The notes beneath the pieces are model-generated. The model made no database searches. It worked only from the letters and a program-made list of their open reading frames with translations, and was not told where the DNA came from. Shown here one piece after another: positions 1 to 61,641 of a stretch of 61,641 nt of DNA. Source of the DNA: Deltaproteobacteria bacterium (GTDB taxonomy: Bacteria > Desulfobacterota > Desulfobaccia > Desulfobaccales > 0-14-0-80-60-11); assembly GCA_016874975.1 (NCBI GenBank), contig VGSQ01000004.1, forward strand, positions 1 through 61,641, written 5' to 3'. Numbering within the stretch: the stretch's first letter is position 1; every line of letters begins with the position of its first letter. The position numbers and the translations under genes are program-made.

Positions 1-6
1 CCCAAG

Positions 7-26
7 TAGGGTGCGCACCGCGCACC
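7..26. repeat. GGTGCGC palindromic repeat
   Basis: The sequence TAGGGTGCGCACCGCGCACC is a short imperfect palindrome. It recurs near-identically at 18099, 47437, 49700 and 53832, and in diverged form near 5490, 16143, 47686 and 55780. All copies are intergenic. Confidence 0.7.
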
Positions 27-117
27 ATGAAAGAGATTGGCATCTTGCCGAGCGTTTTCAAAACCGCCGCCCTTTCCCAGGACAAAGGGAGAATTTTGCA
101 AGAGCCTGAGTAGTAAA

Positions 118-218
118 TGGTGGGGCGGCCGTCCCTGGCCGCCAGGAGGTGGCGGGCACGGAGGCCCGCCCTACGGCAATTTTCATGGGTTACGGGTGGG
201 CCGACGGCCCATGCGCGA
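118..218. repeat. Dispersed palindromic repeat (CATGGGCC / ATGAAAAGG family), reverse orientation
   Basis: Inverted copy of an intergenic repeat also seen near 18.0, 18.95, 49.6, 53.9 and 55.4 kb. Shared modules are TTTTCATGGGTTACGGGTGG and a GGGCGG-GTCCCTG-CCGCC hairpin. Together with the GGTGCGC palindrome at the window edge it fills the gap left of the first gene; no coding sequence is evident there. Confidence 0.6.
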
Positions 219-234
219 CTGCTCTACTATTACT

Positions 235-2523
235 TCAAGGACCGCCATTCCTCAAGGGAAAAGTCCCGGGCCGCAGTCCCAGCGCCAGGATAGCCGCCCC
301 CGTATGGAGCGCCGCCAGGAGGTTGAGGGTGGGGACGACGCCCCAGGCGGGGAGAATGAGGAGCCCCACTCCCAGGGCGCCGACGGTGGCCCCCAGCAGA
401 TCCACGGCGTAGCAGAAGCCGGAGCTCCGCGCCGGCCGGGCGGCCGCCTGGAAGGCGAGGTCGGCCGCCAGCGCAAAGATGCCGCCCGCGGCGCCGCCCA
501 GGATTGCCAGAAACAGCATGAGGGAGCCAGTCACCAGGGGCTCCCGCCCGGCTGAGGCAAGGCTCCCCAAACCCGGAGCGCCCCAGGCCAGCAGCAGCGC
601 CCCTGCCCCCAGGAAGAGCTGCAGGGCCGCCAGCCGCCGCCCCACCCCCCGGGGCGAAGCGGGACGCCGCGCCGCCAGGAGCCCGCCGGCTCCCATGCCC
701 GCCATGAAAGCCGCCAGGAGCGCCCCCATCTCCCGATAGAGGCTGCCCGCATAGATCTGAAAGACGATGAGCGCCACCAGCGACAGGGCCATGCTCCCCA
801 GGCCCATCACCAGAAGCTGCGTCCAGGCGTTGATTCCGGGACGTTTACGGCAGACCGGCAGCAGCAAGCCGAAGGCCGCCAACAGCCCCAGGCACAGCCA
901 GAGGGGCGGCAGCCGCCCCCAGAAACGCAGCACCGCCGGCAGAGGGCCTCCCTCCAGGAAACCGGTGAGCCGGAGATCGCCGCCATACCCCTGGAGGTTG
1001 AGGTCGGTGTTGACCCGGACCGGCTGCTGCATCAGCACCCGATGCAGATGCTGCCGGCGCGGTTCGGAAAACTCTTGCTTCAGGGTGAAGGCGTCCAGGT
1101 GCGCCAGATCCAGCCGGCGCTCCCGCAAGCGCTCCGCCAACACCTGGGGGGACACTGCCAAGGGCTGGAAGCCGGCGGCGGCGTAGAATCGCACCGGCTC
1201 GCCGGGGAGAGCCGCCACCTGGGGGAATACCTGCCGCAGGGTGTGATAGGCCAGCCCCAGAAAGGCGGCCCGTTCCGGATTGAAGGTGGCGCCCCCTCCC
1301 GCCGGCAGGGAGAAGGAGAAGATGCCGTCCGGTTCCAGGCGGCGGGTCGCCAGCTTAAAGCACTCCACCGTGTAACAGCCGTTCAGATGGGCGGTGGTGG
1401 GGCCGGGCAGCGCCATCAGGATGAGGTCGTAGCGCCGGTGGGTGCGGGCCAGGTAGCGCCGGGCGTCCTCCCCCAGCAGGCGGACCCGGGGATCCCGGGT
1501 CAGCTCGGCGGCCCCGGGAAGGAGGTCCATGGCCAGCCGGATGAGGCGCTGGTCCAGCTCCACGTAGTCCACCTGGGAGACGCCGTCGGTCTTGAGAATC
1601 TCCGGGACCAGCCCCGGCCCGCCCCCCAACAGGAGCACCCGCCGGGGCTGGGGATGAACCAGCAGGCTTATCTGCACCATCTGTTCGGCGCTCCAAGGGT
1701 CGGGATGGCTGAAGAGCCAGATCCCGTTGGCATAGAAAGACTGCTGTTCCGCCTCCCGGGTGACGGTAAGCAGCGCCAGGGGGCTGTCCACCGCGGCCGC
1801 GACCAGACGGTCGGGCCACTGCCATTGTCGGGAGAGCCGCTCCAGAGGTCCGGCCTGCCAGGAGGCCAGTCCCAGGGCGGCCAGGACCGCGATGCCCCCG
1901 CACCAGGCCGCCATTCCCCGAGGCCTGACCAGGAAGAGCCCGGCGCCGGCCAGGACCAGCCCGGCGCCCAGGCTGAGGGTCAGATTCCCCACCCGGCCCA
2001 GGAGGAAAATCTGCAACGCGGCCACCCCCAGACCGGCCCCCAAAGCCTCCAGGGCATAGACCCGGCCGGCGGCGCAGGCTGCTCCCCGGTCCTGCAGGGC
2101 GGCGCCGGCCAGAGGGAAGAACCACCCCGAAACCAGGCAAAACGGCGCCAGCAGGACCAGGAGGGCCGAAAGGGTGGAGCCGAAACCGGGATATTGCCCC
2201 CCGGCCCCGAAGCCCAGCGCGGGAAGGAGGCGGGCGGCCAGGAGAGTGGCCGGCAGGAGCAGCCCCAGCACCATGAGGGAGACCGCCGGGGAGCCCTTCG
2301 GACGGGAACGGCGGCTTACCCATTCACCCCCCAGGAGGCTGCCGGTCCCGACCCAGAGAAGCCAGGCCCAAAAGCCCAGGGCCAGCTTGAGCTCCTGACC
2401 CCGGCAGAGGACCAGGATCTCCCGCAACAACAGCACCTGGCCCACCAGCGTGCCGGCCCCATAAACCAGGATCAGGCCCCGCAACGGTGCAGCTCCCTCA
2501 GCGGTGCGGCCCACTGTGGCCAT
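235..2523 (-). CDS. Spermidine-synthase-like multi-pass membrane protein
   Basis: The protein is 762 aa with three parts: an N-terminal block of about six to seven hydrophobic segments, a central Rossmann methyltransferase/spermidine-synthase-like domain, and a C-terminal hydrophobic block (about residues 535-755). The glycine loop VLLLGGGPGLVPEIL (near residue 297) is followed by VDYVELDQ, the acidic end of strand 2 that binds the adenosyl ribose. At the place where aminopropyltransferases normally carry the catalytic Asp (DxxDPxGP), this protein reads LILMALPGPTTAHL, so classic polyamine synthesis is doubtful. It belongs to the membrane-fused spermidine synthase-like proteins common in deltaproteobacteria; the substrate is unknown. 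It is the last gene of the minus-strand run after pssA (131-bp gap). Confidence is high for the fold and low for the reaction. Confidence 0.8.
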   Translation of the reverse strand: MATVGRTAEGAAPLRGLILVYGAGTLVGQVLLLREILVLCRGQELKLALGFWAWLLWVGTGSLLGGEWVSRRSRPKGSPAVSLMVLGLLLPATLLAARLLPALGFGAGGQYPGFGSTLSALLVLLAPFCLVSGWFFPLAGAALQDRGAACAAGRVYALEALGAGLGVAALQIFLLGRVGNLTLSLGAGLVLAGAGLFLVRPRGMAAWCGGIAVLAALGLASWQAGPLERLSRQWQWPDRLVAAAVDSPLALLTVTREAEQQSFYANGIWLFSHPDPWSAEQMVQISLLVHPQPRRVLLLGGGPGLVPEILKTDGVSQVDYVELDQRLIRLAMDLLPGAAELTRDPRVRLLGEDARRYLARTHRRYDLILMALPGPTTAHLNGCYTVECFKLATRRLEPDGIFSFSLPAGGGATFNPERAAFLGLAYHTLRQVFPQVAALPGEPVRFYAAAGFQPLAVSPQVLAERLRERRLDLAHLDAFTLKQEFSEPRRQHLHRVLMQQPVRVNTDLNLQGYGGDLRLTGFLEGGPLPAVLRFWGRLPPLWLCLGLLAAFGLLLPVCRKRPGINAWTQLLVMGLGSMALSLVALIVFQIYAGSLYREMGALLAAFMAGMGAGGLLAARRPASPRGVGRRLAALQLFLGAGALLLAWGAPGLGSLASAGREPLVTGSLMLFLAILGGAAGGIFALAADLAFQAAARPARSSGFCYAVDLLGATVGALGVGLLILPAWGVVPTLNLLAALHTGAAILALGLRPGTFPLRNGGP

Positions 2524-2654
2524 GGGGCATGGTCCGGGGGGTCAACCGTGCTTGCGTCTTGATAATGATCTCCGGCCCGGTGCGAAACCTTGCCGGGGGC
2601 AGGAGGGGTCCGACCCCCGGCCCCTTCCCCCGCCAGGCTGTTTTCACCAACCTG

Positions 2655-3455
2655 TCAGGGGTTGCTGGGCTTGGGGGCCGGGATTTCCTCTTCCGTTTTC
2701 TCCGGTGCCGGTCGATGCTGACGGTAGTAAATGACGGAGCTGATGACGCCGGACAGGACGTAGGCCAGCATGAAGGGAAAGCCCGTCAGTTGCGGGGCGA
2801 GGGCGATGACCACGAAGATCAGGACCACGGTCACCAGGGTCTGAAAGGGCTTGCGCCGCATCAGGTCCCATTTCTTGAGGCTGAAAAATTTGATGTTGCT
2901 CACCATGAGGAAGGAGAGCAGGTACATCATCACCAGGATATAGATGTTGTATCTGGGGGCCCACTCGCCGATCTCGTAGTAGAAGCCGATGGCCGTGGCC
3001 ACCACCATGGCCGCCGCGGGGATGGGCAGACCGTTGAAATAGCGGGGGTCCATGGTGCCGGTCTGGACGTTGAAGCGGGCCAGACGCAGGGCCCCGCAGA
3101 CCACGAAGAGAAACGCCGCCACCCAGCCGAAGCGGCCGAAAGGCTTCAGGCCCCAGAGATAGACCAGCAGGGCCGGGGCCACGCCGAAAGCCACCAGGTC
3201 CGCCAGGGAGTCGTATTGGACCCCGAAGCTGCTGGTGCTGTTGGTCATGCGGGCCACCCGGCCGTCCAGGCCGTCCAGGATGAGCGAGGCGAAGATGGCC
3301 CAGGCCGCATACAAAAACTTCCCTTCGATGGCCAAGACGATGGCCAGGAAGCCGGCAAACAGGCTCGCCGTGGTGATGAGGTTGGGTAGCAGGTACACCC
3401 CCCGGAAACGGCGGCGATCTTTCTTCTTGCGGCGGCGTTTGAATCTCATGTCCAT
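2655..3455 (-). CDS. pssA: CDP-diacylglycerol--serine O-phosphatidyltransferase
   Basis: This integral membrane enzyme makes phosphatidylserine from CDP-diacylglycerol and serine, the first committed step to phosphatidylethanolamine. The CDP-alcohol phosphotransferase signature DG-x2-AR-x8-G-x3-D-x3-D is visible at about residues 61-88 (DGLDGRVARM, then FGVQYDSLAD). A very basic N-terminus (FKRRRKKKDRRRF) precedes roughly eight hydrophobic segments. At 266 aa the length fits the family. The start overlaps the end of psd by 10 bp, so the two consecutive enzymes of the pathway are translationally coupled. Confidence 0.93.
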   Translation of the reverse strand: MDMRFKRRRKKKDRRRFRGVYLLPNLITTASLFAGFLAIVLAIEGKFLYAAWAIFASLILDGLDGRVARMTNSTSSFGVQYDSLADLVAFGVAPALLVYLWGLKPFGRFGWVAAFLFVVCGALRLARFNVQTGTMDPRYFNGLPIPAAAMVVATAIGFYYEIGEWAPRYNIYILVMMYLLSFLMVSNIKFFSLKKWDLMRRKPFQTLVTVVLIFVVIALAPQLTGFPFMLAYVLSGVISSVIYYRQHRPAPEKTEEEIPAPKPSNP

Positions 3456-4198
3456 CTCCCCACCACGCTCTCCCCGGCCAGCACCCGGTCGCCCACCTTG
3501 ACCAACACCCGGGCCTCCAAGGGGAGGTAGAGGTCCACCCGGGACCCGAAGCAGATCATGCCGAAGGGCTCGCCCTGGGCCAGCACTTCGCCTTCCTCCA
3601 CACTGACAATGATGCGGCGGGCCAACAGGCCGGCGATCTGCACCACCAACACCCGGCGCCCGTCCTCCATCTCCAGGACCGTAGCCAGCCGTTCATTGGC
3701 CCGCTCGGCCGCTTCTTTGAAGGCCGCCAGAAAGCGGCCCGGAAAGTGCCGGGAGACCACCACCCGCCCGGCCACCGGCGCCCGGTTGACATGTACGTCA
3801 AAGACGTTCATGAAGATGGCCACCCGTCGGGCCGGCACGTGGAGAAACTCGGTCTCCTGCAGTTCGTCCACCCGGATGACCTTGCCGTCCGCGGGGGCGA
3901 CGATGGCCGCTTCCTCGTCAGGGATGGTCCGGCGGGGGTTGCGGAAGAAGTAAACCAGAAAGAAAGCGCCCGCCAGACCCAGCAACGCGAGGGCGGTCCA
4001 CTCTACGAACCAGAAGGCCAGGCTGAGGCCTGCGGCCACGAAAATGATCAAGCAACCCGGCGCCGCAATGAAGCCGCGGCCCAGGGTGCGGTGGCGGTCA
4101 GTTTTCTTCAAGTATCTCTGCCACCCTTCCGCCGGGTTCGGTGAGCGACGAAGACCAGCCCGGCGCCACCGGAAGCAGGCATCCACAACTCGGGACAA
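3446..4198 (-). CDS. psd: Phosphatidylserine decarboxylase proenzyme
   Basis: A pyruvoyl-dependent decarboxylase that turns phosphatidylserine into phosphatidylethanolamine. Visible hallmarks are an N-terminal hydrophobic hairpin (about residues 40-80), FRNPRRTIP, APADGKV, the FMNVFDVHVNRAP core and the C-terminal FGSRVDLYLP. In that last motif the Gly-Ser bond is the known self-cleavage site giving the beta chain and the pyruvoyl-bearing alpha chain. It is the short, archaetidylserine-decarboxylase-like form. The first about 35 residues resemble no family N-terminus, so translation may begin further in, just before the hydrophobic stretch. It is followed directly by pssA. Confidence 0.92.
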   Translation of the reverse strand: MSRVVDACFRWRRAGLRRSPNPAEGWQRYLKKTDRHRTLGRGFIAAPGCLIIFVAAGLSLAFWFVEWTALALLGLAGAFFLVYFFRNPRRTIPDEEAAIVAPADGKVIRVDELQETEFLHVPARRVAIFMNVFDVHVNRAPVAGRVVVSRHFPGRFLAAFKEAAERANERLATVLEMEDGRRVLVVQIAGLLARRIIVSVEEGEVLAQGEPFGMICFGSRVDLYLPLEARVLVKVGDRVLAGESVVGRWT

Positions 4199-4333
4199 TC
4201 GCTCATAAGCCTGCGGCTCACTTTAAAAACCTGAAAAGAGGCCTCCGGGGACAGGGCCGGGGCTTGCCTGCCCCTGGCCCCCTACCCCACGGAAATCTTT
4301 CCCACGACAGAAACCTAAGTCAATTACCATTTT

Positions 4334-4375
4334 AAAAGAAAAGGCGAAAGGAGGCCAGCATTTTCCCCTTCCGCC
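4334..4375 (-). terminator. Rho-independent terminator downstream of ilvC
   Basis: On the minus strand GGCGGAAGG pairs with CCTTTCGCC (one G-U pair) and is followed by TTTTCTTTTAAAA. It lies about 30 bp after the ilvC stop, closing the ilv operon before psd. Confidence 0.75.
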
Positions 4376-4403
4376 GGATGGTTCGGTTCCGTTTTGTCTG
4401 AAT

Positions 4404-5390
4404 TTATCGTTTCAGCCAACTCATCAGGGCCCGCAGTTTCCGGCCCACCTCCTCGATGGGGTGTTCCGCCTCCATGCGGCGCAGGGCGTTGAAGACCGGC
4501 CGGCCCGCCTGGTTCTCCAGGATCCACTCCCGGGCGAACTCGCCGGTCTGGACCTCCTCCAGGATCATCCGCATCTCCTCCCGGGTCTCCTCGGTGATGA
4601 TGCGCTTGCCTCGGGTGTAGTCGCCGAATTCGGCGGTGTCGGAGACCGAATAGCGCATGTAGCTGATGCCGCCCTGGTAGAAGAGATCGACGATGAGCTT
4701 CAGTTCATGCAGGCACTCGTAGTAGGCGATCTCCGGGGCATAGCCCGCCTCCACCAGGGTGTCGAAGCCCGCCTTGACCAGTTCGGAGACGCCGCCGCAG
4801 AGCACGCACTGCTCGCCGAAGAGGTCCGTCTCCGTCTCTTCCTTGAAGGTGGTGTGGAGCACCGCGGCCCTCGTGGCGCCGATGCCCTTGGCATAGGCCA
4901 GGGCGGTCTTGAGGGCGCTCCCCGAGGCGTCCTGGTGCACCGCCACCAGACAGGGGACGCCCGCGCCCTTCTCGTACTCGCTCCGCACCAGGTGGCCGGG
5001 GCCCTTGGGGGCCACCATGACCACGTCCACGTCCGGGGCGGGCATGATCTGGCCGTAGTGGATGTTGAAGCCGTGGGAGAAGAGCAGGGTCTTGCCGCCC
5101 ATGTGGGGCTTCAGGTCGTTCTCATAGAGCCGGGCCTGGACGTGGTCCTGGGTCAGGATCTGCACCACCTGGGCGGCGGCCGCAGCCTCGGCGGCAGAGA
5201 CGGGCGAAAAGCCGTATTTCAGCGCGGCCTCATAATTGGGCGTGCCCGGCACCTCGGCGACGATGACGTCCACCCCGGAATCCCGCAGGTTCAGGGCCTG
5301 GGCATGCCCCTGGGAACCGAAGCCGATGATGGCCACCTTTTTGCCCTTGAGCACCCCCAGGTCCGCATCCGCATCGTAGTAGATTTTCAT
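4404..5390 (-). CDS. ilvC: Ketol-acid reductoisomerase
   Basis: Second common step of valine/isoleucine synthesis: Mg-dependent alkyl shift and reduction of acetolactate or acetohydroxybutyrate. The 328-aa length is that of a class I (short) enzyme. The Rossmann loop [17 protein letters not shown] is at about residues 22-38, and the C-terminal knotted domain carries the metal-ligand motifs (DLFGEQ, the E-x3-C pattern [13 protein letters not shown]). The beta2-alphaB loop reads [11 protein letters not shown] rather than the usual Arg/Ser-rich NADPH phosphate-binding loop, suggesting altered cofactor preference. It follows ilvN after 251 bp that contain only a repeat-like hairpin, so it may be in the same transcript. 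Confidence 0.97.
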
Positions 5391-5566
5391 CTATCCTTAC
5401 CCCTTCAAGAAATTTACAAATCCGCCCCCAAGCAAAGCTTGAGGGACAAAAGCGTTCCCAAACTGGACCTTGGGGACGAGAAATGTTCGTGTAGGGTGCG
5501 TCGGCGCGTAAGACGCGCCCTACGGCTGGGTTAGCGGCGGGTGGGGACGCCCGCGTTACCGAACTA

Positions 5567-5643
5567 AGGGGTTGGGGGAGGGAGTTTGAGGGAGGGGGCA
5601 GGGGGCTGTGACCCCTGGCCCCCTCTCTCAATCCCCAACCCTT
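5567..5643. repeat. Long imperfect hairpin between ilvN and ilvC
   Basis: GGGTTGGGG near 5569 pairs with CCCCAACCC at the end of ilvN, and GGGAGGGGGCAGGGG pairs with CCCCTGGCCCCCTC in between. It is the largest structure in the 251-bp gap. It resembles G-rich repeat modules elsewhere in the window and has no U-tract. It could be a repeat, a processing site or an attenuating structure in the ilv transcript. Confidence 0.5.
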
Positions 5644-6148
5644 ATTCCTTCTTCGCCCGCTGGATGGCCAGGGCGCCGCTGCGCACCACTTCCAGGATGC
5701 CGTGGATTTTCAGCAGCCCCAGGACGGCGTTGGTCTTCTCCCGGTTGCCGGTGATCTCCAGGCTGTAGGTGGCGGGGCTGACGTCCACCACCCGGCAGCG
5801 GAAGATGTCGGCGATGCGCAGCACTTCGGCCCGGGACTTGTCCTCGGCCTTGACCCGCACCAGCACCATTTCCCGCTCCACGTGGTCCAGGGTGGTGAGG
5901 TCCACCACCCGGATGGTGTTGATGAGTTTGCGCAGTTGCTTGATGATCTGTTCGATGATCTGTTCGTCGCCGCTGGTCACCAGGGTGATGCGGGAGACGG
6001 TGGGGTCCAGGGTCTCCCCCACGCACAGGCTTTCGATATTGAAGCCCCGGCCGCTGAACAGCCCGGTGACCCGGGAGAGCACGCCGGGGATATTGTCCAC
6101 CTCCACCGAGATGGTGTGCCGCACGGCCGCTTTTTCTGTTTTTGCCAT
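5642..6148 (-). CDS. ilvN: Acetolactate synthase, small (regulatory) subunit
   Basis: Regulatory partner of the acetolactate synthase catalytic subunit; it binds branched-chain amino acids and boosts activity. An N-terminal ACT domain (about residues 8-80) starts with [20 protein letters not shown] and contains [10 protein letters not shown], a strongly conserved family motif. A C-terminal ALS_ss_C domain follows ([19 protein letters not shown]). The length of 168 aa is typical. It begins 11 bp after the ilvB stop with an AGGAGGG ribosome-binding site, so the subunits are co-expressed. Confidence 0.96.
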
Positions 6149-6159
6149 GGCCCCCTCCT

Positions 6160-7857
6160 TTACGCCAGCAGCATTTCATGCATGGCCTTGCCGGCCGGCA
6201 CCATGGGCATGACGCACTCTTCGGGCTCCACCCGGAAGTCCATGACCACCGGCCGGTTGGCGGCCAGGGCTTTTTTGATGACCGGCTCCACCTCCTCGGG
6301 TTTTTCGGCCCGCAGCCCCACGGCGCCGAAGGCCTCGGCCACCTTGACGAAGTCGGGCTGGGCCATGAGCGAGGTCTGGCTGTAGCGTTTGTCGTAGAGC
6401 AACTGTTGCCACTGGCGCACCATCCCCAGGTAGGCGTTGTTGAGGATGGCGATCTTCACCGGCAGGTTGTGCTCCACCACGGTGGTGAGTTCCTGGATGT
6501 TCATGAGGATGCTGCCGTCCCCGGCGATGTCGATGACGATCTCGTCGGGGCAGGCCACCTGCACGCCCATGGCCGCCGGGAAGCCGTAGCCCATGGCGCC
6601 CAATCCTCCGGAAGTCATGAGCCGCCGGGGTTTTTTAAAGCGGTAGAACTGTGCGGCCCACATCTGGTTCTGACCCACCTCGGTGGTTATAAAAGCCTCT
6701 CCCTGGGTGAGCTCCCAGAGTTTCTCCACCACGTACTGGGGCTTGATGACATCCTTCGACTTTTTGTAGCGGAGCGGGTTTTTCTTCTCCCAGCTCCGGA
6801 TCTGCTCCAGCCAGGAGCGTCGCTCTTCGGCCCAATCCCGGGGCGCTTCGTGCTTCAGCAGCCTGTTGAGCTGGTGCAGGGCGTTTTTGCAGTCGCCCAC
6901 GATGGGGATGTGCACCACCACGTTTTTGCTGATGGAGCTGGGGTCGATGTCGATGTGCACAATCTTGGCTTCCGGGGCGAAGGCGTCCAGCCGTCCGGTG
7001 ACCCGGTCATCGAAGCGCGCCCCCACGGCGATGAGCACGTCGGACTGGGACACCGCCATGTTGGCGCAATAGGTGCCGTGCATCCCCAGCATGCCCATCC
7101 ACAGGGGATGGACACCGGGAAAGCCCCCCAACCCCATGAGGGTGCTGGTCACCGGGATTTGCAGCGTCTCGGCGAATTCCAGGAGCTCCGCGGAGGCGTT
7201 GGAGTGGATGATGCCCCCGCCGGTATAGAGCACCGGCCGCTCCTTTTCCAGGATGAGTTCCAGGGCCCGCTTCAGCTGCCGGGGATTGGCATCATAGGTG
7301 GGCTGATAACTCTTGATCTTGATGTGCTTCAGGTCCGGAAATTCGGGCACGATGGCGACCTGCTGGATATTCTTGGGCAGGTCCACCAGCACCGGCCCGG
7401 GGCGGCCGGAGCGGGCGACATAGAAGGCCTCATGCACGGTCCGGGCCAGGTCCTTGATGTCCGTGACCAGATAGTTGTGCTTGGTGCAGGGCCGCGTAAT
7501 GCCCACGATATCCACTTCCTGGAAGGCGTCGTTGCCGATCAGGGCGGTGGGCACCTGGCCCGTAAAAACAATGATGGGAATGGAGTCCATGTAGGCGCTG
7601 GCGATGCCGGTGACCGTGTTGGTGGCGCCGGGGCCGGAGGTCACCAGGGCCACCCCGACTCTGTCCGAAGCCCGGGCATAGCCGTCGGCGGCGTGCACCG
7701 CCGCCTGTTCGTGGCGCACCAGGAAGTGCTTGATTTGGGGACAGCGGGTCAGTTCATCGTAAATGTCGATGACCGCCCCACCGGGATAGCCGAAGACGTG
7801 CTGGACGCCTTCCCTCTGCCAACACTCCAGCAGAATCTGCGCACCGGTCATCTTCAT
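6160..7857 (-). CDS. ilvB: Acetolactate synthase, large (catalytic) subunit
   Basis: Thiamine-diphosphate enzyme condensing pyruvate with pyruvate or 2-ketobutyrate, the entry to branched-chain amino acid synthesis. The order of domains is the N-terminal pyrimidine-binding domain ([32 protein letters not shown]), the central FAD/nucleotide-like domain and the C-terminal pyrophosphate-binding domain with [12 protein letters not shown] and NN about 27 residues later. The 565-aa length is normal. Its ATG overlaps the DUF465 stop (ATGA, 4 bp). ilvN follows after 11 bp. Confidence 0.97.
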
Positions 7858-8090
7858 GGGGTTGCTTCCTTTTTCCGATAATTGGCCAGGATCTGCTCGA
7901 TCCGGTCCCGCCCTGCCAGTTTCAGCTTTTGCAGACGCCGGCGCTCCAGGGTTTCATCCGCGGTAAGGTACGGCCGGCGGTTGAATTCCTCCAGGCGCCG
8001 CTCGAAATCGGCGTGCTCTTCCAGATACCGCTTGAGGTCCGGATCCCGGTCCACCCAGCGGCTGATGAGCTCCAAGTCTCGTTCTTCCAT
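7854..8090 (-). CDS. DUF465 (YdcH-like) small helical protein
   Basis: A 78-aa charged helical protein with the family pattern of a short helix, FERRLEEFNRRPYLTADE, then LQKLKL and a final helix. The ORF track extends it by 20 residues, but that extension would begin inside the -35 box of the promoter at 8122-8150. The ATG at 8090, preceded by AGGGGCG, is the better start. It heads the ilv operon and overlaps ilvB by 4 bp. The function of the family is not established; the operon position is the only clue. Confidence 0.85.
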   Translation of the reverse strand: MEERDLELISRWVDRDPDLKRYLEEHADFERRLEEFNRRPYLTADETLERRRLQKLKLAGRDRIEQILANYRKKEATP

Positions 8091-8121
8091 GGCCCGCCCC
8101 TGTAGGCAAATTTGGAGATTC

Positions 8122-8150
8122 ATCTTAGAAAAAAACCGCCTGCTTGTCAA
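8122..8150 (-). promoter_or_regulatory. Sigma70-type promoter of the DUF465-ilvB-ilvN operon
   Basis: On the minus strand: TTGACA, a 17-bp spacer, then TAAGAT, ending about 30 bp before the DUF465 ATG. The leader is too short for a T-box or leader-peptide attenuator. Confidence 0.75.
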
Positions 8151-8231
8151 CCGGTTGAAAAACCAGCATTTCCGTGCGAGTCGCCGCCGCCTCCCTCTCC
8201 GGGCTCCGCAGACGGTCCGGCAACCTAACTA

Positions 8232-8386
8232 GTTCTCATCCGGAAACTCCCCCTCCCCTGGTGGGAGGGGGTTGGGGGGAGGGGGATCAATAGGGCAACT
8301 GGTTTGTATTACTAACTTATTTCACCACCACCCTAGCCCTCCCCCATCAAGGGGGAGGGAACAAAATGACTTTCCGGATGAACAAT
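8232..8386. mobile_element. MITE-like element C (CATCCGGAAA ends)
   Basis: This intergenic segment of about 155 bp starts with GTTCTCATCCGGAAAC and ends with GACTTTCCGGATGAACAAT, which are inverted copies of each other around CATCCGGAAA. AACTA lies directly outside both ends and may be a 5-bp target duplication. The interior holds two CCCTCCCC/GGGGAGGG modules and a G-run tract. One end (GTTCATCCGGAAAGTC) recurs alone at about 11572. There is no coding capacity. Confidence 0.55.
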
Positions 8387-8409
8387 AACTAAAAAGTTTT
8401 CTGGGGGGG

Positions 8410-8430
8410 CGGGGGAACCGTGTTCCCCCG
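8410..8430. terminator. Perfect hairpin CGGGGGAAC/GTTCCCCCG without U-tract
   Basis: A 9-bp stem with a 3-nt loop. A similar hairpin (CGGGGGAGC-AGTG-GCTCCCCCG) lies after larB. There is no T-run, so a terminator role is uncertain; both may belong to a repeat family. Confidence 0.35.
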
Positions 8431-8493
8431 CTCCTCCCCCTAAAAATCCTTTCATGTCTTAGGGCTGGGCAAGGGCCCAGATGAAACGGTGAC

Positions 8494-8520
8494 AAAAAAA
8501 GGCGGCCCGCGGGCCGCCTC
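8494..8520 (-). terminator. Rho-independent terminator
   Basis: The palindrome GGCGGCCCGCGGGCCGCC is followed on the minus strand by TTTTTTT. It lies about 215 bp beyond the DUF3108-like gene and points the right way to end its transcript. Confidence 0.8.
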
Positions 8521-8735
8521 CAAGAGTCTTCCCGCGGGTCAATCAGGCCAGACTACTACACCGGCTGCGGCCGCCACGAACCGGACCTCGCCACCCCCAG
8601 ATCGGATGTTCGGAGCACCGGCGCGGGAAGAAGGCAAGCTGAGTCTCAAGGGCAAATCTCCCAAAGCTTTTCGATAGTCATCATATTCTCCCCTTTCCCC
8701 TGCCCGAGTCAATGAAAAAGTGAGACCGCGCCGTT

Positions 8736-9536
8736 TTATTTCTCCGCGGCCGGCACCTTTCCTTCGGACTTCAGGCCGAGATCCTTGTCATTCAGGCGCT
8801 TGCTCTCGGGCAAGATGGCGCCGCTCACTTTGCCGAACTTGAGGACCCGGCTTTCGGCCTTGGTGGGGACCCCTTCGGCGTCCATGAGGCCCTGGATCTG
8901 GTTCTTACTTTCTTCGAAGGCCTTATTATACAGGGAGACCCAGATCTTGCGGCCTTCGGGGGTGAGGGGTCCGATGCGCACAATGATCTCTTCTGGTTTG
9001 GGGTAGGGGATGCCCATCACCTTCACGGTTTCACCGCCCTTGTTGAGGTTGATGAAGCCCAGGCGCTGGTTGTAGAAGAGGCTGATGCCGTCGCTGGGCG
9101 GCGTCGTGAAGGTGGTTTCCCACTTTTTCACCAGTTGGCCGCCCTGGTACTGCCACAACTCGACGGTGTTCTTCTGGTAATCGAAGCGGTACTCCTTAAA
9201 GTTGCGTTTGCTCCCGCGAGAGGATTCCTCCCGGTAGATGAGGGGGTGCAGCTTGCCCTCCCGAAAGATCATTTCCGTGGAGAACACGCCCTTCCAGTTG
9301 CCGCTCAGTTTGGCCAGGATGCCCTGGGATTCCCCTATGACCGCGCCCCAGAGTCGCTCGCCGTCCAGGCGTTTGAGGACCACCTTGCTCCGTATGGCGT
9401 CGGGCATGATGGAGACGTCCACCCGGTAGCGCAGTTCTTCCAAGATTTCCGCAGAGACCGGCTGGGCCGGGATCAAGCCCATCGACATTACCAGGACCAG
9501 GACGGCGGCCAGACGCCATCTCTTTGCTGTCATCAT
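8736..9536 (-). CDS. Exported DUF3108-like protein
   Basis: This 266-aa protein starts with a Sec signal peptide (RWRLAAVLVLVMSMGLIPAQPVSA). The body is beta-rich with LRYRVDVSIM, REGKLHPLIYREESS, KRNFKEYRFDYQKN and FTTPPSDGISLFYNQR, matching the general layout of DUF3108 periplasmic/cell-envelope proteins. There is a second in-frame ATG one codon in, which has the better-spaced GAAGG site. It appears monocistronic, with an intrinsic terminator downstream. A role in envelope or outer-membrane lipid handling has been guessed for the family; nothing here decides it. Confidence 0.7.
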   Translation of the reverse strand: MMTAKRWRLAAVLVLVMSMGLIPAQPVSAEILEELRYRVDVSIMPDAIRSKVVLKRLDGERLWGAVIGESQGILAKLSGNWKGVFSTEMIFREGKLHPLIYREESSRGSKRNFKEYRFDYQKNTVELWQYQGGQLVKKWETTFTTPPSDGISLFYNQRLGFINLNKGGETVKVMGIPYPKPEEIIVRIGPLTPEGRKIWVSLYNKAFEESKNQIQGLMDAEGVPTKAESRVLKFGKVSGAILPESKRLNDKDLGLKSEGKVPAAEK

Positions 9537-9788
9537 CCTTCATCCATACTTTCCGGAGGCGTGGCGCACCTCCCGGTTCGTTAACCGCTTAGACGCCGGG
9601 ACGGTCGGGAGGGTTAACCCTCCCATCCCGCCCTTCCGTGGGATTCGTTGGCTTGGGCGGTCTCCGGCCACGCCGGCCAAACGGCCCGCCCCCCTTGTCA
9701 TTCCGGGCGCAGACTCTCCCACTGCCGAGAGGTTGAGAGCCTGCTTTGCGTTCACCGTGACGGAATCGCCGATTTTGCCGGAACCTCC

Positions 9789-10106
9789 CTATTTATCTTT
9801 TTTACGGTCCGCGCTCCGGGGCCGCCCCCCCCAGACCCCGGTATTGAAGCGGTCCTCCCACCACGATTGATAATCAAGCGGGGCGGCGGTCTCCTCCAGC
9901 CGGAAGCGATAGTCCTCCAGGAACTCCCGCAACCGGTGGTAAGCGGCGTTGACCTCCTGCATCCGGGCCCGGTATTCCGCTTCGGCTCCGGCAGGGGCGC
10001 GGTCCGGATGCCAGCGACGGGCCGCCCGGCGGTAAGCCGCCTGGATCTCCTGGCGGGTGGCGGTCAGGCCCAACCCCAGGATTCCCCGAGCCTCTTTCAG
10101 GGTCAT
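9789..10106 (-). CDS. Small J-domain protein
   Basis: A 105-aa protein that is essentially one DnaJ domain (about residues 3-65): EARGILGLGLTATRQEIQAAYRR, then the HPD tripeptide in RRWHPDRAPAG that stimulates the DnaK ATPase, then helix 4. A short C-terminal tail follows, with no Gly/Phe or zinc-finger region, so it is a class III/C type co-chaperone rather than DnaJ itself. The client is unknown. The next gene downstream is separated by over 250 bp. Confidence 0.85.
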   Translation of the reverse strand: MTLKEARGILGLGLTATRQEIQAAYRRAARRWHPDRAPAGAEAEYRARMQEVNAAYHRLREFLEDYRFRLEETAAPLDYQSWWEDRFNTGVWGGRPRSADRKKDK

Positions 10107-10698
10107 GACAGATACAGGGGCAACCTTGAAGCCGCCGAAGAGGCGGACACCGCCCCCCTCTTCCTGATTCGGCCGCCCCGCTCCTTTCCTTAAATGGTGG
10201 CGCCGCTCCGGGAAGCGATGCCAGGTGTCGGATGTCAGGTGTCGGAGGCCGGATTTTCCGCCTCGTTCCCAGGCTTCGGCCTGGGAAAGTTTCCCGGCAG
10301 TCGCGCCTGGGCCGTCGGCCCGCCTGTAACACCTGAAAAGTCTCGCAGGGCGGGCTCTGCCCGCCGCCGACGCCTGGCAACGGTGCCCGGTCGCACCCTG
10401 CGGAACCGGGGGGAAGTGGGAAAATTCCGTCCCCTCCTTCCCCGGGCTTACGCGCCCGGATTTATCAACCGAGCCACCCGGCCGCCCCTATCCCCCGGAC
10501 CCGGGCCATGTGCTTCAGATACACGCGGGTTCATTATAAGCATTCTTGGCGGCGGAGTCATTAGTCGCCTCAGCAGAAGTGCCATTTCAATTCCGGAAAA
10601 ACCTGCTGTGGGGCAACCCTTTGAGAAATACGTCGATTCCTGACTCCTTCCCTTGTCAACTGCTTGACCGCATGGTAAGTTTTAAAAATTCAGGTTGT
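10107..10698. other. Intergenic region with short repeats
   Basis: No gene is supported. It holds a 7-bp-periodic tract (CCAGGTGTCGGATGTCAGGTG near 10219), a CCCAGGCTTCGGCCTGGG palindrome and a GGGCGGGCTCTGCCCGCC hairpin (also near 55745). A minus-strand TATAAT near 10533 has a poor -35 box. The DnaJ-like gene reads away to the left. Confidence 0.5.
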
Positions 10699-10851
10699 GA
10701 TGGCCTCGTAAAAAGTCCATTCACCCCCTCACCCCAGCCCTCTCCCCCAAGGGGGAGAGGGAGATAATGAGGCATATCAATCAGTTATCAATAGCAGCGA
10801 GAGCCATCTTTTGGGGATGGTATGGCCTTTTTGACTTTTTACGATTCCATC
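10699..10851. mobile_element. MITE-B, complete copy
   Basis: A 153-bp element bounded by GATGGCCTCGTAAAAAGTC and GACTTTTTACGATTCCATC, a 19-bp terminal inverted repeat with two mismatches. It is flanked on both sides by the direct repeat AGGTTGT (7 bp, 8 if the C is included), as expected of a target-site duplication. The interior carries a CCCTCTCCCCCAAGGGGGAGAG palindrome and an AT-richer half. A second, rearranged copy lies at 31217 in opposite orientation. There is no ORF, so it would need a transposase in trans. Confidence 0.8.
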
Positions 10852-10948
10852 AGGTTGTCTGATTTTTACGGCTGCGGGCTTGCCCAGGGGTTATTCCGGT
10901 CCCGCCCCGGCAGCCCCGGGTTTGCCTCGGAAGGGAGATGACGGGCCT

Positions 10949-11503
10949 ATGGCTCTGCCGAAACGAATTGTCCTCACCGGCCCGGAGGTGGACCGCACTC
11001 TGGAGCGGTTGGCCGAAGAGGTCTTGTTGGGTCGCGCCCACCTGGACGAAATGGTGGTGGTGGGCATCCGCACCGGCGGCGCCTTCCTGGCCCAACGTCT
11101 GGCCGACAAGTTGGAGCGGCGCCTCAAGCGGCCGGTCAGGGTGGGTATTCTGGACATCACCCTCTACCGGGACGACTGGACCCGCATCAGCCACAAGCCC
11201 CTGGTGGGAAAGACGGAACTCCCCGGCTCCATCGACGACCAGGACGTGCTGTTGGTGGACGACGTCTTTTTCACGGGCCGCACGGTGCGGGCCGCCCTGG
11301 ACGCCCTCATCGACTACGGCCGGCCCCGCCGCATCGAACTTCTGGTGCTGGTGGACCGGGGCGGCCGGGAGTTCCCTATCCGGCCCGACTTTACGGGCTT
11401 GCTCCTCAGCCTCCCGTCCGAGGAGCGGGTCAACGTCTACCTGACGGAGATGGGCCCGGAGGACCAGGTGGCCATCGAAGCCACCCCGGCCTATAAGGGC
11501 TGA
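10949..11503 (+). CDS. pyrR: PyrR bifunctional protein (pyr regulator / uracil phosphoribosyltransferase)
   Basis: The protein is 184 aa of phosphoribosyltransferase type I fold. The PRPP-binding motif is VLLVDDVFFTGRTVRAALDAL (about residues 100-120). The VGIRTGGAFLA, DITLYRDD and RVNVYLTE segments are PyrR-specific. The start at 10949 (MALPKR) is chosen over the track start because family members begin here and AAGGGAG lies 11 bp upstream. The family either attenuates pyr transcripts through RNA binding or salvages uracil. No other pyr gene is in the window and MITE-B sits about 100 bp upstream. Confidence 0.93.
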   Translation: MALPKRIVLTGPEVDRTLERLAEEVLLGRAHLDEMVVVGIRTGGAFLAQRLADKLERRLKRPVRVGILDITLYRDDWTRISHKPLVGKTELPGSIDDQDVLLVDDVFFTGRTVRAALDALIDYGRPRRIELLVLVDRGGREFPIRPDFTGLLLSLPSEERVNVYLTEMGPEDQVAIEATPAYKG

Positions 11504-11571
11504 AGGGCCGGGGGAAGTGGAGTATCGGCTCTTAAGTTACAGGTCTTAAATCCCGGATCCTTTGACAGCGT

Positions 11572-11606
11572 TCATCCGGAAAGTCGTTTAACCCCCCCTT
11601 GATGGG
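11572..11606. repeat. Partial element C end
   Basis: GTTCATCCGGAAAGTC matches the right terminus of the element at 8232-8386 and is followed by a CCCCCTTGATGGGGG module. Only one end is present. It directly precedes repeat D. Confidence 0.45.
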
Positions 11607-11617
11607 GGAGGTAGCCT

Positions 11618-11745
11618 GAAATGCAGGCTCTTCCATGTCCGGAGGCCTTTTTGCTATTCGCCTCCTTTTCTCTCAGGGCTGAAACATCAAGGCTGGAAGG
11701 CCATATCCTTATCAGACTTGTAAGCAAAAAGCGTGCCGGACAGCT
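11618..11745. repeat. Repeat D, copy 1
   Basis: About 128 bp shared with 53558-53690. Conserved blocks are GGCTCTTCC-TGTCCGGAGG, GAAACATCAAGGCTGGAAGG, CTTGTAAGCAAAAA and GTGCCGGACAGC. TGTCCGG near the left and CCGGACA near the right form an inverted repeat, and GGAGGC/GCCTCC forms an internal hairpin. Both copies follow a CCC-ATCAAGGGGG or CCCTTGATGGGGG module. Confidence 0.7.
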
Positions 11746-11774
11746 CTGGCGCCACTGATATTTTTTGAAGATTT

Positions 11775-13031
11775 ATGAAAGACAAGGGAAAAAAACCAGG
11801 CAAGGCGGCCGCGGAAAGCCTGCCCATCCTGGCCCCGGGGGACGCCGTCCTCCTGGAGCAGCAGGTGGCCGGGCTGGAGGCCGCGTTGGCCGCGGGGGAG
11901 GAGCCGGAAGTCCTCCTGGGGCTGGTGGAGCGCCGTCCCCAGGACCCGGCCTGGGACCTGCACCTGCTGGCGCGGCTGGCCCAACTCTCCCACCCGGACC
12001 TGCCCGCCCTGCTGGGCCGACTCTTCGGCGCCGCGCCCGACAAAGCCCGGCGCAAGGCCCTCCAACGTGCCCTGCATATTTTGAAGAGCAAGGGTCTGGC
12101 GGTGGACGCCGCGCTCCTGCCCCGCCCGGAGCCCACCGTCCTCAAGTTCACCAAAGAGCCGGTGGTGGCCCACCTCTCCCACATTTTCAGCCTGGACGGA
12201 AACGAGGGGGAGCGTTACGTGGTCCTGGAAGGCCCGGCCGAGGTCCTGGGGGGCAGCCAACTGGTGGCCCGGTTGAGCGACCGGCGCGGCTTCCGGGAGC
12301 TCCACGTGATGAGCCTCAGGCGCAAGCAGTGGGCCGAATTCTGGGAATATTTCCGCAGCCACGGCCTGGACGAGTGGGCCAAGGCCCCTCCCGCCTATGC
12401 CCTGCGCCTCCTGGAGGAAGCCTGGGCCCTCAACCCCTCCGTGGAGGGGAGAGGCCGGCGCTACGGGGCCCTGCGGGAGCGTCTGCACCAGCGCCTGGGG
12501 CCTCCGGAGGCAGCTCCCACTCTGGCCACCCTTCTCCCCGCTTTGCCGGACGCCGACCGCCGCGGGCTCCTGGAGCGCTCCTGGGAATTGAGTCGGGACA
12601 GCCTCTTCTTTTCCTGGCTGCCGGGGCCCGACCAGACCATGCCCTGGTATCAGAAAATGTTGGACTCCCGGTCCAGCCCCCTGGTCCTCACCGAACAGCA
12701 GCATCAGGACCGTCTGGACGCGGTGGTGGAAGATGCGGTGCAGGCCTTCTACCCGCCGGAGTCCCGTCCCTTCTGGGGCCGACGTCTTTTGGAGATCGCC
12801 TATTTCCTGGACCTGAAAGGTCGGACCGAGGAAGCTCGGGCCGCCCAGGCCGCGGGTGAAGACCTCTTCACCGGGACCGCCGGCCCGCTCACCGGGGAGA
12901 ATCCCTTTCTCAAAAGCCTGTCGGTCTTCGCCCTCACCATGGCGGCGCAACTGGCGGCGGCCCCGGACCAGCCCCAGAAACCGTCGGGGCTGGTGCTCCC
13001 GCCCTCGTCCCTGTTCACCCCCGGGAGGTGA
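11775..13031 (+). CDS. Unrecognised 418-aa protein
   Basis: I do not recognise a family. The protein is soluble-looking and rich in Leu, Ala, Arg and Glu, with no signal peptide or membrane segment. Residues about 15-120 look like helical repeats (LLEQQVAGLEAALAAGEEPEV, LLGRLFGAAPDKARRKALQRAL). A beta-containing middle part includes VVAHLSHIFSLDGNEGERYV and LRRKQWAEFWEYF, and the C-terminal part is again helical (FWGRRLLEIAYFLDLKGRTEE). It is followed by yjbQ with a 2-bp gap and is first in a four-gene plus-strand operon. Codon use matches the neighbours, so recent transfer is unlikely. A scaffold or regulatory role is only a guess. Confidence 0.85.
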   Translation: MKDKGKKPGKAAAESLPILAPGDAVLLEQQVAGLEAALAAGEEPEVLLGLVERRPQDPAWDLHLLARLAQLSHPDLPALLGRLFGAAPDKARRKALQRALHILKSKGLAVDAALLPRPEPTVLKFTKEPVVAHLSHIFSLDGNEGERYVVLEGPAEVLGGSQLVARLSDRRGFRELHVMSLRRKQWAEFWEYFRSHGLDEWAKAPPAYALRLLEEAWALNPSVEGRGRRYGALRERLHQRLGPPEAAPTLATLLPALPDADRRGLLERSWELSRDSLFFSWLPGPDQTMPWYQKMLDSRSSPLVLTEQQHQDRLDAVVEDAVQAFYPPESRPFWGRRLLEIAYFLDLKGRTEEARAAQAAGEDLFTGTAGPLTGENPFLKSLSVFALTMAAQLAAAPDQPQKPSGLVLPPSSLFTPGR

Positions 13032-13033
13032 GG

Positions 13034-13432
13034 ATGATACAACTCCTCCAGGTCCACACCGGCAGCCGCACCGAATTTGTGGAGGTCACCGCCGAAGTGG
13101 AGCGTCTGGTGCGCCAAAGCGGGGTTTCGGAGGGACTCTGTCACCTGTTCGTGCCCCACACCACCGCCGGTCTCACCATCAACGAAAACGCCGATCCCAC
13201 GGTGAAAGCCGACATCCTCATGGCGCTCAACAAACTGATCAGCGAGCATGAGCCCTACCGCCACCGGGAGGGTAATTCCCCGGCGCACATCAAAGCCTCC
13301 CTGATGGGGTCCGGCCTTACGCTGTTGGTGGAGGGCGGCCGTCTGGTCCTGGGCGCCTGGCAAGGCATCTTTTTCTGTGAATTTGACGGGCCCCGGTCCC
13401 GTCGCCTCCTGGTCAAGATCGTGTCCGGCTGA
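13034..13432 (+). CDS. yjbQ: YjbQ / UPF0047 family protein
   Basis: A 132-aa member of the YjbQ family, small trimeric beta-rich proteins reported to have weak thiamine-phosphate synthase activity. Signature pieces are LFVPHTTAGLTINENADP (residues about 39-56, containing the conserved His-Thr-Thr and Glu-Asn), NSPAHIKASLMG and GTWQ-like LGAWQGIFFCEFDGPR. The ATG at 13034 follows GGAGG by 6 nt; the track start (GTG 13028) sits on that site and is less likely. Its stop overlaps the start of the next gene by one base. The link of this enzyme-like protein to two unknown proteins is unexplained. Confidence 0.92.
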   Translation: MIQLLQVHTGSRTEFVEVTAEVERLVRQSGVSEGLCHLFVPHTTAGLTINENADPTVKADILMALNKLISEHEPYRHREGNSPAHIKASLMGSGLTLLVEGGRLVLGAWQGIFFCEFDGPRSRRLLVKIVSG

Positions 13433-15171
13433 TGACTGCAGCGCAGGAATTCTTCTCCCAGGTCAAAATCGGCGGCGTCTCGCTGGCCGCCCTCCAGCGG
13501 GGCGAGGCCCCCCTTCGGGACCGTTATCACCTCAAAGAATTCCTGGAATACCAGCACATCAAAAAGGGGCTGCTGGCCCCCTACGGACCTTCCTACCCAC
13601 TGGTGGAGGCCCGTGAACTCCTTCCCTCCTTTGAAAAAAATTTCAACGAATATAAAGAGCTCCCCGGCTTCAGCCTGGTGGTTCTGAACCGTCAGCTCAA
13701 TTACCAGGAGGAGGTTTTTCAGTTCGACCTGCTGCATGCCACCGCGGAAGGCGGCCGGAAGAGTCTGCGGGAAAATCTGGAGCGCCTCCAGCCCCACCTG
13801 GACCGGCAACTGCGGCCGCTCTTCCGCCAGCGCTTCGCCGGCCGGGACGTCACCGACCTGGCCCACTACGAGGAACTGCTGGACTACCTCCTGCACATGG
13901 ACCGGGCCCAGGTCATCGCCCGGGACGAGCAGGGCGACTTCCGCCTCCTGGGGGTGTACGCCTCCTTCCCCGCAGACCTGGACACGGAACTCAAGGCCTT
14001 CGGTCTGCGCCTGGGCAAATTCAAGAAGCAGGACAACGCCCTTTACGAGCAGGAGCGGTACTTCGTCTACCAGTTTTTCATGGAGCTTTACGGTTTTCCC
14101 ATCGCCGCCGAACGCCGCACCTCGGCGGCCCTCTTCGCCCGCCGGCTGGCCCGCCTCAAGGAGCAGTACCTCATCAAGGTGTTGGGCTCCTCGGACCGCA
14201 CCATCACCAGTCTCTGCGGCTTCGAGATGAAGCGCTACCCCCTGGTGGAAAAGCTGGCCCTGGTGGCCCTGCCGCCGGGCATGGCCGAAGCCTCCCCCCA
14301 CCTGGGGGAGCAGGGCTTCTTTGTGGACCCGGAGCGCCGGGTGGTCATTCTCAAGGTGACCTACCAGCAGCACAAGTACAACCGCCTGAACGTGCTGGAG
14401 GACCGGGCCCTGTCGGTGCTCCGGCAGGAGGTCATCCACCCCGTGCACGGCGGCCGGGACCAGAGCCTCAATCTCCTCAAGGACAGCCGCCGGTTCCTCA
14501 AGGACCTCACCGACATCGTCCGGGGAGAATATCTGGGCAGCATTTCCTACCAGCGCAGCGAACTCCTCACCTCCACCAAGACCCATGAGGACCGCCTGAA
14601 GTTTCTCTCGGCCTGGCTGGTCAAAAACCACCGGCGCCTGGCCACTTACAGCCACGATTCCTTCGACGCGGCCAAAAGGCTCCTGCACAGCTATCTTCTC
14701 AACCGGGAACACCGGGAGGTCTTTGCCAAGCACGCAGAGCTCCATCGGGAAGCGCTGCGCCGGTTGACCTATCTGACCCAGGCCCATCAGCTCCAGACCC
14801 TGGAGAAACTGGTCCAGGGCCAGACCGGCCGGCGTCAGTTGGGGCCTTACCAGCGCATGGCCCAGGCCGTGGCCATGCTGGAAGAGAAGAAGGAGGAACT
14901 CCCCTACTACTACCCCGACCTCTTTGATAAGTTCCTCAAACTCTGTGAAGAACTCCTGGACTACCCCTACTTCCGCCGTCTCCGGAACCTTCCCGCCCCC
15001 CCTACCCTCCCATATCGCCGCCGGGTCTGGCAGCTCATGCTGCTGGGGGAGCGGCTAGTCAAGGAACTGACGGCCCAGCACCGGCAGATCCAGGCCGAGG
15101 TGAGCCGGGGCACGCCCCTGCCCCTCCTGGCGCCGGGGAAAGCCCGGGCCCCCCGCCCCGTGCAACCCTGA
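13432..15171 (+). CDS. Unrecognised 579-aa protein
   Basis: No family recognised. The protein is long, soluble and charged, with no signal peptide. A mixed alpha/beta N-terminal half includes RYHLKEFLEYQHIKKGLLAPYG and LNYQEEVFQFDLL. The middle has repeated Arg/Lys/Tyr-rich stretches (VTYQQHKYNRLNVLEDRAL, RQEVIHPVHGGRDQSLNLLK). The C-terminal helical region runs to a Pro-rich tail (LPLLAPGKARAPRPVQP). It overlaps yjbQ by one base (TGATG), so translation is coupled. An alpha/beta hydrolase gene follows after 15 bp. The local identity of basic and aromatic residues could suit nucleic acid or membrane surface contact, but that is speculation. Confidence 0.85.
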   Translation: MTAAQEFFSQVKIGGVSLAALQRGEAPLRDRYHLKEFLEYQHIKKGLLAPYGPSYPLVEARELLPSFEKNFNEYKELPGFSLVVLNRQLNYQEEVFQFDLLHATAEGGRKSLRENLERLQPHLDRQLRPLFRQRFAGRDVTDLAHYEELLDYLLHMDRAQVIARDEQGDFRLLGVYASFPADLDTELKAFGLRLGKFKKQDNALYEQERYFVYQFFMELYGFPIAAERRTSAALFARRLARLKEQYLIKVLGSSDRTITSLCGFEMKRYPLVEKLALVALPPGMAEASPHLGEQGFFVDPERRVVILKVTYQQHKYNRLNVLEDRALSVLRQEVIHPVHGGRDQSLNLLKDSRRFLKDLTDIVRGEYLGSISYQRSELLTSTKTHEDRLKFLSAWLVKNHRRLATYSHDSFDAAKRLLHSYLLNREHREVFAKHAELHREALRRLTYLTQAHQLQTLEKLVQGQTGRRQLGPYQRMAQAVAMLEEKKEELPYYYPDLFDKFLKLCEELLDYPYFRRLRNLPAPPTLPYRRRVWQLMLLGERLVKELTAQHRQIQAEVSRGTPLPLLAPGKARAPRPVQP

Positions 15172-15186
15172 CAGGAGACTCTGCGG

Positions 15187-15993
15187 ATGTCTGAGCAACA
15201 CGCCTGGTTCTGGCTCGACGAGGGGCAGGGGTATCCCCTGGTCCTGCTGCACGGCCTGGGGGCCTCCACCTTCTCCTGGCGTTGCCAACGGGAGCCCCTG
15301 GGTCGCCATTTCCGGCTGCTGGCCCCGGACCTGCCGGGCCACGGGCGCACCCTGGTTTCCCCCGGCGGTGATTTTTCCATCCGCGCCCTGGCCGCCGGGG
15401 TGGCTCGATGCCTCCAGGATCGGGGCGTCACCCAAGCCGCCGTGGCGGGGAACTCCCTGGGCGGCGGCCTGGCCCTGTGGCTGGCCCGGGAGCACCCGGA
15501 GATGGTTTCCCACCTCATCCTGCTGGCCCCGGCCGCGGCTTTGCGGAGGCTGCCTTATATCTTTGTGCCGCTCAGCCTGCCGGTCCTGGGAAATCTCACG
15601 GCCCTGGCCCTGGGTCCCTGGATTCTCCCCCCGGCCCTGGGCCTGATATTCCATAACAGGGACCTGATCACCCCGGAAGTGCTGGAAGGCTACGCCCCCC
15701 CCTACCGGGACCGCCGCCAACGCCGCCTTCTCGGTGAGGTTTGTCGCCAACTCCAGCTTCTGCCCTTGGAAGAGGTGGCGGCTCTTTTGCGAAAAATCTC
15801 CTGCCCCACCGTCCTCATCTGGGGGGTCGAGGACCGCATCCTGCCCCTGGGCCAGGGCTGCTGGATGCTGGCCCATCTGACCCAGGCCCGGCCCTATTTC
15901 CTCCCCGGGGTGGGCCACGCACCCCAGGAGGAGGCCCCGGACCGGGTCAACCAAATAATCATTGATTTTTTGCGGGGGACATTAAAAAATTAA
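15187..15993 (+). CDS. Alpha/beta hydrolase
   Basis: A 268-aa alpha/beta-hydrolase-fold enzyme. The oxyanion region LVLLHGLGASTFSW is at about residues 19-32. The nucleophile elbow is GNSLGGG (Ser near residue 97), the acid is probably the Asp of WGVEDRILP (near 216), and the base is the His of GVGHAPQEE (near 243). A variable hydrophobic lid lies between (YIFVPLSLPVLGNLTALALGP) and may contact lipid or another hydrophobic substrate. AGGAG lies 9 nt before the ATG. It is last in the operon with the two unknown proteins and yjbQ. The substrate cannot be read from sequence. Confidence 0.88.
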   Translation: MSEQHAWFWLDEGQGYPLVLLHGLGASTFSWRCQREPLGRHFRLLAPDLPGHGRTLVSPGGDFSIRALAAGVARCLQDRGVTQAAVAGNSLGGGLALWLAREHPEMVSHLILLAPAAALRRLPYIFVPLSLPVLGNLTALALGPWILPPALGLIFHNRDLITPEVLEGYAPPYRDRRQRRLLGEVCRQLQLLPLEEVAALLRKISCPTVLIWGVEDRILPLGQGCWMLAHLTQARPYFLPGVGHAPQEEAPDRVNQIIIDFLRGTLKN

Positions 15994-16241
15994 TCCGGTA
16001 AGTTAGACGGCGGCCGGAAACCGGGCGGGGGAAGGGCGGGAGAGTGGCGGCTCCTGTGGCGCAGGCGTCTCCGAGCCCTGGCCCCCTCCTCCACAAAATC
16101 TCTCAAGACAGATAATAACAAGAATTATCAACGACATATGCTGCGCGGTGCGCACCCTGCCGATCAATTTGCCGAGAATGACATCACATCGCCAGGAGGC
16201 GCCGGGCGCCGCGGTGGGGCCGCAGGGGCCCAGGACGAAAC

Positions 16242-16469
16242 ATGAGGAAAAACATCATCCCGTTTGAAAAGGCCAAGCGCTCCGTCAAAGAAGTGGTGGA
16301 GCGGTTTTACCAGGATCTGGACGACATCGAGGAAATCGTGGTCATCGCCAAGGACCGGGAGGGGGAATGGATCTTCGCCAACTCGGAGCTGGAGAACGAG
16401 CTGGAGTGGATCGGCAGTCTCTATAAATTCATCAACAAAGCCATCATGGAAGACGGCGACGATTTTTAG
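16242..16469 (+). CDS. Small acidic protein of unknown function
   Basis: A 75-aa protein with a basic N-terminus (MRKNIIPFEKAKRSVKEV) and an acidic C-terminal half (FANSELENELEWIGSLYKF, ending MEDGDDF). Predicted features are a helix, two strands (EEIVVIAKDREGEWIFA) and a helix. No family recognised. It stands alone between two larger genes with a GC-rich hairpin 25 bp downstream. Normal amino acid composition unlike the repeat-derived shadow ORFs supports it as real. Confidence 0.65.
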   Translation: MRKNIIPFEKAKRSVKEVVERFYQDLDDIEEIVVIAKDREGEWIFANSELENELEWIGSLYKFINKAIMEDGDDF

Positions 16470-16801
16470 CGCGGCGCCGGCCCATCGAGCAGGAGGGGGC
16501 CTTGCGGCCCCCGTCCTCTCCCGCCACCCTGGGTATGGTTCCGTAACCGGCGGCTCCTGAGGCACCTTGAACCAGGTGCAGATAATCGAGCAGCGACCCG
16601 AGTCCCCAGTTGTCAACACACCACTTCAGGAAGGCCTCGTGCATATGACAGGCCCCGGCCGACACTCCCGAAAGACGGAGTAAGGCAGCTTGGTGGCGCG
16701 GCCGGGTCGGGCCCGCCCACCCGGGTATCCCGGACCGCAGAATTCCTTTTCGGGGGTTATCGGGCCATTTTCCCACTAAAGCATAATATATCGGAAGCTC
16801 A
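16470..16801. other. Intergenic region with one hairpin
   Basis: A GGGGGCC-TTGC-GGCCCCC hairpin (16495-16512) follows the small gene; it lacks a U-tract. No other feature is supported. A minus-strand ORF here was considered and rejected. Confidence 0.45.
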
Positions 16802-17968
16802 TTGACTTATCTGCTCTACCCGCTGCTGCTGCTCATCCTGGCCGCCCTGGTTTACCAGGTGCTGGCCCTGGTATCCCTGGCGCGGCTGTTCTCGGCCCGG
16901 CCCGGCCCTCCTCTTCCGGAGCCGCCCCCCGGGGTCACGGTCCTCAAGCCGGTGAAGGGGCTGGAGCCGGACAGCCGCGCCTGCCTGGAAAGCTTCCTCA
17001 CCCAGGATTACCCCGCCTACGAGGTGTTGTTCGGGGTGGCCGACCAGGGCGATGCGGTGTTGCCTCTGTTGGACGACCTGGTCCGGGCCCACCCGCAGAG
17101 GCCGGCCCGGGTGGTCCTCTGCACCGAGGTTTTGGGGCAAAACCCCAAGGTGAGCATTCTGCGCCAGTTGGAGCCCCTGGCCCGGCATGATCTCCTGGTG
17201 GTGGCCGACGGGGACGTGAAGGTGGGTGAAGATTTTTTGCAGCGCGTCGCCGCGGGCCTGGCCGAGCCCGGCGTGGGTCTGGTGAGCTGCCTCTACCGGG
17301 CCGGGCCGGCCCGCACCCTGGGGTCGGCCCTGGAGGCCCTGACCATCAGCGCCGACTTCATCCCTTCGGTGGCCGTGGCCCGACAGGTGGAGGGCATCCG
17401 CTTCGCCCTGGGGGCCGCGCTGGCCCTGCCCCGGCAGGTGCTGGCCCGTCTGGGTGGGTTCGCCGCCATCGCCGACCACCTGGCCGACGATTACCAACTG
17501 GGGTGGCAGGTGCACCGTCTGGGTCTGAGGGTGGACCTGCTCCCTTATGTGGTGGAAACGGTGAACCCCCACATGACGTTGGCCGCCTATTTTCTTCACC
17601 AACTGCGCTGGAGCCGGACCTACCGGGTCTGCCGGCCCGGCGGCTACCTGGCCTTCGGCGTCACCCATGGTCTGGTCTTCGCCCTGGTCCTGTGGCTTGC
17701 CTCGGGCCTGGCCGGCTGGGCCCTGGAATTGACGGGAGCGGTGCTGGCCCTGCGGGCCGCGGTGGCCCTGGCCTCGGAGCGCCTCTATCTCCGGGGCCGC
17801 CTGAGGCCGGGGGCTTTTCTGCTGCTTCCGGTGAAAGACCTCCTGGCCTTCGCCCTCTGGCTGCTGAGCTTTTCGGGCGACACCGTCACCTGGCGGGGAC
17901 GGCGCTTCCGCCTTAGACGGGACGGCGCCCTGATGGAGACCCAGAAAGAGGACTCAGGGCGGAAGTAG
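16802..17968 (+). CDS. HpnI / ceramide-glucosyltransferase-like family 2 glycosyltransferase
   Basis: A 388-aa membrane glycosyltransferase. An N-terminal hydrophobic anchor (YLLYPLLLLILAALVYQVLALV) precedes a GT-A domain starting VTVLKPVKGLE. Motifs in order are LVVADGDVKVG (D-x-D), FALGAALALPRQVL, IADHLADDYQLGW (the catalytic-base region) and HQLRWSRTYR, equal to the (Q/R)xxRW motif of processive and GT21 enzymes. Two or more hydrophobic segments follow. The pattern matches hopanoid-associated HpnI as well as GT21; no other hpn gene is in the window. The start is a TTG with GGAAG upstream, giving a sensible signal anchor. Substrate assignment is tentative. Confidence 0.8.
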   Translation: MTYLLYPLLLLILAALVYQVLALVSLARLFSARPGPPLPEPPPGVTVLKPVKGLEPDSRACLESFLTQDYPAYEVLFGVADQGDAVLPLLDDLVRAHPQRPARVVLCTEVLGQNPKVSILRQLEPLARHDLLVVADGDVKVGEDFLQRVAAGLAEPGVGLVSCLYRAGPARTLGSALEALTISADFIPSVAVARQVEGIRFALGAALALPRQVLARLGGFAAIADHLADDYQLGWQVHRLGLRVDLLPYVVETVNPHMTLAAYFLHQLRWSRTYRVCRPGGYLAFGVTHGLVFALVLWLASGLAGWALELTGAVLALRAAVALASERLYLRGRLRPGAFLLLPVKDLLAFALWLLSFSGDTVTWRGRRFRLRRDGALMETQKEDSGRK

Positions 17969-18030
17969 GGAGTAGGTTTTGTGAGGGGAGGACCGCGGTA
18001 ACACAGTTCCCCCGCCCTCCCCCACAGTAA

Positions 18031-18084
18031 ACTTTTCAGGACAGTTCCTCATGAGCCTTTGGCCCACCCATAAATTATGAAAAG
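18031..18084. repeat. CATGAGCC...ATGAAAAG repeat
   Basis: Reads ACTTTTCAGGACAGTTCCTC then ATGAGCCTTTGGCCCACCC and ATGAAAAG. Homologous to 18951-19037, 49612-49688 and 55417-55467. It lies just downstream of the glycosyltransferase gene. Confidence 0.6.
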
Positions 18085-18098
18085 TTAAGCATGGTTAC

Positions 18099-18119
18099 GG
18101 TGCGCAGTGCGCACCCTAC
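18099..18119. repeat. GGTGCGC palindromic repeat
   Basis: GGTGCGCAGTGCGCACCCTAC is a near-perfect palindrome 29 bp upstream of larB and a member of the family described at the left edge. Confidence 0.7.
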
Positions 18120-18147
18120 AAAAAACTTTTCGAAGCAGGAAACCTGC

Positions 18148-18900
18148 ATGGACCATAAGTTGCTCGAGCAATTGTTACAGGAAGTGCAGTCCGGCACGGT
18201 GGGGGTGGAGGAGGCCCTGGACCGGCTGCGGACGCTCCCCTTCGAGGACCTGGGTTTCGCCCTGGTGGACCACCACCGGACTCTGCGCCAGGGGTTTCCG
18301 GAGGTGCTCTTCGCCCAGGGCAAGGAGGTGGGGCAGATCAAGGCCATCCTGACCTCGCTCTGGAGCCGCAGCGAAAACGTGCTGGTGACTCGCCTGGCCG
18401 CCGACCAGGCTGCGGTCCTGCGCGCCGACTTCCCCGAAGCCCGGTATTACCCCGACTCCCGCCTCCTGACCCTGTCCCGCCGCCCAATTCCGGACCGGGG
18501 CCGCGGGCTCATCTGCGTCATCTCCGCCGGCACCGCGGACATCCCGGTGGCGGAGGAGGCCGCGGTCACCGCCCGCATCATGGGGCACCAGGTGGAAACC
18601 CTGTACGACTGCGGGGTGGCCGGCCTGCACCGCCTCCTGGCCCATCAGGCCCTCTTCGCCCAGGCCACCGTCTTCGTGGTGGTGGCGGGAATGGAGGGGG
18701 CGCTGCCCTCGGTGGTGGGGGGACTGGTGGACCGGCCCGTCATCGCGGTGCCCACCAGCGTGGGCTACGGGGCCAGTTTCGGGGGCCTGGCGGCGCTGCT
18801 GGCCATGCTCAACTCCTGCGCCACCGGGGTGGCCGTGGTCAACATCGACAACGGCTTCGGGGCCGGCTGCCTGGCGGCCCTGATCAACCGGAAGGATTAA
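18148..18900 (+). CDS. larB: Nickel pincer cofactor biosynthesis protein LarB
   Basis: LarB carboxylates and hydrolyses nicotinic acid adenine dinucleotide, the first step toward the nickel-pincer nucleotide cofactor of lactate racemase-type enzymes. At 250 aa it shows the AIR-carboxylase-like (PurE-related) domain: GLICVISAGTADIPVAEEAAV, DCGVAGLHRLL, VVVVAGMEGALPSVVGGLV, PTSVGYGASFGG and the tail NIDNGFGAGCLAALI. The start at 18148 has GCAGGA 7 nt upstream; the track start lies in a repeat. larC and larE are not in the window, so the cofactor pathway must be completed elsewhere. Confidence 0.94.
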   Translation: MDHKLLEQLLQEVQSGTVGVEEALDRLRTLPFEDLGFALVDHHRTLRQGFPEVLFAQGKEVGQIKAILTSLWSRSENVLVTRLAADQAAVLRADFPEARYYPDSRLLTLSRRPIPDRGRGLICVISAGTADIPVAEEAAVTARIMGHQVETLYDCGVAGLHRLLAHQALFAQATVFVVVAGMEGALPSVVGGLVDRPVIAVPTSVGYGASFGGLAALLAMLNSCATGVAVVNIDNGFGAGCLAALINRKD

Positions 18901-18915
18901 GGTGGGGGGGAGGAC

Positions 18916-18937
18916 CGGGGGAGCAGTGGCTCCCCCG
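18916..18937 (+). terminator. Hairpin after larB (no U-tract)
   Basis: CGGGGGAGC-AGTG-GCTCCCCCG is a perfect 9-bp stem 15 bp after the larB stop. The position suits a terminator but no T-run follows. Confidence 0.45.
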
Positions 18938-18950
18938 CCCGCCCACAGGC

Positions 18951-19037
18951 AACTTTTCTTAACAGTCCCTCATGGGCCGCCGGCCCACCCATAACACATG
19001 AAAAGGCCGGTGGGGCGGGCGTCCCTGCCCGCCGCCG
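18951..19037. repeat. CATGGGCC...ATGAAAAGG repeat with GGGCGG hairpin
   Basis: Longest copy of this family here. It ends in GGTGGGGCGGGCGTCCCTGC, which pairs with CCCGCC; the block is repeated nearly identically at 49650-49688. Confidence 0.65.
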
Positions 19038-19050
19038 GCCCCAGCCTTAA

Positions 19051-19119
19051 CTCTGCGCCCTTTGCGTCTTTGCGAGAAAAATTATTTGTTTCTCGCGAAG
19101 GCGCAAAGGGCGCAAAGAG
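19051..19119. repeat. Long inverted repeat with TTTGCGTC / GGCGCAAAG arms
   Basis: The left arm (CTCTGCGCCCTTTGCGTCTT then TGCGAGAAA) is matched by the right arm (TTTCTCGCGAAGGCGCAAAG then GGCGCAAAGAG) with few mismatches around a short AT-rich loop. It ends 6 bp before the GxxExxY fragment's ATG. Confidence 0.75.
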
Positions 19120-19125
19120 AAAAAG

Positions 19126-19251
19126 ATGCACGAGAACGACATTGCCCGGGAGATAGTGGGCGCGGCCTATAAGGTTCATACGGCGCTGGGCCCCGGCCTG
19201 CTGGAATCGGTCTACGAAGCGGCTCTGGCCCATGAATTGCAGGGGTCGTAG
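19126..19251 (+). pseudogene. GxxExxY-family protein, N-terminal fragment
   Basis: A 41-codon reading frame absent from the ORF track: it starts MHENDIAREIVGAAYKVHTA, continues LGPGLLESVYEAALAHEL and stops at TAG. This matches the N-terminus of GxxExxY proteins (PD-(D/E)XK nuclease-like, normally about 120-130 aa), including the GLLESVY motif that names the family. The catalytic half is missing and the following 60 bp do not continue it in any frame I can see. It is most likely a relic of a formerly mobile or variable gene and its associated inverted repeat. Confidence 0.7.
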
Positions 19252-19314
19252 GGGGGGAAAGGGCGATGCGCTCATACTCCTCTGGTGATGCCTTGTTCTC
19301 TTAGCGACGCACCC

Positions 19315-19512
19315 TCAAATGAGGGGTTTTTCCTTCTTGGATTCCAGGACGGCGCGCAGGTGGTCCCGGTCTTTGCGGGTCTGGAGGAGCTCGCCTTCCA
19401 ATTGGGCGCGCTGGGGGGAGGGTCCAAAGCCCAAAGCCTTCAGTTGTTTCTCCAGCTCCTCCGCCTTGCGGGTGAGGCGGTAGAGTTCCTGGGCCAGTTC
19501 TCTGAGGGGCAT
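19315..19512 (-). CDS. Small coiled-coil protein
   Basis: A 65-aa protein that is almost entirely a heptad-like helix (LAQELYRLTRKAEELEKQL and QLEGELLQTRKDRDHLRAVL) with a Gly-Pro break in the middle, so probably a helical hairpin. The start at 19512 is used; upstream codons belong to the kinase gene read in another frame. It begins 13 bp after the sensor kinase stop and ends the fumarase-kinase operon. It may be a partner of the kinase, but no family is recognised. Confidence 0.65.
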   Translation of the reverse strand: MPLRELAQELYRLTRKAEELEKQLKALGFGPSPQRAQLEGELLQTRKDRDHLRAVLESKKEKPLI

Positions 19513-19525
19513 GGGTCGGCCCGAC

Positions 19526-20899
19526 TCAGTTGGGGGCCGCCAAAGCGGCGCTGAGAGGACCTTCGGGAGCGGACACGCGGGGCAGGACGAAGAAAAAATT
19601 GTTCCCCCCGTCGGTGGGTTCATAGTCCACGGCGCCGCCGTGGGTCTCAATGACGTTGCGCACGAAGTACAGGCCCCGGCCCGTGCCCACCTCGCCGTTC
19701 ACATTGCTGCCCCGGTAGCCTTCGTCGAAGATGCGGGGCACATCCTGGGGGGGGATGTGGGGCCCGGTAGTGAAGACGTTGAACTTGATGCCGTCCTTGC
19801 CCGGCCCGAAAAAATCTCTGATGATTTCCCGGCCGTAGGACATATATTGTCTGCCCTGGTAGTTGTTGCGGGTGTATTTCACCGCGTTGGAAAAGAGGTT
19901 GGCGTACACCTGGGCCATGAGGCCCTTGTCCACGGACAGCGTCAGGTCCTCGTCGGGCACCCCGCCCAAGGCCACGTCGATCTCGATGCGACGTTCTTTG
20001 AATTTGGGGAGAATGAGCTTCAGTTGGGGCTCGATGATTTCACTCTGCACCCGGCAGGTGCGCCGCCGCAGCACCAGATGCCCCTTCTGGAAGTGGGACG
20101 GCCGGAACAGGGATTCAATGAAGAGGCTCACCCCCCGGTACTGCTGGTCCAGGGTCAGGTAGTCGTCCTCCATGCTCTGCACCAGGTCCCGGAACTGGAT
20201 TTGTGATGCGCGAATTTCGGGGCAGTGCTGGGCTCGGGTTTCACAAAGACATTCCAGCTCTTTGAGGATCTTGATCTTGTCCCGCAGGTGACGGAGATAG
20301 AGCTTCAGGCTGATGTTGGGAATAATGATGTTGTGTTCGATGTCGGCCACCAGGCTGTTGATGAAGCGGATGTGATGAATGTTTTGCCAGGCGATGATTT
20401 TGTTGTGCAGGTTGTAGCCCAGGCGGTTGGCGTATTTCTCTATGAAAAAGCGGTTCTTTTCGGTCAGGGAGTCCAGGGGGAAGACCTCGAACAGACCGAT
20501 CACCTGGTCCTTGGCGTAAAAGGGCAGGCGGTCCACCAAGAGCAGGTTGCCCCGGATGGGCGCCACCCAGGACTCGGCGGTGGCGTAAGGATGGCTGGCC
20601 AGCACGATGTGGGGCGGCGCCGGGGGCTTGTCTTCCCGCAGGCCCGTGAGGCTGTCCGTGACCAGATCCAGGGCGCCTTCCTCCCGGATGAGATAGAGCC
20701 GGGATTCCCACCCGAAGAATTCCTTGATCACCCCCACCGTCACCCGGTAGATGTTCTCCAGGGTTTCATATTCCTGGGCCAGGTCAAAGAAGGTTTTCAG
20801 GGCGTCGTTTTCCAGGGTGGTGAAGTCATAGTCCTGGAAAGACCGCCGCTTTTCTCTGATGCGGGCCAGTATCTTGTCGAGATCGTAAGGAACGGTCAT
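19526..20899 (-). CDS. Cytoplasmic GAF-type sensor histidine kinase (atypical)
   Basis: A 457-aa protein without membrane segments. A GAF-like sensory region occupies about residues 40-170 (NIYRVTVGVIKEFFGWESRL, VIGLFEVFPLDSLTEKNRFF). A dimerisation helix region has a candidate phosphoacceptor in DIEHNIIIPNISL, which departs from the usual H-E-x-R-T-P-L. The C-terminal HATPase domain shows the N box (QVYANLFSNAVKYTRNN), a DEGYRGSN segment and the G box VGTGRGLYFVRNVIETHGG. The track extends 59 residues upstream into fumB; MTVPYDLD at 20899 is the real start, 20 bp after fumB. No response regulator is adjacent. Operon position suggests that it senses or adjusts central carbon or respiratory state. 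Confidence 0.85.
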   Translation of the reverse strand: MTVPYDLDKILARIREKRRSFQDYDFTTLENDALKTFFDLAQEYETLENIYRVTVGVIKEFFGWESRLYLIREEGALDLVTDSLTGLREDKPPAPPHIVLASHPYATAESWVAPIRGNLLLVDRLPFYAKDQVIGLFEVFPLDSLTEKNRFFIEKYANRLGYNLHNKIIAWQNIHHIRFINSLVADIEHNIIIPNISLKLYLRHLRDKIKILKELECLCETRAQHCPEIRASQIQFRDLVQSMEDDYLTLDQQYRGVSLFIESLFRPSHFQKGHLVLRRRTCRVQSEIIEPQLKLILPKFKERRIEIDVALGGVPDEDLTLSVDKGLMAQVYANLFSNAVKYTRNNYQGRQYMSYGREIIRDFFGPGKDGIKFNVFTTGPHIPPQDVPRIFDEGYRGSNVNGEVGTGRGLYFVRNVIETHGGAVDYEPTDGGNNFFFVLPRVSAPEGPLSAALAAPN

Positions 20900-20919
20900 A
20901 CGAACGGTTTCCCAGGCGC

Positions 20920-21480
20920 TCAGGCCGGGCGGGCGTAGCGGCGGCGGCCTTCTTCGTACAGGTCGCCGCCGTGGCAGTCGTTGATGACGATGGCGGGAAA
21001 ATCCTCCACCACCAGGCGGTGGACGGCCTCTGGACCCAAGTCCGGGAAGGCCACCACCCGGGCCTCCCGGATGCACCGGGAGATGAGGGCGCCGGCGCCG
21101 CCGGTGGCCCCCAGATACACGGCGCGATGGCTCTGCAAGGCGGCCAGCACCTCAGCAGAGCGCTTGCCCTTGCCGATCATGGCTTTGAGCCCCAGCCCCA
21201 GCAAAGTGGGAGTGTAGGCGTCCATGCGGGAGGCGGTGGTGGGGCCGGCCGCGCCGATGACCCGGCCGGGCGGCGCCGGGCTGGGACCCACATAATAGAG
21301 AATCTGTCCCTGCAAGTCCACCGGCAGGGGCTGCCCTGCCGCCAACAGGTCCATCAGGCGCTTGTGGGCCGCATCCCGGGCGGTGTACAGCACGCCGCTG
21401 ACCAGCACCGCGTCGCCCGCCGTCAGCCGCAACACGTCGGCGTCGGTCAGGGGGGGAAGCAGCTTCACCGCATCCGTCAT
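20920..21480 (-). CDS. fumB: Class I fumarate hydratase, beta (C-terminal) subunit
   Basis: Small subunit of the oxygen-sensitive [4Fe-4S] fumarase that interconverts fumarate and malate. The 186-aa length fits the split form. Family signatures are DAVLVSGVLYTARDAAHKRL near the N-terminus, IGAAGPTTASRMDAYTPTLL (substrate binding), GKGKRSAEVL and GATGGAGALI. The start at 21480 follows the alpha subunit by 8 bp with AGAGGTG as ribosome-binding site. The symbol is generic for the split enzyme and does not mean E. coli FumB. Confidence 0.92.
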   Translation of the reverse strand: MTDAVKLLPPLTDADVLRLTAGDAVLVSGVLYTARDAAHKRLMDLLAAGQPLPVDLQGQILYYVGPSPAPPGRVIGAAGPTTASRMDAYTPTLLGLGLKAMIGKGKRSAEVLAALQSHRAVYLGATGGAGALISRCIREARVVAFPDLGPEAVHRLVVEDFPAIVINDCHGGDLYEEGRRRYARPA

Positions 21481-21488
21481 ATTCACCT

Positions 21489-22328
21489 CTACAACACCAC
21501 TTCCCGGTGGCGGGAGGCGTGACACTGGATGTTCACGGCCACCGGCAGACTGGCGATGTGGCAGGGCTGCATGAGGACATGCACGCCCAGGGCGGTGAAC
21601 CGGCCGCCCAGCCCCATGGGGCCGATGCCCAGGGAGTTCACCGCGTCCCACAGTTCGGCCTCCAGGGCCGCCAGTTCGGGATCGGGGTTGGGGGCGCCCA
21701 GTTCCCGGAGCAGGGATTTCTTGGCCAGGTAGGCGGCCCGCTCGAAGTTGCCGCCCAGGCCCACGCCCACGATGATGGGGGGGCAGGGGTTGGGGCCGGC
21801 CTCGGCCACCGTGGCCACCACCCGCTCCCTGATGCCGGCCCAGCCCTCCGCCGGCTTGAGCATGAACAGCTTGCTCATGTTTTCACTGCCCCCGCCTTTA
21901 GGGACTACCATCAGGGTGAGGCCGTCGCCGGGGACGATCTCGGTGTGGATCACGGCGGGAGTGTTGTCGCCGGTGTTCTTCCGGGTGAGGGGATGGCACA
22001 GGGACTTGCGCAGATACCCCTCGCCGTAGCCCCGGCGCACCCCTTCCTGGAGGGCGGCGGCAAAGTCGCCGCCGACGATGTGCACGTCCTGACCCACCTC
22101 GGCGAAGATCACGGCCAGGCCGCAGTCCTGACAGAGGGGGATGCGCTCTTCCCGGGCGATGCGGGCGTTTTCCAGAAGTTGCCGGAAGATTTCCCGCCCG
22201 GCGGGTGATTCCTCTTCCCGCTCGCCCCGGGCCAGGGCCGCCCACAGGTCCTGCCCCAGTTCATAGTTGGCGGCCATGGCCGCCTGCTTCACCGCGTCGA
22301 TAATCCGGTCCGTGTGAATCTGCCGCAT
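21489..22328 (-). CDS. fumA: Class I fumarate hydratase, alpha (N-terminal) subunit
   Basis: Large subunit of the split [4Fe-4S] fumarase; 279 aa. Cluster-ligand Cys candidates are in IPLCQDCGLAVIFAEVGQDV, PNPCPPIIVGVGLGGNFERA and HVLMQPCHIASLPVAVNIQC. NTGDNTPAVIHTEIVPGD and PKGGGSENMSKLFML are further family motifs. It is first in a four-gene operon: alpha, beta, sensor kinase, coiled-coil protein. In sulfate reducers and syntrophs this enzyme serves both the TCA cycle and fumarate-linked metabolism. Confidence 0.94.
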   Translation of the reverse strand: MRQIHTDRIIDAVKQAAMAANYELGQDLWAALARGEREEESPAGREIFRQLLENARIAREERIPLCQDCGLAVIFAEVGQDVHIVGGDFAAALQEGVRRGYGEGYLRKSLCHPLTRKNTGDNTPAVIHTEIVPGDGLTLMVVPKGGGSENMSKLFMLKPAEGWAGIRERVVATVAEAGPNPCPPIIVGVGLGGNFERAAYLAKKSLLRELGAPNPDPELAALEAELWDAVNSLGIGPMGLGGRFTALGVHVLMQPCHIASLPVAVNIQCHASRHREVVL

Positions 22329-22470
22329 AATGGTTCGGGTAAAGGACGCCGACAGGCGGCGAGAGTGTCTGAGTCAGGGAATGTTCGCGGGAGAAATGGA
22401 AGGGCCGGGAGCCTGCCGCCCCTTCCTCCTCTCCCTTCCCGCGGAGACGTGCGCCTCAGGTGCCGGGGTG

Positions 22471-24846
22471 TTATCCCTCCAGGTCGTCCTTCAGAAACTT
22501 CTGCGTGGAGGACGGCTTCTTGGGAGAATGCTCCGACAAGGGGGTGTTTTCGGGGTAGAAGTCCTCGTCGTCGGTGGCCTCCTCGTCCCCCCGGCCCACA
22601 GGACCGCCACCCTTGGCCAGAAGGGTCCGGGAGACGGTGGGGAAGTCTTCCACCGGCTGGCCCTTCAGGGCCTCCTGCATGTAGCGGATGAAGATGGGGG
22701 CCGCGGCCTGGGAGCCCGTCTCCCGGGGACCCAGGCTCTTTTCCGTGTCCATGCCCACCCAGATGCCGGAGATCACCGAGGGCGTGAAGCCGATAAACCA
22801 GGCGTCCTTGGTGCGGTTGGTGGTGCCGGTTTTGCCGCCGATGGGCCTTTTAAGCACCCTGACCCGGGTGCCGGTGCCGTGCTGCACCACACCCTGGAGC
22901 AGATGCGTCATGATGTCCGCGCTTTCCGGGGTCATGACCAGTTTCCGCTGGGTGCTGGCCTCGTACAGGACCCTGCCGTCCCGGTCTTCGATGCGCTCGA
23001 TGAACACAGGCTCCACCAGGTAGCCCCGGTTGGGGAAGACGGAGTAGGCCCGGCTCAGCTCCATCAGAGTCACTTCCGAGGCGCCCAGGGCGGAGGAATA
23101 GTTGGGGTAGATGGGGGAGGTGATGCCCAGGGTCTTGGCCATCTGCAGGGTGGCCGGCACCCCCAGAGCCAACATCATGCGGACCGCCGGCACATTCCGG
23201 GAGCGGGCCAGGGCCGAGGCCAGGGTGATGGGTCCGCTGAAACTGTGGTCATAGTTCTGGGGGGTCCAGGCCGCTCCGGCCCGGCCGCCGGGCAGGGACA
23301 GGGGGCTGTCCTGGAGGATGGAGTTGGGCCCATAGCCCTTCTCAATGGCCGCCGCATAGATAATGGGTTTAAAGGCGCTGCCGGCCTGGCGCTTGGCCTG
23401 AATGGCCCGGTTGAAATTGCTGTCGTTGAAGTCCCGCCCGCCCATGACGGCCATCACCCGTCCGGTCTTGAAATTCATGGAGAACAGGGCGGCCTGCACC
23501 AGGGGGGCCGGTTCCAGTTCTGCGTGCCAGAGGTTGGTCTTGCGGTCGTGCCGGGTGAGGCGCACCTGGATCACGTCCCCGGCCTGGAGCGACCCGTAGC
23601 TGCTCCGGGCCCGGGCCCGGCTGCGGCCGGAACCCTCTTCCGCCACGCCGTCCAACACCCCCTGATGCTCGCCCAGGCGCAGGTGCAACCCCTGCTGCCG
23701 CTTGTCCCCCGCCGCTACCAGGGCGTAGGCCAACTGCCCTCTGCGGGGCGGATACTTGCGGTAGAAGCGGATCTGCCGCTCCTGGAAAGCCACCATGGCC
23801 TTGCCTTTCACCCGCTTCATAGGCCCCCGGTAGCCGTTGCGCTGCACCAGGCCCTCCACTCCCTCCTTGATGGCTTCCTGGGCCAGCCGGTGCAGCCCCA
23901 CATCCGCGGAGGTATAGACCTTCAGCCCCAGATTGACCACCTGCTCCCGGCCGAAGCGGTTTTCCAGCAGAGTGCGCACGTGCTCGGTGAAGTAGCCGCA
24001 CTCCTTGAGCCAATCGGGGCGCATCGATTTCAGCCTGATGGTCTGCCGCAAGGCCGCCTGCAATTGCTCCTTGGTGATAAAACCCACTTCGGCCATGCGC
24101 CGGAGCACATAGGCCTGCCGCTCCCGGGACTGCTTGGGGTTGAGGAAGGGGGAATAGCGGCTGGGGGCCTTGGGAATCCCGGCCAGCAACGCCGCCTCGG
24201 CCAGGGTCAGGTCCTCCACGTGCTTGGAGAAGAATTCCTGGGCCGCGGCCTCCACCCCGTACGCTCCCCGCCCCAGGAAAATGTGGTTCAGGTACAGGGT
24301 CAAAATCTCTTCTTTGGACAGGTAGTTGTCGATCTGATAGGCCAGCACCGCTTCCCGGATTTTCCGGCTGAAACTCTTCTCCGAAGTGAGGAGGATGCGC
24401 TTCACCAGTTGCTGGGTGATGGTGCTGCCCCCCTGAACGATCTCGCCGGCCTCCAAGTTGCGGAAAAAGGCGCGGATGATGCCGAAGATATCCACGCCCG
24501 GATGCTCGAAAAAGCGGGCGTCCTCCGCGGCCACAAAGGCCAGAATCAGGTGCCGGGGCAGACGGCTGTAAGGCACCTCGATGCGGCGCTCGGCATAAAA
24601 TTCCCCCATGAGCCGCCCATCCCGGGCATGAATGCGGGTAATCACCGGCGGCCGATATTCCTTAATGGCGGTGAAATCGGGCATGTCCTTGATATAGCGG
24701 GAATAAATGTACACGCCGGCGCCCACGCCACTCAGCATCACGGCCAATACCAGGCCGTAGAGGATCCAGCTCAACCGCCGGGCCCAGCGTTTGCGCAGGC
24801 GGTAGCGATCAAGGTCGGGCTCGTCGCCGCGTCTGAACCACTTCAT
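22471..24846 (-). CDS. mrcA: Penicillin-binding protein 1A (bifunctional transglycosylase/transpeptidase)
   Basis: Class A PBP that polymerises and cross-links peptidoglycan; 791 aa. It has a short cytoplasmic tail, one signal-anchor helix (WILYGLVLAVMLSGVGAGVYIY) and a GT51 domain (FVAAEDARFFEHPGVD with the catalytic Glu, QGGSTITQQLVKRI, YLSKEEILTLYLNHIFLG). An OB-like insert follows, then the transpeptidase domain with S-x-x-K in AGSAFKPIIYAAA, S-x-N in ARSRNVPAVRM and K-T-G in IGGKTGTTNRTKDAWFIG. The Ser/Thr- and acid-rich tail is long. A GGGGGAG site lies before the ATG. Confidence 0.95.
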   Translation of the reverse strand: MKWFRRGDEPDLDRYRLRKRWARRLSWILYGLVLAVMLSGVGAGVYIYSRYIKDMPDFTAIKEYRPPVITRIHARDGRLMGEFYAERRIEVPYSRLPRHLILAFVAAEDARFFEHPGVDIFGIIRAFFRNLEAGEIVQGGSTITQQLVKRILLTSEKSFSRKIREAVLAYQIDNYLSKEEILTLYLNHIFLGRGAYGVEAAAQEFFSKHVEDLTLAEAALLAGIPKAPSRYSPFLNPKQSRERQAYVLRRMAEVGFITKEQLQAALRQTIRLKSMRPDWLKECGYFTEHVRTLLENRFGREQVVNLGLKVYTSADVGLHRLAQEAIKEGVEGLVQRNGYRGPMKRVKGKAMVAFQERQIRFYRKYPPRRGQLAYALVAAGDKRQQGLHLRLGEHQGVLDGVAEEGSGRSRARARSSYGSLQAGDVIQVRLTRHDRKTNLWHAELEPAPLVQAALFSMNFKTGRVMAVMGGRDFNDSNFNRAIQAKRQAGSAFKPIIYAAAIEKGYGPNSILQDSPLSLPGGRAGAAWTPQNYDHSFSGPITLASALARSRNVPAVRMMLALGVPATLQMAKTLGITSPIYPNYSSALGASEVTLMELSRAYSVFPNRGYLVEPVFIERIEDRDGRVLYEASTQRKLVMTPESADIMTHLLQGVVQHGTGTRVRVLKRPIGGKTGTTNRTKDAWFIGFTPSVISGIWVGMDTEKSLGPRETGSQAAAPIFIRYMQEALKGQPVEDFPTVSRTLLAKGGGPVGRGDEEATDDEDFYPENTPLSEHSPKKPSSTQKFLKDDLEG

Positions 24847-25619
24847 GGTGAACTCCCCCCGAACACGAAAACCTTCCCCCGGCCGCCCTGTCTTCAGCCG
24901 GCCGCGCCGTCACCCCGGCCGCGCGTTCCCTCATTTCCCTCAACGACTGCAGCAGGAAACGGCAGGCTTTCAGGCAGGTATATCGGCAGTCCCGCAATTT
25001 TCATGACTCCCCCCAAGACCGCCCACAGCCTGAAGTTGTTTTTCCGTCTTGCAAGACCGCCGGTTCTGCACCCCCTGGCTGACTCACCGCCGGCCTTCGC
25101 TGCCGGCGTCCTCTGCGCCACCGGGCGGGCGGCACCCGCCTTTCCGTCCCGGCAAAGTCTTGGGAGCGCGCCTTTCTTTCCCCCACAAGGGGGCCGGTGT
25201 TCTTCCGCCCTTCCGGTCCGGAGCGGTTATTGTGACCTCGGGAACAACAACTCCACAATCTCCCATCAGCCTCTCACAGGCTACATGGGGCTGGAGAGGA
25301 AATATTTTCGCGGTTCTCTTTGAGATACGACTTTAATTATACTAGAATATCAAGCAAGTATAATGATATTAATTCTGCATGAACAGGAAAAAATGTCACT
25401 TCCGGTTTCTTCCGGCCTTAACGTAACCTGAAGGAAAGCCACACGACCGCCGCTCCTGACTTTTTCCGCACCGGCCCCCCAGGTCTTCCTTGCACCGGGC
25501 ACAAACCGACAGAAGAGGCTTCCCCCGCAACACCCCCGCCCCCTCCCGGGAGATGCCCGGCATGAGAAGGCCGAACAGGCGTCCCCCGGTCCCTCTTCCG
25601 CCCGGACCGCCGGCGACCC
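24847..25619. other. Long intergenic region upstream of PBP1A
   Basis: No gene is supported. An AT-rich patch at about 25320-25385 contrasts with the GC-rich surroundings. It contains TATAAT on the plus strand (25359) and on the minus strand (25336), each with a weak -35; the minus-strand one could serve PBP1A with a leader of about 490 nt. The rest is GC-rich sequence whose only ORFs are shadows. Confidence 0.4.
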
Positions 25620-26234
25620 TCAGGGTTGGACGGCATCCACCTGGTAGCTCAGTTCGTAGCTCCCCCAGTCCTCGCTGGTGACGCCGCTCCTGGCGCTCCC
25701 CTGATAGCGGTCCCGGCCGGGGGCGATGGTCACCTTGACCAGTCCCTCCTCCCCGCTCTTCAGCACCCCGGCATGCACCGCCGCCCCGGCCAGGTCCGAG
25801 TCCAGGGTGTAGAAGTCCGTGCCCCAGACGGCGCCGCCGCCGATCTTGCCGGTGACCTTGAAGTACATCACCTCACCCGGCTGCAGGTTCTTAAAGCTGG
25901 ACAGATTGCCCGGGTTGGGCAGAATCTTGGCCCCCTTGAGCTTGGCCGCAATCTTCAGATGCTTGATCCGGTCCCGCACCGCCACCGCGCCGTCCAGGTT
26001 CCCCGCCTTGGTGAGGGCTTCCAGGAGGGCCTGCAGGTCGGCGAAAAGCTTCTCCCGCCGGGCGGCGATGTCCGCTTCGGCCTTTTTCAGCGTCTCCGCT
26101 TCAAAGACCTGGAATTCCTTGATGAGCTTGTCCGCCTCCGCCGGCGCGCCCTGGGAGAACGCCGGAGAAGCCGCGGCCGGAGAGATGCCCAGAACCAGAA
26201 GGATGCCCAGGCGCCAAAACAGTTGCCGTTTCAT
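25620..26234 (-). CDS. Secreted LCCL-domain protein
   Basis: A 204-aa exported protein: signal peptide MKRQLFWRLGILLVLGISPA, then a charged helical segment (EFQVFEAETLKKAEADIAAR, about residues 35-105, with GNLDGAVAVRDRI), then a C-terminal LCCL-like domain. The LCCL match rests on VWGTDFYTLDSDLAGAAVHA, GLVKVTIAPG, YQGSARSGVTSEDWGSYELS. Compared with animal LCCL domains the paired cysteines are absent, as is common in bacterial versions. ATG 26234 is preferred (GGAG spaced 6 nt); the track start four codons upstream overlaps the GGAGG. Probably binds a ligand in the periplasm; ligand unknown. Confidence 0.75.
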   Translation of the reverse strand: MKRQLFWRLGILLVLGISPAAASPAFSQGAPAEADKLIKEFQVFEAETLKKAEADIAARREKLFADLQALLEALTKAGNLDGAVAVRDRIKHLKIAAKLKGAKILPNPGNLSSFKNLQPGEVMYFKVTGKIGGGAVWGTDFYTLDSDLAGAAVHAGVLKSGEEGLVKVTIAPGRDRYQGSARSGVTSEDWGSYELSYQVDAVQP

Positions 26235-26412
26235 GGTGATCTCCATCCTCCTTTGTTGTCAGCCGACCCTCTCATGAATACATGGTTCCCACCCCCGGCA
26301 AGGTGGAAAAGCGCGGCATCTTCCTGCCCGAGGCCGGAACCGCTAAAGACGCGCCTGGCTGCGCCGGGGGATAACCTCACCCCCCGGCCTCCGGTCGGCG
26401 AAGGGAGGGGGC

Positions 26413-26790
26413 TCAATCCTCGTCCGACCAAGCCCCGTCGTCTTCCCCCGGCCCCCCCGCGCCCTGAGACCCGGACGCCTCCGCCATGGCCTCGTCGATG
26501 ATCTGGTCCACCTCGCCCGGGTAGTCCTCGCCCAACTCCTGGCCGAAGCGTTTGAAGATTCGGGCCATGCTGCGGGGGTCGCGATCGTCCAGTCCGCCCC
26601 GTTCGGCCAATTCGGCCAGGCGCTCCATGCGGGTCTCTTCCGAGACGGCCACCCGGAACCGGGACATCACCCGAGTCAGGCTGCGGCCGCCACAACGGGG
26701 GCACACGGGGGCCACGGGCTGGTCCCGTTTCAGGACCAGGTGCTCCGACACCCGCCCGCAATCGCTGCAATGGTATTCATAGATGGGCAT
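26413..26790 (-). CDS. FmdB-family zinc-ribbon protein
   Basis: A 125-aa protein. The N-terminal 50 residues form the FmdB/CxxC regulatory zinc ribbon: MPIYEYHCSDCGRVSEHLVL followed by VCPRCGGRSLTRVMS, giving two C-x2-C pairs. The C-terminal part is helical and acidic (GLDDRDPRSMARIFKRFGQE) with a disordered Gly/Glu/Asp tail. Members occur as putative regulators; no direct function is established here. The 166-bp gap to the LCCL gene argues against tight coupling. Confidence 0.88.
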   Translation of the reverse strand: MPIYEYHCSDCGRVSEHLVLKRDQPVAPVCPRCGGRSLTRVMSRFRVAVSEETRMERLAELAERGGLDDRDPRSMARIFKRFGQELGEDYPGEVDQIIDEAMAEASGSQGAGGPGEDDGAWSDED

Positions 26791-27247
26791 GAGAGGGCCC
26801 TGTCCGGGAAATTGTTTCCGTAGGGTGCGTCTTACACACCATCAGCCTGAGGGGTGGCGGTGGGCGGGGGGGGCCCAACCTGCCTGCACTTTCCTCCCCG
26901 GCTCCCAGGTGGAACCGGGAAACCCGAGATATGGGGCGGGCTTTGCCCAAGTCTGGAAGAACCTCCGGCTTCAGCCCGGCACAGGTGAGGACACCTGCGC
27001 CACCTGCGTTATTTTTGAGGCGTTGCTCCGGCCAAGCGGGAGCTTGGCGGGCAGGCCGTTTCCCAAGCCGGAGCTTGGGAACCAGAAAAAAAATGTCCCC
27101 CACTCAGCCCCAGCCCTCCCCGCCGCCGATTCATGCCAAGGGTGCGTGAGACGCACCCTACCTCAAGATTTCGGCACAATAGCCCGGCATCAAGGCGGGA
27201 ACAACATTCCCAAAACCCAGAACCCAAAACCTGACATCTGGCACCTG
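26791..27247. repeat. Repeat-filled intergenic region
   Basis: Contains TAGGGTGCGTC/GACGCACCCTAC palindromes (26821 and 27139), CCAAGCGGGAGCTTGG and CCCAAGCCGGAGCTTGGG palindromes (27035-27083), and a 7-bp-periodic tract (AAAACCCAGAACCCAAAACC, 27212-27245) abutting the stop of the M48 gene. No gene is supported. Confidence 0.6.
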
Positions 27248-28675
27248 TCAATTCACCCGCACCCGCATTCTCTCCAGGCGCGCCACCTGCCGGCGGGCCT
27301 CGGCGTAGCGGTGGTCCCCGGGGGTCAGGTGGGTCAGGGACTTTCTGAAGTGAAACAGCGCCGTGGGGTAGGCCCGGGCCCTGAGGCTGTGCAGGCCCAG
27401 ATAATAGTGGCCCGGCCCCAGCCGGCCCTTTTCCCCGTAAAGGGTCCCCAGGTTCAGGTAGACATCGATGAAAGTGGGGTTGAGGCGGTGCATCTTTTCA
27501 AACAGCGCCAGGGCCTGGTCCGTCTGCCGCCGCTCTTGGGCGATGCGCCCCAGGTAGTAGAGAATCACGTCATCCATGGGCCTGGCCTGGGAGAGTTCCC
27601 GGAAGAGGGGCTCCGCGTCGCCGAAACGGTTCCGCTCAAAGTAGTGGATGGCCAGGTCGCGTCGGATGAGGTAGTTACCCGGCGCCAGCTTCAGCGCCGC
27701 CTGGAAAGCGGCGGTGGCCTCCTCGGAACGCTCCAGGCGGGCCAGCGCCAGGGCCTTGCCGTAAGGGTAGAGGGCATTGCGGGGGTCTTTGAGGCCTTCC
27801 TGGGTCATGCGCCGCACCATCTGGTTCGCATTACCGTAAACAGCCTCGATTTTCACGGTGAAATAGGCAAACTCCGGGTTTTGCACGGCCGGCGGCAATT
27901 TCCCCTCGTTGGCCGCCAATTGATGGGCCAGATCCACCAGACGGTTTTCCAGATCGGGGTGGGTGCTGAGGTAAATGGGAATCTTGCCCCCTTCGAACCA
28001 CCGCTGCTTGTTCATCTTATTAAAGATGGAAATCATGTCCCGGGGATGGTAGCCGGCCTTGACCATGATCCTGAAACCCACGCTGTCGGCTTCCTGCTCA
28101 TGGTCCCGGCTGTATTTCAACATGGCCGATTCCCCTGCGGCCATGCTCCCCATCAACAGCGGCTGGGCCAGGGCCCCCCCCAGAAACACCGAGGCCAGGG
28201 CGGCGATGAGAGTGGCGGCGGTGACGAGCCTCGCCTTTTCCATGATCTTCGCCATGTGGCGTCCGGAGATGTGGGCGATCTCGTGAGCCAGCACCCCGGC
28301 CAGTTCCCCTTCCCGCTCCATCATCCGCAGAAAGCCCGAGGTAATGAAGATGTAGCCGCCGGGCACCGCAAAGGCGTTCATGGACGGCTCTTCCACGATA
28401 AAAAACTGGTATTGGAAGGCGGAGGAGCCGCTCTGGGCGGACAACTTCTGCCCCACCCGGTTCAGATAGGAGATCAGGAAGGGGTCCCGGCACAGGGGAT
28501 ATTGGTTCTGCACTTCCAGGAAAAATTCTTCACCGATCTGGCGCTCCTTGTCGATGGTCAGATCGCTCAGGAAAGCCGCGGCCGGTCGGACCAGGATGCA
28601 GACCCACAGAGCGGCCAGGAGCAGGGCCGACCCTTGGTTGCCGCCGGTCCGGTTTTTCAACGGGAAGTGCTTCAT
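27248..28675 (-). CDS. M48-family metalloprotease with TPR repeats (BepA-like)
   Basis: A 475-aa exported zinc protease. A signal peptide (SALLLAALWVCILVRPAAAF) is followed by a peptidase M48 domain with the zinc motif HEIAHISGRH (about residue 130) and the third-ligand region DHEQEADSVGFRIM. The C-terminal half contains TPR repeats (YGKALALARLERSEEATAAF, VILYYLGRIAQERRQTDQALA, FIDVYLNLGTLYGEKG). This domain order matches BepA/YfgC, which handles outer-membrane protein assembly. The track start is a TTG overlapping rsfS by 4 bp (TTGA); the ATG at 28675 gives a normal signal peptide. It follows rsfS directly. Confidence 0.9.
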   Translation of the reverse strand: MKHFPLKNRTGGNQGSALLLAALWVCILVRPAAAFLSDLTIDKERQIGEEFFLEVQNQYPLCRDPFLISYLNRVGQKLSAQSGSSAFQYQFFIVEEPSMNAFAVPGGYIFITSGFLRMMEREGELAGVLAHEIAHISGRHMAKIMEKARLVTAATLIAALASVFLGGALAQPLLMGSMAAGESAMLKYSRDHEQEADSVGFRIMVKAGYHPRDMISIFNKMNKQRWFEGGKIPIYLSTHPDLENRLVDLAHQLAANEGKLPPAVQNPEFAYFTVKIEAVYGNANQMVRRMTQEGLKDPRNALYPYGKALALARLERSEEATAAFQAALKLAPGNYLIRRDLAIHYFERNRFGDAEPLFRELSQARPMDDVILYYLGRIAQERRQTDQALALFEKMHRLNPTFIDVYLNLGTLYGEKGRLGPGHYYLGLHSLRARAYPTALFHFRKSLTHLTPGDHRYAEARRQVARLERMRVRVN

Positions 28676-28680
28676 GAGAC

Positions 28681-29079
28681 TCAAGAGGGAGGCGGCGGCG
28701 CTGCCCCGAGAAACTGCTCCAGGGGCGGCCGGTGCGCCTCTGACCAGAGACCCTCCAGATTGTAAAACTCCCGCAGGGCGGGACTCAGAAGGTGGATGAC
28801 CACGTCGTTGAAGTCCAGGAGCACCCAGCTTCCTTCCTCCAGCCCCTCGGTCCCCAAGGGCCTGCCGCCCACCTCCTTCAGGGCCTGGAGGAGGTAGTCC
28901 GCCAGGGCCAGGACCTGCCGCCTGGAAGCCCCGCTGACGATCAGGAAATAATCCGCAAAGCCGCAGAGTCCCCGGACATCCAGGACCACCGGATCCAGCC
29001 CCTTTTTGTCCGCCAGGGTCCTGACGGCCGCCGCCACCAGTTCCTCCGCTCCCGGGCCTTGCTGCGGGACCTTGCGCAC
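28681..29079 (-). CDS. rsfS: Ribosome silencing factor RsfS
   Basis: Binds L14 of the 50S subunit and blocks subunit joining under nutrient limitation. A 132-aa RsfS/Iojap domain protein with KKGLDPVVLDVRGLCGFADY, FLIVSGASRRQVLALADYL and WVLLDFNDVVIHLLSPALRE, the last two being diagnostic. The start read is GTG; the only good GGAGGGG lies about 30 nt upstream, so a non-ATG start slightly further up is possible. It sits 69 bp after nadD, the usual rsfS-nadD pairing. Confidence 0.94.
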   Translation of the reverse strand: MRKVPQQGPGAEELVAAAVRTLADKKGLDPVVLDVRGLCGFADYFLIVSGASRRQVLALADYLLQALKEVGGRPLGTEGLEEGSWVLLDFNDVVIHLLSPALREFYNLEGLWSEAHRPPLEQFLGAAPPPPS

Positions 29080-29148
29080 GGGCAGTTTGCGCCTGACCGC
29101 TCTCAGTGGCTCCCCTCCTTGCCGGTGGTCATCCCCGGCCTTGGTTCT

Positions 29149-29880
29149 TTATCGGTATAATCTGTTATCAAGTATATAGCGCCGCACCGTCTCGGGCAAG
29201 AGATAGCGCACCGACCGGCCGGCCCGGGCCAGAGTGCGGATGCGGGTGGCGGAAATGTCCAGCCGGGTGGTGGCCAGGAGCAGCACCCGCGACCCCGAGG
29301 GGTGGGTGAAACCCTCCCCTCCGGCCAGTTCCTGAAATTCAGGGTGCACTTCCCCCCGGAGCACCGTCCACAAATGGCTCCGGTCGTATCCCGGCCGATC
29401 CAGCACCGCGAAATGGCTCAGGGTGAACAGCTCCCGATAGTCCTTCCAGGTGGCGATCTCCAGGATGGCGTCCAGCCCCAGGACGTAATAGAGCTCCCCC
29501 TGGGGCCCCAGCTCCCGCCGCAGGTGTCGCAGGGTCTCCACCGTGTAAGACTTCCCCGGGCGCCCCCCTTCCAGGTCGGAGACCGCCAGCACCGGATGCT
29601 CCCCCACCGCCAGCCGGGTCATGGCCAGGCGCGCCTCAAAGGGCGTCAGCCCCGGCCGGGCCTTGTGGGGCGGCGCCGCCGCGGGCATGAACCAGAGGCG
29701 CGTCAGGCCCAGGGCCTCGGCCACCTCCTCCCCCGCCCGCAGATGCCCGTAGTGGATGGGGTCGAAGGTGCCGCCGAAGATGCCCAGGCGGGAGGGCGCA
29801 TGGGCGTGGGAAGTGACGTCCACGTCGCCCCCCCAACCCTTTCCCGCTGCACCTTCAGGTCCTGATCTGGCCCGAGCCAT
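29149..29880 (-). CDS. nadD: Nicotinate-nucleotide adenylyltransferase
   Basis: Transfers AMP from ATP to nicotinate mononucleotide in NAD synthesis. The nucleotidyltransferase motif [20 protein letters not shown] (H-x-G-H) appears near residue 33, and [13 protein letters not shown] (the ISxTxIR motif) is near the C-terminus; [20 protein letters not shown] lies between. The ATG at 29880 overlaps proA by 26 bp; a GTG at 29823 preceded by GGGGGG would remove an atypical 19-residue extension and is a fair alternative. The gene order proB-proA-nadD-rsfS is common in related bacteria. Confidence 0.93.
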
Positions 29881-31111
29881 AGGCGATGAACTTGGTGGTG
29901 GTCAGCTCCTCCAGGCCCATGGGCCCGAAGGCGTGCAGTTTGCTGGTGGAGATGCCGATCTCCGCCCCCAGCCCCAGCTCCCCCCCGTCGTTGAAGCGGG
30001 TGGAGGCGTTCACCAGCACCAGGGAGGAGTCCACTTCGGTCAGAAACCGCTGAGCCCGGTCGAAGTCCCGGGTGATGATGGCCTCGGTGTGGTTGGAGCC
30101 GTAGCGGGCGATGTGGGCCAACGCCGCGTCCATATCCGGCGCCACCTTGACGGCCAGAATCAAGTCCAGGAACTCGCAGCCCCAGTCCTCTTCGGCCGCA
30201 GGCTTCACCTGCGGGTCGATTTTTAGGGTGGCCGGGCAGCCCCGGAGCTCCACCCCGGCCTCCCGCAAGCGGGCGTGCATGCGGGGCAGAAAGGCCGGCG
30301 CCGCGGCTTCGTGCACCAGCAGGGTCTCCATGGCGTTGCACACCCCGGGCCGCTGCACCTTGGCGTTGAAGCACACCGTTTCCGCCAGGTCCAGGTCCGC
30401 GCCCTCGTCCACGAAGATGTGGCACACCCCTTTGTAGTGCTTCAGCACGGGAATGCGGGAGTGTTCGGCCACGAAGCGGATGAGCCCCTCGCCCCCCCGG
30501 GGGATGATGAGGTCCACCAGTTCGTCCTGCTTCAGGAGCTCCAGGGTGGCCTCCCGGGCCACGCTGGGCACCACCTGGATGGCCCCCGGCGGGATGCCCG
30601 CCTCGGACAGGGCCTCCTGCATCACCGTGGCCAGGGCCACGTTGGAGTGCAGGGCCTCCTTGCCGCCTTTCAGGATCACCGCGTTGCCGCTCTTCAGGCA
30701 CAGGGCCGCGGCGTCCACGGTGACGTTGGGCCGGGATTCGTAGATGATGCCCACCACCCCCAGGGGGATGCGCACCCGCCCCACCAGCAGGCCGTTGGGC
30801 CGGCGCCACATTTTGGTGACCTCCCCCACGGGGTCGGGCAGCGCCGCCACTTCGGCCAGGCCCTTCACCATGGAGTTGATTACCTTGTCGGAGAGCGTCA
30901 GCCGGTCGATGAAGGCCGCGCCCATCCCCGCCTCCCGGGCCGCGGTCACGTCCCGGGCGTTTTCCGCCTGGATTTCGGCCTTAAATTCCAGCAGAAACTC
31001 CGCCATGCTCAGCAGCACCCGGTCCTTGACGCCCCGGGTGAGGCTCCGGAGCGGCCCGGCCGCGTCCCGCGCGGCCCGGGAAATTTCGGCGATCATTTTG
31101 GGGATATCCAT
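29855..31111 (-). CDS. proA: Glutamate-5-semialdehyde dehydrogenase (gamma-glutamyl phosphate reductase)
   Basis: Reduces gamma-glutamyl phosphate with NADPH, second step of proline synthesis; 418 aa, normal length. Motifs: [55 protein letters not shown], and the catalytic Cys region [16 protein letters not shown]. The C-terminus [20 protein letters not shown] is also typical. The start follows a decayed hicA-like stub by 30 bp. The partner proB is on the same strand but 2.3 kb upstream, so the usual proBA coupling is broken here. Confidence 0.96.
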
Positions 31112-31141
31112 AAGCTCCCTGCGGTGAGGAAATAGCTGCCG

Positions 31142-31216
31142 CTAATCAACATCTTTCTCTTCGAGCCCCGCCATCTTCAGAAGATGACGCAGCAGCCCGG
31201 TTTTCAAAGGAACATT
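31142..31216 (-). pseudogene. hicA toxin gene, C-terminal remnant
   Basis: Minus-strand frame ending at TAG: INVPLKTGLLRHLLKMAGLE then EKDVD. This resembles the HicA C-terminus (V-P-x-H...-L-x-x-G-x-L-x-x-I-L-K-x-A-G-L). The frame is cut at 31217, exactly where the MITE-B copy begins. On the far side of the nest, 24 bp after the hicB stop, ATGAAAATTAATTCC (31611-31625) could be the old hicA start. The double-stranded-RNA-binding core with the catalytic His is absent, so no active toxin is expected. Identification rests on about 24 residues. Confidence 0.5.
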
Positions 31217-31369
31217 GATGGAATCGTAAAAAGTAAAAAAGGCCGTACTATCTCCAAAAGGTGGCTCTCGCTGCCATTGATAACTGATTGATTTGCCTCA
31301 TTAACCCCCTCTCCCCCCGGAGGGGGGAGAGGGAGAATGATCGGGGTTTTTTCCCTCTCCCCCGATGGG
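31217..31369. mobile_element. MITE-B, second copy (left part, interrupted)
   Basis: Opposite orientation to 10699-10851. It starts GATGGAATCGTAAAAAGT and matches the first copy at roughly 90% over about 87 bp (for example TGGCTCTCGCTG and TTGATAACTGATTGAT). CCCTCTCCCC palindrome modules follow. MITE-A is inserted in that module; its continuation GGAGAGGGTCAGGGTGAGGG resumes at 31591. The distal terminal repeat is missing. Confidence 0.7.
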
Positions 31370-31579
31370 CATTGGCGCTAACTTAAGAAAAAACCAGTTT
31401 ACATCATAACATACCGATTTTACTTAAAATCCCCCTAAATCCCCCTTTCCCAAAGGGGGACTTCGGGTCACCGACTGCTCATTCCCCCCTTTGGCAAAGG
31501 GGGGTAAGGTGTGATTTATCTTGACTGTTCAACAGGTTACCCTTGTCATACCCGCTGCTTGCTTAAGTTAGCGCCAATG
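31370..31579. mobile_element. MITE-A, copy 1 (210 bp)
   Basis: Perfect 18-bp terminal inverted repeats: CATTGGCGCTAACTTAAG at the left and CTTAAGTTAGCGCCAATG at the right. The 11-bp direct repeat CCCCCGATGGG flanks both sides. The reverse complement of 53248-53457 matches with about seven substitutions and no gaps. The interior contains CCCCCTTTCCCAAAGGGGG and CCCCCCTTTGGCAAAGGGG hairpins and no coding frame. Confidence 0.88.
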
Positions 31580-31649
31580 CCCCCGATGGGGGAGAGGGTC
31601 AGGGTGAGGGGGAATTAATTTTCATCTGCGGTTATTTCAATGCATGAAT

Positions 31650-31826
31650 TCAAAAGCTTATGAGATAATGTGCCAAATCCACAGAAAGACACCCCTCAAC
31701 GGCCTCGTATAGATTTTTGAGCAATTCCTCGAGGGTTTCCCCCTGGGTGGCGCAGCCCGGAATAGCCGGCACCCCGGCCCAGTAGCCCCCTTCCTCGGCC
31801 TCATGGATGACGACTTTGATCTTCAT
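31650..31826 (-). CDS. hicB: HicB-family antitoxin (orphan)
   Basis: Too short for the ORF track: 58 aa, starting MKIKVVIHEAEEGGYWAGVP and continuing AIPGCATQGETLEELLKNLY then EAVEGCL. The pattern (strand, E-E-G-G-Y-W-A, P-x-x-P-G-C-x-T-x-G-x-T-x-E-E, helix) is that of the HicB RNase-H-like antitoxin fold. There is no DNA-binding C-terminal domain, as in short HicB forms. Downstream on the same strand, where hicA should be, lie nested MITEs and a hicA-like stub. It is probably a leftover antitoxin, possibly able to neutralise a HicA elsewhere. Confidence 0.78.
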   Translation of the reverse strand: MKIKVVIHEAEEGGYWAGVPAIPGCATQGETLEELLKNLYEAVEGCLSVDLAHYLISF

Positions 31827-31953
31827 ATCATCCTCACTTAAGACTTCGCAGCAGATAACCGGAAACGGTTTATGGTCCCTGCCTACACAGGCTTACGGCG
31901 TTTTCTTACCCGGGAAAGGGAATGACCGACGCTCCTTCGCCGCCTCCATCTTC

Positions 31954-32229
31954 CTAGTCGTCGGCAGGAACGTCCTTCTCATCCAAGGGGGTTGCCTGCA
32001 GGGCCGCCAGCGCCTCCCGGGCCCGCTTCTCGTCCTCCTTGGCCACCAGCAGGCGCACGCCCTGGAGCCACTGGAGCACCGGGTAGGCCCCGCCGGCGTC
32101 GTCCAGGGAGACGAAGGCCTCGATGCCCTCGCCCTCCAGGAACCCCGCGGCCATCTCCGCCGCCACCCGGTTGGGGAAGGTGGCGACGACTTCCAGTTCC
32201 TGTTCTTCATCATGGTCTGCTGCGGACAT
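31954..32229 (-). CDS. DUF2007 family protein
   Basis: A 91-aa protein with one ferredoxin-like DUF2007 domain: LEVVATFPNRVAAEMAAGFL, EGEGIEAFVS, and VRLLVAKEDEKRAREALAAL. These small proteins are annotated as putative signal-transducing or PII-like, without proven role. GGGGAG precedes the ATG. It sits in the block between proB and proA with toxin-antitoxin-like genes, and about 75 bp after the MNT gene. Confidence 0.85.
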   Translation of the reverse strand: MSAADHDEEQELEVVATFPNRVAAEMAAGFLEGEGIEAFVSLDDAGGAYPVLQWLQGVRLLVAKEDEKRAREALAALQATPLDEKDVPADD

Positions 32230-32304
32230 GGCGCTCCCCTTGCTGGTTTAAAACCAGGAGGCTGGTCGTGTATCAACGGGCGGGTCCTGCCCTACCTTTA
32301 ACGC

Positions 32305-32676
32305 TCACATAAAACCCGGCCCGCCCCAAACCCACACCATTTCCCGGGCCAGGGTCCCGAAGGCAGAACGGGTCTGGACCAGGTGCAGCCATTCTTCCCG
32401 GCTGTACGTCAGCACATCGGCGGGCACGGGGAGGTCCCGGGTGTCCCAGGCCGCGGCCCGCATTTCAAAAGGCTTGGCTGATTGCTCCACCACGATGACC
32501 ACGTCCAGGTCGCTCCCCACCCCCCAGTCGCCCCGGGCGTAGGAGCCGAAATAGCCGACGCCGAGCACCTCCGGGTGCGCCCGGGCCAGGTCCGCGGCCC
32601 ACCGGCGCATGGCGGCCGCCACCGCCTGGGCGTCAGGCCATCTGAAGACGGACGAAGTCAAGGATCTCGTAGGCAT
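32305..32676 (-). CDS. MNT-type nucleotidyltransferase (antitoxin-like)
   Basis: A 123-aa minimal nucleotidyltransferase. The motif GVGYFGSYARGDWGVGSDLD then VVIV gives G-S-x(n)-D-x-D, with the two metal-binding Asp. A third acidic position is likely in LPVPADVLTYSREEW. It overlaps the HEPN gene by 44 bp (alternative later starts would shorten this). HEPN-MNT pairs act as toxin-antitoxin systems in which the MNT partner AMPylates the HEPN RNase; the assignment here comes from family and order. Confidence 0.85.
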   Translation of the reverse strand: MPTRSLTSSVFRWPDAQAVAAAMRRWAADLARAHPEVLGVGYFGSYARGDWGVGSDLDVVIVVEQSAKPFEMRAAAWDTRDLPVPADVLTYSREEWLHLVQTRSAFGTLAREMVWVWGGPGFM

Positions 32677-33022
32677 AGTCCAGAGCCGCCTCGCTGTGCA
32701 GCGGGCCGTAATGTTCGAAGGGCGCGCCCTCCGGGTGGCTGTTGGGATAACGGGCCGGAATATAAAAATTGTCCAGAATCTTTGCCTTTTCGATCAGATC
32801 ACCAGGCGCCGCGGCCGCAGCCGGCAATTCCAGGAGCAGCCGGGCCACCACGCGCCCCCAGGCCTCCTGCCCGTGGTGCAGGTGCAAAGCCTTGACAGCC
32901 TTTTCCGCCCCCTGGTGGGCGGCAAAGCAGGCCCATTCGTGGCGCCCGGCGGCCTGGGAATCCTTCGCCTGCTCCAGGTCCCGCACCGCCTGCTTCAACC
33001 AATCCCGGGCCCGACTGACCAT
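32633..33022 (-). CDS. HEPN-domain protein (toxin-like RNase)
   Basis: A 129-aa all-helical HEPN protein: RARDWLKQAVRDLEQAKDSQ, HEWACFAAHQGAEKAVKALH (the A-x-Q-x-A-E-K motif), and NFYIPARYPNSHPEGAP. The R-Y-P-N-S-H string fits the R-x4-6-H catalytic motif of HEPN ribonucleases. The ATG at 33022 has GAGGGGG upstream and fits the family better than the track start. Order HEPN then overlapping MNT is the standard arrangement. Confidence 0.85.
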   Translation of the reverse strand: MVSRARDWLKQAVRDLEQAKDSQAAGRHEWACFAAHQGAEKAVKALHLHHGQEAWGRVVARLLLELPAAAAAPGDLIEKAKILDNFYIPARYPNSHPEGAPFEHYGPLHSEAALDYAYEILDFVRLQMA

Positions 33023-33059
33023 GGGCCGCAGCCCCCTCTGCATGTCTTATGTGTGATTA

Positions 33060-33314
33060 CTATCTGAGCAATCCTTCCAGCGATAAATCTTCATCCAGAT
33101 CTGGCCAGTGGATGCCGATGCCTTTGCCGATGAGACGCCAGTTGCGGCGTTGTTCCGCGCCGGCGTCCCGCAAAGTGGGGAACCATTCCAGGGGCACCCT
33201 TACCTGCCGGCCGTCGGTGAGCTTCAACAGCATCATGTCGTCAGTAAACGAAATATCCATGCAGATTGTGCCGTATGATAACCGTCCATGGGCTTCCATG
33301 GCCGAAAAATCCAT
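33060..33314 (-). CDS. DUF2442 family protein
   Basis: An 84-aa protein. MDISFTDDMMLLKLTDGRQV then RVPLEWFPTLRDA, and the C-terminal GKGIGIHWPDLDEDLSLEGL, are diagnostic for DUF2442. Members usually pair with DUF4160 in toxin-antitoxin-like loci, but I see no DUF4160 here. The true start might be the internal Met at 33260. It ends 37 bp before the HEPN gene starts, so the three may be one transcript. Confidence 0.87.
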   Translation of the reverse strand: MDFSAMEAHGRLSYGTICMDISFTDDMMLLKLTDGRQVRVPLEWFPTLRDAGAEQRRNWRLIGKGIGIHWPDLDEDLSLEGLLR

Positions 33315-33413
33315 GTATCGGCGTGCTAAGCCCGCCCTCCCTTTGCGGCTGAACCTCAGCCGACCAATGGGGCGCCGACCCTTACCCCCTTCCCTAAAAA
33401 TCCCTTCCCTCCT

Positions 33414-34553
33414 TTACCCCACCTCCGGGAAGATCACCAGGTTGTCCCGGTGGATGACTTCGTCGTAGTCCTTGTGGCCCAGGGCCTGGGCGATTTCCTG
33501 GGTCTTTTTGCCGCGGATGCGGTTGATGTCCCGGGAGGAATAATTGGTGAGGCCCACTGCGAAGGTCTGTCCTTCGATGTCCATGAGGTTTACGGGCGCG
33601 CCCTTGCGGAAGCCGCCGAAGACCTCCAGAATGCCCGCGGGCAGCAGGCTCCGGCCCAGGCGCACCAGGGCCTCCCGGGCCCCGGAATCCACCAGGATGG
33701 CGCCTTCGGGACTGACGTTGTAGGCCAGCCAGTACTGGCGGCTCTTGAGCTTGTGGCCGTGGGGCAGGAACAGGGTGCCCACCTCTTCGCCGGCAAAGAT
33801 TTTGGCCAGGACGCCGGGGGTGAGGCCGTTGGCGATGAGGCTGGGGACGCCCGCGGCGGCGGCCTTTTTCACGGCCTGGAGTTTGCTCACCATGCCGCCC
33901 CTGCCCAGGGCGCCGGGTTTTTTCCCTGCGGCCTCCATGAACCGGGGGTCGGCCAGGTCCACCTGCCGCAGCAGGGGCGCGGCGGGGTCCTCCCTCGGGT
34001 CCCGGGCGTAGAGGCCTTCGGTGTTGGTGAGGATGATGAGCAGGTCGGCCTCGGCCAGATTGCAGATGAGGGCCGCCAGGTTGTCGTTGTCGCCGAACTT
34101 GAGTTCGTCGGTGGCCACCGTGTCGTTTTCGTTGATGATGGGCACGACCCCCCAATTGAGCAGGGTGAACAGGGTGTTGCGGGCATTGAGGAAGCGGCCC
34201 CGGGCGGCCAGATCGTCGTGGGTCAGGAGAATCTGGGCCACCTTGAGGCCGTGGGCCGCAAAGGCCTCTTCGTAGGTCTGCATCAGGGCGCCCTGGCCCA
34301 CCGCGGCCACGGCCTGCTGCTGGGGGATGCCCGTGGGCTTTTCGCTGAGGCCCAGCTTGCGCAGGCCCGCGGCCACGGCCCCGGAGGAGACCATGACGAT
34401 ATGCCGGTCCGCACTGCGCAGGGCAGCGATCTCCGCCACCAGACGCTGAATGAGGGGCAGATTGAGTCCGTCCGGGGCGGTGAGCACCGCGCTCCCCAAC
34501 TTCAACACCAGCCGCCGGGCTTTTTGCAAATGAACGAGTCTTCCTAAAGACAT
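33414..34553 (-). CDS. proB: Glutamate 5-kinase
   Basis: Phosphorylates glutamate in the first, feedback-inhibited step of proline synthesis. It is 379 aa with an N-terminal amino-acid kinase domain (RRLVLKLGSAVLTAPDGLNL, IVMVSSGAVAAGLRKLGLSE, IINENDTVATDELKFGDNDN, GRGGMVSKLQAVKKAAAAGV) and a C-terminal PUA domain (ILVDSGAREALVRLGRSLLP, GQTFAVGLTNYSS), the E. coli-like architecture. It has its own promoter upstream. It is the first gene of the region; proA lies beyond the accessory block. Confidence 0.95.
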   Translation of the reverse strand: MSLGRLVHLQKARRLVLKLGSAVLTAPDGLNLPLIQRLVAEIAALRSADRHIVMVSSGAVAAGLRKLGLSEKPTGIPQQQAVAAVGQGALMQTYEEAFAAHGLKVAQILLTHDDLAARGRFLNARNTLFTLLNWGVVPIINENDTVATDELKFGDNDNLAALICNLAEADLLIILTNTEGLYARDPREDPAAPLLRQVDLADPRFMEAAGKKPGALGRGGMVSKLQAVKKAAAAGVPSLIANGLTPGVLAKIFAGEEVGTLFLPHGHKLKSRQYWLAYNVSPEGAILVDSGAREALVRLGRSLLPAGILEVFGGFRKGAPVNLMDIEGQTFAVGLTNYSSRDINRIRGKKTQEIAQALGHKDYDEVIHRDNLVIFPEVG

Positions 34554-34865
34554 GCCTGCCGCCGCCGGAAATACTTGCCGGGTGATGGGGGTTGGGCTTC
34601 ATGAGCCGCACCCCGGCGCCAGGTACCATTATAGACCCTTTTGGGGCGGCTGGGAATGACACTTCCTGCGCTGGGTCGAAATTAACGCAAGAGATGCGCT
34701 GCGAAACATCAATGCAAAGGTCTCCGCCTGGTCGCCGGGTATCGGCCGGCGGCGATGCTCAGAAAACCGGGGCTGGTTGAGGAAAAGAGAAAATAGTTCC
34801 CCCTCGGCCGGAAGCAGCGGCTCCGCCGGAGAGAGCGAGGAAGGAATACTGCCGGATGGAGGGTG
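34554..34865. other. Intergenic region upstream of proB
   Basis: Holds the putative proB promoter; nothing else is recognisable. The ORF on the plus strand (34592) has no coding character. Confidence 0.5.
34628..34656 (-). promoter_or_regulatory. Putative proB promoter
   Basis: Minus strand TTCCCA, 17-bp spacer, perfect TATAAT, giving a leader of about 68 nt to the proB ATG. Confidence 0.5.
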
Positions 34866-35117
34866 TTACGCCTTGACGAGTCGCAGATGGGAAACCCGGT
34901 CCGGCTCCCTCTGGAATCGTTGCAGCTTTTCCCGCTTGAGAGCGTTCTTGACGCGCACGCCGTTGATGAGGAAGTAGGCGATGACGGCCCGCTCCCAGGC
35001 GCGGTTGGGTTCGCCCTGGGTCATCCGGGCTTTGTAGTGATTGAGGAGGTTTTTGAGTTCGGCATCATCGAGAGCGAGCACCCTATCGGCAATCATTTCA
35101 AGGGCTTCTGGGATCAT
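34866..35117 (-). CDS. Small helical protein of unknown function
   Basis: An 83-aa protein, mostly helix: MIPEALEMIADRVLALDDAE, LKNLLNHYKARMTQGEPNRA, WERAVIAYFLINGVRVKNAL, and a basic tail KREKLQRFQREPDRVSHLRL. The start at 35117 is preferred; the track's 48-residue extension is Pro/Arg-rich shadow sequence. The helical, then basic design could fit a nucleic acid or protein adaptor, but no family is recognised. Confidence 0.65.
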   Translation of the reverse strand: MIPEALEMIADRVLALDDAELKNLLNHYKARMTQGEPNRAWERAVIAYFLINGVRVKNALKREKLQRFQREPDRVSHLRLVKA

Positions 35118-35342
35118 ACCCCTTGGCCTTTCTGAACGCGCGACGGCGTCTGGTTTGCAAACCGTACCTGCTAATAATGAACCAGTACCAACCCCCCTGT
35201 CAAGCACAAAGTAACGATGAGGGGAATTTTCCCGAAAGGGGCCCCGAAACCCTTGTCCCACCGGGCCTGGCGGTATCTTTCCCCGAGATAATTTCCCGGG
35301 CCCGGGCGCGGGGGCTCCTTGGGCGCAGGCAGGCGCCGGGCC

Positions 35343-36074
35343 TCAGGGGTCCCCGGCCTCCATCTGGGCGATGACCCGGAGCAGGCGCCGGGTCTCGGCC
35401 TCCAGAATGGCCTCGCCCTGGTCGGCGCTCGCCGCCCCCGGGTCGCCCCAGACCCCGCCCGGCCAGTGGCGCCGCTTGTCCCGGACCAGCAGATATTTGG
35501 GGAAGGCGGGCCATTCCGCCGGGGCCGAGCCCTGCACCAGGTGCGGCCGGGCGGCCAGCATGAGGGCCGTCTCCACCTCCCCGGCGTGGGCGTCGCCCCG
35601 GCTCTTGACCAGCTCCGGCCGCTCGGTCAGCACCTCCCGCAGCAAATCCAGGATGTTGACCACGGCCACCTTCACCCGGGGCAGTTCCGCGAGGAGCCGC
35701 TCCCCCGCCTCCGTGAGGGCGGCCATGTGGACGCCCCCGGCGTGGCCGCTCAGGTACACCAGGCACTCCATCCCCTGGCGGTGGAATTCCCGGCCCAGGT
35801 CCAGGGCCAGGGCCCTGACCGTGTCAAAGGAGAGGCTGATGGTGCCGGGGTGCTCCCGGGTGGAGCGGCACAGGCCGTAGTACACCGGCGGCGCCACCAG
35901 CACCCGGCCCTCCCGGCCCACCCGGGCGGCCAGTTCCAGGGCGTGGAAGGCGTCGGTGCCCAGGGGCAGGTGGGGGCCGTGTTCCTCCACCGCGCCGAAG
36001 GGGATGACCACCGTGCGGACGGTCTCCCGCAGGGCTTCCAATTCCGGCATGCGCAGGTCGGTCCACTGAGTCAT
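35343..36074 (-). CDS. Creatininase-family amidohydrolase
   Basis: A 243-aa protein. Metal-ligand motifs of the family are present: PFGAVEEHGPHLPLGTDAFH (E, H, D), LSGHAGGVHMAAL (His) and DAHAGEVETALML (H, E). A creatinine-amidohydrolase role is unlikely to be literal; relatives include MftE of mycofactocin and FAPy deformylases. No peptide precursor or radical SAM partner lies nearby. The start at 36074 removes a 41-residue track extension overlapping the nuo promoter region. Confidence 0.88.
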   Translation of the reverse strand: MTQWTDLRMPELEALRETVRTVVIPFGAVEEHGPHLPLGTDAFHALELAARVGREGRVLVAPPVYYGLCRSTREHPGTISLSFDTVRALALDLGREFHRQGMECLVYLSGHAGGVHMAALTEAGERLLAELPRVKVAVVNILDLLREVLTERPELVKSRGDAHAGEVETALMLAARPHLVQGSAPAEWPAFPKYLLVRDKRRHWPGGVWGDPGAASADQGEAILEAETRRLLRVIAQMEAGDP

Positions 36075-36140
36075 GCTGCCGTTATATCTTGCCGTTCCCC
36101 ATGAGGAAAGGAGATTTTTCTCACGGAAGGGAAAAAAACC

Positions 36141-36170
36141 TTGACTAACTTTTCTCTGGTGGGGTATATA
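36141..36170 (+). promoter_or_regulatory. Sigma70-type promoter of the nuo operon
   Basis: TTGACT, 18-bp spacer, TATATA (or TATAAA two bases later), about 35 bp before the nuoA start. The gap is shared with the divergent creatininase gene. Confidence 0.75.
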
Positions 36171-36207
36171 AATCGAGGATTGTACCAAAAAGCACAAGGA
36201 GCAGGCT

Positions 36208-36600
36208 TTGGAGATTCCAGAAGCCCTACAGGATTTTTCCTACGTCCTGGTCTTTTTGGTGGTGGCGGGCCTCTTTGCCCTGGTCCCCCTAGTCATTGCC
36301 TACCTCATTGCCCCCCGCAGCTACGGCGCCGCCCGTGATGAGATTTATGAATGCGGCATGCCCATCAAAGGCAGCGCCTGGATTCAGGTGGCGGTGGTCT
36401 ACTACCTCTTCGCCTTGCTGTTTCTGGCCTTCGACGTGGACGTGCTCTTCCTTTTCCCCGTCCTGCTGGCCTACAACAAGGGGTATGCGTGGCGTGACTT
36501 GGTGGAAATCACCATCTTTATCGGCATTCTCTCCCTGGTGATCGTTTATGCCTGGTGCAGGGGGGTTTTCACTTGGAAAAGAAGACCGGAGAACCACTAA
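36208..36600 (+). CDS. nuoA: NADH-quinone oxidoreductase subunit A
   Basis: Membrane subunit of the complex I-like proton pump; 130 aa with three hydrophobic segments. The conserved loop [20 protein letters not shown] (with the reactive Cys) and [12 protein letters not shown] are diagnostic. The start is TTG with AAGGAG 6-7 nt upstream. First gene of nuoABCDHIJKLMN. Confidence 0.94.
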
Positions 36601-37073
36601 TCAGCTTCGGCCTCCTCACGGAGGCCTTGAACCTGGCCCGGGCCAACAGTCTCTGGCCCATGACCTTCGGCCTGGCCTGCTGCGCCATTGAGATGATGGC
36701 CGCGGGCATGGCCCGGTTCGATATGGACCGTTTCGGGGCCGGCGTCTTCCGGCCCTCGCCGCGGCAGTGCGACCTGATGATCGTGGCCGGCACCATCAGC
36801 AAGAAGATGGGCCCTCCGCTGGTGCGCCTCTACGAGCAGATGGCGGCGCCCAAGTGGGTCATCGCCCTGGGCAACTGCGCCATTTCCGGCGGACCGTTCT
36901 ATTATCCCGACCAGTATGCCATCATACCCGGCGCCGACCTCATCATCCCCGTGGACGTCTATGTGCCGGGCTGCCCGCCCCGGCCCGAGGGGCTGCTGGA
37001 GAGCATTTTGGTCCTGGAAGAGAAGATCACCAAACGGGGCCGACTCAGGAAGTTCAGAAATGTTAAAGGATGA
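36573..37073 (+). CDS. nuoB: NADH-quinone oxidoreductase subunit B
   Basis: Holds the N2 [4Fe-4S] cluster that passes electrons to quinone; 166 aa. Cluster ligands are in [20 protein letters not shown] (adjacent Cys pair), [15 protein letters not shown] and [13 protein letters not shown]. The likely start is a TTG at 36573 with GGGGGG upstream, overlapping the end of nuoA; the GTG at 36555 in the track has no ribosome-binding site. Confidence 0.95.
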
Positions 37074-37506
37074 GATCTCCAAGGCCCTGGCCCCGCTGAA
37101 ACTGGAGCGGGTGGAGCCGGGCGACTACGACAAGACGGGCTATCACCTGGAGGTGGACGCCGCTCCGGAGCAGATGCCCGAGGTGGCCCAGGCCCTGAAG
37201 AGCACCGGGTGCTTCCTGGATTCCCTCACCGCGCTGGACTTCCCGGAAGCCTTCCACGTGGTCTACCATTTCTCCAGCTTCCGGGAGTTGTGCCGCACCG
37301 CGGTGAAGGCCAAGGTTCCCAAGGGCAAGGCGGCCGTCACCATCTGCCGGGTCTACCCGGGGGCCAACTGGTACGAACGCGAGGTGTACGACCTGTTCGG
37401 CCTCAAGTTCACCGGGCACCCGGATCTCAGGCGCATCCTGCTGCCCTTTGACGCGGACTTCCACCCCTTACGCAAAGTTTTCGAAACGGAAAAGGCCGAT
37501 GCTTGA
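37060..37506 (+). CDS. nuoC: NADH-quinone oxidoreductase subunit C
   Basis: Peripheral-arm 30-kDa-type subunit; 148 aa. The diagnostic segment is [20 protein letters not shown] then [13 protein letters not shown]. It overlaps nuoB by 14 bp; the ATG at 37060 is used rather than the track start inside nuoB. It is separate from nuoD, unlike the E. coli nuoCD fusion. Confidence 0.94.
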
Positions 37507-38611
37507 ACGCGGACTGGAAGAAAAGACCTACGTCCTCAACCTGGGCCCCCAGCACCCCTCCACCCACGGGGTGCTCCGGGTGGAGCTGGAGATGGAGGGC
37601 GAGTTCATCACCAAGGCGGACCCGGACATCGGCTACGGCCACCGGGGCCACGAGCACATGGCCGAGAACCGCAACTACCAGCAGTTCCTCCCCAACCTGG
37701 GGCGGGTGGATTACCTGCACGCCCTGGCCTACAACCAGTGCTACTGCATGGCGGTGGAGAAACTGCTGGGCCTCAAGGTGCCGGAGCGGGCCGAGTTCAT
37801 CCGGGTCATCACCGGGGAGATGAACCGCATCTCCAGCCACCTGTTGTGGCTGGGGGCCTACCTCCTGGACCTGGGGGCCTTCACCCCCATCCTGTACTGC
37901 TTCGACGACCGGGAGCACATCCTGGACCTGCTGGACCGGGTCACCGGCTCCCGCCTGACCTATTGCTACTACCGGTTCGGCGGGGTGCCCCAGGACATCG
38001 ACGAGGAGTTCGTGGCCGGCACCCGGGAGTTCATCAAGCGCCTGCGCACCCGCTTCCGGGACTACGACAACCTGGTGACCAAGAACGTCATCTTCATCCA
38101 CCGCACCAGGGACGTGGGCATCATCACCCAGGAACAGTGCCTGGAGTACGGGCTCACCGGCCCCATGGTGCGGGGCAGCGGCATCCCCTACGACATCCGC
38201 AGGAGTGAGCCCTATTCCGCCTATCCGCTCTTCGACTTCGAGATTCCCATCGGCTCCAAGGGCGACATCCTGGACCGCTACCTGGTGCGGGTCAAGGAGA
38301 TGGAGCAGAGCCTGCGCATCATCGAGCAGGCCCTGAACAAGCTCCCCGAGGGCCCCATCATGGCGGAGAAGGTGCCCAAGCGCATCAAGCCCGCGGAAGG
38401 CGAGGTCTACGCCGCGGTGGAGGCCGCCCGGGGCGAGTTCGGCTGCTATGTCGTCAGCCAGGGGGAGGTGAAACCCTACCGCATCAAGCTGCGGGTCCCC
38501 TCCTTCGCCAACCTCAGCATCCTGCCCGAGTTGTCCGTGGACACCCTGGTGGCCGACCTGGTGGCCATCCTGGGGTCCATCGACGTGGTGGTGCCGGAAA
38601 TTGACCGGTAG
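37499..38611 (+). CDS. nuoD: NADH-quinone oxidoreductase subunit D
   Basis: 49-kDa-type subunit that forms the quinone site with NuoB; 370 aa. LNLGPQHPSTHGVLRVELEM at the N-terminus, DIGYGHRGHEHMAENRNYQQ and GEMNRISSHLLWLGAYLLDL are classic. The C-terminus (VAILGSIDVVVPEIDR) is complete. It overlaps nuoC by 8 bp. Confidence 0.96.
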   Translation: MLERGLEEKTYVLNLGPQHPSTHGVLRVELEMEGEFITKADPDIGYGHRGHEHMAENRNYQQFLPNLGRVDYLHALAYNQCYCMAVEKLLGLKVPERAEFIRVITGEMNRISSHLLWLGAYLLDLGAFTPILYCFDDREHILDLLDRVTGSRLTYCYYRFGGVPQDIDEEFVAGTREFIKRLRTRFRDYDNLVTKNVIFIHRTRDVGIITQEQCLEYGLTGPMVRGSGIPYDIRRSEPYSAYPLFDFEIPIGSKGDILDRYLVRVKEMEQSLRIIEQALNKLPEGPIMAEKVPKRIKPAEGEVYAAVEAARGEFGCYVVSQGEVKPYRIKLRVPSFANLSILPELSVDTLVADLVAILGSIDVVVPEIDR

Positions 38612-38630
38612 GACTTAGAGAGCGACCGCT

Positions 38631-39605
38631 ATGGAATTTCTCACGCAAATGCTCGGCGCTGACGTGGCCCGCATGGTGGTGGGCCTCATCGCGATAATCG
38701 CCCTGGTGTCCGTAAACGCCCTCTTCCTCATCTGGATGGAGCGCAAGGTGGCGGCCCACATGCAGCTCAGACCCGGCCCCATGGAAGTGGGCTGGCACGG
38801 GGCCGTCCAGACCGTGGCCGACGCGGTCAAGCTCATGGGCAAGGAGCTCATCACGCCGACGGACGTGGACCGGCCGGTGTACCACCTGGCCCCCATCGTC
38901 ATCTTCCTGCCCGTCCTGCTCTCCTTCCTGGTGATCCCCTTCTCCCAGACGCTCATCATCCGGGACATGAACGTGGGGGTGCTGCTGATCCTGGCCTTCG
39001 CCTCCCTCACGGTGCTGGCCATCCTCATGGCGGGCTGGGCCTCCAACAACAAGTATTCCGTGCTGGGCGCCATCCGTTCGGTGGCCCAGACAGTGGCTTA
39101 CGAGATTCCCCTCCTCATCACCCTGATGAGCCCCATCCTCATGGTGGGGTCCTTCAGCCTGGCGGACATCGTCGCGGCTCAGGAAAGATACTGGTTCGTG
39201 CTGACCCAGCCCCTGGCCTTCATCCTTTATATCGTCTGCGCCACCGCGGAGACCAACCGGGCGCCCTTCGACCTGCCCGAGGCCGAGAGTGAACTGGTGG
39301 CCGGGTTCCACACCGAGTACTCCGGCATGAAGTTCGGCCTTTTCTTCCTGGCGGAATACACCAACATGTTCATCGTCTCCGCCCTGGCCACCATCTTCTT
39401 TCTGGGGGGCTGGCGGGGGCCCTTCCTGCCGGGGATTTTCTGGTTCCTGATCAAGGTCTACGCCATCATCTTCCTGCTGATGTGGTTCCGCTGGACCTTC
39501 CCCCGGGTGCGTTTCGACCAGCTCATCACCTTTGCCTGGAAGATACTCATCCCGTTGGCCTTTGCCAATCTGCTCATCACCGCCCTGATCATGAAGCTCA
39601 GATAA
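38631..39605 (+). CDS. nuoH: NADH-quinone oxidoreductase subunit H
   Basis: Membrane subunit linking the quinone cavity to the proton path; 324 aa with about eight helices. [20 protein letters not shown] and [20 protein letters not shown] are the invariant loops, followed by [18 protein letters not shown]. It starts 19 bp after nuoD. Confidence 0.96.
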
Positions 39606-39642
39606 GCGCGTCGGCCCCGACGCCTGCGAAGGTGACGATCAA

Positions 39643-40164
39643 ATGATCAACTACTTCAAAGAGATTCTGGTGGGGTTCTGGAGCCTGCTGGCGGGCATGG
39701 CGGTGACCATCCGCTATTTCACCAAGCCCATCGTCACGGTCCAGTATCCCCGGCAAAAGCTCACCATGTCCCCCCGCTACCGGGGCCACACCGAATTCGT
39801 CATCGACGAGGAGACCCGGACCCACCGCTGCATCGCCTGCGAGATGTGCAACCGCATCTGTCCCTCCCAGCTCATCAGTCTGCAGGGGGTGAAGGTGGAT
39901 GCCAAGAAGAAGCTGCCCAGCAGGTACATCATCGCCTACCAGTACTGCAGCCTTTGCGGCCTGTGCGTGGAGGTCTGCCCCACCAAGGCGCTGAAGTGGT
40001 CCGATGAGTACCTGCTGTGCGGCTTCACCCGGGAGGACTCGGAGATCGACCTGTTGCGCCGGTTGCAGGACCAGCAGTACGCCAAGGGCTGGCCCCTGAC
40101 CCCCATTCCCCGGCCCAAGCCGGAAGAGCCGGCCCCCGCCAAGGGTGAGGAGGTGAAGGAATGA
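39643..40164 (+). CDS. nuoI: NADH-quinone oxidoreductase subunit I
   Basis: Carries two [4Fe-4S] clusters: HRCIACEMCNRICPSQLISL and CSLCGLCVEVCPTKALKW are the two C-x2-C-x2-C-x3-CP motifs. It is 173 aa with an N-terminal hydrophobic stretch (EILVGFWSLLAGMAVTIRYF) and a Pro/Glu tail. In a complex without NuoEFG, this is the outermost electron entry point known from the window. Confidence 0.96.
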   Translation: MINYFKEILVGFWSLLAGMAVTIRYFTKPIVTVQYPRQKLTMSPRYRGHTEFVIDEETRTHRCIACEMCNRICPSQLISLQGVKVDAKKKLPSRYIIAYQYCSLCGLCVEVCPTKALKWSDEYLLCGFTREDSEIDLLRRLQDQQYAKGWPLTPIPRPKPEEPAPAKGEEVKE

Positions 40165-40694
40165 ACTTGCTGAGCTGGCTCATCAGCCCCCCGGGGGTAG
40201 CCACGGTGGCCTTCATCCTGGTGGTGGTCGTCACCATCCTGGGGGCTCTGATCGCCGTGTCCGCCCGGAACATCTTCCACAATGTGCTGGGGCTGGTCCT
40301 GGCCCTCATCGGCGTTGCCGGACTGTTCCTCTTTCTCAACAGCCCCTTCGTGGCCATGATGCAGATTCTCATCTATGTGGGGGCCGTGTGCATTGCCATC
40401 TGCTTCGCCATCATGCTCTCCGAGCCCATGTACCTGCCCAAGCCGCCCCGCAGTTCCTTCAAGACCCTGGGGGCCGTCATCGGGGCGGGCACGGTCTTCG
40501 CCTTCCTGGTGCTCCTCACCAAGAAGACCACCTGGACGCCGGCCCCGGAGCGCAGCACCGATTGGTCCGTCACCACCATGGGACATTATCTGCTCACCGA
40601 GTACGTCCTCATCTTTGAGGTCATCTCGCTGTTGCTCCTGGTTGCCATGCTGGGCGCCATCGTCATCGCCCGGGGCGGCCGCGGCGCGTCCTGA
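40161..40694 (+). CDS. nuoJ: NADH-quinone oxidoreductase subunit J
   Basis: A 177-aa membrane subunit with five hydrophobic segments. LGALIAVSARNIFHNVLGLV and LNSPFVAMMQILIYVGAVCI are the conserved TM3 pi-bulge region. It overlaps nuoI by 4 bp (ATGA). Confidence 0.93.
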   Translation: MNLLSWLISPPGVATVAFILVVVVTILGALIAVSARNIFHNVLGLVLALIGVAGLFLFLNSPFVAMMQILIYVGAVCIAICFAIMLSEPMYLPKPPRSSFKTLGAVIGAGTVFAFLVLLTKKTTWTPAPERSTDWSVTTMGHYLLTEYVLIFEVISLLLLVAMLGAIVIARGGRGAS

Positions 40695-40709
40695 GAACCG
40701 AGGTTGCCA

Positions 40710-41027
40710 ATGCTCCTGTTCAACCAGCTGGAAACCTACCTTTACGTGGCCCTGGTGCTGTTTTTCATCGGTCTCTACGGCGTCCTGGCGCGGCGCAACC
40801 TCATTGCCATCCTCATTTCCGTGGAGCTGATCCTGAACGCCGCCAGCCTCAACTTTATGGCCTTTAACCGCTTCCTGGCGCCCCACCCCGCGGTGGGCCA
40901 GGTCATCGCCCTGTTCATCATGGCCGTGGCCGCCGCGGAAGCGGCCATTGCCTTGAGCATCATCATCGCCGTGTACCGCAAACTCAAGTCCGTCAACGTG
41001 GAACAAGCCACCGAGCTTAGGGGTTAA
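40710..41027 (+). CDS. nuoK: NADH-quinone oxidoreductase subunit K
   Basis: A 105-aa, three-helix MrpC-like subunit. IGLYGVLARRNLIAILISVE then LILNAASLNFMAF is diagnostic, with the membrane Glu in SVELILN, and VAAAEAAIALSIIIAVYRKL carries the second. The ATG at 40710 follows GAGG; the track's TTG is two codons earlier. Confidence 0.95.
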   Translation: MLLFNQLETYLYVALVLFFIGLYGVLARRNLIAILISVELILNAASLNFMAFNRFLAPHPAVGQVIALFIMAVAAAEAAIALSIIIAVYRKLKSVNVEQATELRG

Positions 41028-41029
41028 CC

Positions 41030-43015
41030 ATGGATCCCATTCTCCTGGGTTGTCTGTTGTGTGTGATCCTGCCGTTGGTGGCCTTCGGCCTGATCATGAT
41101 CTTTACCTGGAGGCGGCCCAACCTCTCCCTGGCCATCTCCCTGGTCGCCTCCACCATCCCCTTGATCATCGCCTGGACGATGCTCTTCAAGCTGTGGGGT
41201 ATCAAGGAGCCCCTCATCTTTACCTTCAACTGGCTGGTCTCCGATCTGGTGAAGGTGCCCTTCGGCTTCCTCATCGACCCGGTGAGCCTCATCATGCTGG
41301 TCATCGTGGCCACCATCAGCTGGCTCATCCAGATTTACTCCATCGGCTACATGGGCGGGGACCCGGGCTTCGGCCGCTACTACGCCGATCTCTCGCTGTT
41401 TGCCATGTCCATGCTGGGCCTGGTGATCTCCAGCGGCCTGTTGCAGCTTTATGTCTTCTGGGAGCTGGTGGGCCTGTCCTCATACCTGCTCATCGGCTTC
41501 TGGTACGAAAAGTTCTCGGCCTCGGAGGCCGGCAAGAAGGCCTTCGTGGTCACCCGCTTCGGGGACGTGGGCTTCTTCATGGGGCTGGTCTTCCTGACGA
41601 TCTTCTTCGGCAGTCTGGACATCGCCGGCCTCAACGCCGCGGCGGCCTCGGACAAGATGCCCCCCTGGCTCATCACCACCTCGGCCCTGCTGATTTTCTG
41701 CGGCATCGCCGGCAAGAGCGCCCAGTTCCCCATCCACGTCTGGCTGCCCGACGCCATGGAAGGCCCCACCCCCGTTTCGGCCCTGCTGCACTCCGCCACC
41801 ATGGTGGCCGCGGGCGTCTATCTGCTGACCCGCATCTTCCCCTTCATGGCGGCTTCGGCCACCGCCATGCTCATCATCCTGGCCATCGCCACCCTCACCA
41901 TGATCCTGTCCTCCACCATCGGCATGGTGGCCACGGACATCAAGCAGGTCTGGGCCTACTCCACGGTGAGCCAGTTGGCCTTCATGGCCATGGGGCTGTC
42001 CGCCGCCGGCCTGGCCCACGGCACGCTGTTCGCCGGGTATTTCCACCTCACCACCCACGCCGCCTTCAAGGCCCTGCTCTTCCTGTGCGCCGGCGCTTTC
42101 ATCCACCATTTCGGCACCAACAACTTCTTCGTGATGAGCAAGGAGGGGGGGCGCAAGCTCACCATCCCCATGGTGACGGTGACCATCGCCGCCCTGGCCC
42201 TGTGCGGCATCTTCCCCATGGCCGGCTTCTTCAGCAAGGAGCTCATCCTGGGCACGCTGGCCCACCTGGACAACAAGATCTGGGTGCTCCTGGGCCTTTT
42301 CGGCGCCTTCCTGACCTCTTATTACACCTTCCGGGTGATCTTCGTGATGCTCTTTCCCCGGGCCGACGACCACCCGGCCTGGGAGCAGTATTGGGAGGAG
42401 CCTGAGCCCCACGGCCACGGGCACGGCGACGACGCCCACGGCCACGGGCATGGGGACGCGCACGCCCACGATGACGCCCACGGCCATGGCCACGGCGGCC
42501 ACGGCGACTCCCACGGCGTGCCCTGGGTCATGTCCTTCCCCCTGCTGGTCCTGGCCGGTTTCACCCTGGTCCTGGGCTTCCTGCAGACCCCCCTGGAGAC
42601 CTTCCTCCTGGGCAAGTCCGAACCCCATGAGATGAGCTTCGTGCTGCTGGCCTCCGCGGTGGGCGTGGCCCTGGCCGGCATCGGCATGGCCTGGCTGGAT
42701 TGGGGCCGCAAGACCGCGTCGTGGCAGGGCTTCATCAAGCAAATCCCGGCCCTGGAAACCTTTTTCATCCAGAAGTGGTACATTGACCACTTCTGGCGCT
42801 GGTTCCTGGACACTTTCATCTACGGCGTCTTTTCCAAGTGGTTCACTTACAACGACCGGCGGGTGGTGGACGGCGGCGTGGACGCCGTGGCCTTTTCCTG
42901 CATCGGCGGCGGCCGCTGGCTCTCCTTCATCCAGACCGCCTTCCTGCAGTTCAACCTGCTGTTCATGGTCGTGGTCCTGGCTGCAGTCGGGATCTATCTC
43001 CTGATGGGTCGCTGA
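41030..43015 (+). CDS. nuoL: NADH-quinone oxidoreductase subunit L, with His-rich insert
   Basis: Antiporter-like proton-pumping subunit; 661 aa. FWELVGLSSYLLIGFWYEKF, WLPDAMEGPTPVSALLHSAT and HLTTHAAFKALLFLCAGAFI are the conserved TM5/TM7/TM8 regions. A hydrophilic insert at about residues 460-496 is built almost wholly from His, Gly, Asp and Ala (HGHGHGDDAHGHGHGDAHAH...). The long amphipathic helix and final transmembrane helix follow. It starts 2 bp after nuoK. Confidence 0.95.
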   Translation: MDPILLGCLLCVILPLVAFGLIMIFTWRRPNLSLAISLVASTIPLIIAWTMLFKLWGIKEPLIFTFNWLVSDLVKVPFGFLIDPVSLIMLVIVATISWLIQIYSIGYMGGDPGFGRYYADLSLFAMSMLGLVISSGLLQLYVFWELVGLSSYLLIGFWYEKFSASEAGKKAFVVTRFGDVGFFMGLVFLTIFFGSLDIAGLNAAAASDKMPPWLITTSALLIFCGIAGKSAQFPIHVWLPDAMEGPTPVSALLHSATMVAAGVYLLTRIFPFMAASATAMLIILAIATLTMILSSTIGMVATDIKQVWAYSTVSQLAFMAMGLSAAGLAHGTLFAGYFHLTTHAAFKALLFLCAGAFIHHFGTNNFFVMSKEGGRKLTIPMVTVTIAALALCGIFPMAGFFSKELILGTLAHLDNKIWVLLGLFGAFLTSYYTFRVIFVMLFPRADDHPAWEQYWEEPEPHGHGHGDDAHGHGHGDAHAHDDAHGHGHGGHGDSHGVPWVMSFPLLVLAGFTLVLGFLQTPLETFLLGKSEPHEMSFVLLASAVGVALAGIGMAWLDWGRKTASWQGFIKQIPALETFFIQKWYIDHFWRWFLDTFIYGVFSKWFTYNDRRVVDGGVDAVAFSCIGGGRWLSFIQTAFLQFNLLFMVVVLAAVGIYLLMGR

Positions 43016-43016
43016 T

Positions 43017-44489
43017 ATGACCGAGCATCTGGCATCCTTCCCCTATCTGTCGTGCATGTTGCTGTCCCCGGTGGCGGGACTCTTCATCCTCCTCTTCCTC
43101 AAGGAGGAGCAGCGGACCCTGATCCGGGGCGTCTCCCTGGTCTCAGCGGGCATGGCCTTCGCTCTTTCCATTTACACCTTCGTGGCTTACGACAAGCAAC
43201 TGGGAGGGCTCCAGTTCGTCGAAAAGTACGAGTGGGTGAAAGGCTTCGGCATCACCTACTTCGTGGGTGTGGAAGGCATGAACGCCCCGCTGCTGCTCCT
43301 CACGGGCATCGTCATCTTCACCGGCGTGCTCACCATGTGGGAATTGCAGGACCGGGTGAAGGAGTACTTCATCTTCCAGCTCGCCCTGGTGACGGGGGTC
43401 TTCGGCGTCTTCATGTCGTATGACCTGTTCTTCTTTTTCCTCTTCTATGAGATCGCCGTGGTGCCCATGTATATCCTCATCCTCATCTGGGGCTCCACCC
43501 GCAAGGAATACGCCGCCATGAAGCTGACGCTCTACCTCATGGCGGGCAGCGGTCTCATCATCCCGGGCATGCTGCTGCTCTACTCCAGTTCCGGGATCGC
43601 CACCTTCAACATGGTGGCCCTGCACGCGGTGCAGTTCTCCCCCTGGATTCAGAAGGTGGTCTTCGTGTTGCTGCTGCTGGGCTTCGGGGTGCTGGCCGCG
43701 GTCTGGCCGTTCCACACCTGGTCTCCCGTGGGCCACGTGGCCGCGCCCACCGCGGTGAGCATGCTCCACGCCGGCGTGCTCATGAAGCTGGGCTCCTTCG
43801 CCATCCTGCGGGTGGCCATGTACCTGTGCCCCCAGGGCTTCCAGTACTGGGCCGAATTCATGGGGCTGCTGGCCGCAGTGGGCATCGTCTACGGCGTCTT
43901 TGTGGGCCTGGCCCAGACGGACTTGAAGTACGTCATCGGCTATTCGTCCGTCTCCCACATGGGCATCGTCGGCCTGGGGCTGGCCACCGGCACGGTGGAC
44001 GGCTTAAACGGCGCGGTCTTCCAGATGTTCGCCCACGGCGTCATGACCGCCCTCTTCTTCTCCGCGGTGGGCTTCATCTACGACCGCACCCACACCCGGG
44101 AAATCCACGAACTGGGGGGCTTCAGTAAAATCATGCCCGTGGCCTCCGCCTTCTTCATCACCGCCGCCCTGTGCGGCGCCGGGGTGCCGGGCATGGCCAG
44201 TTTCTGGGCGGAGCTCTTGGTGCTCATCGCCGCGGTCCAGGTCTTCCCGGTGCGGGGTCTGGCCGCCATCGCCGCCCTGGTGGTGGGGGCCCTGTTCGCC
44301 CTCCGGGTGGTGCAGAACACCTTTTTCAACAAGCCCAACCCCAAGTTCGTCCACTTTGAAGACGTGAGCCCCTTCCTGGGACTGCCCCGGATGATCCTGA
44401 TCGGCTTCCTGATCTTCTTCGGGATCTTCCCCCAGACCATGGTAAGTCTGATTAAAACTTCCATCGTACCCTTCATCAAGGGAATGTGA
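43017..44489 (+). CDS. nuoM: NADH-quinone oxidoreductase subunit M
   Basis: Antiporter-like subunit; 490 aa, about 14 helices. YFVGVEGMNAPLLLLTGIVI, FLFYEIAVVPMYILILIWGS, FHTWSPVGHVAAPTAVSMLH and GYSSVSHMGIVGLGLATGTV are conserved. Its ATG comes 1 bp after the nuoL stop codon. Confidence 0.95.
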   Translation: MTEHLASFPYLSCMLLSPVAGLFILLFLKEEQRTLIRGVSLVSAGMAFALSIYTFVAYDKQLGGLQFVEKYEWVKGFGITYFVGVEGMNAPLLLLTGIVIFTGVLTMWELQDRVKEYFIFQLALVTGVFGVFMSYDLFFFFLFYEIAVVPMYILILIWGSTRKEYAAMKLTLYLMAGSGLIIPGMLLLYSSSGIATFNMVALHAVQFSPWIQKVVFVLLLLGFGVLAAVWPFHTWSPVGHVAAPTAVSMLHAGVLMKLGSFAILRVAMYLCPQGFQYWAEFMGLLAAVGIVYGVFVGLAQTDLKYVIGYSSVSHMGIVGLGLATGTVDGLNGAVFQMFAHGVMTALFFSAVGFIYDRTHTREIHELGGFSKIMPVASAFFITAALCGAGVPGMASFWAELLVLIAAVQVFPVRGLAAIAALVVGALFALRVVQNTFFNKPNPKFVHFEDVSPFLGLPRMILIGFLIFFGIFPQTMVSLIKTSIVPFIKGM

Positions 44490-44491
44490 CC

Positions 44492-45904
44492 ATGAACGTG
44501 CTGCTCTTCGGACCGGAACTCTTTTATCTGGGCATGGCCCTGGTGCTCTTCTTCTTCAGCTTGCAGCGGCGGGTTCAGGTGGAACGGACCTATTGGGCCG
44601 CCCTGGGACTGGCCGCCGCAGGCTTCGTGGTGGCGCTTTACTGCCTGTTCCAGAACGGCGAGATCTTCTTCCGGGCTTACAAAGTGGACCTGTTCAGTCA
44701 GATCTTCAAAGCCGCCCTGGCCCTGGGACTCTTCCTGGTGATGATGATCTCCCGGAACCTGGCCCACATCGAGCCCCGCTACCACGCCGAGTTTTTCTTC
44801 TTTCTCACCACCTGCACCTTGGGCATGATGATGCTGGTCAGCTCCGTGGAGCTCCTCACCATTTACGTCGCCCTGGAACTTTCCTCCTATTCGCTTTACA
44901 TCCTGGTCCCCCTGCGCAAAGGCGACGGCCTCGACGTGGAAGCGGGCATCAAGTACCTCTTCATCGGCGCCGTCTCCTCGGGGTTCATGCTCTTCGGGCT
45001 GGGGTACATCTTCGGGGCCACCCACAGCACCTACCTCTCGGAGATCATCCCCCGGATGCCCGAGCTGCTGGCCAGCCCCATCGGCCTGGTGGGCCTGCTC
45101 CTCACCCTGGCCGGTCTGTTCTTCAAGTTGAGCGTCTTCCCCTTCCACTTCTGGGCCCCGGACGTTTACCAGGGCGGCGCCAACCAGGTCGTCACCTTCA
45201 TCGCCACCGCCTCCAAGGCCGCGGCCGTGGCCGTCATCCTGCGCCTGGCCATGCTGGGCGCCAAATACGGCTACAGCTTCACCCAGGCCCTGGTGGTCCT
45301 CTCCATCGTCTCCATGACCCTGGGCAATCTGGTGGCCATCATCCAGAAAGACTTCAAGAGAATGCTGGCCTACTCCTCCATCGCCCACGCCGGCTATGTG
45401 CTTATAGGCGTCATCACCTTCCAGGAGTTGGGCTACGCCAGCGCGGTGTACTACGCCCTGGCCTACCTGGTGATGAACTTCACCGTCTTCATGGTGCTCT
45501 CGGAGGTGGCCACCGACGGCCAAGACCTGAAAATCGAAGAACTGGCGGGGCTTTACTCCCGCAGCCCGCTGCTCACCATGAGCCTCATTCTGGGCATCTT
45601 CGCCCTGGCCGGGGTGCCGCCCTCCATCGGCTTCACCGGCAAGCTGCTGCTGTTCACTTCGGCCATGAACGAAGGCTACTTCTGGCTGGTGCTCATCGGC
45701 GCGGTGAACGGCACCGTGTCCCTCTACTACTATTTGAAAGTGGTGTACGCCGCCTACTTCCTGGAACCCAGGCAGGGGCCGCTGCAGCTCTCCTGGCCCA
45801 CCAAGGCCTTGAACTGGACCCTGTGCAGCGCCATCCTGGTCTTCGGCGTGTTCCCGGACGGCCTCGTGGAACTGGCCCGGACCGCGGTCAGAATGGTCCT
45901 GTGA
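44492..45904 (+). CDS. nuoN: NADH-quinone oxidoreductase subunit N
   Basis: Third antiporter-like subunit; 470 aa. VALELSSYSLYILVPLRKGD, FFKLSVFPFHFWAPDVYQGG and MLAYSSIAHAGYVLIGVITF are diagnostic. The ATG at 44492 with AAGGGA 8 nt upstream is preferred over the GTG overlapping nuoM. Last gene of the operon, followed by an intrinsic terminator. Confidence 0.95.
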   Translation: MNVLLFGPELFYLGMALVLFFFSLQRRVQVERTYWAALGLAAAGFVVALYCLFQNGEIFFRAYKVDLFSQIFKAALALGLFLVMMISRNLAHIEPRYHAEFFFFLTTCTLGMMMLVSSVELLTIYVALELSSYSLYILVPLRKGDGLDVEAGIKYLFIGAVSSGFMLFGLGYIFGATHSTYLSEIIPRMPELLASPIGLVGLLLTLAGLFFKLSVFPFHFWAPDVYQGGANQVVTFIATASKAAAVAVILRLAMLGAKYGYSFTQALVVLSIVSMTLGNLVAIIQKDFKRMLAYSSIAHAGYVLIGVITFQELGYASAVYYALAYLVMNFTVFMVLSEVATDGQDLKIEELAGLYSRSPLLTMSLILGIFALAGVPPSIGFTGKLLLFTSAMNEGYFWLVLIGAVNGTVSLYYYLKVVYAAYFLEPRQGPLQLSWPTKALNWTLCSAILVFGVFPDGLVELARTAVRMVL

Positions 45905-45955
45905 CGGAACCCGAGTCCCGGGGAGGCCCGGCCTCCCCTGTTTGCACATATAAGC

Positions 45956-45980
45956 GCCCTGCCCCGGCAGGGCTTTTTTT
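45956..45980 (+). terminator. Rho-independent terminator of the nuo operon
   Basis: GCCCTGC-CCCG-GCAGGGC stem-loop followed by TTTTTTT, about 50 bp after nuoN. Confidence 0.9.
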
Positions 45981-46059
45981 ATGACTTGGCATCCTTACCG
46001 GGGTAGGCCCCGGTGTTCCGCCACGGGACCTGCGGCAAGTGAGGGCGCCCTGTCGGCGC

Positions 46060-46093
46060 AAAAAAAATGGAGAGGCGCAGCCCCTCCATTTTG
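46060..46093 (-). terminator. Rho-independent terminator after the lipoprotein gene
   Basis: On the minus strand AAAATGGAG and CTCCATTTT pair around a GC-rich loop, followed by T's, 27 bp beyond the lipoprotein stop. It points toward the nuo terminator, so the two transcripts converge between separate terminators. Confidence 0.82.
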
Positions 46094-46119
46094 TCGTGGG
46101 TCAGTTCCGAACCGGCGGT

Positions 46120-47280
46120 TTATCGTCCCGCTTTCACCTTGTCGTTGGGCTTGAAGGGGCCGCCGCTGATGACCGTGGCCACCGCGCCGCTGTCGCCCAG
46201 AAGCTCCGTCACCCTGAGGTCGCCCTGGGGCACATCCGCGGTGAAACCCAGGGAGGCATGGGTGGTGGGGTTGACCACCTCTTTGCCGGGGCTCACCACC
46301 TTGAGGCGGTCGCCCACCTTGAGCCCCGCGTTCTGACCCAGGCTGAGGTAGACTTTCCCCTCCTTGACAAACTCCACCCGGCCGAACCAATCCAGGTTCA
46401 CCAGCTCCGCGGCCACCCGTAGGGCGTTAGCCTGGGCGAACTTGGCGGCCGCGTCGGACTTGAGGCCGTCGGGGTCGGCCGGCTGCACGAAGGCCTGGAC
46501 CTTGTTGCCCAGGAAGGTGTCATACACCTCCAGGGCCATGACCCCGGCGCCGCCCCTATCCGGCGGATAGACCCCGGTGAGGACCAGGGCCTGCACCCCC
46601 GTGGCGTCCCCCAGGGCCTGGAGGTTCTGGCGGTGCGTCAGCTTGCCGTATACCTTGGCCCGACCCAGGGCGCTCCGCACCTGTTCCGGGTCCATCACCT
46701 TGATGTCCTTCTGGCGGGCCAGGGCCTGGGCCAGACCCAGGGCCAGGGTGCGGTTCAGGCCGTCATACTGGCGGGGCGCGTCCGGGTTGGGGAAGACGGC
46801 CACGGCCCGCCCGGTGTAAGGCGCCCGCTCGGTCTTGCCCCGTGACACAAAGCCCCCCAGCCCCTGCTCCCGCAGGACCCGGTCCACCTCCTGGCGCACC
46901 AACTCCTGGAGCTTGTCCGGCGGCACCGCGCCCTTGGCGGCCTTGGCCTGTTCCCTTCCCAGGGCCTTGGCCAGGGCGTTGATCATATGCTGCTGTAACC
47001 CCACAAACTCCCTGCCCTTTTCCACGTAAAAATATTCGGGCTGGTTGGGATAGGTGAGATAGTAGGGGTTGCGGCTGCGGACGTAGGGCTTGCCGTCCAC
47101 CATCACCTGCTCTTCCTGGGCCTCCGGCGGCGCCACTTCTTCATCATCCGTCGGCCTGCCGTAGCCCGCCCATTCCTTCAACCTGGCGCCCGGTTTGGTG
47201 CCGCAGCCGCTCAGCACCAGGGCGGCGGCCAGCCACAGCGCCAACAACAACCCCAAAGTTCGCCAGACGTTTCGCTGCAT
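46120..47280 (-). CDS. Lipoprotein with CsgG/TolB-like and FlgT-C-like regions
   Basis: A 386-aa lipoprotein: signal WRTLGLLLALWLAAALVLSG then C (lipobox L-S-G-C). After a linker and helical region (FVGLQQHMINALAKALGREQ) comes an alpha/beta domain (YTGRAVAVFPNPDAPRQYDG, LGDATGVQALVLTGVY) resembling the nucleotide-hydrolase-like fold of CsgG/FlgT middle domains. The end, GKVYLSLGQNAGLKVGDRLK, looks like the FlgT C-terminal SH3-like domain. Flagellar genes are not near, so an envelope role is all that can be said. The track's 27-residue extension lies in a repeat and is dropped. Confidence 0.75.
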   Translation of the reverse strand: MQRNVWRTLGLLLALWLAAALVLSGCGTKPGARLKEWAGYGRPTDDEEVAPPEAQEEQVMVDGKPYVRSRNPYYLTYPNQPEYFYVEKGREFVGLQQHMINALAKALGREQAKAAKGAVPPDKLQELVRQEVDRVLREQGLGGFVSRGKTERAPYTGRAVAVFPNPDAPRQYDGLNRTLALGLAQALARQKDIKVMDPEQVRSALGRAKVYGKLTHRQNLQALGDATGVQALVLTGVYPPDRGGAGVMALEVYDTFLGNKVQAFVQPADPDGLKSDAAAKFAQANALRVAAELVNLDWFGRVEFVKEGKVYLSLGQNAGLKVGDRLKVVSPGKEVVNPTTHASLGFTADVPQGDLRVTELLGDSGAVATVISGGPFKPNDKVKAGR

Positions 47281-47721
47281 CGGTGGTTCCTTTATCTCGT
47301 TCCCAAGCTCCCGCTTGGGAACGCCATTGCCGCCCAAGCTTTGCTTGGGACCAGCCACCATATCCTGAATCCTCTCATTCCCCCGCTCATCTTCCGGCCA
47401 AGCGGGTTCCCAAGCAGGAGCTTGGGAACCAGGGATGGTGCGCGGTGCGCACCCTACACTAAACTTGGGAACCAGGGCGCGAGGCCCTTACAATCACAGG
47501 AGTCTCAGCACGGCAACAGCTCCACGAAGCTTTGGGCCTCGCCTCGTTCCCAAGCTCCCGCTTGGGAACGCCATTGCCCCCCAAGCTCTGCTTGGGGACT
47601 ATTCCGGGGGTCTGCATCAAATGCCTGCCAAGCGGAGCTTGGCGTCCATGTGCGTTCCCAAGCAGGAGCTTGGGAACCAGGGATGGTGCGCAGAGCGCAC
47701 CCTGCGGGATGCTTCCCAAAA
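47281..47721. repeat. Cluster of GTTCCCAAGC palindromes and GGTGCGC palindromes
   Basis: At least four CGTTCCCAAGC...GCTTGGGAAC palindromes (about 47299-47352, 47395-47431, 47547-47606, 47627-47681) alternate with GGTGCGC palindromes (47437-47457 and 47686-47703). Single relatives lie at 27035, 49752 and 55553. No gene is present. Confidence 0.75.
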
Positions 47722-47756
47722 ACAAAAAGCCCACGAGGATGATATACCCCGTGGGC
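47722..47756 (-). terminator. Rho-independent terminator after the porin gene
   Basis: GCCCACG/CGTGGGC stem with a 14-nt loop followed on the minus strand by TTTTTGTTTTT, 26 bp after the porin stop. Confidence 0.85.
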
Positions 47757-47781
47757 GGTGGGAAGTCAATGGTTTTAGGTA

Positions 47782-49278
47782 TTAGAAGAAGTACAGGGCC
47801 GTAAACCGGACCGAATGGTTTTCACCGATGTCGGTGATATTGCCGGGGCCAAACGTGTTAATATTTTGATTGAACCCCATTCTCTTCTGGAACCAGTCGG
47901 TGCGGTTGTACTGGTACTGCAGGCCGAACTTCACCGAGGTGATGGGCGTATACCAGAGACCGATGAGGAACTGCTGCAGGGTCTTCATCTGGTCGCTGGC
48001 CGTCAGGTACTTGGAGCGGTCTAAGACGCCGGCGACCACGGGGGCCAGGAAATTGCGCTCCTGGGTGACCCCGAAGGCCTTGGTCATGCCGTAGGCCGCG
48101 GTGAGGAACCACTGGTTGGTGAAGTAGTACTGGGCCTGGACGTAGCCGCCGTAGCGGTTCGTCAGCTTCAGGTCATAGAAGCCCTGAGTGAACCGCAAGT
48201 TAACGGGGTCGAAGACTCCGCCGGGACCGACCCACACCCAGTAGCTGTTGTCCCCGTCATTACCCAGACCGAAGGCGCCGACACCCTGGCCGATGAACCA
48301 CTGGGTGCTCAGAGAGGCGGTGCCCGCCAGGTTGGCCGTGCGGGTGGGGATGATGGGGATGAACAGGGTCCCCTGGACCACCCAGTTGTTCATGATCTGG
48401 TTGTTGTCCTGGAACGCGGCGGCGGCCAGGGTCGCATTGTGTCTGTCATGCCCCCAGGTGTTTCCGGTGAGGCCCACCACGTTGTTGCGGTAGCGGGTGC
48501 GCTGCCAGGCCGCGGCCACCTGGGCCACAAAGCCCCGGGGCCTGCCGTAGAAGGCGGCCTTGCCGTACAGGTCTCTTTCAAAGGCAAACAGACCCTGCAA
48601 ATGCGGGGTCTCGGCGCTGGTGCCCGCCAGACCCAGGGAGCTGGACACGCCGAAGGGAACAGGGCGGTTTTGGCTGGCTTCCCAGATGGCGTCCCCGGTG
48701 TTGGTGGGCACGCCCACGAGGAAGGCCACCCTGAACATATCCGCGAATTTCTGGGTGAAGCGGATCTGGGCCAGCCGGTGGGTGGGCGAACCGGTTAGAT
48801 AGAAGCCGCCATCCTGGACGGTTTCAGCGGGGAATTCACACAGGAGACTCCAGAACTGGCCGAAGAGCAGTTCGGTCTCGGGCCAGTTCAGACGGAACAT
48901 GGCATGCCGCAGCCGCGGGGTGTAAGAATGGGACGGAGCCTGACGGGCATCCCCTTCTTTATCGAAATCCATTTCGATTAAGGCGCTGGTACTGGCGCCG
49001 AACAGTTTGGGACCCTTGATGGACAGATTGAAGCGGGTCCCCTGGGCCGTGAAACGCAATTGGCCGTGGTGGAAGTTGGGATCGTTGTTCCGTTGCGTGC
49101 GGGCATTCAGGGCCTTGTCCATCTGGGTGGAATCCCACCAGGTTTCCAGCTTGACAAAGCCGCCGAGGGTGAATTCCCACCCGCCGGTGGTGGCGGCGGG
49201 GGCGGGCGCGGCCAGAGCCGCGGCAGGGAAGGCTACCAAGGCCAAAAAGGCCACCAAAAGAATAGTTTTCTTTTTCAT
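47782..49278 (-). CDS. Outer-membrane beta-barrel porin
   Basis: A 498-aa exported protein. Sec signal KKKTILLVAFLALVAFPAAA with Ala cleavage region, then alternating polar/hydrophobic beta strands throughout (WEFTLGGFVKLETWWDSTQM, LRHAMFRLNWPETELLFGQF, YGGYVQAQYYFTNQWFLTAA). It ends in aromatic Phe after HSVRFTALYFF, the BAM recognition pattern. Trp/Tyr/Asn-rich composition fits a porin. The gene stands alone with a near-consensus promoter and a strong terminator, so high expression is likely. The substrate cannot be deduced. Confidence 0.88.
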   Translation of the reverse strand: MKKKTILLVAFLALVAFPAAALAAPAPAATTGGWEFTLGGFVKLETWWDSTQMDKALNARTQRNNDPNFHHGQLRFTAQGTRFNLSIKGPKLFGASTSALIEMDFDKEGDARQAPSHSYTPRLRHAMFRLNWPETELLFGQFWSLLCEFPAETVQDGGFYLTGSPTHRLAQIRFTQKFADMFRVAFLVGVPTNTGDAIWEASQNRPVPFGVSSSLGLAGTSAETPHLQGLFAFERDLYGKAAFYGRPRGFVAQVAAAWQRTRYRNNVVGLTGNTWGHDRHNATLAAAAFQDNNQIMNNWVVQGTLFIPIIPTRTANLAGTASLSTQWFIGQGVGAFGLGNDGDNSYWVWVGPGGVFDPVNLRFTQGFYDLKLTNRYGGYVQAQYYFTNQWFLTAAYGMTKAFGVTQERNFLAPVVAGVLDRSKYLTASDQMKTLQQFLIGLWYTPITSVKFGLQYQYNRTDWFQKRMGFNQNINTFGPGNITDIGENHSVRFTALYFF

Positions 49279-49397
49279 CGTTCCCCCCTTGATTAAAAGA
49301 TGTGGTTCCCTTTTCTCCTTTCCTGCAAGTCCTTAAGGTGCAGGGATAATTTGGTTTTTAGACCACCTCCTTTGCCATCCTGGTCTAATCCGAGGCC

Positions 49398-49426
49398 ATA
49401 TTAAATTGGCCGTTCCTTTTTGTCAA
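49398..49426 (-). promoter_or_regulatory. Strong sigma70-type promoter of the porin gene
   Basis: Minus strand: consensus TTGACA, exactly 17 bp, TAATAT, in an AT-rich stretch, giving a leader of about 113 nt to the porin ATG. Confidence 0.8.
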
Positions 49427-49611
49427 TAAAAATTTCAAAAAAATTTTCCCTTGCCAAGCTTCTTTAAACCTTTCTCTGCAGCCTTGTCGACCTCTGGCGG
49501 ATTGAACTTTAAGGTATTTTCGGCGCGCCGGCAACCGCACCTCACTCCGGCCTCAGCCGGGGGATTTTAAACTCCCCGGCGCCGCATTCTTCTCAGCGAC
49601 CTTCCGTCCAG

Positions 49612-49720
49612 GCAGTCGCGCCCAGGCCTGTGGCCCACTCAGACCCCATGAAAAGGCCGGTGGGGCGGGCGTCCCTGCCCGCCGCCAGTCCCCGGCAACG
49701 GTGCGCGGTGCGCACCCTGC
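49612..49720. repeat. CATGAAAAGG/GGGCGG repeat followed by GGTGCGC palindrome
   Basis: ATGAAAAGGCCGGTGGGGCG continues GGCGTCCCTGCCCGCC as at 19000-19037, then GGTGCGCGGTGCGCACCCTGC at 49700-49720. A GTTCCCAAGC palindrome follows at 49752-49816. Confidence 0.65.
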
Positions 49721-49931
49721 GGAACTGCTCCCGGCGCCATTCCTGCTGTCACCCCGTTCCGAAGCAGGAGCTTCGGGTGCACTAGCGTTCCCAAGCGGGA
49801 GCTTGGGAACGAGGGTTATTTCCAAACCTCGTCCCTCTCCGACTTTTGAGGGTGATGATAAGCCCCGCACCAGGGGAAGTTAAGGAGCAACGGGCAAGAC
49901 CGCCCGCGCACATTTCCCCTCGTCGGGGCGT

Positions 49932-50022
49932 AAACCCAAATCCCAAAACCCAGAACCCAAAACCCAAAACCCAGAACCCAAAACCCAAAACCCACCCCTG
50001 ACCCCTGACACCTGACCCCTGA
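49932..50022. repeat. Heptamer tandem repeat tract
   Basis: Thirteen consecutive 7-bp units: nine of the (A/G)A(A/T)CCCA type (AAACCCA, GAACCCA), then four of the CCCCTGA/CACCTGA type, ending 8 bp from the IspH-UbiA stop. A shorter tract of the same two unit types abuts the M48 gene stop at 27212-27245. Confidence 0.85.
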
Positions 50023-50030
50023 AACCTCCC

Positions 50031-51854
50031 TCACAGGGGCCCGTGGATGATGTCCCAGAGGAAGGCCACCAGGCCCGCCAGGAGCATGTTCCCCTCCACC
50101 AGGCTTTCCAACAGCAAGCCCGATTCCTTGAAAACGTATCGGTAAAGGCAGAGGTAGCCCAACGCGTAAAGCCCGCAGAGCCCCAGGGCGTAACCCAGGG
50201 AAGGGATGAGGTGCAGCCGGGCGGCGACCAGGAGCATGGCCACCAGGCCCACGGCCCCCGAGGAGAGCACTCTGAGGGCGCCGCGCCGCCCCCAGGCGAT
50301 GGCCAGGGTCTCTTTGCCGACGATGCGGTCCCCTTCGATGGCCAGGATCTCAAAGAGGCCGGTGCGGATAAAGACCAGGCCGGCCACGAAGAAGAAAGCC
50401 ACCGCGGTGGCCCCGGTGACCTCCTGTTCCGAGCAGACCACGGGAATGAGGGCGGCCAACACCCCCCAGGCCAAGGCGGTGAAGACGCTTTTGGAGCCGG
50501 GGATTTCCTTGAGCCGGGCGATACGGGTGACGGCGGCCAGTTTTTCCGGGATGATCTTGAGGTTGTAGACCAGCCCCAGGCCGCTCATGGCCAGAATAAA
50601 GGCGAAGGCCACCAGCCCCAGGTAAAGTCCCAACGCCAGCGCCGCCAAGGCCGACAGGGCGCCGCTCACCAGCAGAAAGAGCCGGTGGCGCCCGTAAAAC
50701 ATGGACTGCACCGGATCGTTGAGCCGGGAGGCCTCATCCGTGAAGTGGTTGAGCAGGTGCATGGCGTACACGTAGAAAAAGGCCACGAAAAAATAGGCCC
50801 AGTCGGGCTCCACCTTTTGCAGGAGCGAGGAGGTGTAGCTGAGGCAGCCGGCGCCCAGGGCCACGTAAAGGTTGGACTTCAGGATGAAGCGCCAGATGCG
50901 GTAGAGGTATTGCACCAGGGAGCCGGGCCGGAAGGCCCAGGCGTGCTTCAGGGTGGTGACCACGTTGCTGATGAGCCAATGGGGGGTGGAGGCCCCGGCG
51001 GTCACCCCCACCACCTGGTAGCGGCTCATCTCCTTGAGGTCCAGTTCCTGCTCCGTCTCCACATGGTAGGTGGGCACGCCCGTGGCCCGGGAGATCTCCA
51101 CCAGGCGCTGGGTGTTGCCGCTGTTGCGGCCGCCCACCACCACCATGGCCTCCACCTGCCGGGCCATCTCCTGCACCTCGGCCTGGCGGCTGGCGGTGGC
51201 GTCGCAGATGGTGTTGTAGATCCTGGCGTTGGTAAACCGCTCTTTGACGGCGTCCACCACTTTGTTGAACTGGCTCTCGCTCTGGGTGGTCTGAGCCACC
51301 ACGATGACGTCCTGAATGTCCGGAACCGCGGCCACGTCCCCAGGGGAAGAGACCACGTAGCCCCGGCCTTCGGTGTAGCCCAAAAGTCCCCTCACCTCGG
51401 GGTGGTCCTCGTCGCCCACGATGAGGGTGGCATGGTCCTGGCGGGCCCAACGCCGGATGATGGCCTGCACCCGGGCCACCTTGGGACAGGTGGCGTCGAT
51501 GATGTCGCCCTGGGTGGTCTCCAGGACCGCCCGCTCCTGGGGCGGGATGCCGTGGGCCCGGATCAGCACCAGACCCGGGGGCGCCTCCTCCCCGGGCCCG
51601 AGCACCCGGATGCCGCGCTCCTCCAGGAGTTGGAGCACCTGGGGATTGTGAATCAGGGGGCCGTAGGTGTAGATGCGGGTCTTGTTCTGGTTCATGGCCT
51701 GGAGGACCATCTCCATGGCCCGCTTCACTCCCATGCAGAAGCCCGCGGTGCGGGCCAGCACCACCCGGATGGGGGCGTGGCCCCGGGCCCGACCGGCTTC
51801 GGGGGGACTTGCTCTCCCGGCCTCGGCAGGGGAGATGTCGGCCTTGTCTGCCAT
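50031..51854 (-). CDS. IspH-UbiA fusion protein
   Basis: A 607-aa protein. Residues about 29-310 are IspH (4-hydroxy-3-methylbut-2-enyl diphosphate reductase, last step of the MEP isoprenoid pathway): three cluster Cys in RTAGFCMGVKRAMEM, IIDATCPKVARVQ and NTICDATASRQAEV, plus LIRAHGIPPQERAV, DEDHPEVRGLLGYTEG and VTAGASTPHWLI. Residues about 325-607 are a polytopic UbiA-type prenyltransferase domain (YAMHLLNHFTDEASRLNDP; EILAIEGDRIVGKETLAIAW). Compared with N-D-x2-D-x3-D and D-x3-D, both aspartate motifs are incomplete. A 28-residue Pro/Ala-rich leader precedes IspH. I see no stop or frame break between the halves, so the fusion looks genuine. Confidence 0.9.
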   Translation of the reverse strand: MADKADISPAEAGRASPPEAGRARGHAPIRVVLARTAGFCMGVKRAMEMVLQAMNQNKTRIYTYGPLIHNPQVLQLLEERGIRVLGPGEEAPPGLVLIRAHGIPPQERAVLETTQGDIIDATCPKVARVQAIIRRWARQDHATLIVGDEDHPEVRGLLGYTEGRGYVVSSPGDVAAVPDIQDVIVVAQTTQSESQFNKVVDAVKERFTNARIYNTICDATASRQAEVQEMARQVEAMVVVGGRNSGNTQRLVEISRATGVPTYHVETEQELDLKEMSRYQVVGVTAGASTPHWLISNVVTTLKHAWAFRPGSLVQYLYRIWRFILKSNLYVALGAGCLSYTSSLLQKVEPDWAYFFVAFFYVYAMHLLNHFTDEASRLNDPVQSMFYGRHRLFLLVSGALSALAALALGLYLGLVAFAFILAMSGLGLVYNLKIIPEKLAAVTRIARLKEIPGSKSVFTALAWGVLAALIPVVCSEQEVTGATAVAFFFVAGLVFIRTGLFEILAIEGDRIVGKETLAIAWGRRGALRVLSSGAVGLVAMLLVAARLHLIPSLGYALGLCGLYALGYLCLYRYVFKESGLLLESLVEGNMLLAGLVAFLWDIIHGPL

Positions 51855-52016
51855 GATTTACCTGAAAATTTCTACGCAGGCTGAAGTCTGCGGCTACCAA
51901 AGATTGCCCTTTGACTGCAATGCGGCGTTACATCTCCAAAGAATACATACCAAACGTCAGGTTCATCACGGTGGCAAAGGCCTCAGGAACATCGCCGTAT
52001 CGGCGCACCTCGTGAT

Positions 52017-53066
52017 TCAAGGCCGCCGCTCCTGCCGCAGCCGCCGGGCCAGGTGGCGAGCCACCAGCTCCCGGCCCGCATCGGTGAGGTGGATGCCGTC
52101 CGACTGGTAGGTCGGCTCGGTCCGGGTGCACAAAATATTCTGAAAATCCACAAAATAGGGTTTGCGCCGCAACTCCCCGGAAAGGGCCCGGTACGTCACC
52201 CGGAAGTTGTGGATGAGGGAAAAATGCTTTCCTATTATCATATATTCCTTTTCCTGTTTTTTCACGCCCTCATCCACCCTGCCGTCCTCCACCCACCACA
52301 TGGGCTGCCAGACCAGGAGAAACCGGGCCCCGAAACCCTCGGCCAGGCGGTGCAGGTAGTCGTAGCGGCGCACCGCGCTCTGCACAAATTCCGCCAGGAC
52401 CCGGTCCCCCTCCTCGATGGGAATGACCCCCTGGCGCACCTTGTCGTAGAAATCCCGGGTGTAGGAGGCGTACAGGGCGGCGTTCAGGGGCTTGAGCAGG
52501 CCGAAAAAGCTGCCGTGGTAGCTCTCGATGAGGGCCCGCACCTGGCGGTAGCCGTGGTGGGCGTCGGGGGTGCGGTACTGGGCGAAGTAGGTGCAGTCGT
52601 TGGCCCCGTCATAAAAAATGATCGCCGCCGGAGACGGCTGCTTCTCAATGAGCAGCTTTTGCAGGTACTTGGCCTCCATGAGGGAGTTGAAGCCGTCCAC
52701 CCCGAAGTTCCAGACCACCGCCGGCAAGCGGGGCTCTTCCTGGTTCAGCATCCGGGCCAGATAGCTGGGGATGGTGCGCTCGTCGAAATCGGTGACGCCC
52801 CGCACCGTGGAGCCGCCCATCATCCAGATATGGCGATGGGTGTTGGGGTCCGGCGAGGCGGGATTGTTCGCCGTGGGCCGCACCCCGGCGCCGGTCAGGT
52901 AGAGGGCGTAAGGGTCGTAGCGCACCGCCTCCCCCTCCCAGAACTGGCCGTAGAGGTAATAGGTGCTCAGGACGACGATGAGGAAGCACAGCACCTCCAG
53001 ACACACCAGGGCGGCCACCCCCCACAGAACCACCTTGAGCAGCCGGCGCCACCAGCGTTTGATCAT
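52017..53066 (-). CDS. Membrane-anchored SGNH/GDSL-type hydrolase
   Basis: A 349-aa protein with a basic start and one N-terminal anchor (VVLWGVAALVCLEVLCFLIV). SGNH-like blocks: IWMMGGSTVRGVTDFDERTI (Ser), NFGVDGFNSLMEAKYLQKLL (Gly), IIFYDGANDCTYFAQY (Asn), SDGIHLTDAGRELVARHLAR (Asp and His). It probably acts outside the membrane on an ester or acetyl group, perhaps of a polysaccharide. The start at 53066 is used because the track extension lies in repeat-derived sequence. Confidence 0.82.
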   Translation of the reverse strand: MIKRWWRRLLKVVLWGVAALVCLEVLCFLIVVLSTYYLYGQFWEGEAVRYDPYALYLTGAGVRPTANNPASPDPNTHRHIWMMGGSTVRGVTDFDERTIPSYLARMLNQEEPRLPAVVWNFGVDGFNSLMEAKYLQKLLIEKQPSPAAIIFYDGANDCTYFAQYRTPDAHHGYRQVRALIESYHGSFFGLLKPLNAALYASYTRDFYDKVRQGVIPIEEGDRVLAEFVQSAVRRYDYLHRLAEGFGARFLLVWQPMWWVEDGRVDEGVKKQEKEYMIIGKHFSLIHNFRVTYRALSGELRRKPYFVDFQNILCTRTEPTYQSDGIHLTDAGRELVARHLARRLRQERRP

Positions 53067-53247
53067 GCGTTCAACTCCGATGTCGTTGTGGTGGGGGTAG
53101 GGACGGGGGAGCGGCGGCCCCTGTGGCACGGGCATCCTGCCCGTGATTATCTCCTCCCACGCCCCCCTCCCAACCAGGCCTGTCCGGTAAGGATTTTGCA
53201 CGAAGGCGGTTTTTATGCCCCCTCCCCACGGTGGGAGGGGGTTGGGG

Positions 53248-53457
53248 CATTGGCGCTAACTTAAGCAAGCAGTGGGTATGCCAAGGGTAACCTGTTGAAC
53301 AGTCAAGATAAATCCCCCCTTACCCCCCTTTGCCAAAGGGGAGAATGAGCAGTCGGTGACCCGAAGTCCCCCTTTGGAAAAGGGGGATTTATGGGGATTT
53401 TAAGTAAAATCGGTATGTTATGATGTAAACTGGTTTTTTCTTAAGTTAGCGCCAATG
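53248..53457. mobile_element. MITE-A, copy 2 (210 bp)
   Basis: Same perfect 18-bp ends as copy 1 (CATTGGCGCTAACTTAAG ... CTTAAGTTAGCGCCAATG), opposite internal orientation, same length. The 11-bp direct repeat GGGGGTTGGGG flanks both sides. Seven or so substitutions separate the two copies, mostly in the C/G-rich hairpins. Confidence 0.88.
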
Positions 53458-53557
53458 GGGGGTTGGGGGGAGGGGGGCGAATGAGACAAGTCATCGTCAT
53501 TACAGATAATTTCGCCACCCCCTCCCCAGCCCTCCCCCATCAAGGGGGACCGAGTCT

Positions 53558-53690
53558 GAGATGAAGGCTCTTCCCTGTCCGGAGGCCTTTTTGATATGCG
53601 CCTCCTTTTATCTTAAGGCCGAAACATCAAGGCTGGAAGGCAATATCCTGGTCAGAGATGCCTTGTAAGCAAAAATCGTGCCGGACAGCC
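53558..53690. repeat. Repeat D, copy 2
   Basis: Same orientation as 11618-11745, with GATGC as a 5-bp insertion before CTTGTAAGCAAAAA. A further GTGCCGGACA follows at about 53726. Confidence 0.7.
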
Positions 53691-53793
53691 CTGTCCTTGC
53701 CCCCCCTTTGGAAAAGGCGGGATACGTGCCGGACAACCCAAAGTCCTCCTTTGAAAAAAAGGGGGGTGAGGAGGATATCACCTAAGATAAAGA

Positions 53794-53802
53794 TGCTATA
53801 AT
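53794..53802 (+). promoter_or_regulatory. Extended -10 promoter element
   Basis: TGCTATAAT, a perfect -10 with TGn extension, about 230 bp upstream of the metallophosphoesterase gene. The -35 is weak. Confidence 0.4.
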
Positions 53803-54034
53803 GGCAACCGATCTTCTGACAGGTCAGTTCCGTAGGGTGCGCACCGCGCACCATTGCCGGGGCTGGAGGCGGTCAGAGACGCCCGACCCACCGGCCTTTT
53901 CATGGGTTACGGGTAGGCCAAAGGTCTAGGCGCGACTATTATGGGGGCTAAGGGGTTGGGAGAGGGGTCGGGGTCCCTTCGCCCCGGCAAACTTGCAGAA
54001 CAGCATTTGCTCATCCGCGGAGGAGCCGCCCGGG

Positions 54035-54865
54035 ATGCGCCTCCTTTTTGTCACGGACCTGCACGGCAGCATCAGGAAATATGAGATCCTCCTGAAGGAG
54101 GCCCGGGCCGTCCGGGCCCAGGTGGTGGTGAACGGCGGCGACATGCTGCCCACCGAGGGAGACCTCTTCCGCCAGGGCGACTTCATCCGCACCTTCCTGG
54201 CCCGCCATTTCGAGGCTTACGACCACGCCGGCATCCACTACCTCTGCTTCCTGGGCAACGACGACCTGCGCATCTTTGACGGCCTGCTGGCGGAGACTGC
54301 GGCCCGCTGCGGCTACGTGCATGTCCTGGCGCAGCGCTGGCTGTCCCTGGGCGCCTTTGAGTTCATCGGCATGAATTGGGTGGCGGATTATCCCTTCCGC
54401 CTCAAGGACCGCTGCCGCCGGGACACGGAGAGCTTCCGCTTCCCGCCGCAGTACGGCTCGGCCCTGGTGTCCACGGCCCGGGGCTGGAAGGAAATCCCCG
54501 ATTGGTTCGGGTACGCTGCCCAATTGCCCAGTCTGGCGGAGGAGTTGGAGAACCTGCCCCAGCCCCGCCGCTGGCAGGACACCGTCTGCATCATGCACAT
54601 GCCGCCGGCCCATTTGGGGCTGGACGTCTGCCAGGACGGCCGCCGGGTGGGTTCCCAGGCCATCCACGACTACCTGAAAGCCCATCAACCCTTGCTCTCC
54701 CTGCACGGGCACATCCACGAATCGCCCCGGATGTCCGGACACTGGCAGGCCTGGCTGGGGAAGACCCTGTGCCTGCAGCCGGGCCAGGGCGCGGGGCTCA
54801 CCTATGTGGCCGTGGACCTGGCCACCCGGGAGTGCCGGCGGTTCGTGCTCCCTAACGTGCGCTGA
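54035..54865 (+). CDS. Calcineurin-like metallophosphoesterase
   Basis: A 276-aa protein with the five metal-binding blocks in order: LLFVTDLHGSIRKYE (D-x-H), VVVNGGDMLPTEGD (G-D), CFLGNDDLRIFD (G-N-D), CIMHMPPAHLGLD (His) and LSLHGHIHESPRM (G-H-x-H). No signal peptide. The start at 54035 (MRLLFVTDLHG) is chosen: family members begin at this strand and GGAGG lies upstream. Substrate unknown. It converges with the small secreted protein gene. Confidence 0.88.
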   Translation: MRLLFVTDLHGSIRKYEILLKEARAVRAQVVVNGGDMLPTEGDLFRQGDFIRTFLARHFEAYDHAGIHYLCFLGNDDLRIFDGLLAETAARCGYVHVLAQRWLSLGAFEFIGMNWVADYPFRLKDRCRRDTESFRFPPQYGSALVSTARGWKEIPDWFGYAAQLPSLAEELENLPQPRRWQDTVCIMHMPPAHLGLDVCQDGRRVGSQAIHDYLKAHQPLLSLHGHIHESPRMSGHWQAWLGKTLCLQPGQGAGLTYVAVDLATRECRRFVLPNVR

Positions 54866-54871
54866 CCGGAT

Positions 54872-55252
54872 TTATTTCTTCACATAGGCGCCGTCCACCG
54901 CCGCGGCGGCGCCCATGTAGTAGCGGCAGGTCTCGTCGCCGCCGGAGAGCACCGCCTTCCTGAGGTCCGGGTAAAACTTGAGCACCAGGCGGCAGCCCTC
55001 CTCCCCCTCATATACACCCACGTCGTTCTCCAGCCGGACCTTGCCTTCGATTTCCGCGGTGTGCTGCGTGGCGCGGGCCACCGTGTGCACCTTGAAGGCA
55101 ATCTCCCCGCCGGCCAGCTCCTGCACCGTGAGGGTCCCGGACAGCCCCTTTCTCTGGAGGTGATAAGTTCCCGCCACCTGCGCCTGCGCCAGCGCAGCCG
55201 TCCACAGGATGGCCAACAGCGTCACCAGCCACGCACGCATCATGGTCCGCAT
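54872..55252 (-). CDS. Small secreted protein
   Basis: A 126-aa exported protein: signal RAWLVTLLAILWTAALAQAQ, then a small beta-rich domain (VAGTYHLQRKGLSGTLTVQE, IEGKVRLENDVGVYEGEEGC, LVLKFYPDLRKAVL, DETCRYYMGAAAAVDGAYVK). Two Cys may form a disulfide. The pattern resembles small DUF-type lipocalin- or lysozyme-inhibitor-like periplasmic proteins, but I cannot name the family. A weak promoter (TTGCAG-16-TATAGG) lies at 55290-55317. Confidence 0.8.
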   Translation of the reverse strand: MRTMMRAWLVTLLAILWTAALAQAQVAGTYHLQRKGLSGTLTVQELAGGEIAFKVHTVARATQHTAEIEGKVRLENDVGVYEGEEGCRLVLKFYPDLRKAVLSGGDETCRYYMGAAAAVDGAYVKK

Positions 55253-55900
55253 GGCCAGATCTCCTTCGGGATGGATCTTGGCCCGGCATCCTATACCGTT
55301 TTCACATTGACCTGCAACGAATCTCCTAATCGGATCCTAACGTAGGGGCGGGTTTCAAACCCGCCCCTACAAAAGGTTTTTCATGCCCGGGGGTGGCCCC
55401 GTTGGGGCCATGAGCATTTCAAGACAGTTACTCATGAGCCTGCGGCTCACCCGCAAAGCATGAAAAGTTCTCCCCCTCACCCTGCCCCTCTACCCCGGGG
55501 GGCTGAGCATTACCCACAAGTCCCAGGGAAGGGATGAGGAGCAGCGAAAACCTCGTTCCCAAGGTCCTGCTTGGGAACGCAATGCGCCCGAAGCTCCTGC
55601 TTCGGGCGGTTGTCCTAGGGCGCGCCGCGCACGCCGGGGCCGGCGGCCGCGGGCCGCCCTATCACCTGCCCTTCAGGCGTTTTTTATGTCCGGTGCGCCG
55701 GGCGCAGCCTAAAGGCTGCGGCTACCAAAAGAACCATGCGGCAGGGCGGGCTCTGCCCGGCGCCACCCCCTGACAAGGGGGCGCAGTGCGCACCCTGGGC
55801 GACTTGTGGATAATGATAAACCCATCGGGGGGAGAGGGGGGACCGGTGGCACAGGCTTTCCAGCCTGTGGCCCCCCCGGGCCCCCTCCCGACATTTCTTG
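55253..55900. repeat. Repeat-rich intergenic region
   Basis: Contains GTAGGGGCGGGTTT/AAACCCGCCCCTAC palindrome (55342-55371), a CATGAGCC...ATGAAAAG repeat (55417-55467), GTTCCCAAG palindromes (55553-55606), a GCGGCTACCAA motif (also near 51888), GGGCGGGCTCTGCCC and a diverged GGTGCGC palindrome (near 55783). No gene is supported. Confidence 0.6.
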
Positions 55901-58705
55901 TTACAGCGCCTTGGAGACCGCGACGCCGCCCTTCTTGTCCTTGATATTGGCGTGGGCTGCAGCCATGCGGGCGATGGGGATGCGCATGGGCGAGCAGGAC
56001 ACGTAGTTGAGCCCGATCTTGTGGCAGAACTCAATGGCCTGGGGTTGGCCGCCGTGTTCGCCGCAGATGCCGATCTTCAGGTCGGGGCGGACCTTCCGTC
56101 CTTCCGCCACGGCGTGCTTCATGAGCCAGCCCACCCCCATTTCGTCCAGAATCTCGAAGGGGTTGTGCCGCAGGATGCCTTCCGTGTTGTAGATGGGCAG
56201 GAACTTGTTCTCCGCGTCCTCCCGGGAGAAGGAGAAGGTGCCCTGGGTGAGGTCATTGGTGCCGAAGGAGAAAAATTCCGCCTCCGTAGCGATGCGCGCC
56301 GCCCGGACGCAGGCCCGGGCGATTTCCACCATGGTGCCGAATTTGTAATTGATTTTGACGTTGTAACGCTTCTCCACCTCTTTGTGGATTTTCTCCACCC
56401 GGGGTTTGACCCAGACCAGTTCCTGCACGGTGCAGACGTTGGGGATCATGATTTCCGGTCGGGCGTCGATCTTTTCCCGGAGGGCCAGGGCCGCGGCCTC
56501 AAAGATGGCCTGGATCTGCATGTCATAAATTTCCGGGAAGGAGATGCCACAGCGCACGCCCCGGTTGCCCAGCATGGGGTTGTATTCGTGCAGCACCCTG
56601 ACCCGGCGCAACACCTTTTCCTTCTGTTTGAGGAGCTTCTGGTCCAGCCCCTTGGCCCGGAAGTCACTGAATTCCCGGGTGACCGATTCGATACTGGGCA
56701 GTTGTTTGTACAGCTCCGGGTCCAGCATGGCCACGGTGCCGGGGATCTGCTCCAGGGCGTACATGATCTGGCTGAATTCCCGCAGCCGGTTGACGTCGCT
56801 GATCAACTCCTCGATGGTGGGCAGGAACTCGTGCAGCGGGGGGTCCAGCAGCCGGATGGTGACCGGCAGCCCCTCCATGGCCCGGAAGATTTCCACGAAG
56901 TCGGCGCGCTGCATGGGCAGGAGCTTGCTGGCCCAATGTTTACGCTCCTCGGGGCTGTCGGCCAGGATCATGTTGCGTATCAGGGGCAGGCGGTCGGCCT
57001 CGTTGAACATGCGCTCGGTGCGGCACAGGCCGATGCCCTGGGCGCCGTGCTGGCGGGCCTTCTGGGCCATGTCCGGGGTGTCGGCGTTGGCCCAGACTTC
57101 GATCTTGGCGTACTTGTCGGCCCACTCCATCAGGGTCTTCAGGTCCTTGGGGAGCTCCGGATCCAGCATCGGCACCGAGCCCACATACACTGCGCCGGCG
57201 GTGCCGTCGATGGTGACGATGTCCCCTTCCTTGAGGACCACGCTGCCCACCCGGGCTTCCTTGAGGTCATAATTGATATCCAGGCCTTCCGCCCCGGAGA
57301 CGCAGGGTTTGCCCATGCCCCGGGCGACCACCGCGGCGTGGGAGGTCTTGCCTCCCCGGCTGGTGAGGATGCCCTGGGCCGCAAAAAAGCCATGGATGTC
57401 CTCGGGTTTGGTCTCCACCCGGGTGAGGATGATCTTTTCCCCGGCGCTGCCCATGTGTTCGGCCCGGTCGGCGTCGAAGACCACTTTGCCCGTGGCCGCG
57501 CCGGGTGAGGCCGAGATGCCCACGGCCAGGGGCTCCTGCTTGAAATCCGGGTCGATGCGGCGGTGCAGGAACTGCTCCAGGAACTCCGCCGGGATGCGCA
57601 AGAGGGCCTCCTCCTCGTTGATCAGGCCCTCCTTCACCAGGTCCACCGAGGTCTTGCACAGGGCCCAGGCATTCATCTTGCCGTTGCGGGTCTGGAGCAT
57701 GTACAGCTTGCCCTTCTCGATGGTGAACTCGAAGTCCTGGACCTCCCGATAATGCTTTTCCAGGATGCTGCGCATCTGCTCCAGTTGTTTGTAGATGGCA
57801 GTCATGTCCGTCTTGAGCTCTTTTAAGGGCCTGGGGGTGCGGATGCCGGCCACCACGTCCTCGCCCTGGGCGTTGATCAGGTAGTCGCCGTAGAGGACGT
57901 TTTTGCCCGTGCCCGGGTCCCGGGTGAAGCCCACGCCGGTGGCCGAATCGGTGCCCATGTTGCCGAAGACCATGGTGCAGATGTTCACTGCGGTGCCGTA
58001 GGCCATGTCCGGGGTGATGTTGAACTGGCGGCGGTAGTCCACCGCCCTCTTCCCGGTCCAGGACTTGAAGACGCCCTCGATGGACAGGAAGAGCTGGGCC
58101 CACACATCCTGGGGAAAGGGCCGGCCGGTGTGTTTCTTGATGATGGCTTTGAACTTGTCCACCACCTCGCTCAAGGCCTGGGCGTTGAGTTCGGTGTCCA
58201 CCGTGGCGTGGTGCTGTTCCTTGACGGCTTCAAAAGCCTCGTCGAATTCGGCGTCGGGCACGCCCAGGCCGATCTTGCCGAAGAGCTGCAGGAAGCGCCG
58301 GTAAGCGTCCTGGGCGAAGCGCTCGTCGCCGGTGAGGGCGGCCAATCCCTTGGCCGTGTCGTCGTTCAGTCCCAGGTTGAGGATGGTGTCCATCATCCCC
58401 GGCATGGACAGGGCGGAGCCGGAGCGCACCGACACCAGCAGGGGGTTGTGGGCGTCGCCGAACCCCTTGCCGGTCTTTTTCTCCAGGGCCTCCATGTACT
58501 CATGCACCTCGTCCATGAGTCCGTCGGGGAAGTGGTTCCCCCCGTCCAGGTACTGCACGTTGGCTTCGGTGGTGATGACGAAACCGGGGGGCACCGGCAG
58601 ACCGATCTGGGTCATGCTGCACAGACCGGCTCCCTTGCCGCCCAAAAGTTTTTTATTGGCGCCGTCACCCTCTTCGAAGGCGTAACAATAGCGCTTCTTC
58701 TCCAT
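55901..58705 (-). CDS. ppdK: Pyruvate, phosphate dikinase
   Basis: Interconverts pyruvate + ATP + Pi and phosphoenolpyruvate + AMP + PPi, allowing gluconeogenic PEP formation in anaerobes. It is about 934 aa with the N-terminal ATP-grasp domain (NKKLLGGKGAGLCSMTQIGL, VSVRSGSALSMPGMMDTILN), the central swivelling phosphohistidine domain (SRGGKTSHAAVVARGMGKPC) and the C-terminal PEP/pyruvate barrel (EFFSFGTNDLTQGTFSFSRE, IGICGEHGGQP with the catalytic Cys). The start at 58705 has AAGGAG; the track start at 58756 adds 17 basic residues and would sit only a few bases from a possible transcription start. Confidence 0.96.
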   Translation of the reverse strand: MEKKRYCYAFEEGDGANKKLLGGKGAGLCSMTQIGLPVPPGFVITTEANVQYLDGGNHFPDGLMDEVHEYMEALEKKTGKGFGDAHNPLLVSVRSGSALSMPGMMDTILNLGLNDDTAKGLAALTGDERFAQDAYRRFLQLFGKIGLGVPDAEFDEAFEAVKEQHHATVDTELNAQALSEVVDKFKAIIKKHTGRPFPQDVWAQLFLSIEGVFKSWTGKRAVDYRRQFNITPDMAYGTAVNICTMVFGNMGTDSATGVGFTRDPGTGKNVLYGDYLINAQGEDVVAGIRTPRPLKELKTDMTAIYKQLEQMRSILEKHYREVQDFEFTIEKGKLYMLQTRNGKMNAWALCKTSVDLVKEGLINEEEALLRIPAEFLEQFLHRRIDPDFKQEPLAVGISASPGAATGKVVFDADRAEHMGSAGEKIILTRVETKPEDIHGFFAAQGILTSRGGKTSHAAVVARGMGKPCVSGAEGLDINYDLKEARVGSVVLKEGDIVTIDGTAGAVYVGSVPMLDPELPKDLKTLMEWADKYAKIEVWANADTPDMAQKARQHGAQGIGLCRTERMFNEADRLPLIRNMILADSPEERKHWASKLLPMQRADFVEIFRAMEGLPVTIRLLDPPLHEFLPTIEELISDVNRLREFSQIMYALEQIPGTVAMLDPELYKQLPSIESVTREFSDFRAKGLDQKLLKQKEKVLRRVRVLHEYNPMLGNRGVRCGISFPEIYDMQIQAIFEAAALALREKIDARPEIMIPNVCTVQELVWVKPRVEKIHKEVEKRYNVKINYKFGTMVEIARACVRAARIATEAEFFSFGTNDLTQGTFSFSREDAENKFLPIYNTEGILRHNPFEILDEMGVGWLMKHAVAEGRKVRPDLKIGICGEHGGQPQAIEFCHKIGLNYVSCSPMRIPIARMAAAHANIKDKKGGVAVSKAL

Positions 58706-58831
58706 AACAACCGTCTCCTTCCCGGATTTTTCCGTCTTTTTGCGCGGCATAGGCATGCTCCTCTCCGTTTTTAGCGCTATTTGTGAAAAATATCAAAAAG
58801 AAAATGCCTGGCTCGGCGAGAGGTCTCCGTT

Positions 58832-59446
58832 TCATCCCTCCTCCCCCTGGGACAGGCGGGCGATTTCGGCCATGATGCGGTCCGTCAGGGCCCGGGCCTG
58901 GGAGGGGTGGGCGGCGCGCAGGGGAGGCCCCAGACGTACCGCCACGTCATACCCCCCGGGTCTTTTCCGGTAGCGGATGCCCACCGGCACAAAGGGCAGC
59001 GGCGCCATGCCCCGGTGTTCCTGGAGACCCAGCAGCATCTGGATGAGGCGGTGTTTGCCGGCCCCCACGCCGCCCAGGATGTAGGTGCCTTCGGGAAAAA
59101 GGACGATAACGGCCCGATCTCTCAACAGGGGAAGCAGGCGCTTGAATGAGGACAAGGTGGCCCGGGGGCGCTCCCGGGCCACCGGCAGCCCGCCCAGGGC
59201 GGAGAGAAATTCCCGCTGGCCGGCCCGCTGAAAGAGTTCCGCTTTGGCGATGTAATGCATGGGGCGGGGCAGAGCCGTCCCCAGCAGGGGGATGTCCTCC
59301 CAGCGCTGGTGTTTGGGGCAGACGATGACCGGACCGGAAGCGGGTAGGAACTCAAGCCCAGACACGTCCAGGGCGAAAAAACACCCCATGGTGCGGCCGA
59401 CGAGCCACTGCATGAAGCGATAGAGGGTGGGACACAGAGAAATCAC
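58832..59446 (-). CDS. plsC: 1-acyl-sn-glycerol-3-phosphate acyltransferase-like protein
   Basis: A 204-aa acyltransferase of glycerolipid synthesis. The H-x4-D motif is in VIVCPKHQRWEDIPLLGTAL, and the substrate-binding block VIVLFPEGTYILGGVGAGKH gives F-P-E-G-T. A third block, PLPFVPVGIRYRKRPGG, fits motif IV. A hydrophobic N-terminus anchors it to the membrane. Divergent from the cysteine desulfurase gene (104-bp gap). Confidence 0.9.
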   Translation of the reverse strand: MISLCPTLYRFMQWLVGRTMGCFFALDVSGLEFLPASGPVIVCPKHQRWEDIPLLGTALPRPMHYIAKAELFQRAGQREFLSALGGLPVARERPRATLSSFKRLLPLLRDRAVIVLFPEGTYILGGVGAGKHRLIQMLLGLQEHRGMAPLPFVPVGIRYRKRPGGYDVAVRLGPPLRAAHPSQARALTDRIMAEIARLSQGEEG

Positions 59447-59550
59447 GGAATCGGGGGCAGACCTCCGCTGCGCGACCTTTCCTTCCCATGTATCAGAGGT
59501 TGCGGTAAAGTGTCAATGAGGAAGACACCAAAGGCGGGAGGGAGGCGATC

Positions 59551-60672
59551 ATGATCTACCTGGATTACAACGCCACCACGCCCGTGGCCCCGGAGGTGGC
59601 CCGGGCCATCGACCTGCACCTGGGGGAGGAATTCGGCAACCCCGGCAGCGACTATGCCCTGGGCCGCCGGGCCCAGGCGGCGGTAGAGCAAGCCCGCAGG
59701 GAGGCGGCGGGTTTGCTGGGGTGCGCCCCCGATGAGGTGGTCTTCACCAGCGGCGCCACCGAAGCCAACAACCTGGCGCTCAAGGGGGTGGCCTGGCATT
59801 TCGGCCGGGGGCGCATCCTCAGCAGCGCGGTGGAGCACCCCGCGGTGCGCCAGCCCCTGGCCTTCCTGGCCGCAGAGGGCTTTGACGTCACCATGCTGCC
59901 TGTGGACGGGGACGGTCTGGTGGACCCGGAGGCGGTGCGCCGGGCTTTGACCCCGGACACCATCCTCATCAGCGTCATGCACGCCAACAACGAGACCGGG
60001 GCCATCCAGCCCATTGCCGAGATCGGCGCCGTCGCCCGGGAGGCCGGGGTGCTGCTGCACACCGACGCGGCCCAGAGCGTGGGGAAAATCCCGGTCAACG
60101 TGGACGATCTGAAAGTCGATTACCTCACCCTGGCCGGGCACAAGATGTATGCCCCCAAAGGGGTGGGGGCGCTCTACGTGCGCCGGGGCTCGCCCCTGGC
60201 GCCGCTGCTGCACGGAGCCTCCCAGGAGGGGGGCCGACGGGCCGGCACCGAGAACGTCCCCTACCTGGCCGGCCTGGGGGAAGCCTGCCGCCTGGGCCGG
60301 GAGGGTCTGAGCGATTTCATGACGCGGGTTGCGGCCCTGCGGGACCTGCTGCACCGGCGCCTCCGGGAGGGCTTTCCCCAACTCATCCTCAACGGGCCCC
60401 CGGACGCCCGCCTCCCCAACACCCTGAACGTGTCTTTTCCAGGCTTTTCGGGCCGGCGCATCCTGGCGGCGCTGCCCGAACTGGCTGCTTCTCTCGGGGC
60501 CGCCTGCCACGGCGACCTGGAGGAGCCCTCCCCCGTCCTCACCGCCATGGGCCTGCCCCGGGACCTGGCCCTGAGCGCCGTGCGCCTGAGTCTGGGCCGC
60601 CCCACCTCCCGGGAAGAGGTGGAACGGGCCGCGGAGCTGCTTCTGGGGGCGCTGCAACGCCTGACCGGTTGA
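59551..60672 (+). CDS. Cysteine desulfurase (NifS/IscS-like)
   Basis: PLP enzyme taking sulfur from cysteine for Fe-S clusters or other thio-cofactors; 373 aa. MIYLDYNATTPVAPEVARAI at the N-terminus, VVFTSGATEANNLALKGVAW (cofactor phosphate), HTDAAQSVGKIPVNVDDLKV (Asp to the ring nitrogen), LAGHKMYAPKGVGALYVRRG (Schiff-base Lys). The persulfide Cys is probably in LGAACHGDLEEPSPVL. No iscU/iscR or selenophosphate genes lie alongside, so the exact class (IscS, NifS, selenocysteine lyase-like) is open. GGGAGG precedes the ATG. Confidence 0.93.
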   Translation: MIYLDYNATTPVAPEVARAIDLHLGEEFGNPGSDYALGRRAQAAVEQARREAAGLLGCAPDEVVFTSGATEANNLALKGVAWHFGRGRILSSAVEHPAVRQPLAFLAAEGFDVTMLPVDGDGLVDPEAVRRALTPDTILISVMHANNETGAIQPIAEIGAVAREAGVLLHTDAAQSVGKIPVNVDDLKVDYLTLAGHKMYAPKGVGALYVRRGSPLAPLLHGASQEGGRRAGTENVPYLAGLGEACRLGREGLSDFMTRVAALRDLLHRRLREGFPQLILNGPPDARLPNTLNVSFPGFSGRRILAALPELAASLGAACHGDLEEPSPVLTAMGLPRDLALSAVRLSLGRPTSREEVERAAELLLGALQRLTG

Positions 60673-60748
60673 GGGCCCGGGCCCATGCCCCGCCTCACCC
60701 GGCCCCCCAGAGGTGCCCACAGGGTGAAAGACAAACGTCGCTCCCTCC

Positions 60749-60776
60749 TTGTCTGGAGCAGCCAGGCAAGTATAAT
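60749..60776 (+). promoter_or_regulatory. Putative promoter of the HlyD-type adaptor gene
   Basis: TTGTCT, 16 bp, TATAAT. The leader of about 110 nt carries a CCGGCAG-GTTTT-CTGCCGG hairpin at about 60821-60838. Confidence 0.55.
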
Positions 60777-60892
60777 GGGATGGGGCCGGCAGGGGGCAGG
60801 GGCCGGCATGAAAGACGCCGGCAGGTTTTCTGCCGGGCCGAAACAACCTCCCGGATTTCCCGGGAAAGTTGGCGGCAAAGGGGATCGTCGCA

Positions 60893-61641
60893 ATGAAGCG
60901 CAAGGTGCTCATCCTGCTGCTGGTGTTGGCGGCGGCGGGGGCCGTGGGTTATTATCTGCTGCTCCGGACCAAAGCGGCCCCTTCCGGGGAGTTGCGCCTT
61001 GCCGGGCACATCGAGGCCACGGAGACGAACCTGGGCTTCAAGGTGCCCGGCGCCATCGCCGCCATCCACTTCCAGGAAGGGCAGGAGGTGCAGGCCGGCC
61101 AGGTGGTGGCGGAATTGGAGTCCGGCGACCTGCGCCAGGAGGTGGCCGTGGCCGCCGGCCGCCTGGCCGCGGCCCGGGCCAACCTGACCCGGCTGGAGAA
61201 CGGCTTCCGCCCCGAGGAGGTGCGCGAGGCCCAGGCCGCGGCGGCCCAGGCCCGGGCCGATTATGTGGACCGGGAGCGGGATTACCGGCGCATGGAAAAC
61301 CTCTTCCGCCGCAAGGTGGTGTCCGCCTCCACCCGGGACAAGGCCGAAGCCGCCTATCTGATGTCCCGGGAGGCCCTGCGCCGGGCCCAGGAGACCTATG
61401 ACCTGCGCCGCCGGGGCTACCGCCGGGAGGACATCGAGGCCGGGCGGGCGGACGTGCAGGCGGCCATGGCCCAACTGGAGCTGGCCAGGACCCGCCTGGG
61501 CTACGCCACCATCACCACGCCCGTCGCCGGGGTGGTGCTGGCCCGTCCCGCCGAGCCCGGCCAGGTGGTCCAGGTGGGCGCCACCGTCCTCACCCTGGGC
61601 GATCTGGACAATGTCTGGTTCGAGGGCTGGATCCCCGAAAC
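60893..61641 (+). CDS. HlyD/YbhG-type efflux periplasmic adaptor (3' end beyond window)
   Basis: Open to the end of the window, so it is missing from the ORF track; 249 codons visible. A signal anchor (KVLILLLVLAAAGAVGYYLL) is followed by the first half of a lipoyl domain (RLAGHIEATETNLGFKVPGA, HFQEGQEVQAGQVVAELESG). A long coiled-coil hairpin is next (AAARANLTRLENGFRPEEVR, ARADYVDRERDYRRMENLFR, REDIEAGRADVQAAMAQLEL). The second lipoyl half is ARTRLGYATITTPVAGVVLA with AEPGQVVQVGATVLTLGDL. Likely linked to ABC-transporter genes downstream, as in YbhGFSR-type systems. Confidence 0.9.
   Translation, partial: MKRKVLILLLVLAAAGAVGYYLLLRTKAAPSGELRLAGHIEATETNLGFKVPGAIAAIHFQEGQEVQAGQVVAELESGDLRQEVAVAAGRLAAARANLTRLENGFRPEEVREAQAAAAQARADYVDRERDYRRMENLFRRKVVSASTRDKAEAAYLMSREALRRAQETYDLRRRGYRREDIEAGRADVQAAMAQLELARTRLGYATITTPVAGVVLARPAEPGQVVQVGATVLTLGDLDNVWFEGWIPE

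Follow-up and report, generated by a model that had tools for sequence, protein, structure and literature searches.

Architecture of the locus

The window analysed here is a stretch of 61,641 nucleotides of a deltaproteobacterial draft genome, in which a MITE, labelled MITE-B, lies between the pyrR gene and its promoter. The relevant features, including a second and incomplete copy of the element, are listed below.

10653 to 10681, forward strand: pyrR promoter, composed of TTGTCA (10653 to 10658), a 17-bp spacer and TAAGTT (10676 to 10681); layout kept in relatives
10692 to 10698, no strand: target duplication AGGTTGT, left copy
10699 to 10851, forward strand: complete MITE (MITE-B), 153 bp; 17 complete copies in the genome and one copy, 94% identical, in another genus of the family
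10699 to 10717, forward strand: left terminal inverted repeat GATGGCCTCGTAAAAAGTC
10720 to 10770, forward strand: interior dispersed palindrome (family A), with matches without MITE-B elsewhere
10738 to 10748 and 10751 to 10761: perfect 11-bp stem CCCTCTCCCCC / GGGGGAGAGGG of family A
10833 to 10851, forward strand: right terminal inverted repeat GACTTTTTACGATTCCATC
10852 to 10858, no strand: target duplication AGGTTGT, right copy
10949 to 11503, forward strand: pyrR, 184 aa (NF003549 PyrR, E 6.8e-60, above the cut-off)
31216 to 31333, reverse strand: truncated MITE-B copy, element positions 47-161 only, without a left end

A first-pass annotation had described a 153-bp element with 19-bp inverted ends and AGGTTGT on both sides, and the positions of ends and flanks confirm it at 10699-10851. 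The 19-bp terminal inverted repeats are 90% complementary over 20 nt. The element is non-coding, has no transposase gene inside and falls within the MITE size range of 70-300 bp. The end motif (≤ 3 mismatches) occurs three times in the window versus 0.06 expected, a number that none of 100 shuffles reached, and the right-end motif (≤ 1 mismatch) is found 39 times in the own genome versus once for a reversed control pattern. MITE-B is a genuine MITE: its size, inverted ends, dispersed copies and target duplications, together with an IS that has the same ends, bear out the original reading.

Copies and target duplications

The genome-wide count proposed in the first-pass annotation gave 17 complete copies, each 153-154 bp long, in a draft genome of 3.34 Mb, along with five partial copies. 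The complete copies are 91-100% identical, with a mean of 95% (fifteen 153-bp copies compared base by base). Outside this genome, a single additional complete MITE-B, interior included, was encountered; it lies in genome G013, from a different genus of the same family, and is 94% identical. The second copy reported at 31217 in the window is present in the opposite orientation, but it is a fragment with one end missing and 88% identity over element positions 47-161. It runs into more hairpin repeats and another inverted-repeat element. The latter (31367-31582), whose ends are close to GGCATTGGCGCTAACTTAAG, is bordered on either side by CCCGATG and is inserted in the hairpin repeats beside the truncated copy.

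Exact duplications among the 17 complete copies measure 6 bp in 13 cases and 7 bp in two (the pyrR copy included), and two copies have none. At 131 element places with the same ends, spread over many genera, a matching unit of 6 bp was found 68 times and one of 7 bp 18 times (86/131 together), nearly always of the form A-N4/5-T; in a control that paired the flanks of different elements, 12 per 1000 matched at 6 bp. The family normally duplicates 6 bp, with 7 bp as a less common variant. The duplication first described is thus exact at 10692 and 10852, but its 7-bp length is not what the family usually shows. We also considered assigning the T/A tips to the element, which would leave a 4-5-bp duplication and fit IS1182. 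This was rejected, as the tip exceptions are equal in count in the far copy (three left tips with A versus three far-right A, and one right tip with G versus one far-left G), so the tips belong to the duplication.

Several MITE-B copies (L007, L008, L014 and L016) are embedded in tandem repeats of 7-bp units, for instance (TTTAGGG)n or (CCCAAAA)n, and (AACYTTG)n-like flanks border 11 of the 12 inspected IS ends (L207-L219; genomes G008 and G027 and the own genome, G000). This possibly reflects a target preference for heptamer arrays.

An interior palindrome shared between repeat contexts

Family A is a GC-rich palindrome, CCCTCACCCC-GCCCTCTCCC, at positions 33-79 of the searched segment. Matches without MITE-B exist at some 20 or more further sites in the own genome, in 21 of the 22 family genomes, and on plasmids of other classes (Azospirillum, Pantoea and Enterobacter). 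In the own genome family A also fills a 69-bp ATGAAAAGTTC...GAACTTTTCAT unit, and one locus (L019) is a chimera of MITE-B and this unit (ATGAAAAGTT repeat), joined at the shared palindrome hairpin.

In the MITE-rich genome G146, an 800-kb sample contains 75 segments bounded by the ends of MITE-B. Of these, 63 hold a palindrome from one of four other, unrelated families (GTCATTGCGAG for B, GTCATTCCGG for C, TTCGACAAGC for D and CTGCGTTGCG for E), compared with 41 of 2000 randomly drawn segments of matching length, a descriptive count given that the motif lists were drawn up after seeing examples. A second abundant shell in G146 (L336-L375), with ends GAGNCTCTTGCAAAAGT and mostly 4-bp duplications, carries families C and D (17/22). 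Plasmids of Alpha-, Beta- and Gammaproteobacteria carry families B and D as well, and family B is also present on cyanobacterial plasmids; the plasmid search with family C found nothing.

Because the same ends hold different palindromes and the same palindromes lie in different ends, ends and cargo look interchangeable. We give about even odds to the broader proposal, in which transposon ends and dispersed palindromes are interchangeable modules, several unrelated shells carry the same palindromes, and palindromes spread as MITE cargo and swap shells by recombination within the hairpin. The palindromes might instead be mobile themselves, REP-like and served by Y1/RAYT transposases, and have jumped into existing MITEs with no exchange of shells. 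Five Y1-transposase matches (PF01797) in the own genome (contigs C26, C104, C6, C144 and C62; L259-L263), possibly REP-associated transposases, speak for this explanation, as does the occurrence of family A in several repeat contexts. However, the palindromes are found directly inside the ends, at short spacing and with recurring total lengths (135 and 152-156 bp), and 34 of 40 family-C clusters and 23 of 28 family-B clusters in the G146 sample lie within or adjoin the ends. In addition, no palindrome insertion into a bare MITE was noticed among the elements encountered. We consider self-mobile palindromes without shell exchange fairly unlikely. Interchangeable cargo would give common bacterial palindromes a possible means of travel that can be tested.

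Distribution of the ends and their probable mobiliser

Exact ends were detected in 116 of 395 sampled genomes of the phylum (about a third), whereas the reversed control matched once in all of them together. Among the matches listed, those with GTDB names are mostly Desulfobacterales, Desulfobulbaceae, Syntrophaceae and other 'Deltaproteobacteria'. Going by these names, the organism of the window probably belongs to the same phylum, Thermodesulfobacteriota. The interiors between these ends vary widely, and the elements measure between 83 and about 300 bp. Certain total lengths recur in elements with unrelated interiors, with clusters around 112, 127-129, 133-135, 152-157 and 163-166 bp. A search of papers with the end sequence returned unrelated papers only, and no publication on the MITE family was found there.

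The first-pass annotation had called for an IS with such ends, and one exists in the same phylum. At a contig edge of the own genome (C181) lie the first 227 bp of an IS with these ends, comprising the left end and about 32 codons. This edge and contig edges in G008 and G027 share one layout: one such end, then about 110 bp, then the reading-frame start MIRTRDPRQASLIDPWGDLGPKRRQLLENSWA. Past the first 19 bp, the left end of the IS has no resemblance by eye to the MITE-B interior. Searching at the protein level turned up a copy with an internal deletion in G002 and then full-length relatives; the broken transposase of G002 was read through for layout only, and its intact first part served as the query of the family search. 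The full-length IS is about 1.9 kb long and encodes one protein of about 585 aa, and in the best case both ends are within 1-3 mismatches of the MITE ends. Two intact IS are flanked by exact 6-bp duplications, ATTGTT (L241) and AATCTT (L245). A 1.4-kb candidate IS (L206) was discarded, as the gene enclosed by its two ends looks by eye like one for a sigma factor and not for a transposase.

The best model for the transposases is NF033551 (IS1182), with E values of 4e-45 to 9e-48 and 155-164 bits versus a curated cut-off of 270. They match PF13751, PF01609 and PF05598, so a DDE transposase domain is present, and D152, D361 and E486, which are invariant in alignment A1, are candidates for the catalytic residues. 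In the more remote relatives L317 and L319 the ends are different, close to TGATCCCTGAGAAGTAAC, and the duplications still measure 6 bp. As relatives outside the clade have different ends, the ends discussed here follow this transposase clade. The partner of MITE-B is probably a divergent IS1182-like DDE IS group. The 4-bp duplication of ISPse1 is not matched (6 bp, with a minority of 7 bp), and we therefore use 'IS1182-like' and do not file the group as a member. That a transposase other than the one of MITE-A mobilised MITE-B, as previously claimed, is plausible because the ends of both elements differ.

No intact transposase of the IS1182-like clade was found in the assembled own genome. 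A detectable one is present in 19 of the 395 phylum genomes, nine of which also have exact ends, and only five of 15 MITE-rich genomes yield a transposase match, all of them fragments or distant. Repeats collapsed in draft assemblies could explain part of the missing transposases. A different transposase could also use these ends in most genomes, the IS1182-like IS merely sharing them. This would account for MITE-rich genomes such as G146, where 584 exact ends occur in one 5.3-Mb draft genome without a match in the profile search for the partner transposase, and where 800 kb of sequence showed no long element that is bounded by terminal repeats and has a duplication. Against it, proteins of the IS1182-like clade are flanked on both sides by these very ends, whereas relatives outside the clade have different ones, and 6-bp A-N4-T duplications are common to IS and MITE. 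We regard an alternative mobiliser as improbable. The IS1182-like group is the probable mobiliser of a MITE family with exact ends in 116/395 genomes and up to 584 ends per genome.

Insertion into the pyrR leader

Orthologues of pyrR are present in all 22 family genomes. A TTGTCN-17-TANNTT promoter or close variant lies upstream of the gene in 17 of 21 family members, and most of these have the box 144-154 nt before the VGIRTGG codons of pyrR. In the window, the target duplication begins 10 bp past the promoter and MITE-B separates the promoter from pyrR. We infer a transcription start just after the promoter and, with the promoter on the far side of MITE-B, the insertion lies within the pyrR leader. 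The element had been placed upstream of pyrR, which holds insofar as it precedes the gene, but it is located downstream of the pyrR promoter, inside the leader. MITE-B is absent from pyrR in all 21 family members compared, which represent other genera; isolated single-ended matches (3-4 mismatches) were taken as chance. Likewise, orthologous pyrR loci with the segment but without AGGTTGT, which would have spoken against a transposition, were sought in these 21 members and not found.

The element region folds better than shuffles (RNA z -4.3, DNA z -3.8). Neither a terminator nor a promoter was detected on the pyrR strand when the region was scanned, and the ribosome site has a predicted accessibility of 0.58 if the element is present and 0.51 if it is left out (start assumed at 10688). 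A regulatory effect on pyrR is possible, though not indicated by these predictions. Rfam gave no family at gathering thresholds, and sub-threshold matches look like chance. When joined flanks were checked for gene disruption via long open frames, long spurious frames proved common. The idea that the segment is a host-encoded leader RNA or pyrR attenuator resembling a MITE draws on its leader position and its folding, but it can practically be dismissed given the absence of the segment from pyrR in 21/21 relatives, the 16 other complete copies at other sites, the target duplication and the lack of an Rfam family at the gathering threshold.

Proposed origin

We assign a probability of roughly 85% to the reading that MITE-B is an IS1182-like shell around a dispersed palindrome, mobilised by an IS1182-like transposase and placed in the pyrR leader by one event. 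The non-autonomous element would consist of a 19-bp IS1182-like terminal-repeat shell, GATGNNNTCGTAAAAAGTC, around the palindrome. An IS1182-like DDE transposase would bind its ends in trans and join them to an A-N4/5-T target with a 6- or 7-bp stagger, after which repair would make the duplication. One such event would have placed the copy about 10 bp downstream of the pyrR -10 box, and the leader of the pyrR mRNA is expected to be 160 nucleotides longer as a result, with the added part forming a stem-loop of its own. Palindromes may pass from one shell to another through recombination inside the hairpin or through template switching there.

The pyrR locus amounts to a defined experiment of nature, in which promoter and gene are both conserved and the leader between them has received an insertion. 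The leader position is ordinary but precise, and it is the modular palindrome cargo that deserves specialist attention.

Comparison with known systems

The MITEs of ISMac2 (IS1182 family) in Methanosarcina acetivorans are 160 and 169 bp long, non-coding and bounded by 25-26-bp inverted ends (PMC3852290). Like MITE-B they are short, non-coding elements with inverted ends and an IS1182-family or IS1182-like partner, but their host is archaeal and their duplication is listed as 4 and 0 (PMC3852290), whereas the MITE-B family has 6-7 bp. ISPse1 of Paracoccus, also of the IS1182 family, measures 1653 bp with 16-bp ends and a 4-bp duplication (PMC3281130). The DDE transposase of the partner IS likewise scores best against the IS1182 model, yet this IS is longer (about 1.9 kb), remains below the model cut-off and duplicates 6 bp. 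Chunjie of Geobacter uraniireducens, a MITE of 178-235 bp with conserved ends and duplications, is inserted at an operon (review PMC10969869); going by the description in that review, it resembles MITE-B in its comparable size, conserved ends, duplications and gene-adjacent insertion. Finally, the interior of MITE-B is a dispersed extragenic palindrome of the same general kind as the REP and palindromic repeats of prokaryotes (PMC3733652), but here the palindrome sits inside the ends of a DDE transposon with target duplications.

Follow-up and report, generated by a model that had tools for sequence, protein, structure and literature searches.

MITE-A, a 210-bp element present in two copies in the DNA analyzed here, is in our assessment a non-autonomous IS4-family DNA transposon that bears IS186/IS421-type ends and would be moved in trans, a reading to which we assign a probability of a little over nine in ten. 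The DNA (hereafter the window, 61,641 nucleotides) comprises positions 1 to 61,641 of contig VGSQ01000004.1 in the assembly of a Deltaproteobacteria bacterium (GCA_016874975.1; 3.34 Mb, 217 contigs). In a single uncultured bacterium, a clean MITE family that was amplified recently thus occurs alongside an IS that is its probable partner, and a sharp target rule directs MITE-A into intergenic GC-rich palindromes. Collectively, these observations serve as a worked example of the low-damage spread of such elements and of their capture of host repeats.

Two MITE-A Copies in the Window

An initial annotation of the window had described two 210-bp copies in opposite orientation, each with perfect 18-bp inverted ends and each flanked by its own 11-bp direct repeat. 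Lengths, coordinates, and orientations are all as claimed, the inverted ends are perfect on both copies, and the direct repeats are exact (Table 1). The estimate of about seven differences between the copies proved to be exactly seven positions, in an alignment that is gap-free inside the element. The 18-mer end occurs four times in the window, exclusively at MITE-A ends even when 3 mismatches are allowed, and was absent from 100 shuffles. MITE-A is devoid of genes; its interior comprises a captured repeat and short arms. A small frame that adjoins copy 1 (31653-31826, minus strand) matches HicB-like antitoxin / UPF0150 (PF15919, PF21748).

Table 1. Coordinates of the two MITE-A copies and associated features in the window.
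Feature	Position	Strand	Remarks
MITE-A copy 1	31370..31579	+	210 bp, 5 changes vs family consensus
Copy 1, left terminal inverted repeat CATTGGCGCTAACTTAAG	31370..31387	+	
Copy 1, right terminal inverted repeat	31562..31579	-	
Copy 1, left 11-bp target duplication CCCCCGATGGG	31359..31369	.	
Copy 1, right 11-bp target duplication CCCCCGATGGG	31580..31590	.	
Copy 1, core: captured dispersed repeat (family-wide) containing two CCCCCTTT..AAAGGGGG palindromes	31426..31517	+	element positions about 57-148
MITE-A copy 2	53248..53457	-	210 bp, 2 changes vs family consensus
Copy 2, terminal inverted repeat, element's left end	53440..53457	-	
Copy 2, terminal inverted repeat, element's right end	53248..53265	+	
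Copy 2, left 11-bp target duplication GGGGGTTGGGG	53237..53247	.	
Copy 2, right 11-bp target duplication GGGGGTTGGGG	53458..53468	.	
Host dispersed repeat (~194 bp), split by copy 2	53174..53588	.	uninterrupted paralogs elsewhere in genome

A Recently Amplified Family in the Source Genome

The genome-wide search that the initial annotation had recommended returned 45 BLAST matches in the source assembly, 18 of which are full-length, uninterrupted, and 95-100% identical to copy 1. Many of the other matches are cut by contig ends, three are broken up by insertion of a second element, and one is extended by another. With split matches merged and weak ones left out, the genome contains about 36 MITE-A places, a count in which a single copy may sometimes be entered as two contig-edge pieces. 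The 18 full-length copies each carry 0 to 6 changes from the consensus, mostly private, with a mean pairwise difference of 5.2 per 210 positions, and one copy (L002) is identical to the family consensus. The predominance of private mutations, together with a copy that equals the consensus, forms a star-like pattern that suggests a recent burst. These family data support the proposal in the initial annotation that the copies moved recently by a transposase acting in trans; transposition itself is a reading from sequence. Degenerate relatives of MITE-A that share the same plan at 72-78% identity were identified in two genomes from other genera (G002 and G004) and in the source genome; the family is therefore old.

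Target Duplications, Empty Sites, and Target Rule

Target duplications were tallied for the 21 copies in the source genome that retain both ends (the 18 full-length copies and three with inserts). An exact 11-bp duplication flanks 14 of these copies, one has an exact 12-bp duplication, one has a duplication with a single mismatch, and five have no clear duplication. Since the flanks are of low complexity, mismatched flank pairs were used as a control, and these agreed exactly in 5.6% of cases. Exact duplications fit the rule (CCC/GGG)N5(CCC/GGG), i.e., CCC or GGG at each edge, in 13 of 14 cases vs 0.65% of window 11-mers, and the flank logo is identical for the CATTGG ends of the MITE and the CATAAG ends of the IS described below. 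Insertion sites fall within long open frames in 9 of 21 cases as compared to 81% of random positions in the same stretches, a comparison that is a rough test because GC-rich DNA is full of spurious frames.

Comparison of empty sites, also proposed in the initial annotation, was conducted on paralogous repeats within the source genome and yielded an empty site for the copy at 53248. When joined, the flanks of this copy match a host repeat of ~194 bp that is unbroken at about a dozen other places in the genome (81-90% identity). Four empty paralogs were aligned at the junction; two of them (L227 and L230) have exactly one GGGGGTTGGGG each, and the other two have a variant that is one base shorter. 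Empty-site paralogs of the copy at 31370 are weaker, comprising related GC-rich repeats with 79-84% identity across the junction, not aligned base by base.

Captured Core Repeat and Nested Insertions

Element positions 57-148 correspond to a dispersed repeat that many genomes inside and outside the family carry; its limits (AAATCCCCC...GGGGGGATTT) are sharp, and the sequences flanking it are unrelated. MITE-A thus comprises a pair of IS-type ends around a captured host repeat. A broader reading, in which IS4-family transposition scatters the family-wide CCCCCTTT/AAAGGGGG intergenic repeats by amplifying captured ones into further GC-rich repeats and thereby builds nested layers in intergenic safe sites, is in our view improbable, and counting against it is the observation that most CCCCCTTT/AAAGGGGG repeats in relatives lack surrounding IS ends.

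Three composites of MITE-A and a second miniature element were identified in the source genome (L052, C5:25189-25565; L053, C48:17066-17442; L054, C68:17974-18332). The nested element is about 156 bp, is inserted at MITE-A positions 63-73 with a 10-11-bp duplication, and has ends (CAATGCTGTTCACTTAAG / CAATACTGTTCACTTTGG) that fit the IS4-subgroup signature -AATR. A longer element at the same MITE-A position (L220, C36:26000-27245) has a CAATACTGTTCACTT end, as in the nested miniature element, and a transposase-like frame; either this site is an insertion hotspot or the longer element is the parent of the nested one. Elsewhere, one MITE-A copy (L068 positions 331-660, C27) carries a further repeat of ~120 bp (TCCTACTACG...CGCAGTAGC) inserted into its right inverted repeat. 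In an IS copy (L201, C124:8361-8872), a GC-rich intergenic repeat has inserted (TGTTCATCCGGAAA... at one edge), suggesting that this host repeat is itself mobile.

Candidate Partner IS

An IS with ends matching those of MITE-A had been put forward in the initial annotation as the thing to look for, and the search was successful in part: an IS with nearly matching ends is present in the source genome, with ends (CATAAGCGCTAACTTAAG, CATAAG type) that differ from those of MITE-A (CATTGG type) at 2 of 18 positions (4 and 5). In the source genome, CATTGG is at both ends of all full-length MITE-A copies and CATAAG is at all IS edges, of which eight are left-type and seven right-type. Nearly all of these edges reach a contig end after 75-127 bases, such that the IS was not assembled through; this is the usual mark of a multi-copy IS left unresolved by the assembler. 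The left edge leads into MKKLIFPRHADDWQFLLTF (transposase start), and the longer right edge on C124 reaches a C-terminus that matches an IS profile (E = 9.7e-9); on these broken copies, only the protein termini are readable.

When named genomes were scanned for ends of the type CATVNGCGCTAACTTAAG, four intact ISs were identified. Two of these, L084 (1327 bp) and L086 (1376 bp; Rhizobium rhizogenes NBRC 13257), have exact 11-bp duplications. The remaining two have slightly imperfect ends, with a 10-bp duplication around L136 (1344 bp) and no duplication seen around L156 (1339 bp). Proteins encoded by all four match PF01609 and the IS4-family model NF033592, and they carry the DDE transposase motif Y(2)R(3)E(6)K as YRxRWQIELxFKRxK. 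Overall, intact ISs of the MITE-A end type are 1327-1380 bp with 10-11-bp duplications, fitting the approximately one helix turn of the IS4 family. When the L086 protein was compared with plasmids, IS421-type transposases of E. coli were recovered at about 45% identity, and one copy of the E. coli IS421 element spans 1339 bp, carries CATAAGCGCTAACTTAAG at each end, and is flanked by a 10-bp duplication.

No intact CATTGG-ended IS was detected in the source genome, 22 family genomes, or 395 sampled genomes of the phylum, and a PF01609 search of the source genome identified other IS4-like fragments, none with the MITE-A/IS end type. A second family of miniature elements, also of this IS type, is smaller at 104-105 bp (L051, L055-L060); in most members a CATAAG-like end is paired with a CATTGG end, and 11-bp duplications flank several of them. 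Their mixed ends suggest that one transposase may act on both CATAAG and CATTGG ends.

Proposed Mechanism and Alternative Explanations

We infer that the CATAAG IS of the source genome probably supplies the transposase for MITE-A. A full-length IS in the same cell would make a DDE transposase, which would recognize the 18-bp inverted ends and cut out the 210-bp element. Insertion would then proceed by an 11-bp staggered cut at 11-mers that preferably begin and end with a run of C or G, and suitable targets are plentiful in the genome's CCCTCC..GGAGGG intergenic repeats. The chemistry is presumably the cut-and-paste of the IS4 family. In a variant of this explanation, MITE-A would owe its movement to another IS4-family element, one that has CATTGG ends and escaped assembly, and the CATAAG IS would be only a cousin of that element. 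The strict partition of the two end types between full-length MITE-A copies and IS edges favors this variant; however, the CATTGG-ended IS that it calls for is missing from the source genome, family, and phylum sample, the mixed-end 104-bp elements exist, and target logos are the same for both end types. We regard a separate CATTGG-ended mover as rather unlikely.

Movement of MITE-A in trans was also weighed against explanations that dispense with transposition as the main process. Several copies, among them that at 53248 and the three composites of 377 bp, lie in related repeats and have the flank GGGGGTTGGGG in common, and the two flanks of a few copies do not match, the outcome expected from recombination among copies; both observations favor spread mainly through duplication or gene conversion of the surrounding host repeats. 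However, other copies differ in their flanks and have 11-bp duplications of their own (AGCCGAAACCC, CCCATCAAGGG, CCCCCTAGCCC, etc.), and the host repeat has about a dozen long paralogs that lack the element. This variety of sites, each accompanied by a separate duplication, indicates that copying of host repeats can cover only a minority of copies, making it very improbable as the main route. Slightly less probable again is an immobile intergenic repeat, or a structured RNA or terminator family under selection, around which the direct repeats would be chance products of low complexity. The very strong RNA fold of the element (z = -8.4) and its GC-rich repeat surroundings are consistent with such a role, yet much of the fold consists of the inverted ends and captured palindromes, the duplications are of one length and far above the mismatched-flank control, and empty paralogous sites exist. 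An Rfam search with MITE-A returned no match, which likewise counts against a structured RNA.

Copies in Other Genomes

Near-identical MITE-A copies were also identified in two genomes, G008 and G013, from another genus, where the orthologue of a 3-kb window gene is 74-75% identical. Horizontal transfer between genera was considered and rejected as unproven after the flanks of the G008 copies were checked. These copies are on contigs that are 100% identical to contigs C85, C115, and C47 of the source assembly over >1 kb, coding sequence included; the G008 contigs C13 and C73 (L222, L032, and L075) are those that match C115, C85, and C47. Identity of this kind indicates that DNA of the same organism was placed in another MAG bin, and there is thus a binning error in one of the two MAGs (G008 or the source genome) that supposedly represent different genera. 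The flank of the MITE-A copy in G013 was not found in the source assembly, and the flank of an IS edge in G013 is 89-95% identical to repeats of the source genome; mis-binning is also possible for the G013 copy.

Comparison With Known Elements

On sequence comparison, the nearest named element found for MITE-A is IS421/IS186. The 18-bp end of E. coli IS186/IS421 (CATAAGCGCTAACTTAAG) is identical to the IS edges of the source genome and matches MITE-A at 16 of 18 positions, and G/C runs are favored at both target edges, as in MITE-A. In contrast to the 1339 bp of the IS421 copy, MITE-A is 210 bp without a gene, and the commonest MITE-A target, CCC..GGG, is opposite in polarity to the target preference reported for IS186, GGGG(N6/N7)CCCC (PMC6925257).

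The initial annotation had further noted that CAT ends and 10-12-bp duplications recall the IS4/IS231 group. This likeness holds, in that the ends and duplications match the published signature and are shared with intact IS4-family ISs and IS421. Specifically, the IS231 subgroup is characterized by ends of CAT-------AA--TAA and duplications of 10-12 bp (PMC2266710 Table 1); CATTGGCGCTAACTTAAG matches this signature at every fixed position, and the MITE-A duplication is 11 bp. However, IS231 is given as 1450-5400 bp, and the intact ISs of the present end type (1327-1380 bp) are below this range. In its ends and duplication length, MITE-A agrees with the IS231 subgroup as tabulated for the IS4 family. 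The IS4Sa subgroup (CA------T, duplications of 8-10 bp) was excluded, since position 9 of MITE-A is C and its duplication is 11 bp.

Non-autonomous derivatives that are moved in trans are known from the IS231 group, including mobile insertion cassettes; these cassettes carry passenger genes, whereas MITE-A carries none. A literature search identified no paper on MITEs with IS186-type ends within the limited set searched. MITE-A is an already known kind of element with a textbook mechanism, and the family described here is a further member. Like other bacterial MITEs, it is short and non-coding, with inverted ends, target duplications, and many near-identical copies. A point of difference is the core of MITE-A, which is a dispersed palindromic repeat of the host and not a remnant of the IS interior.
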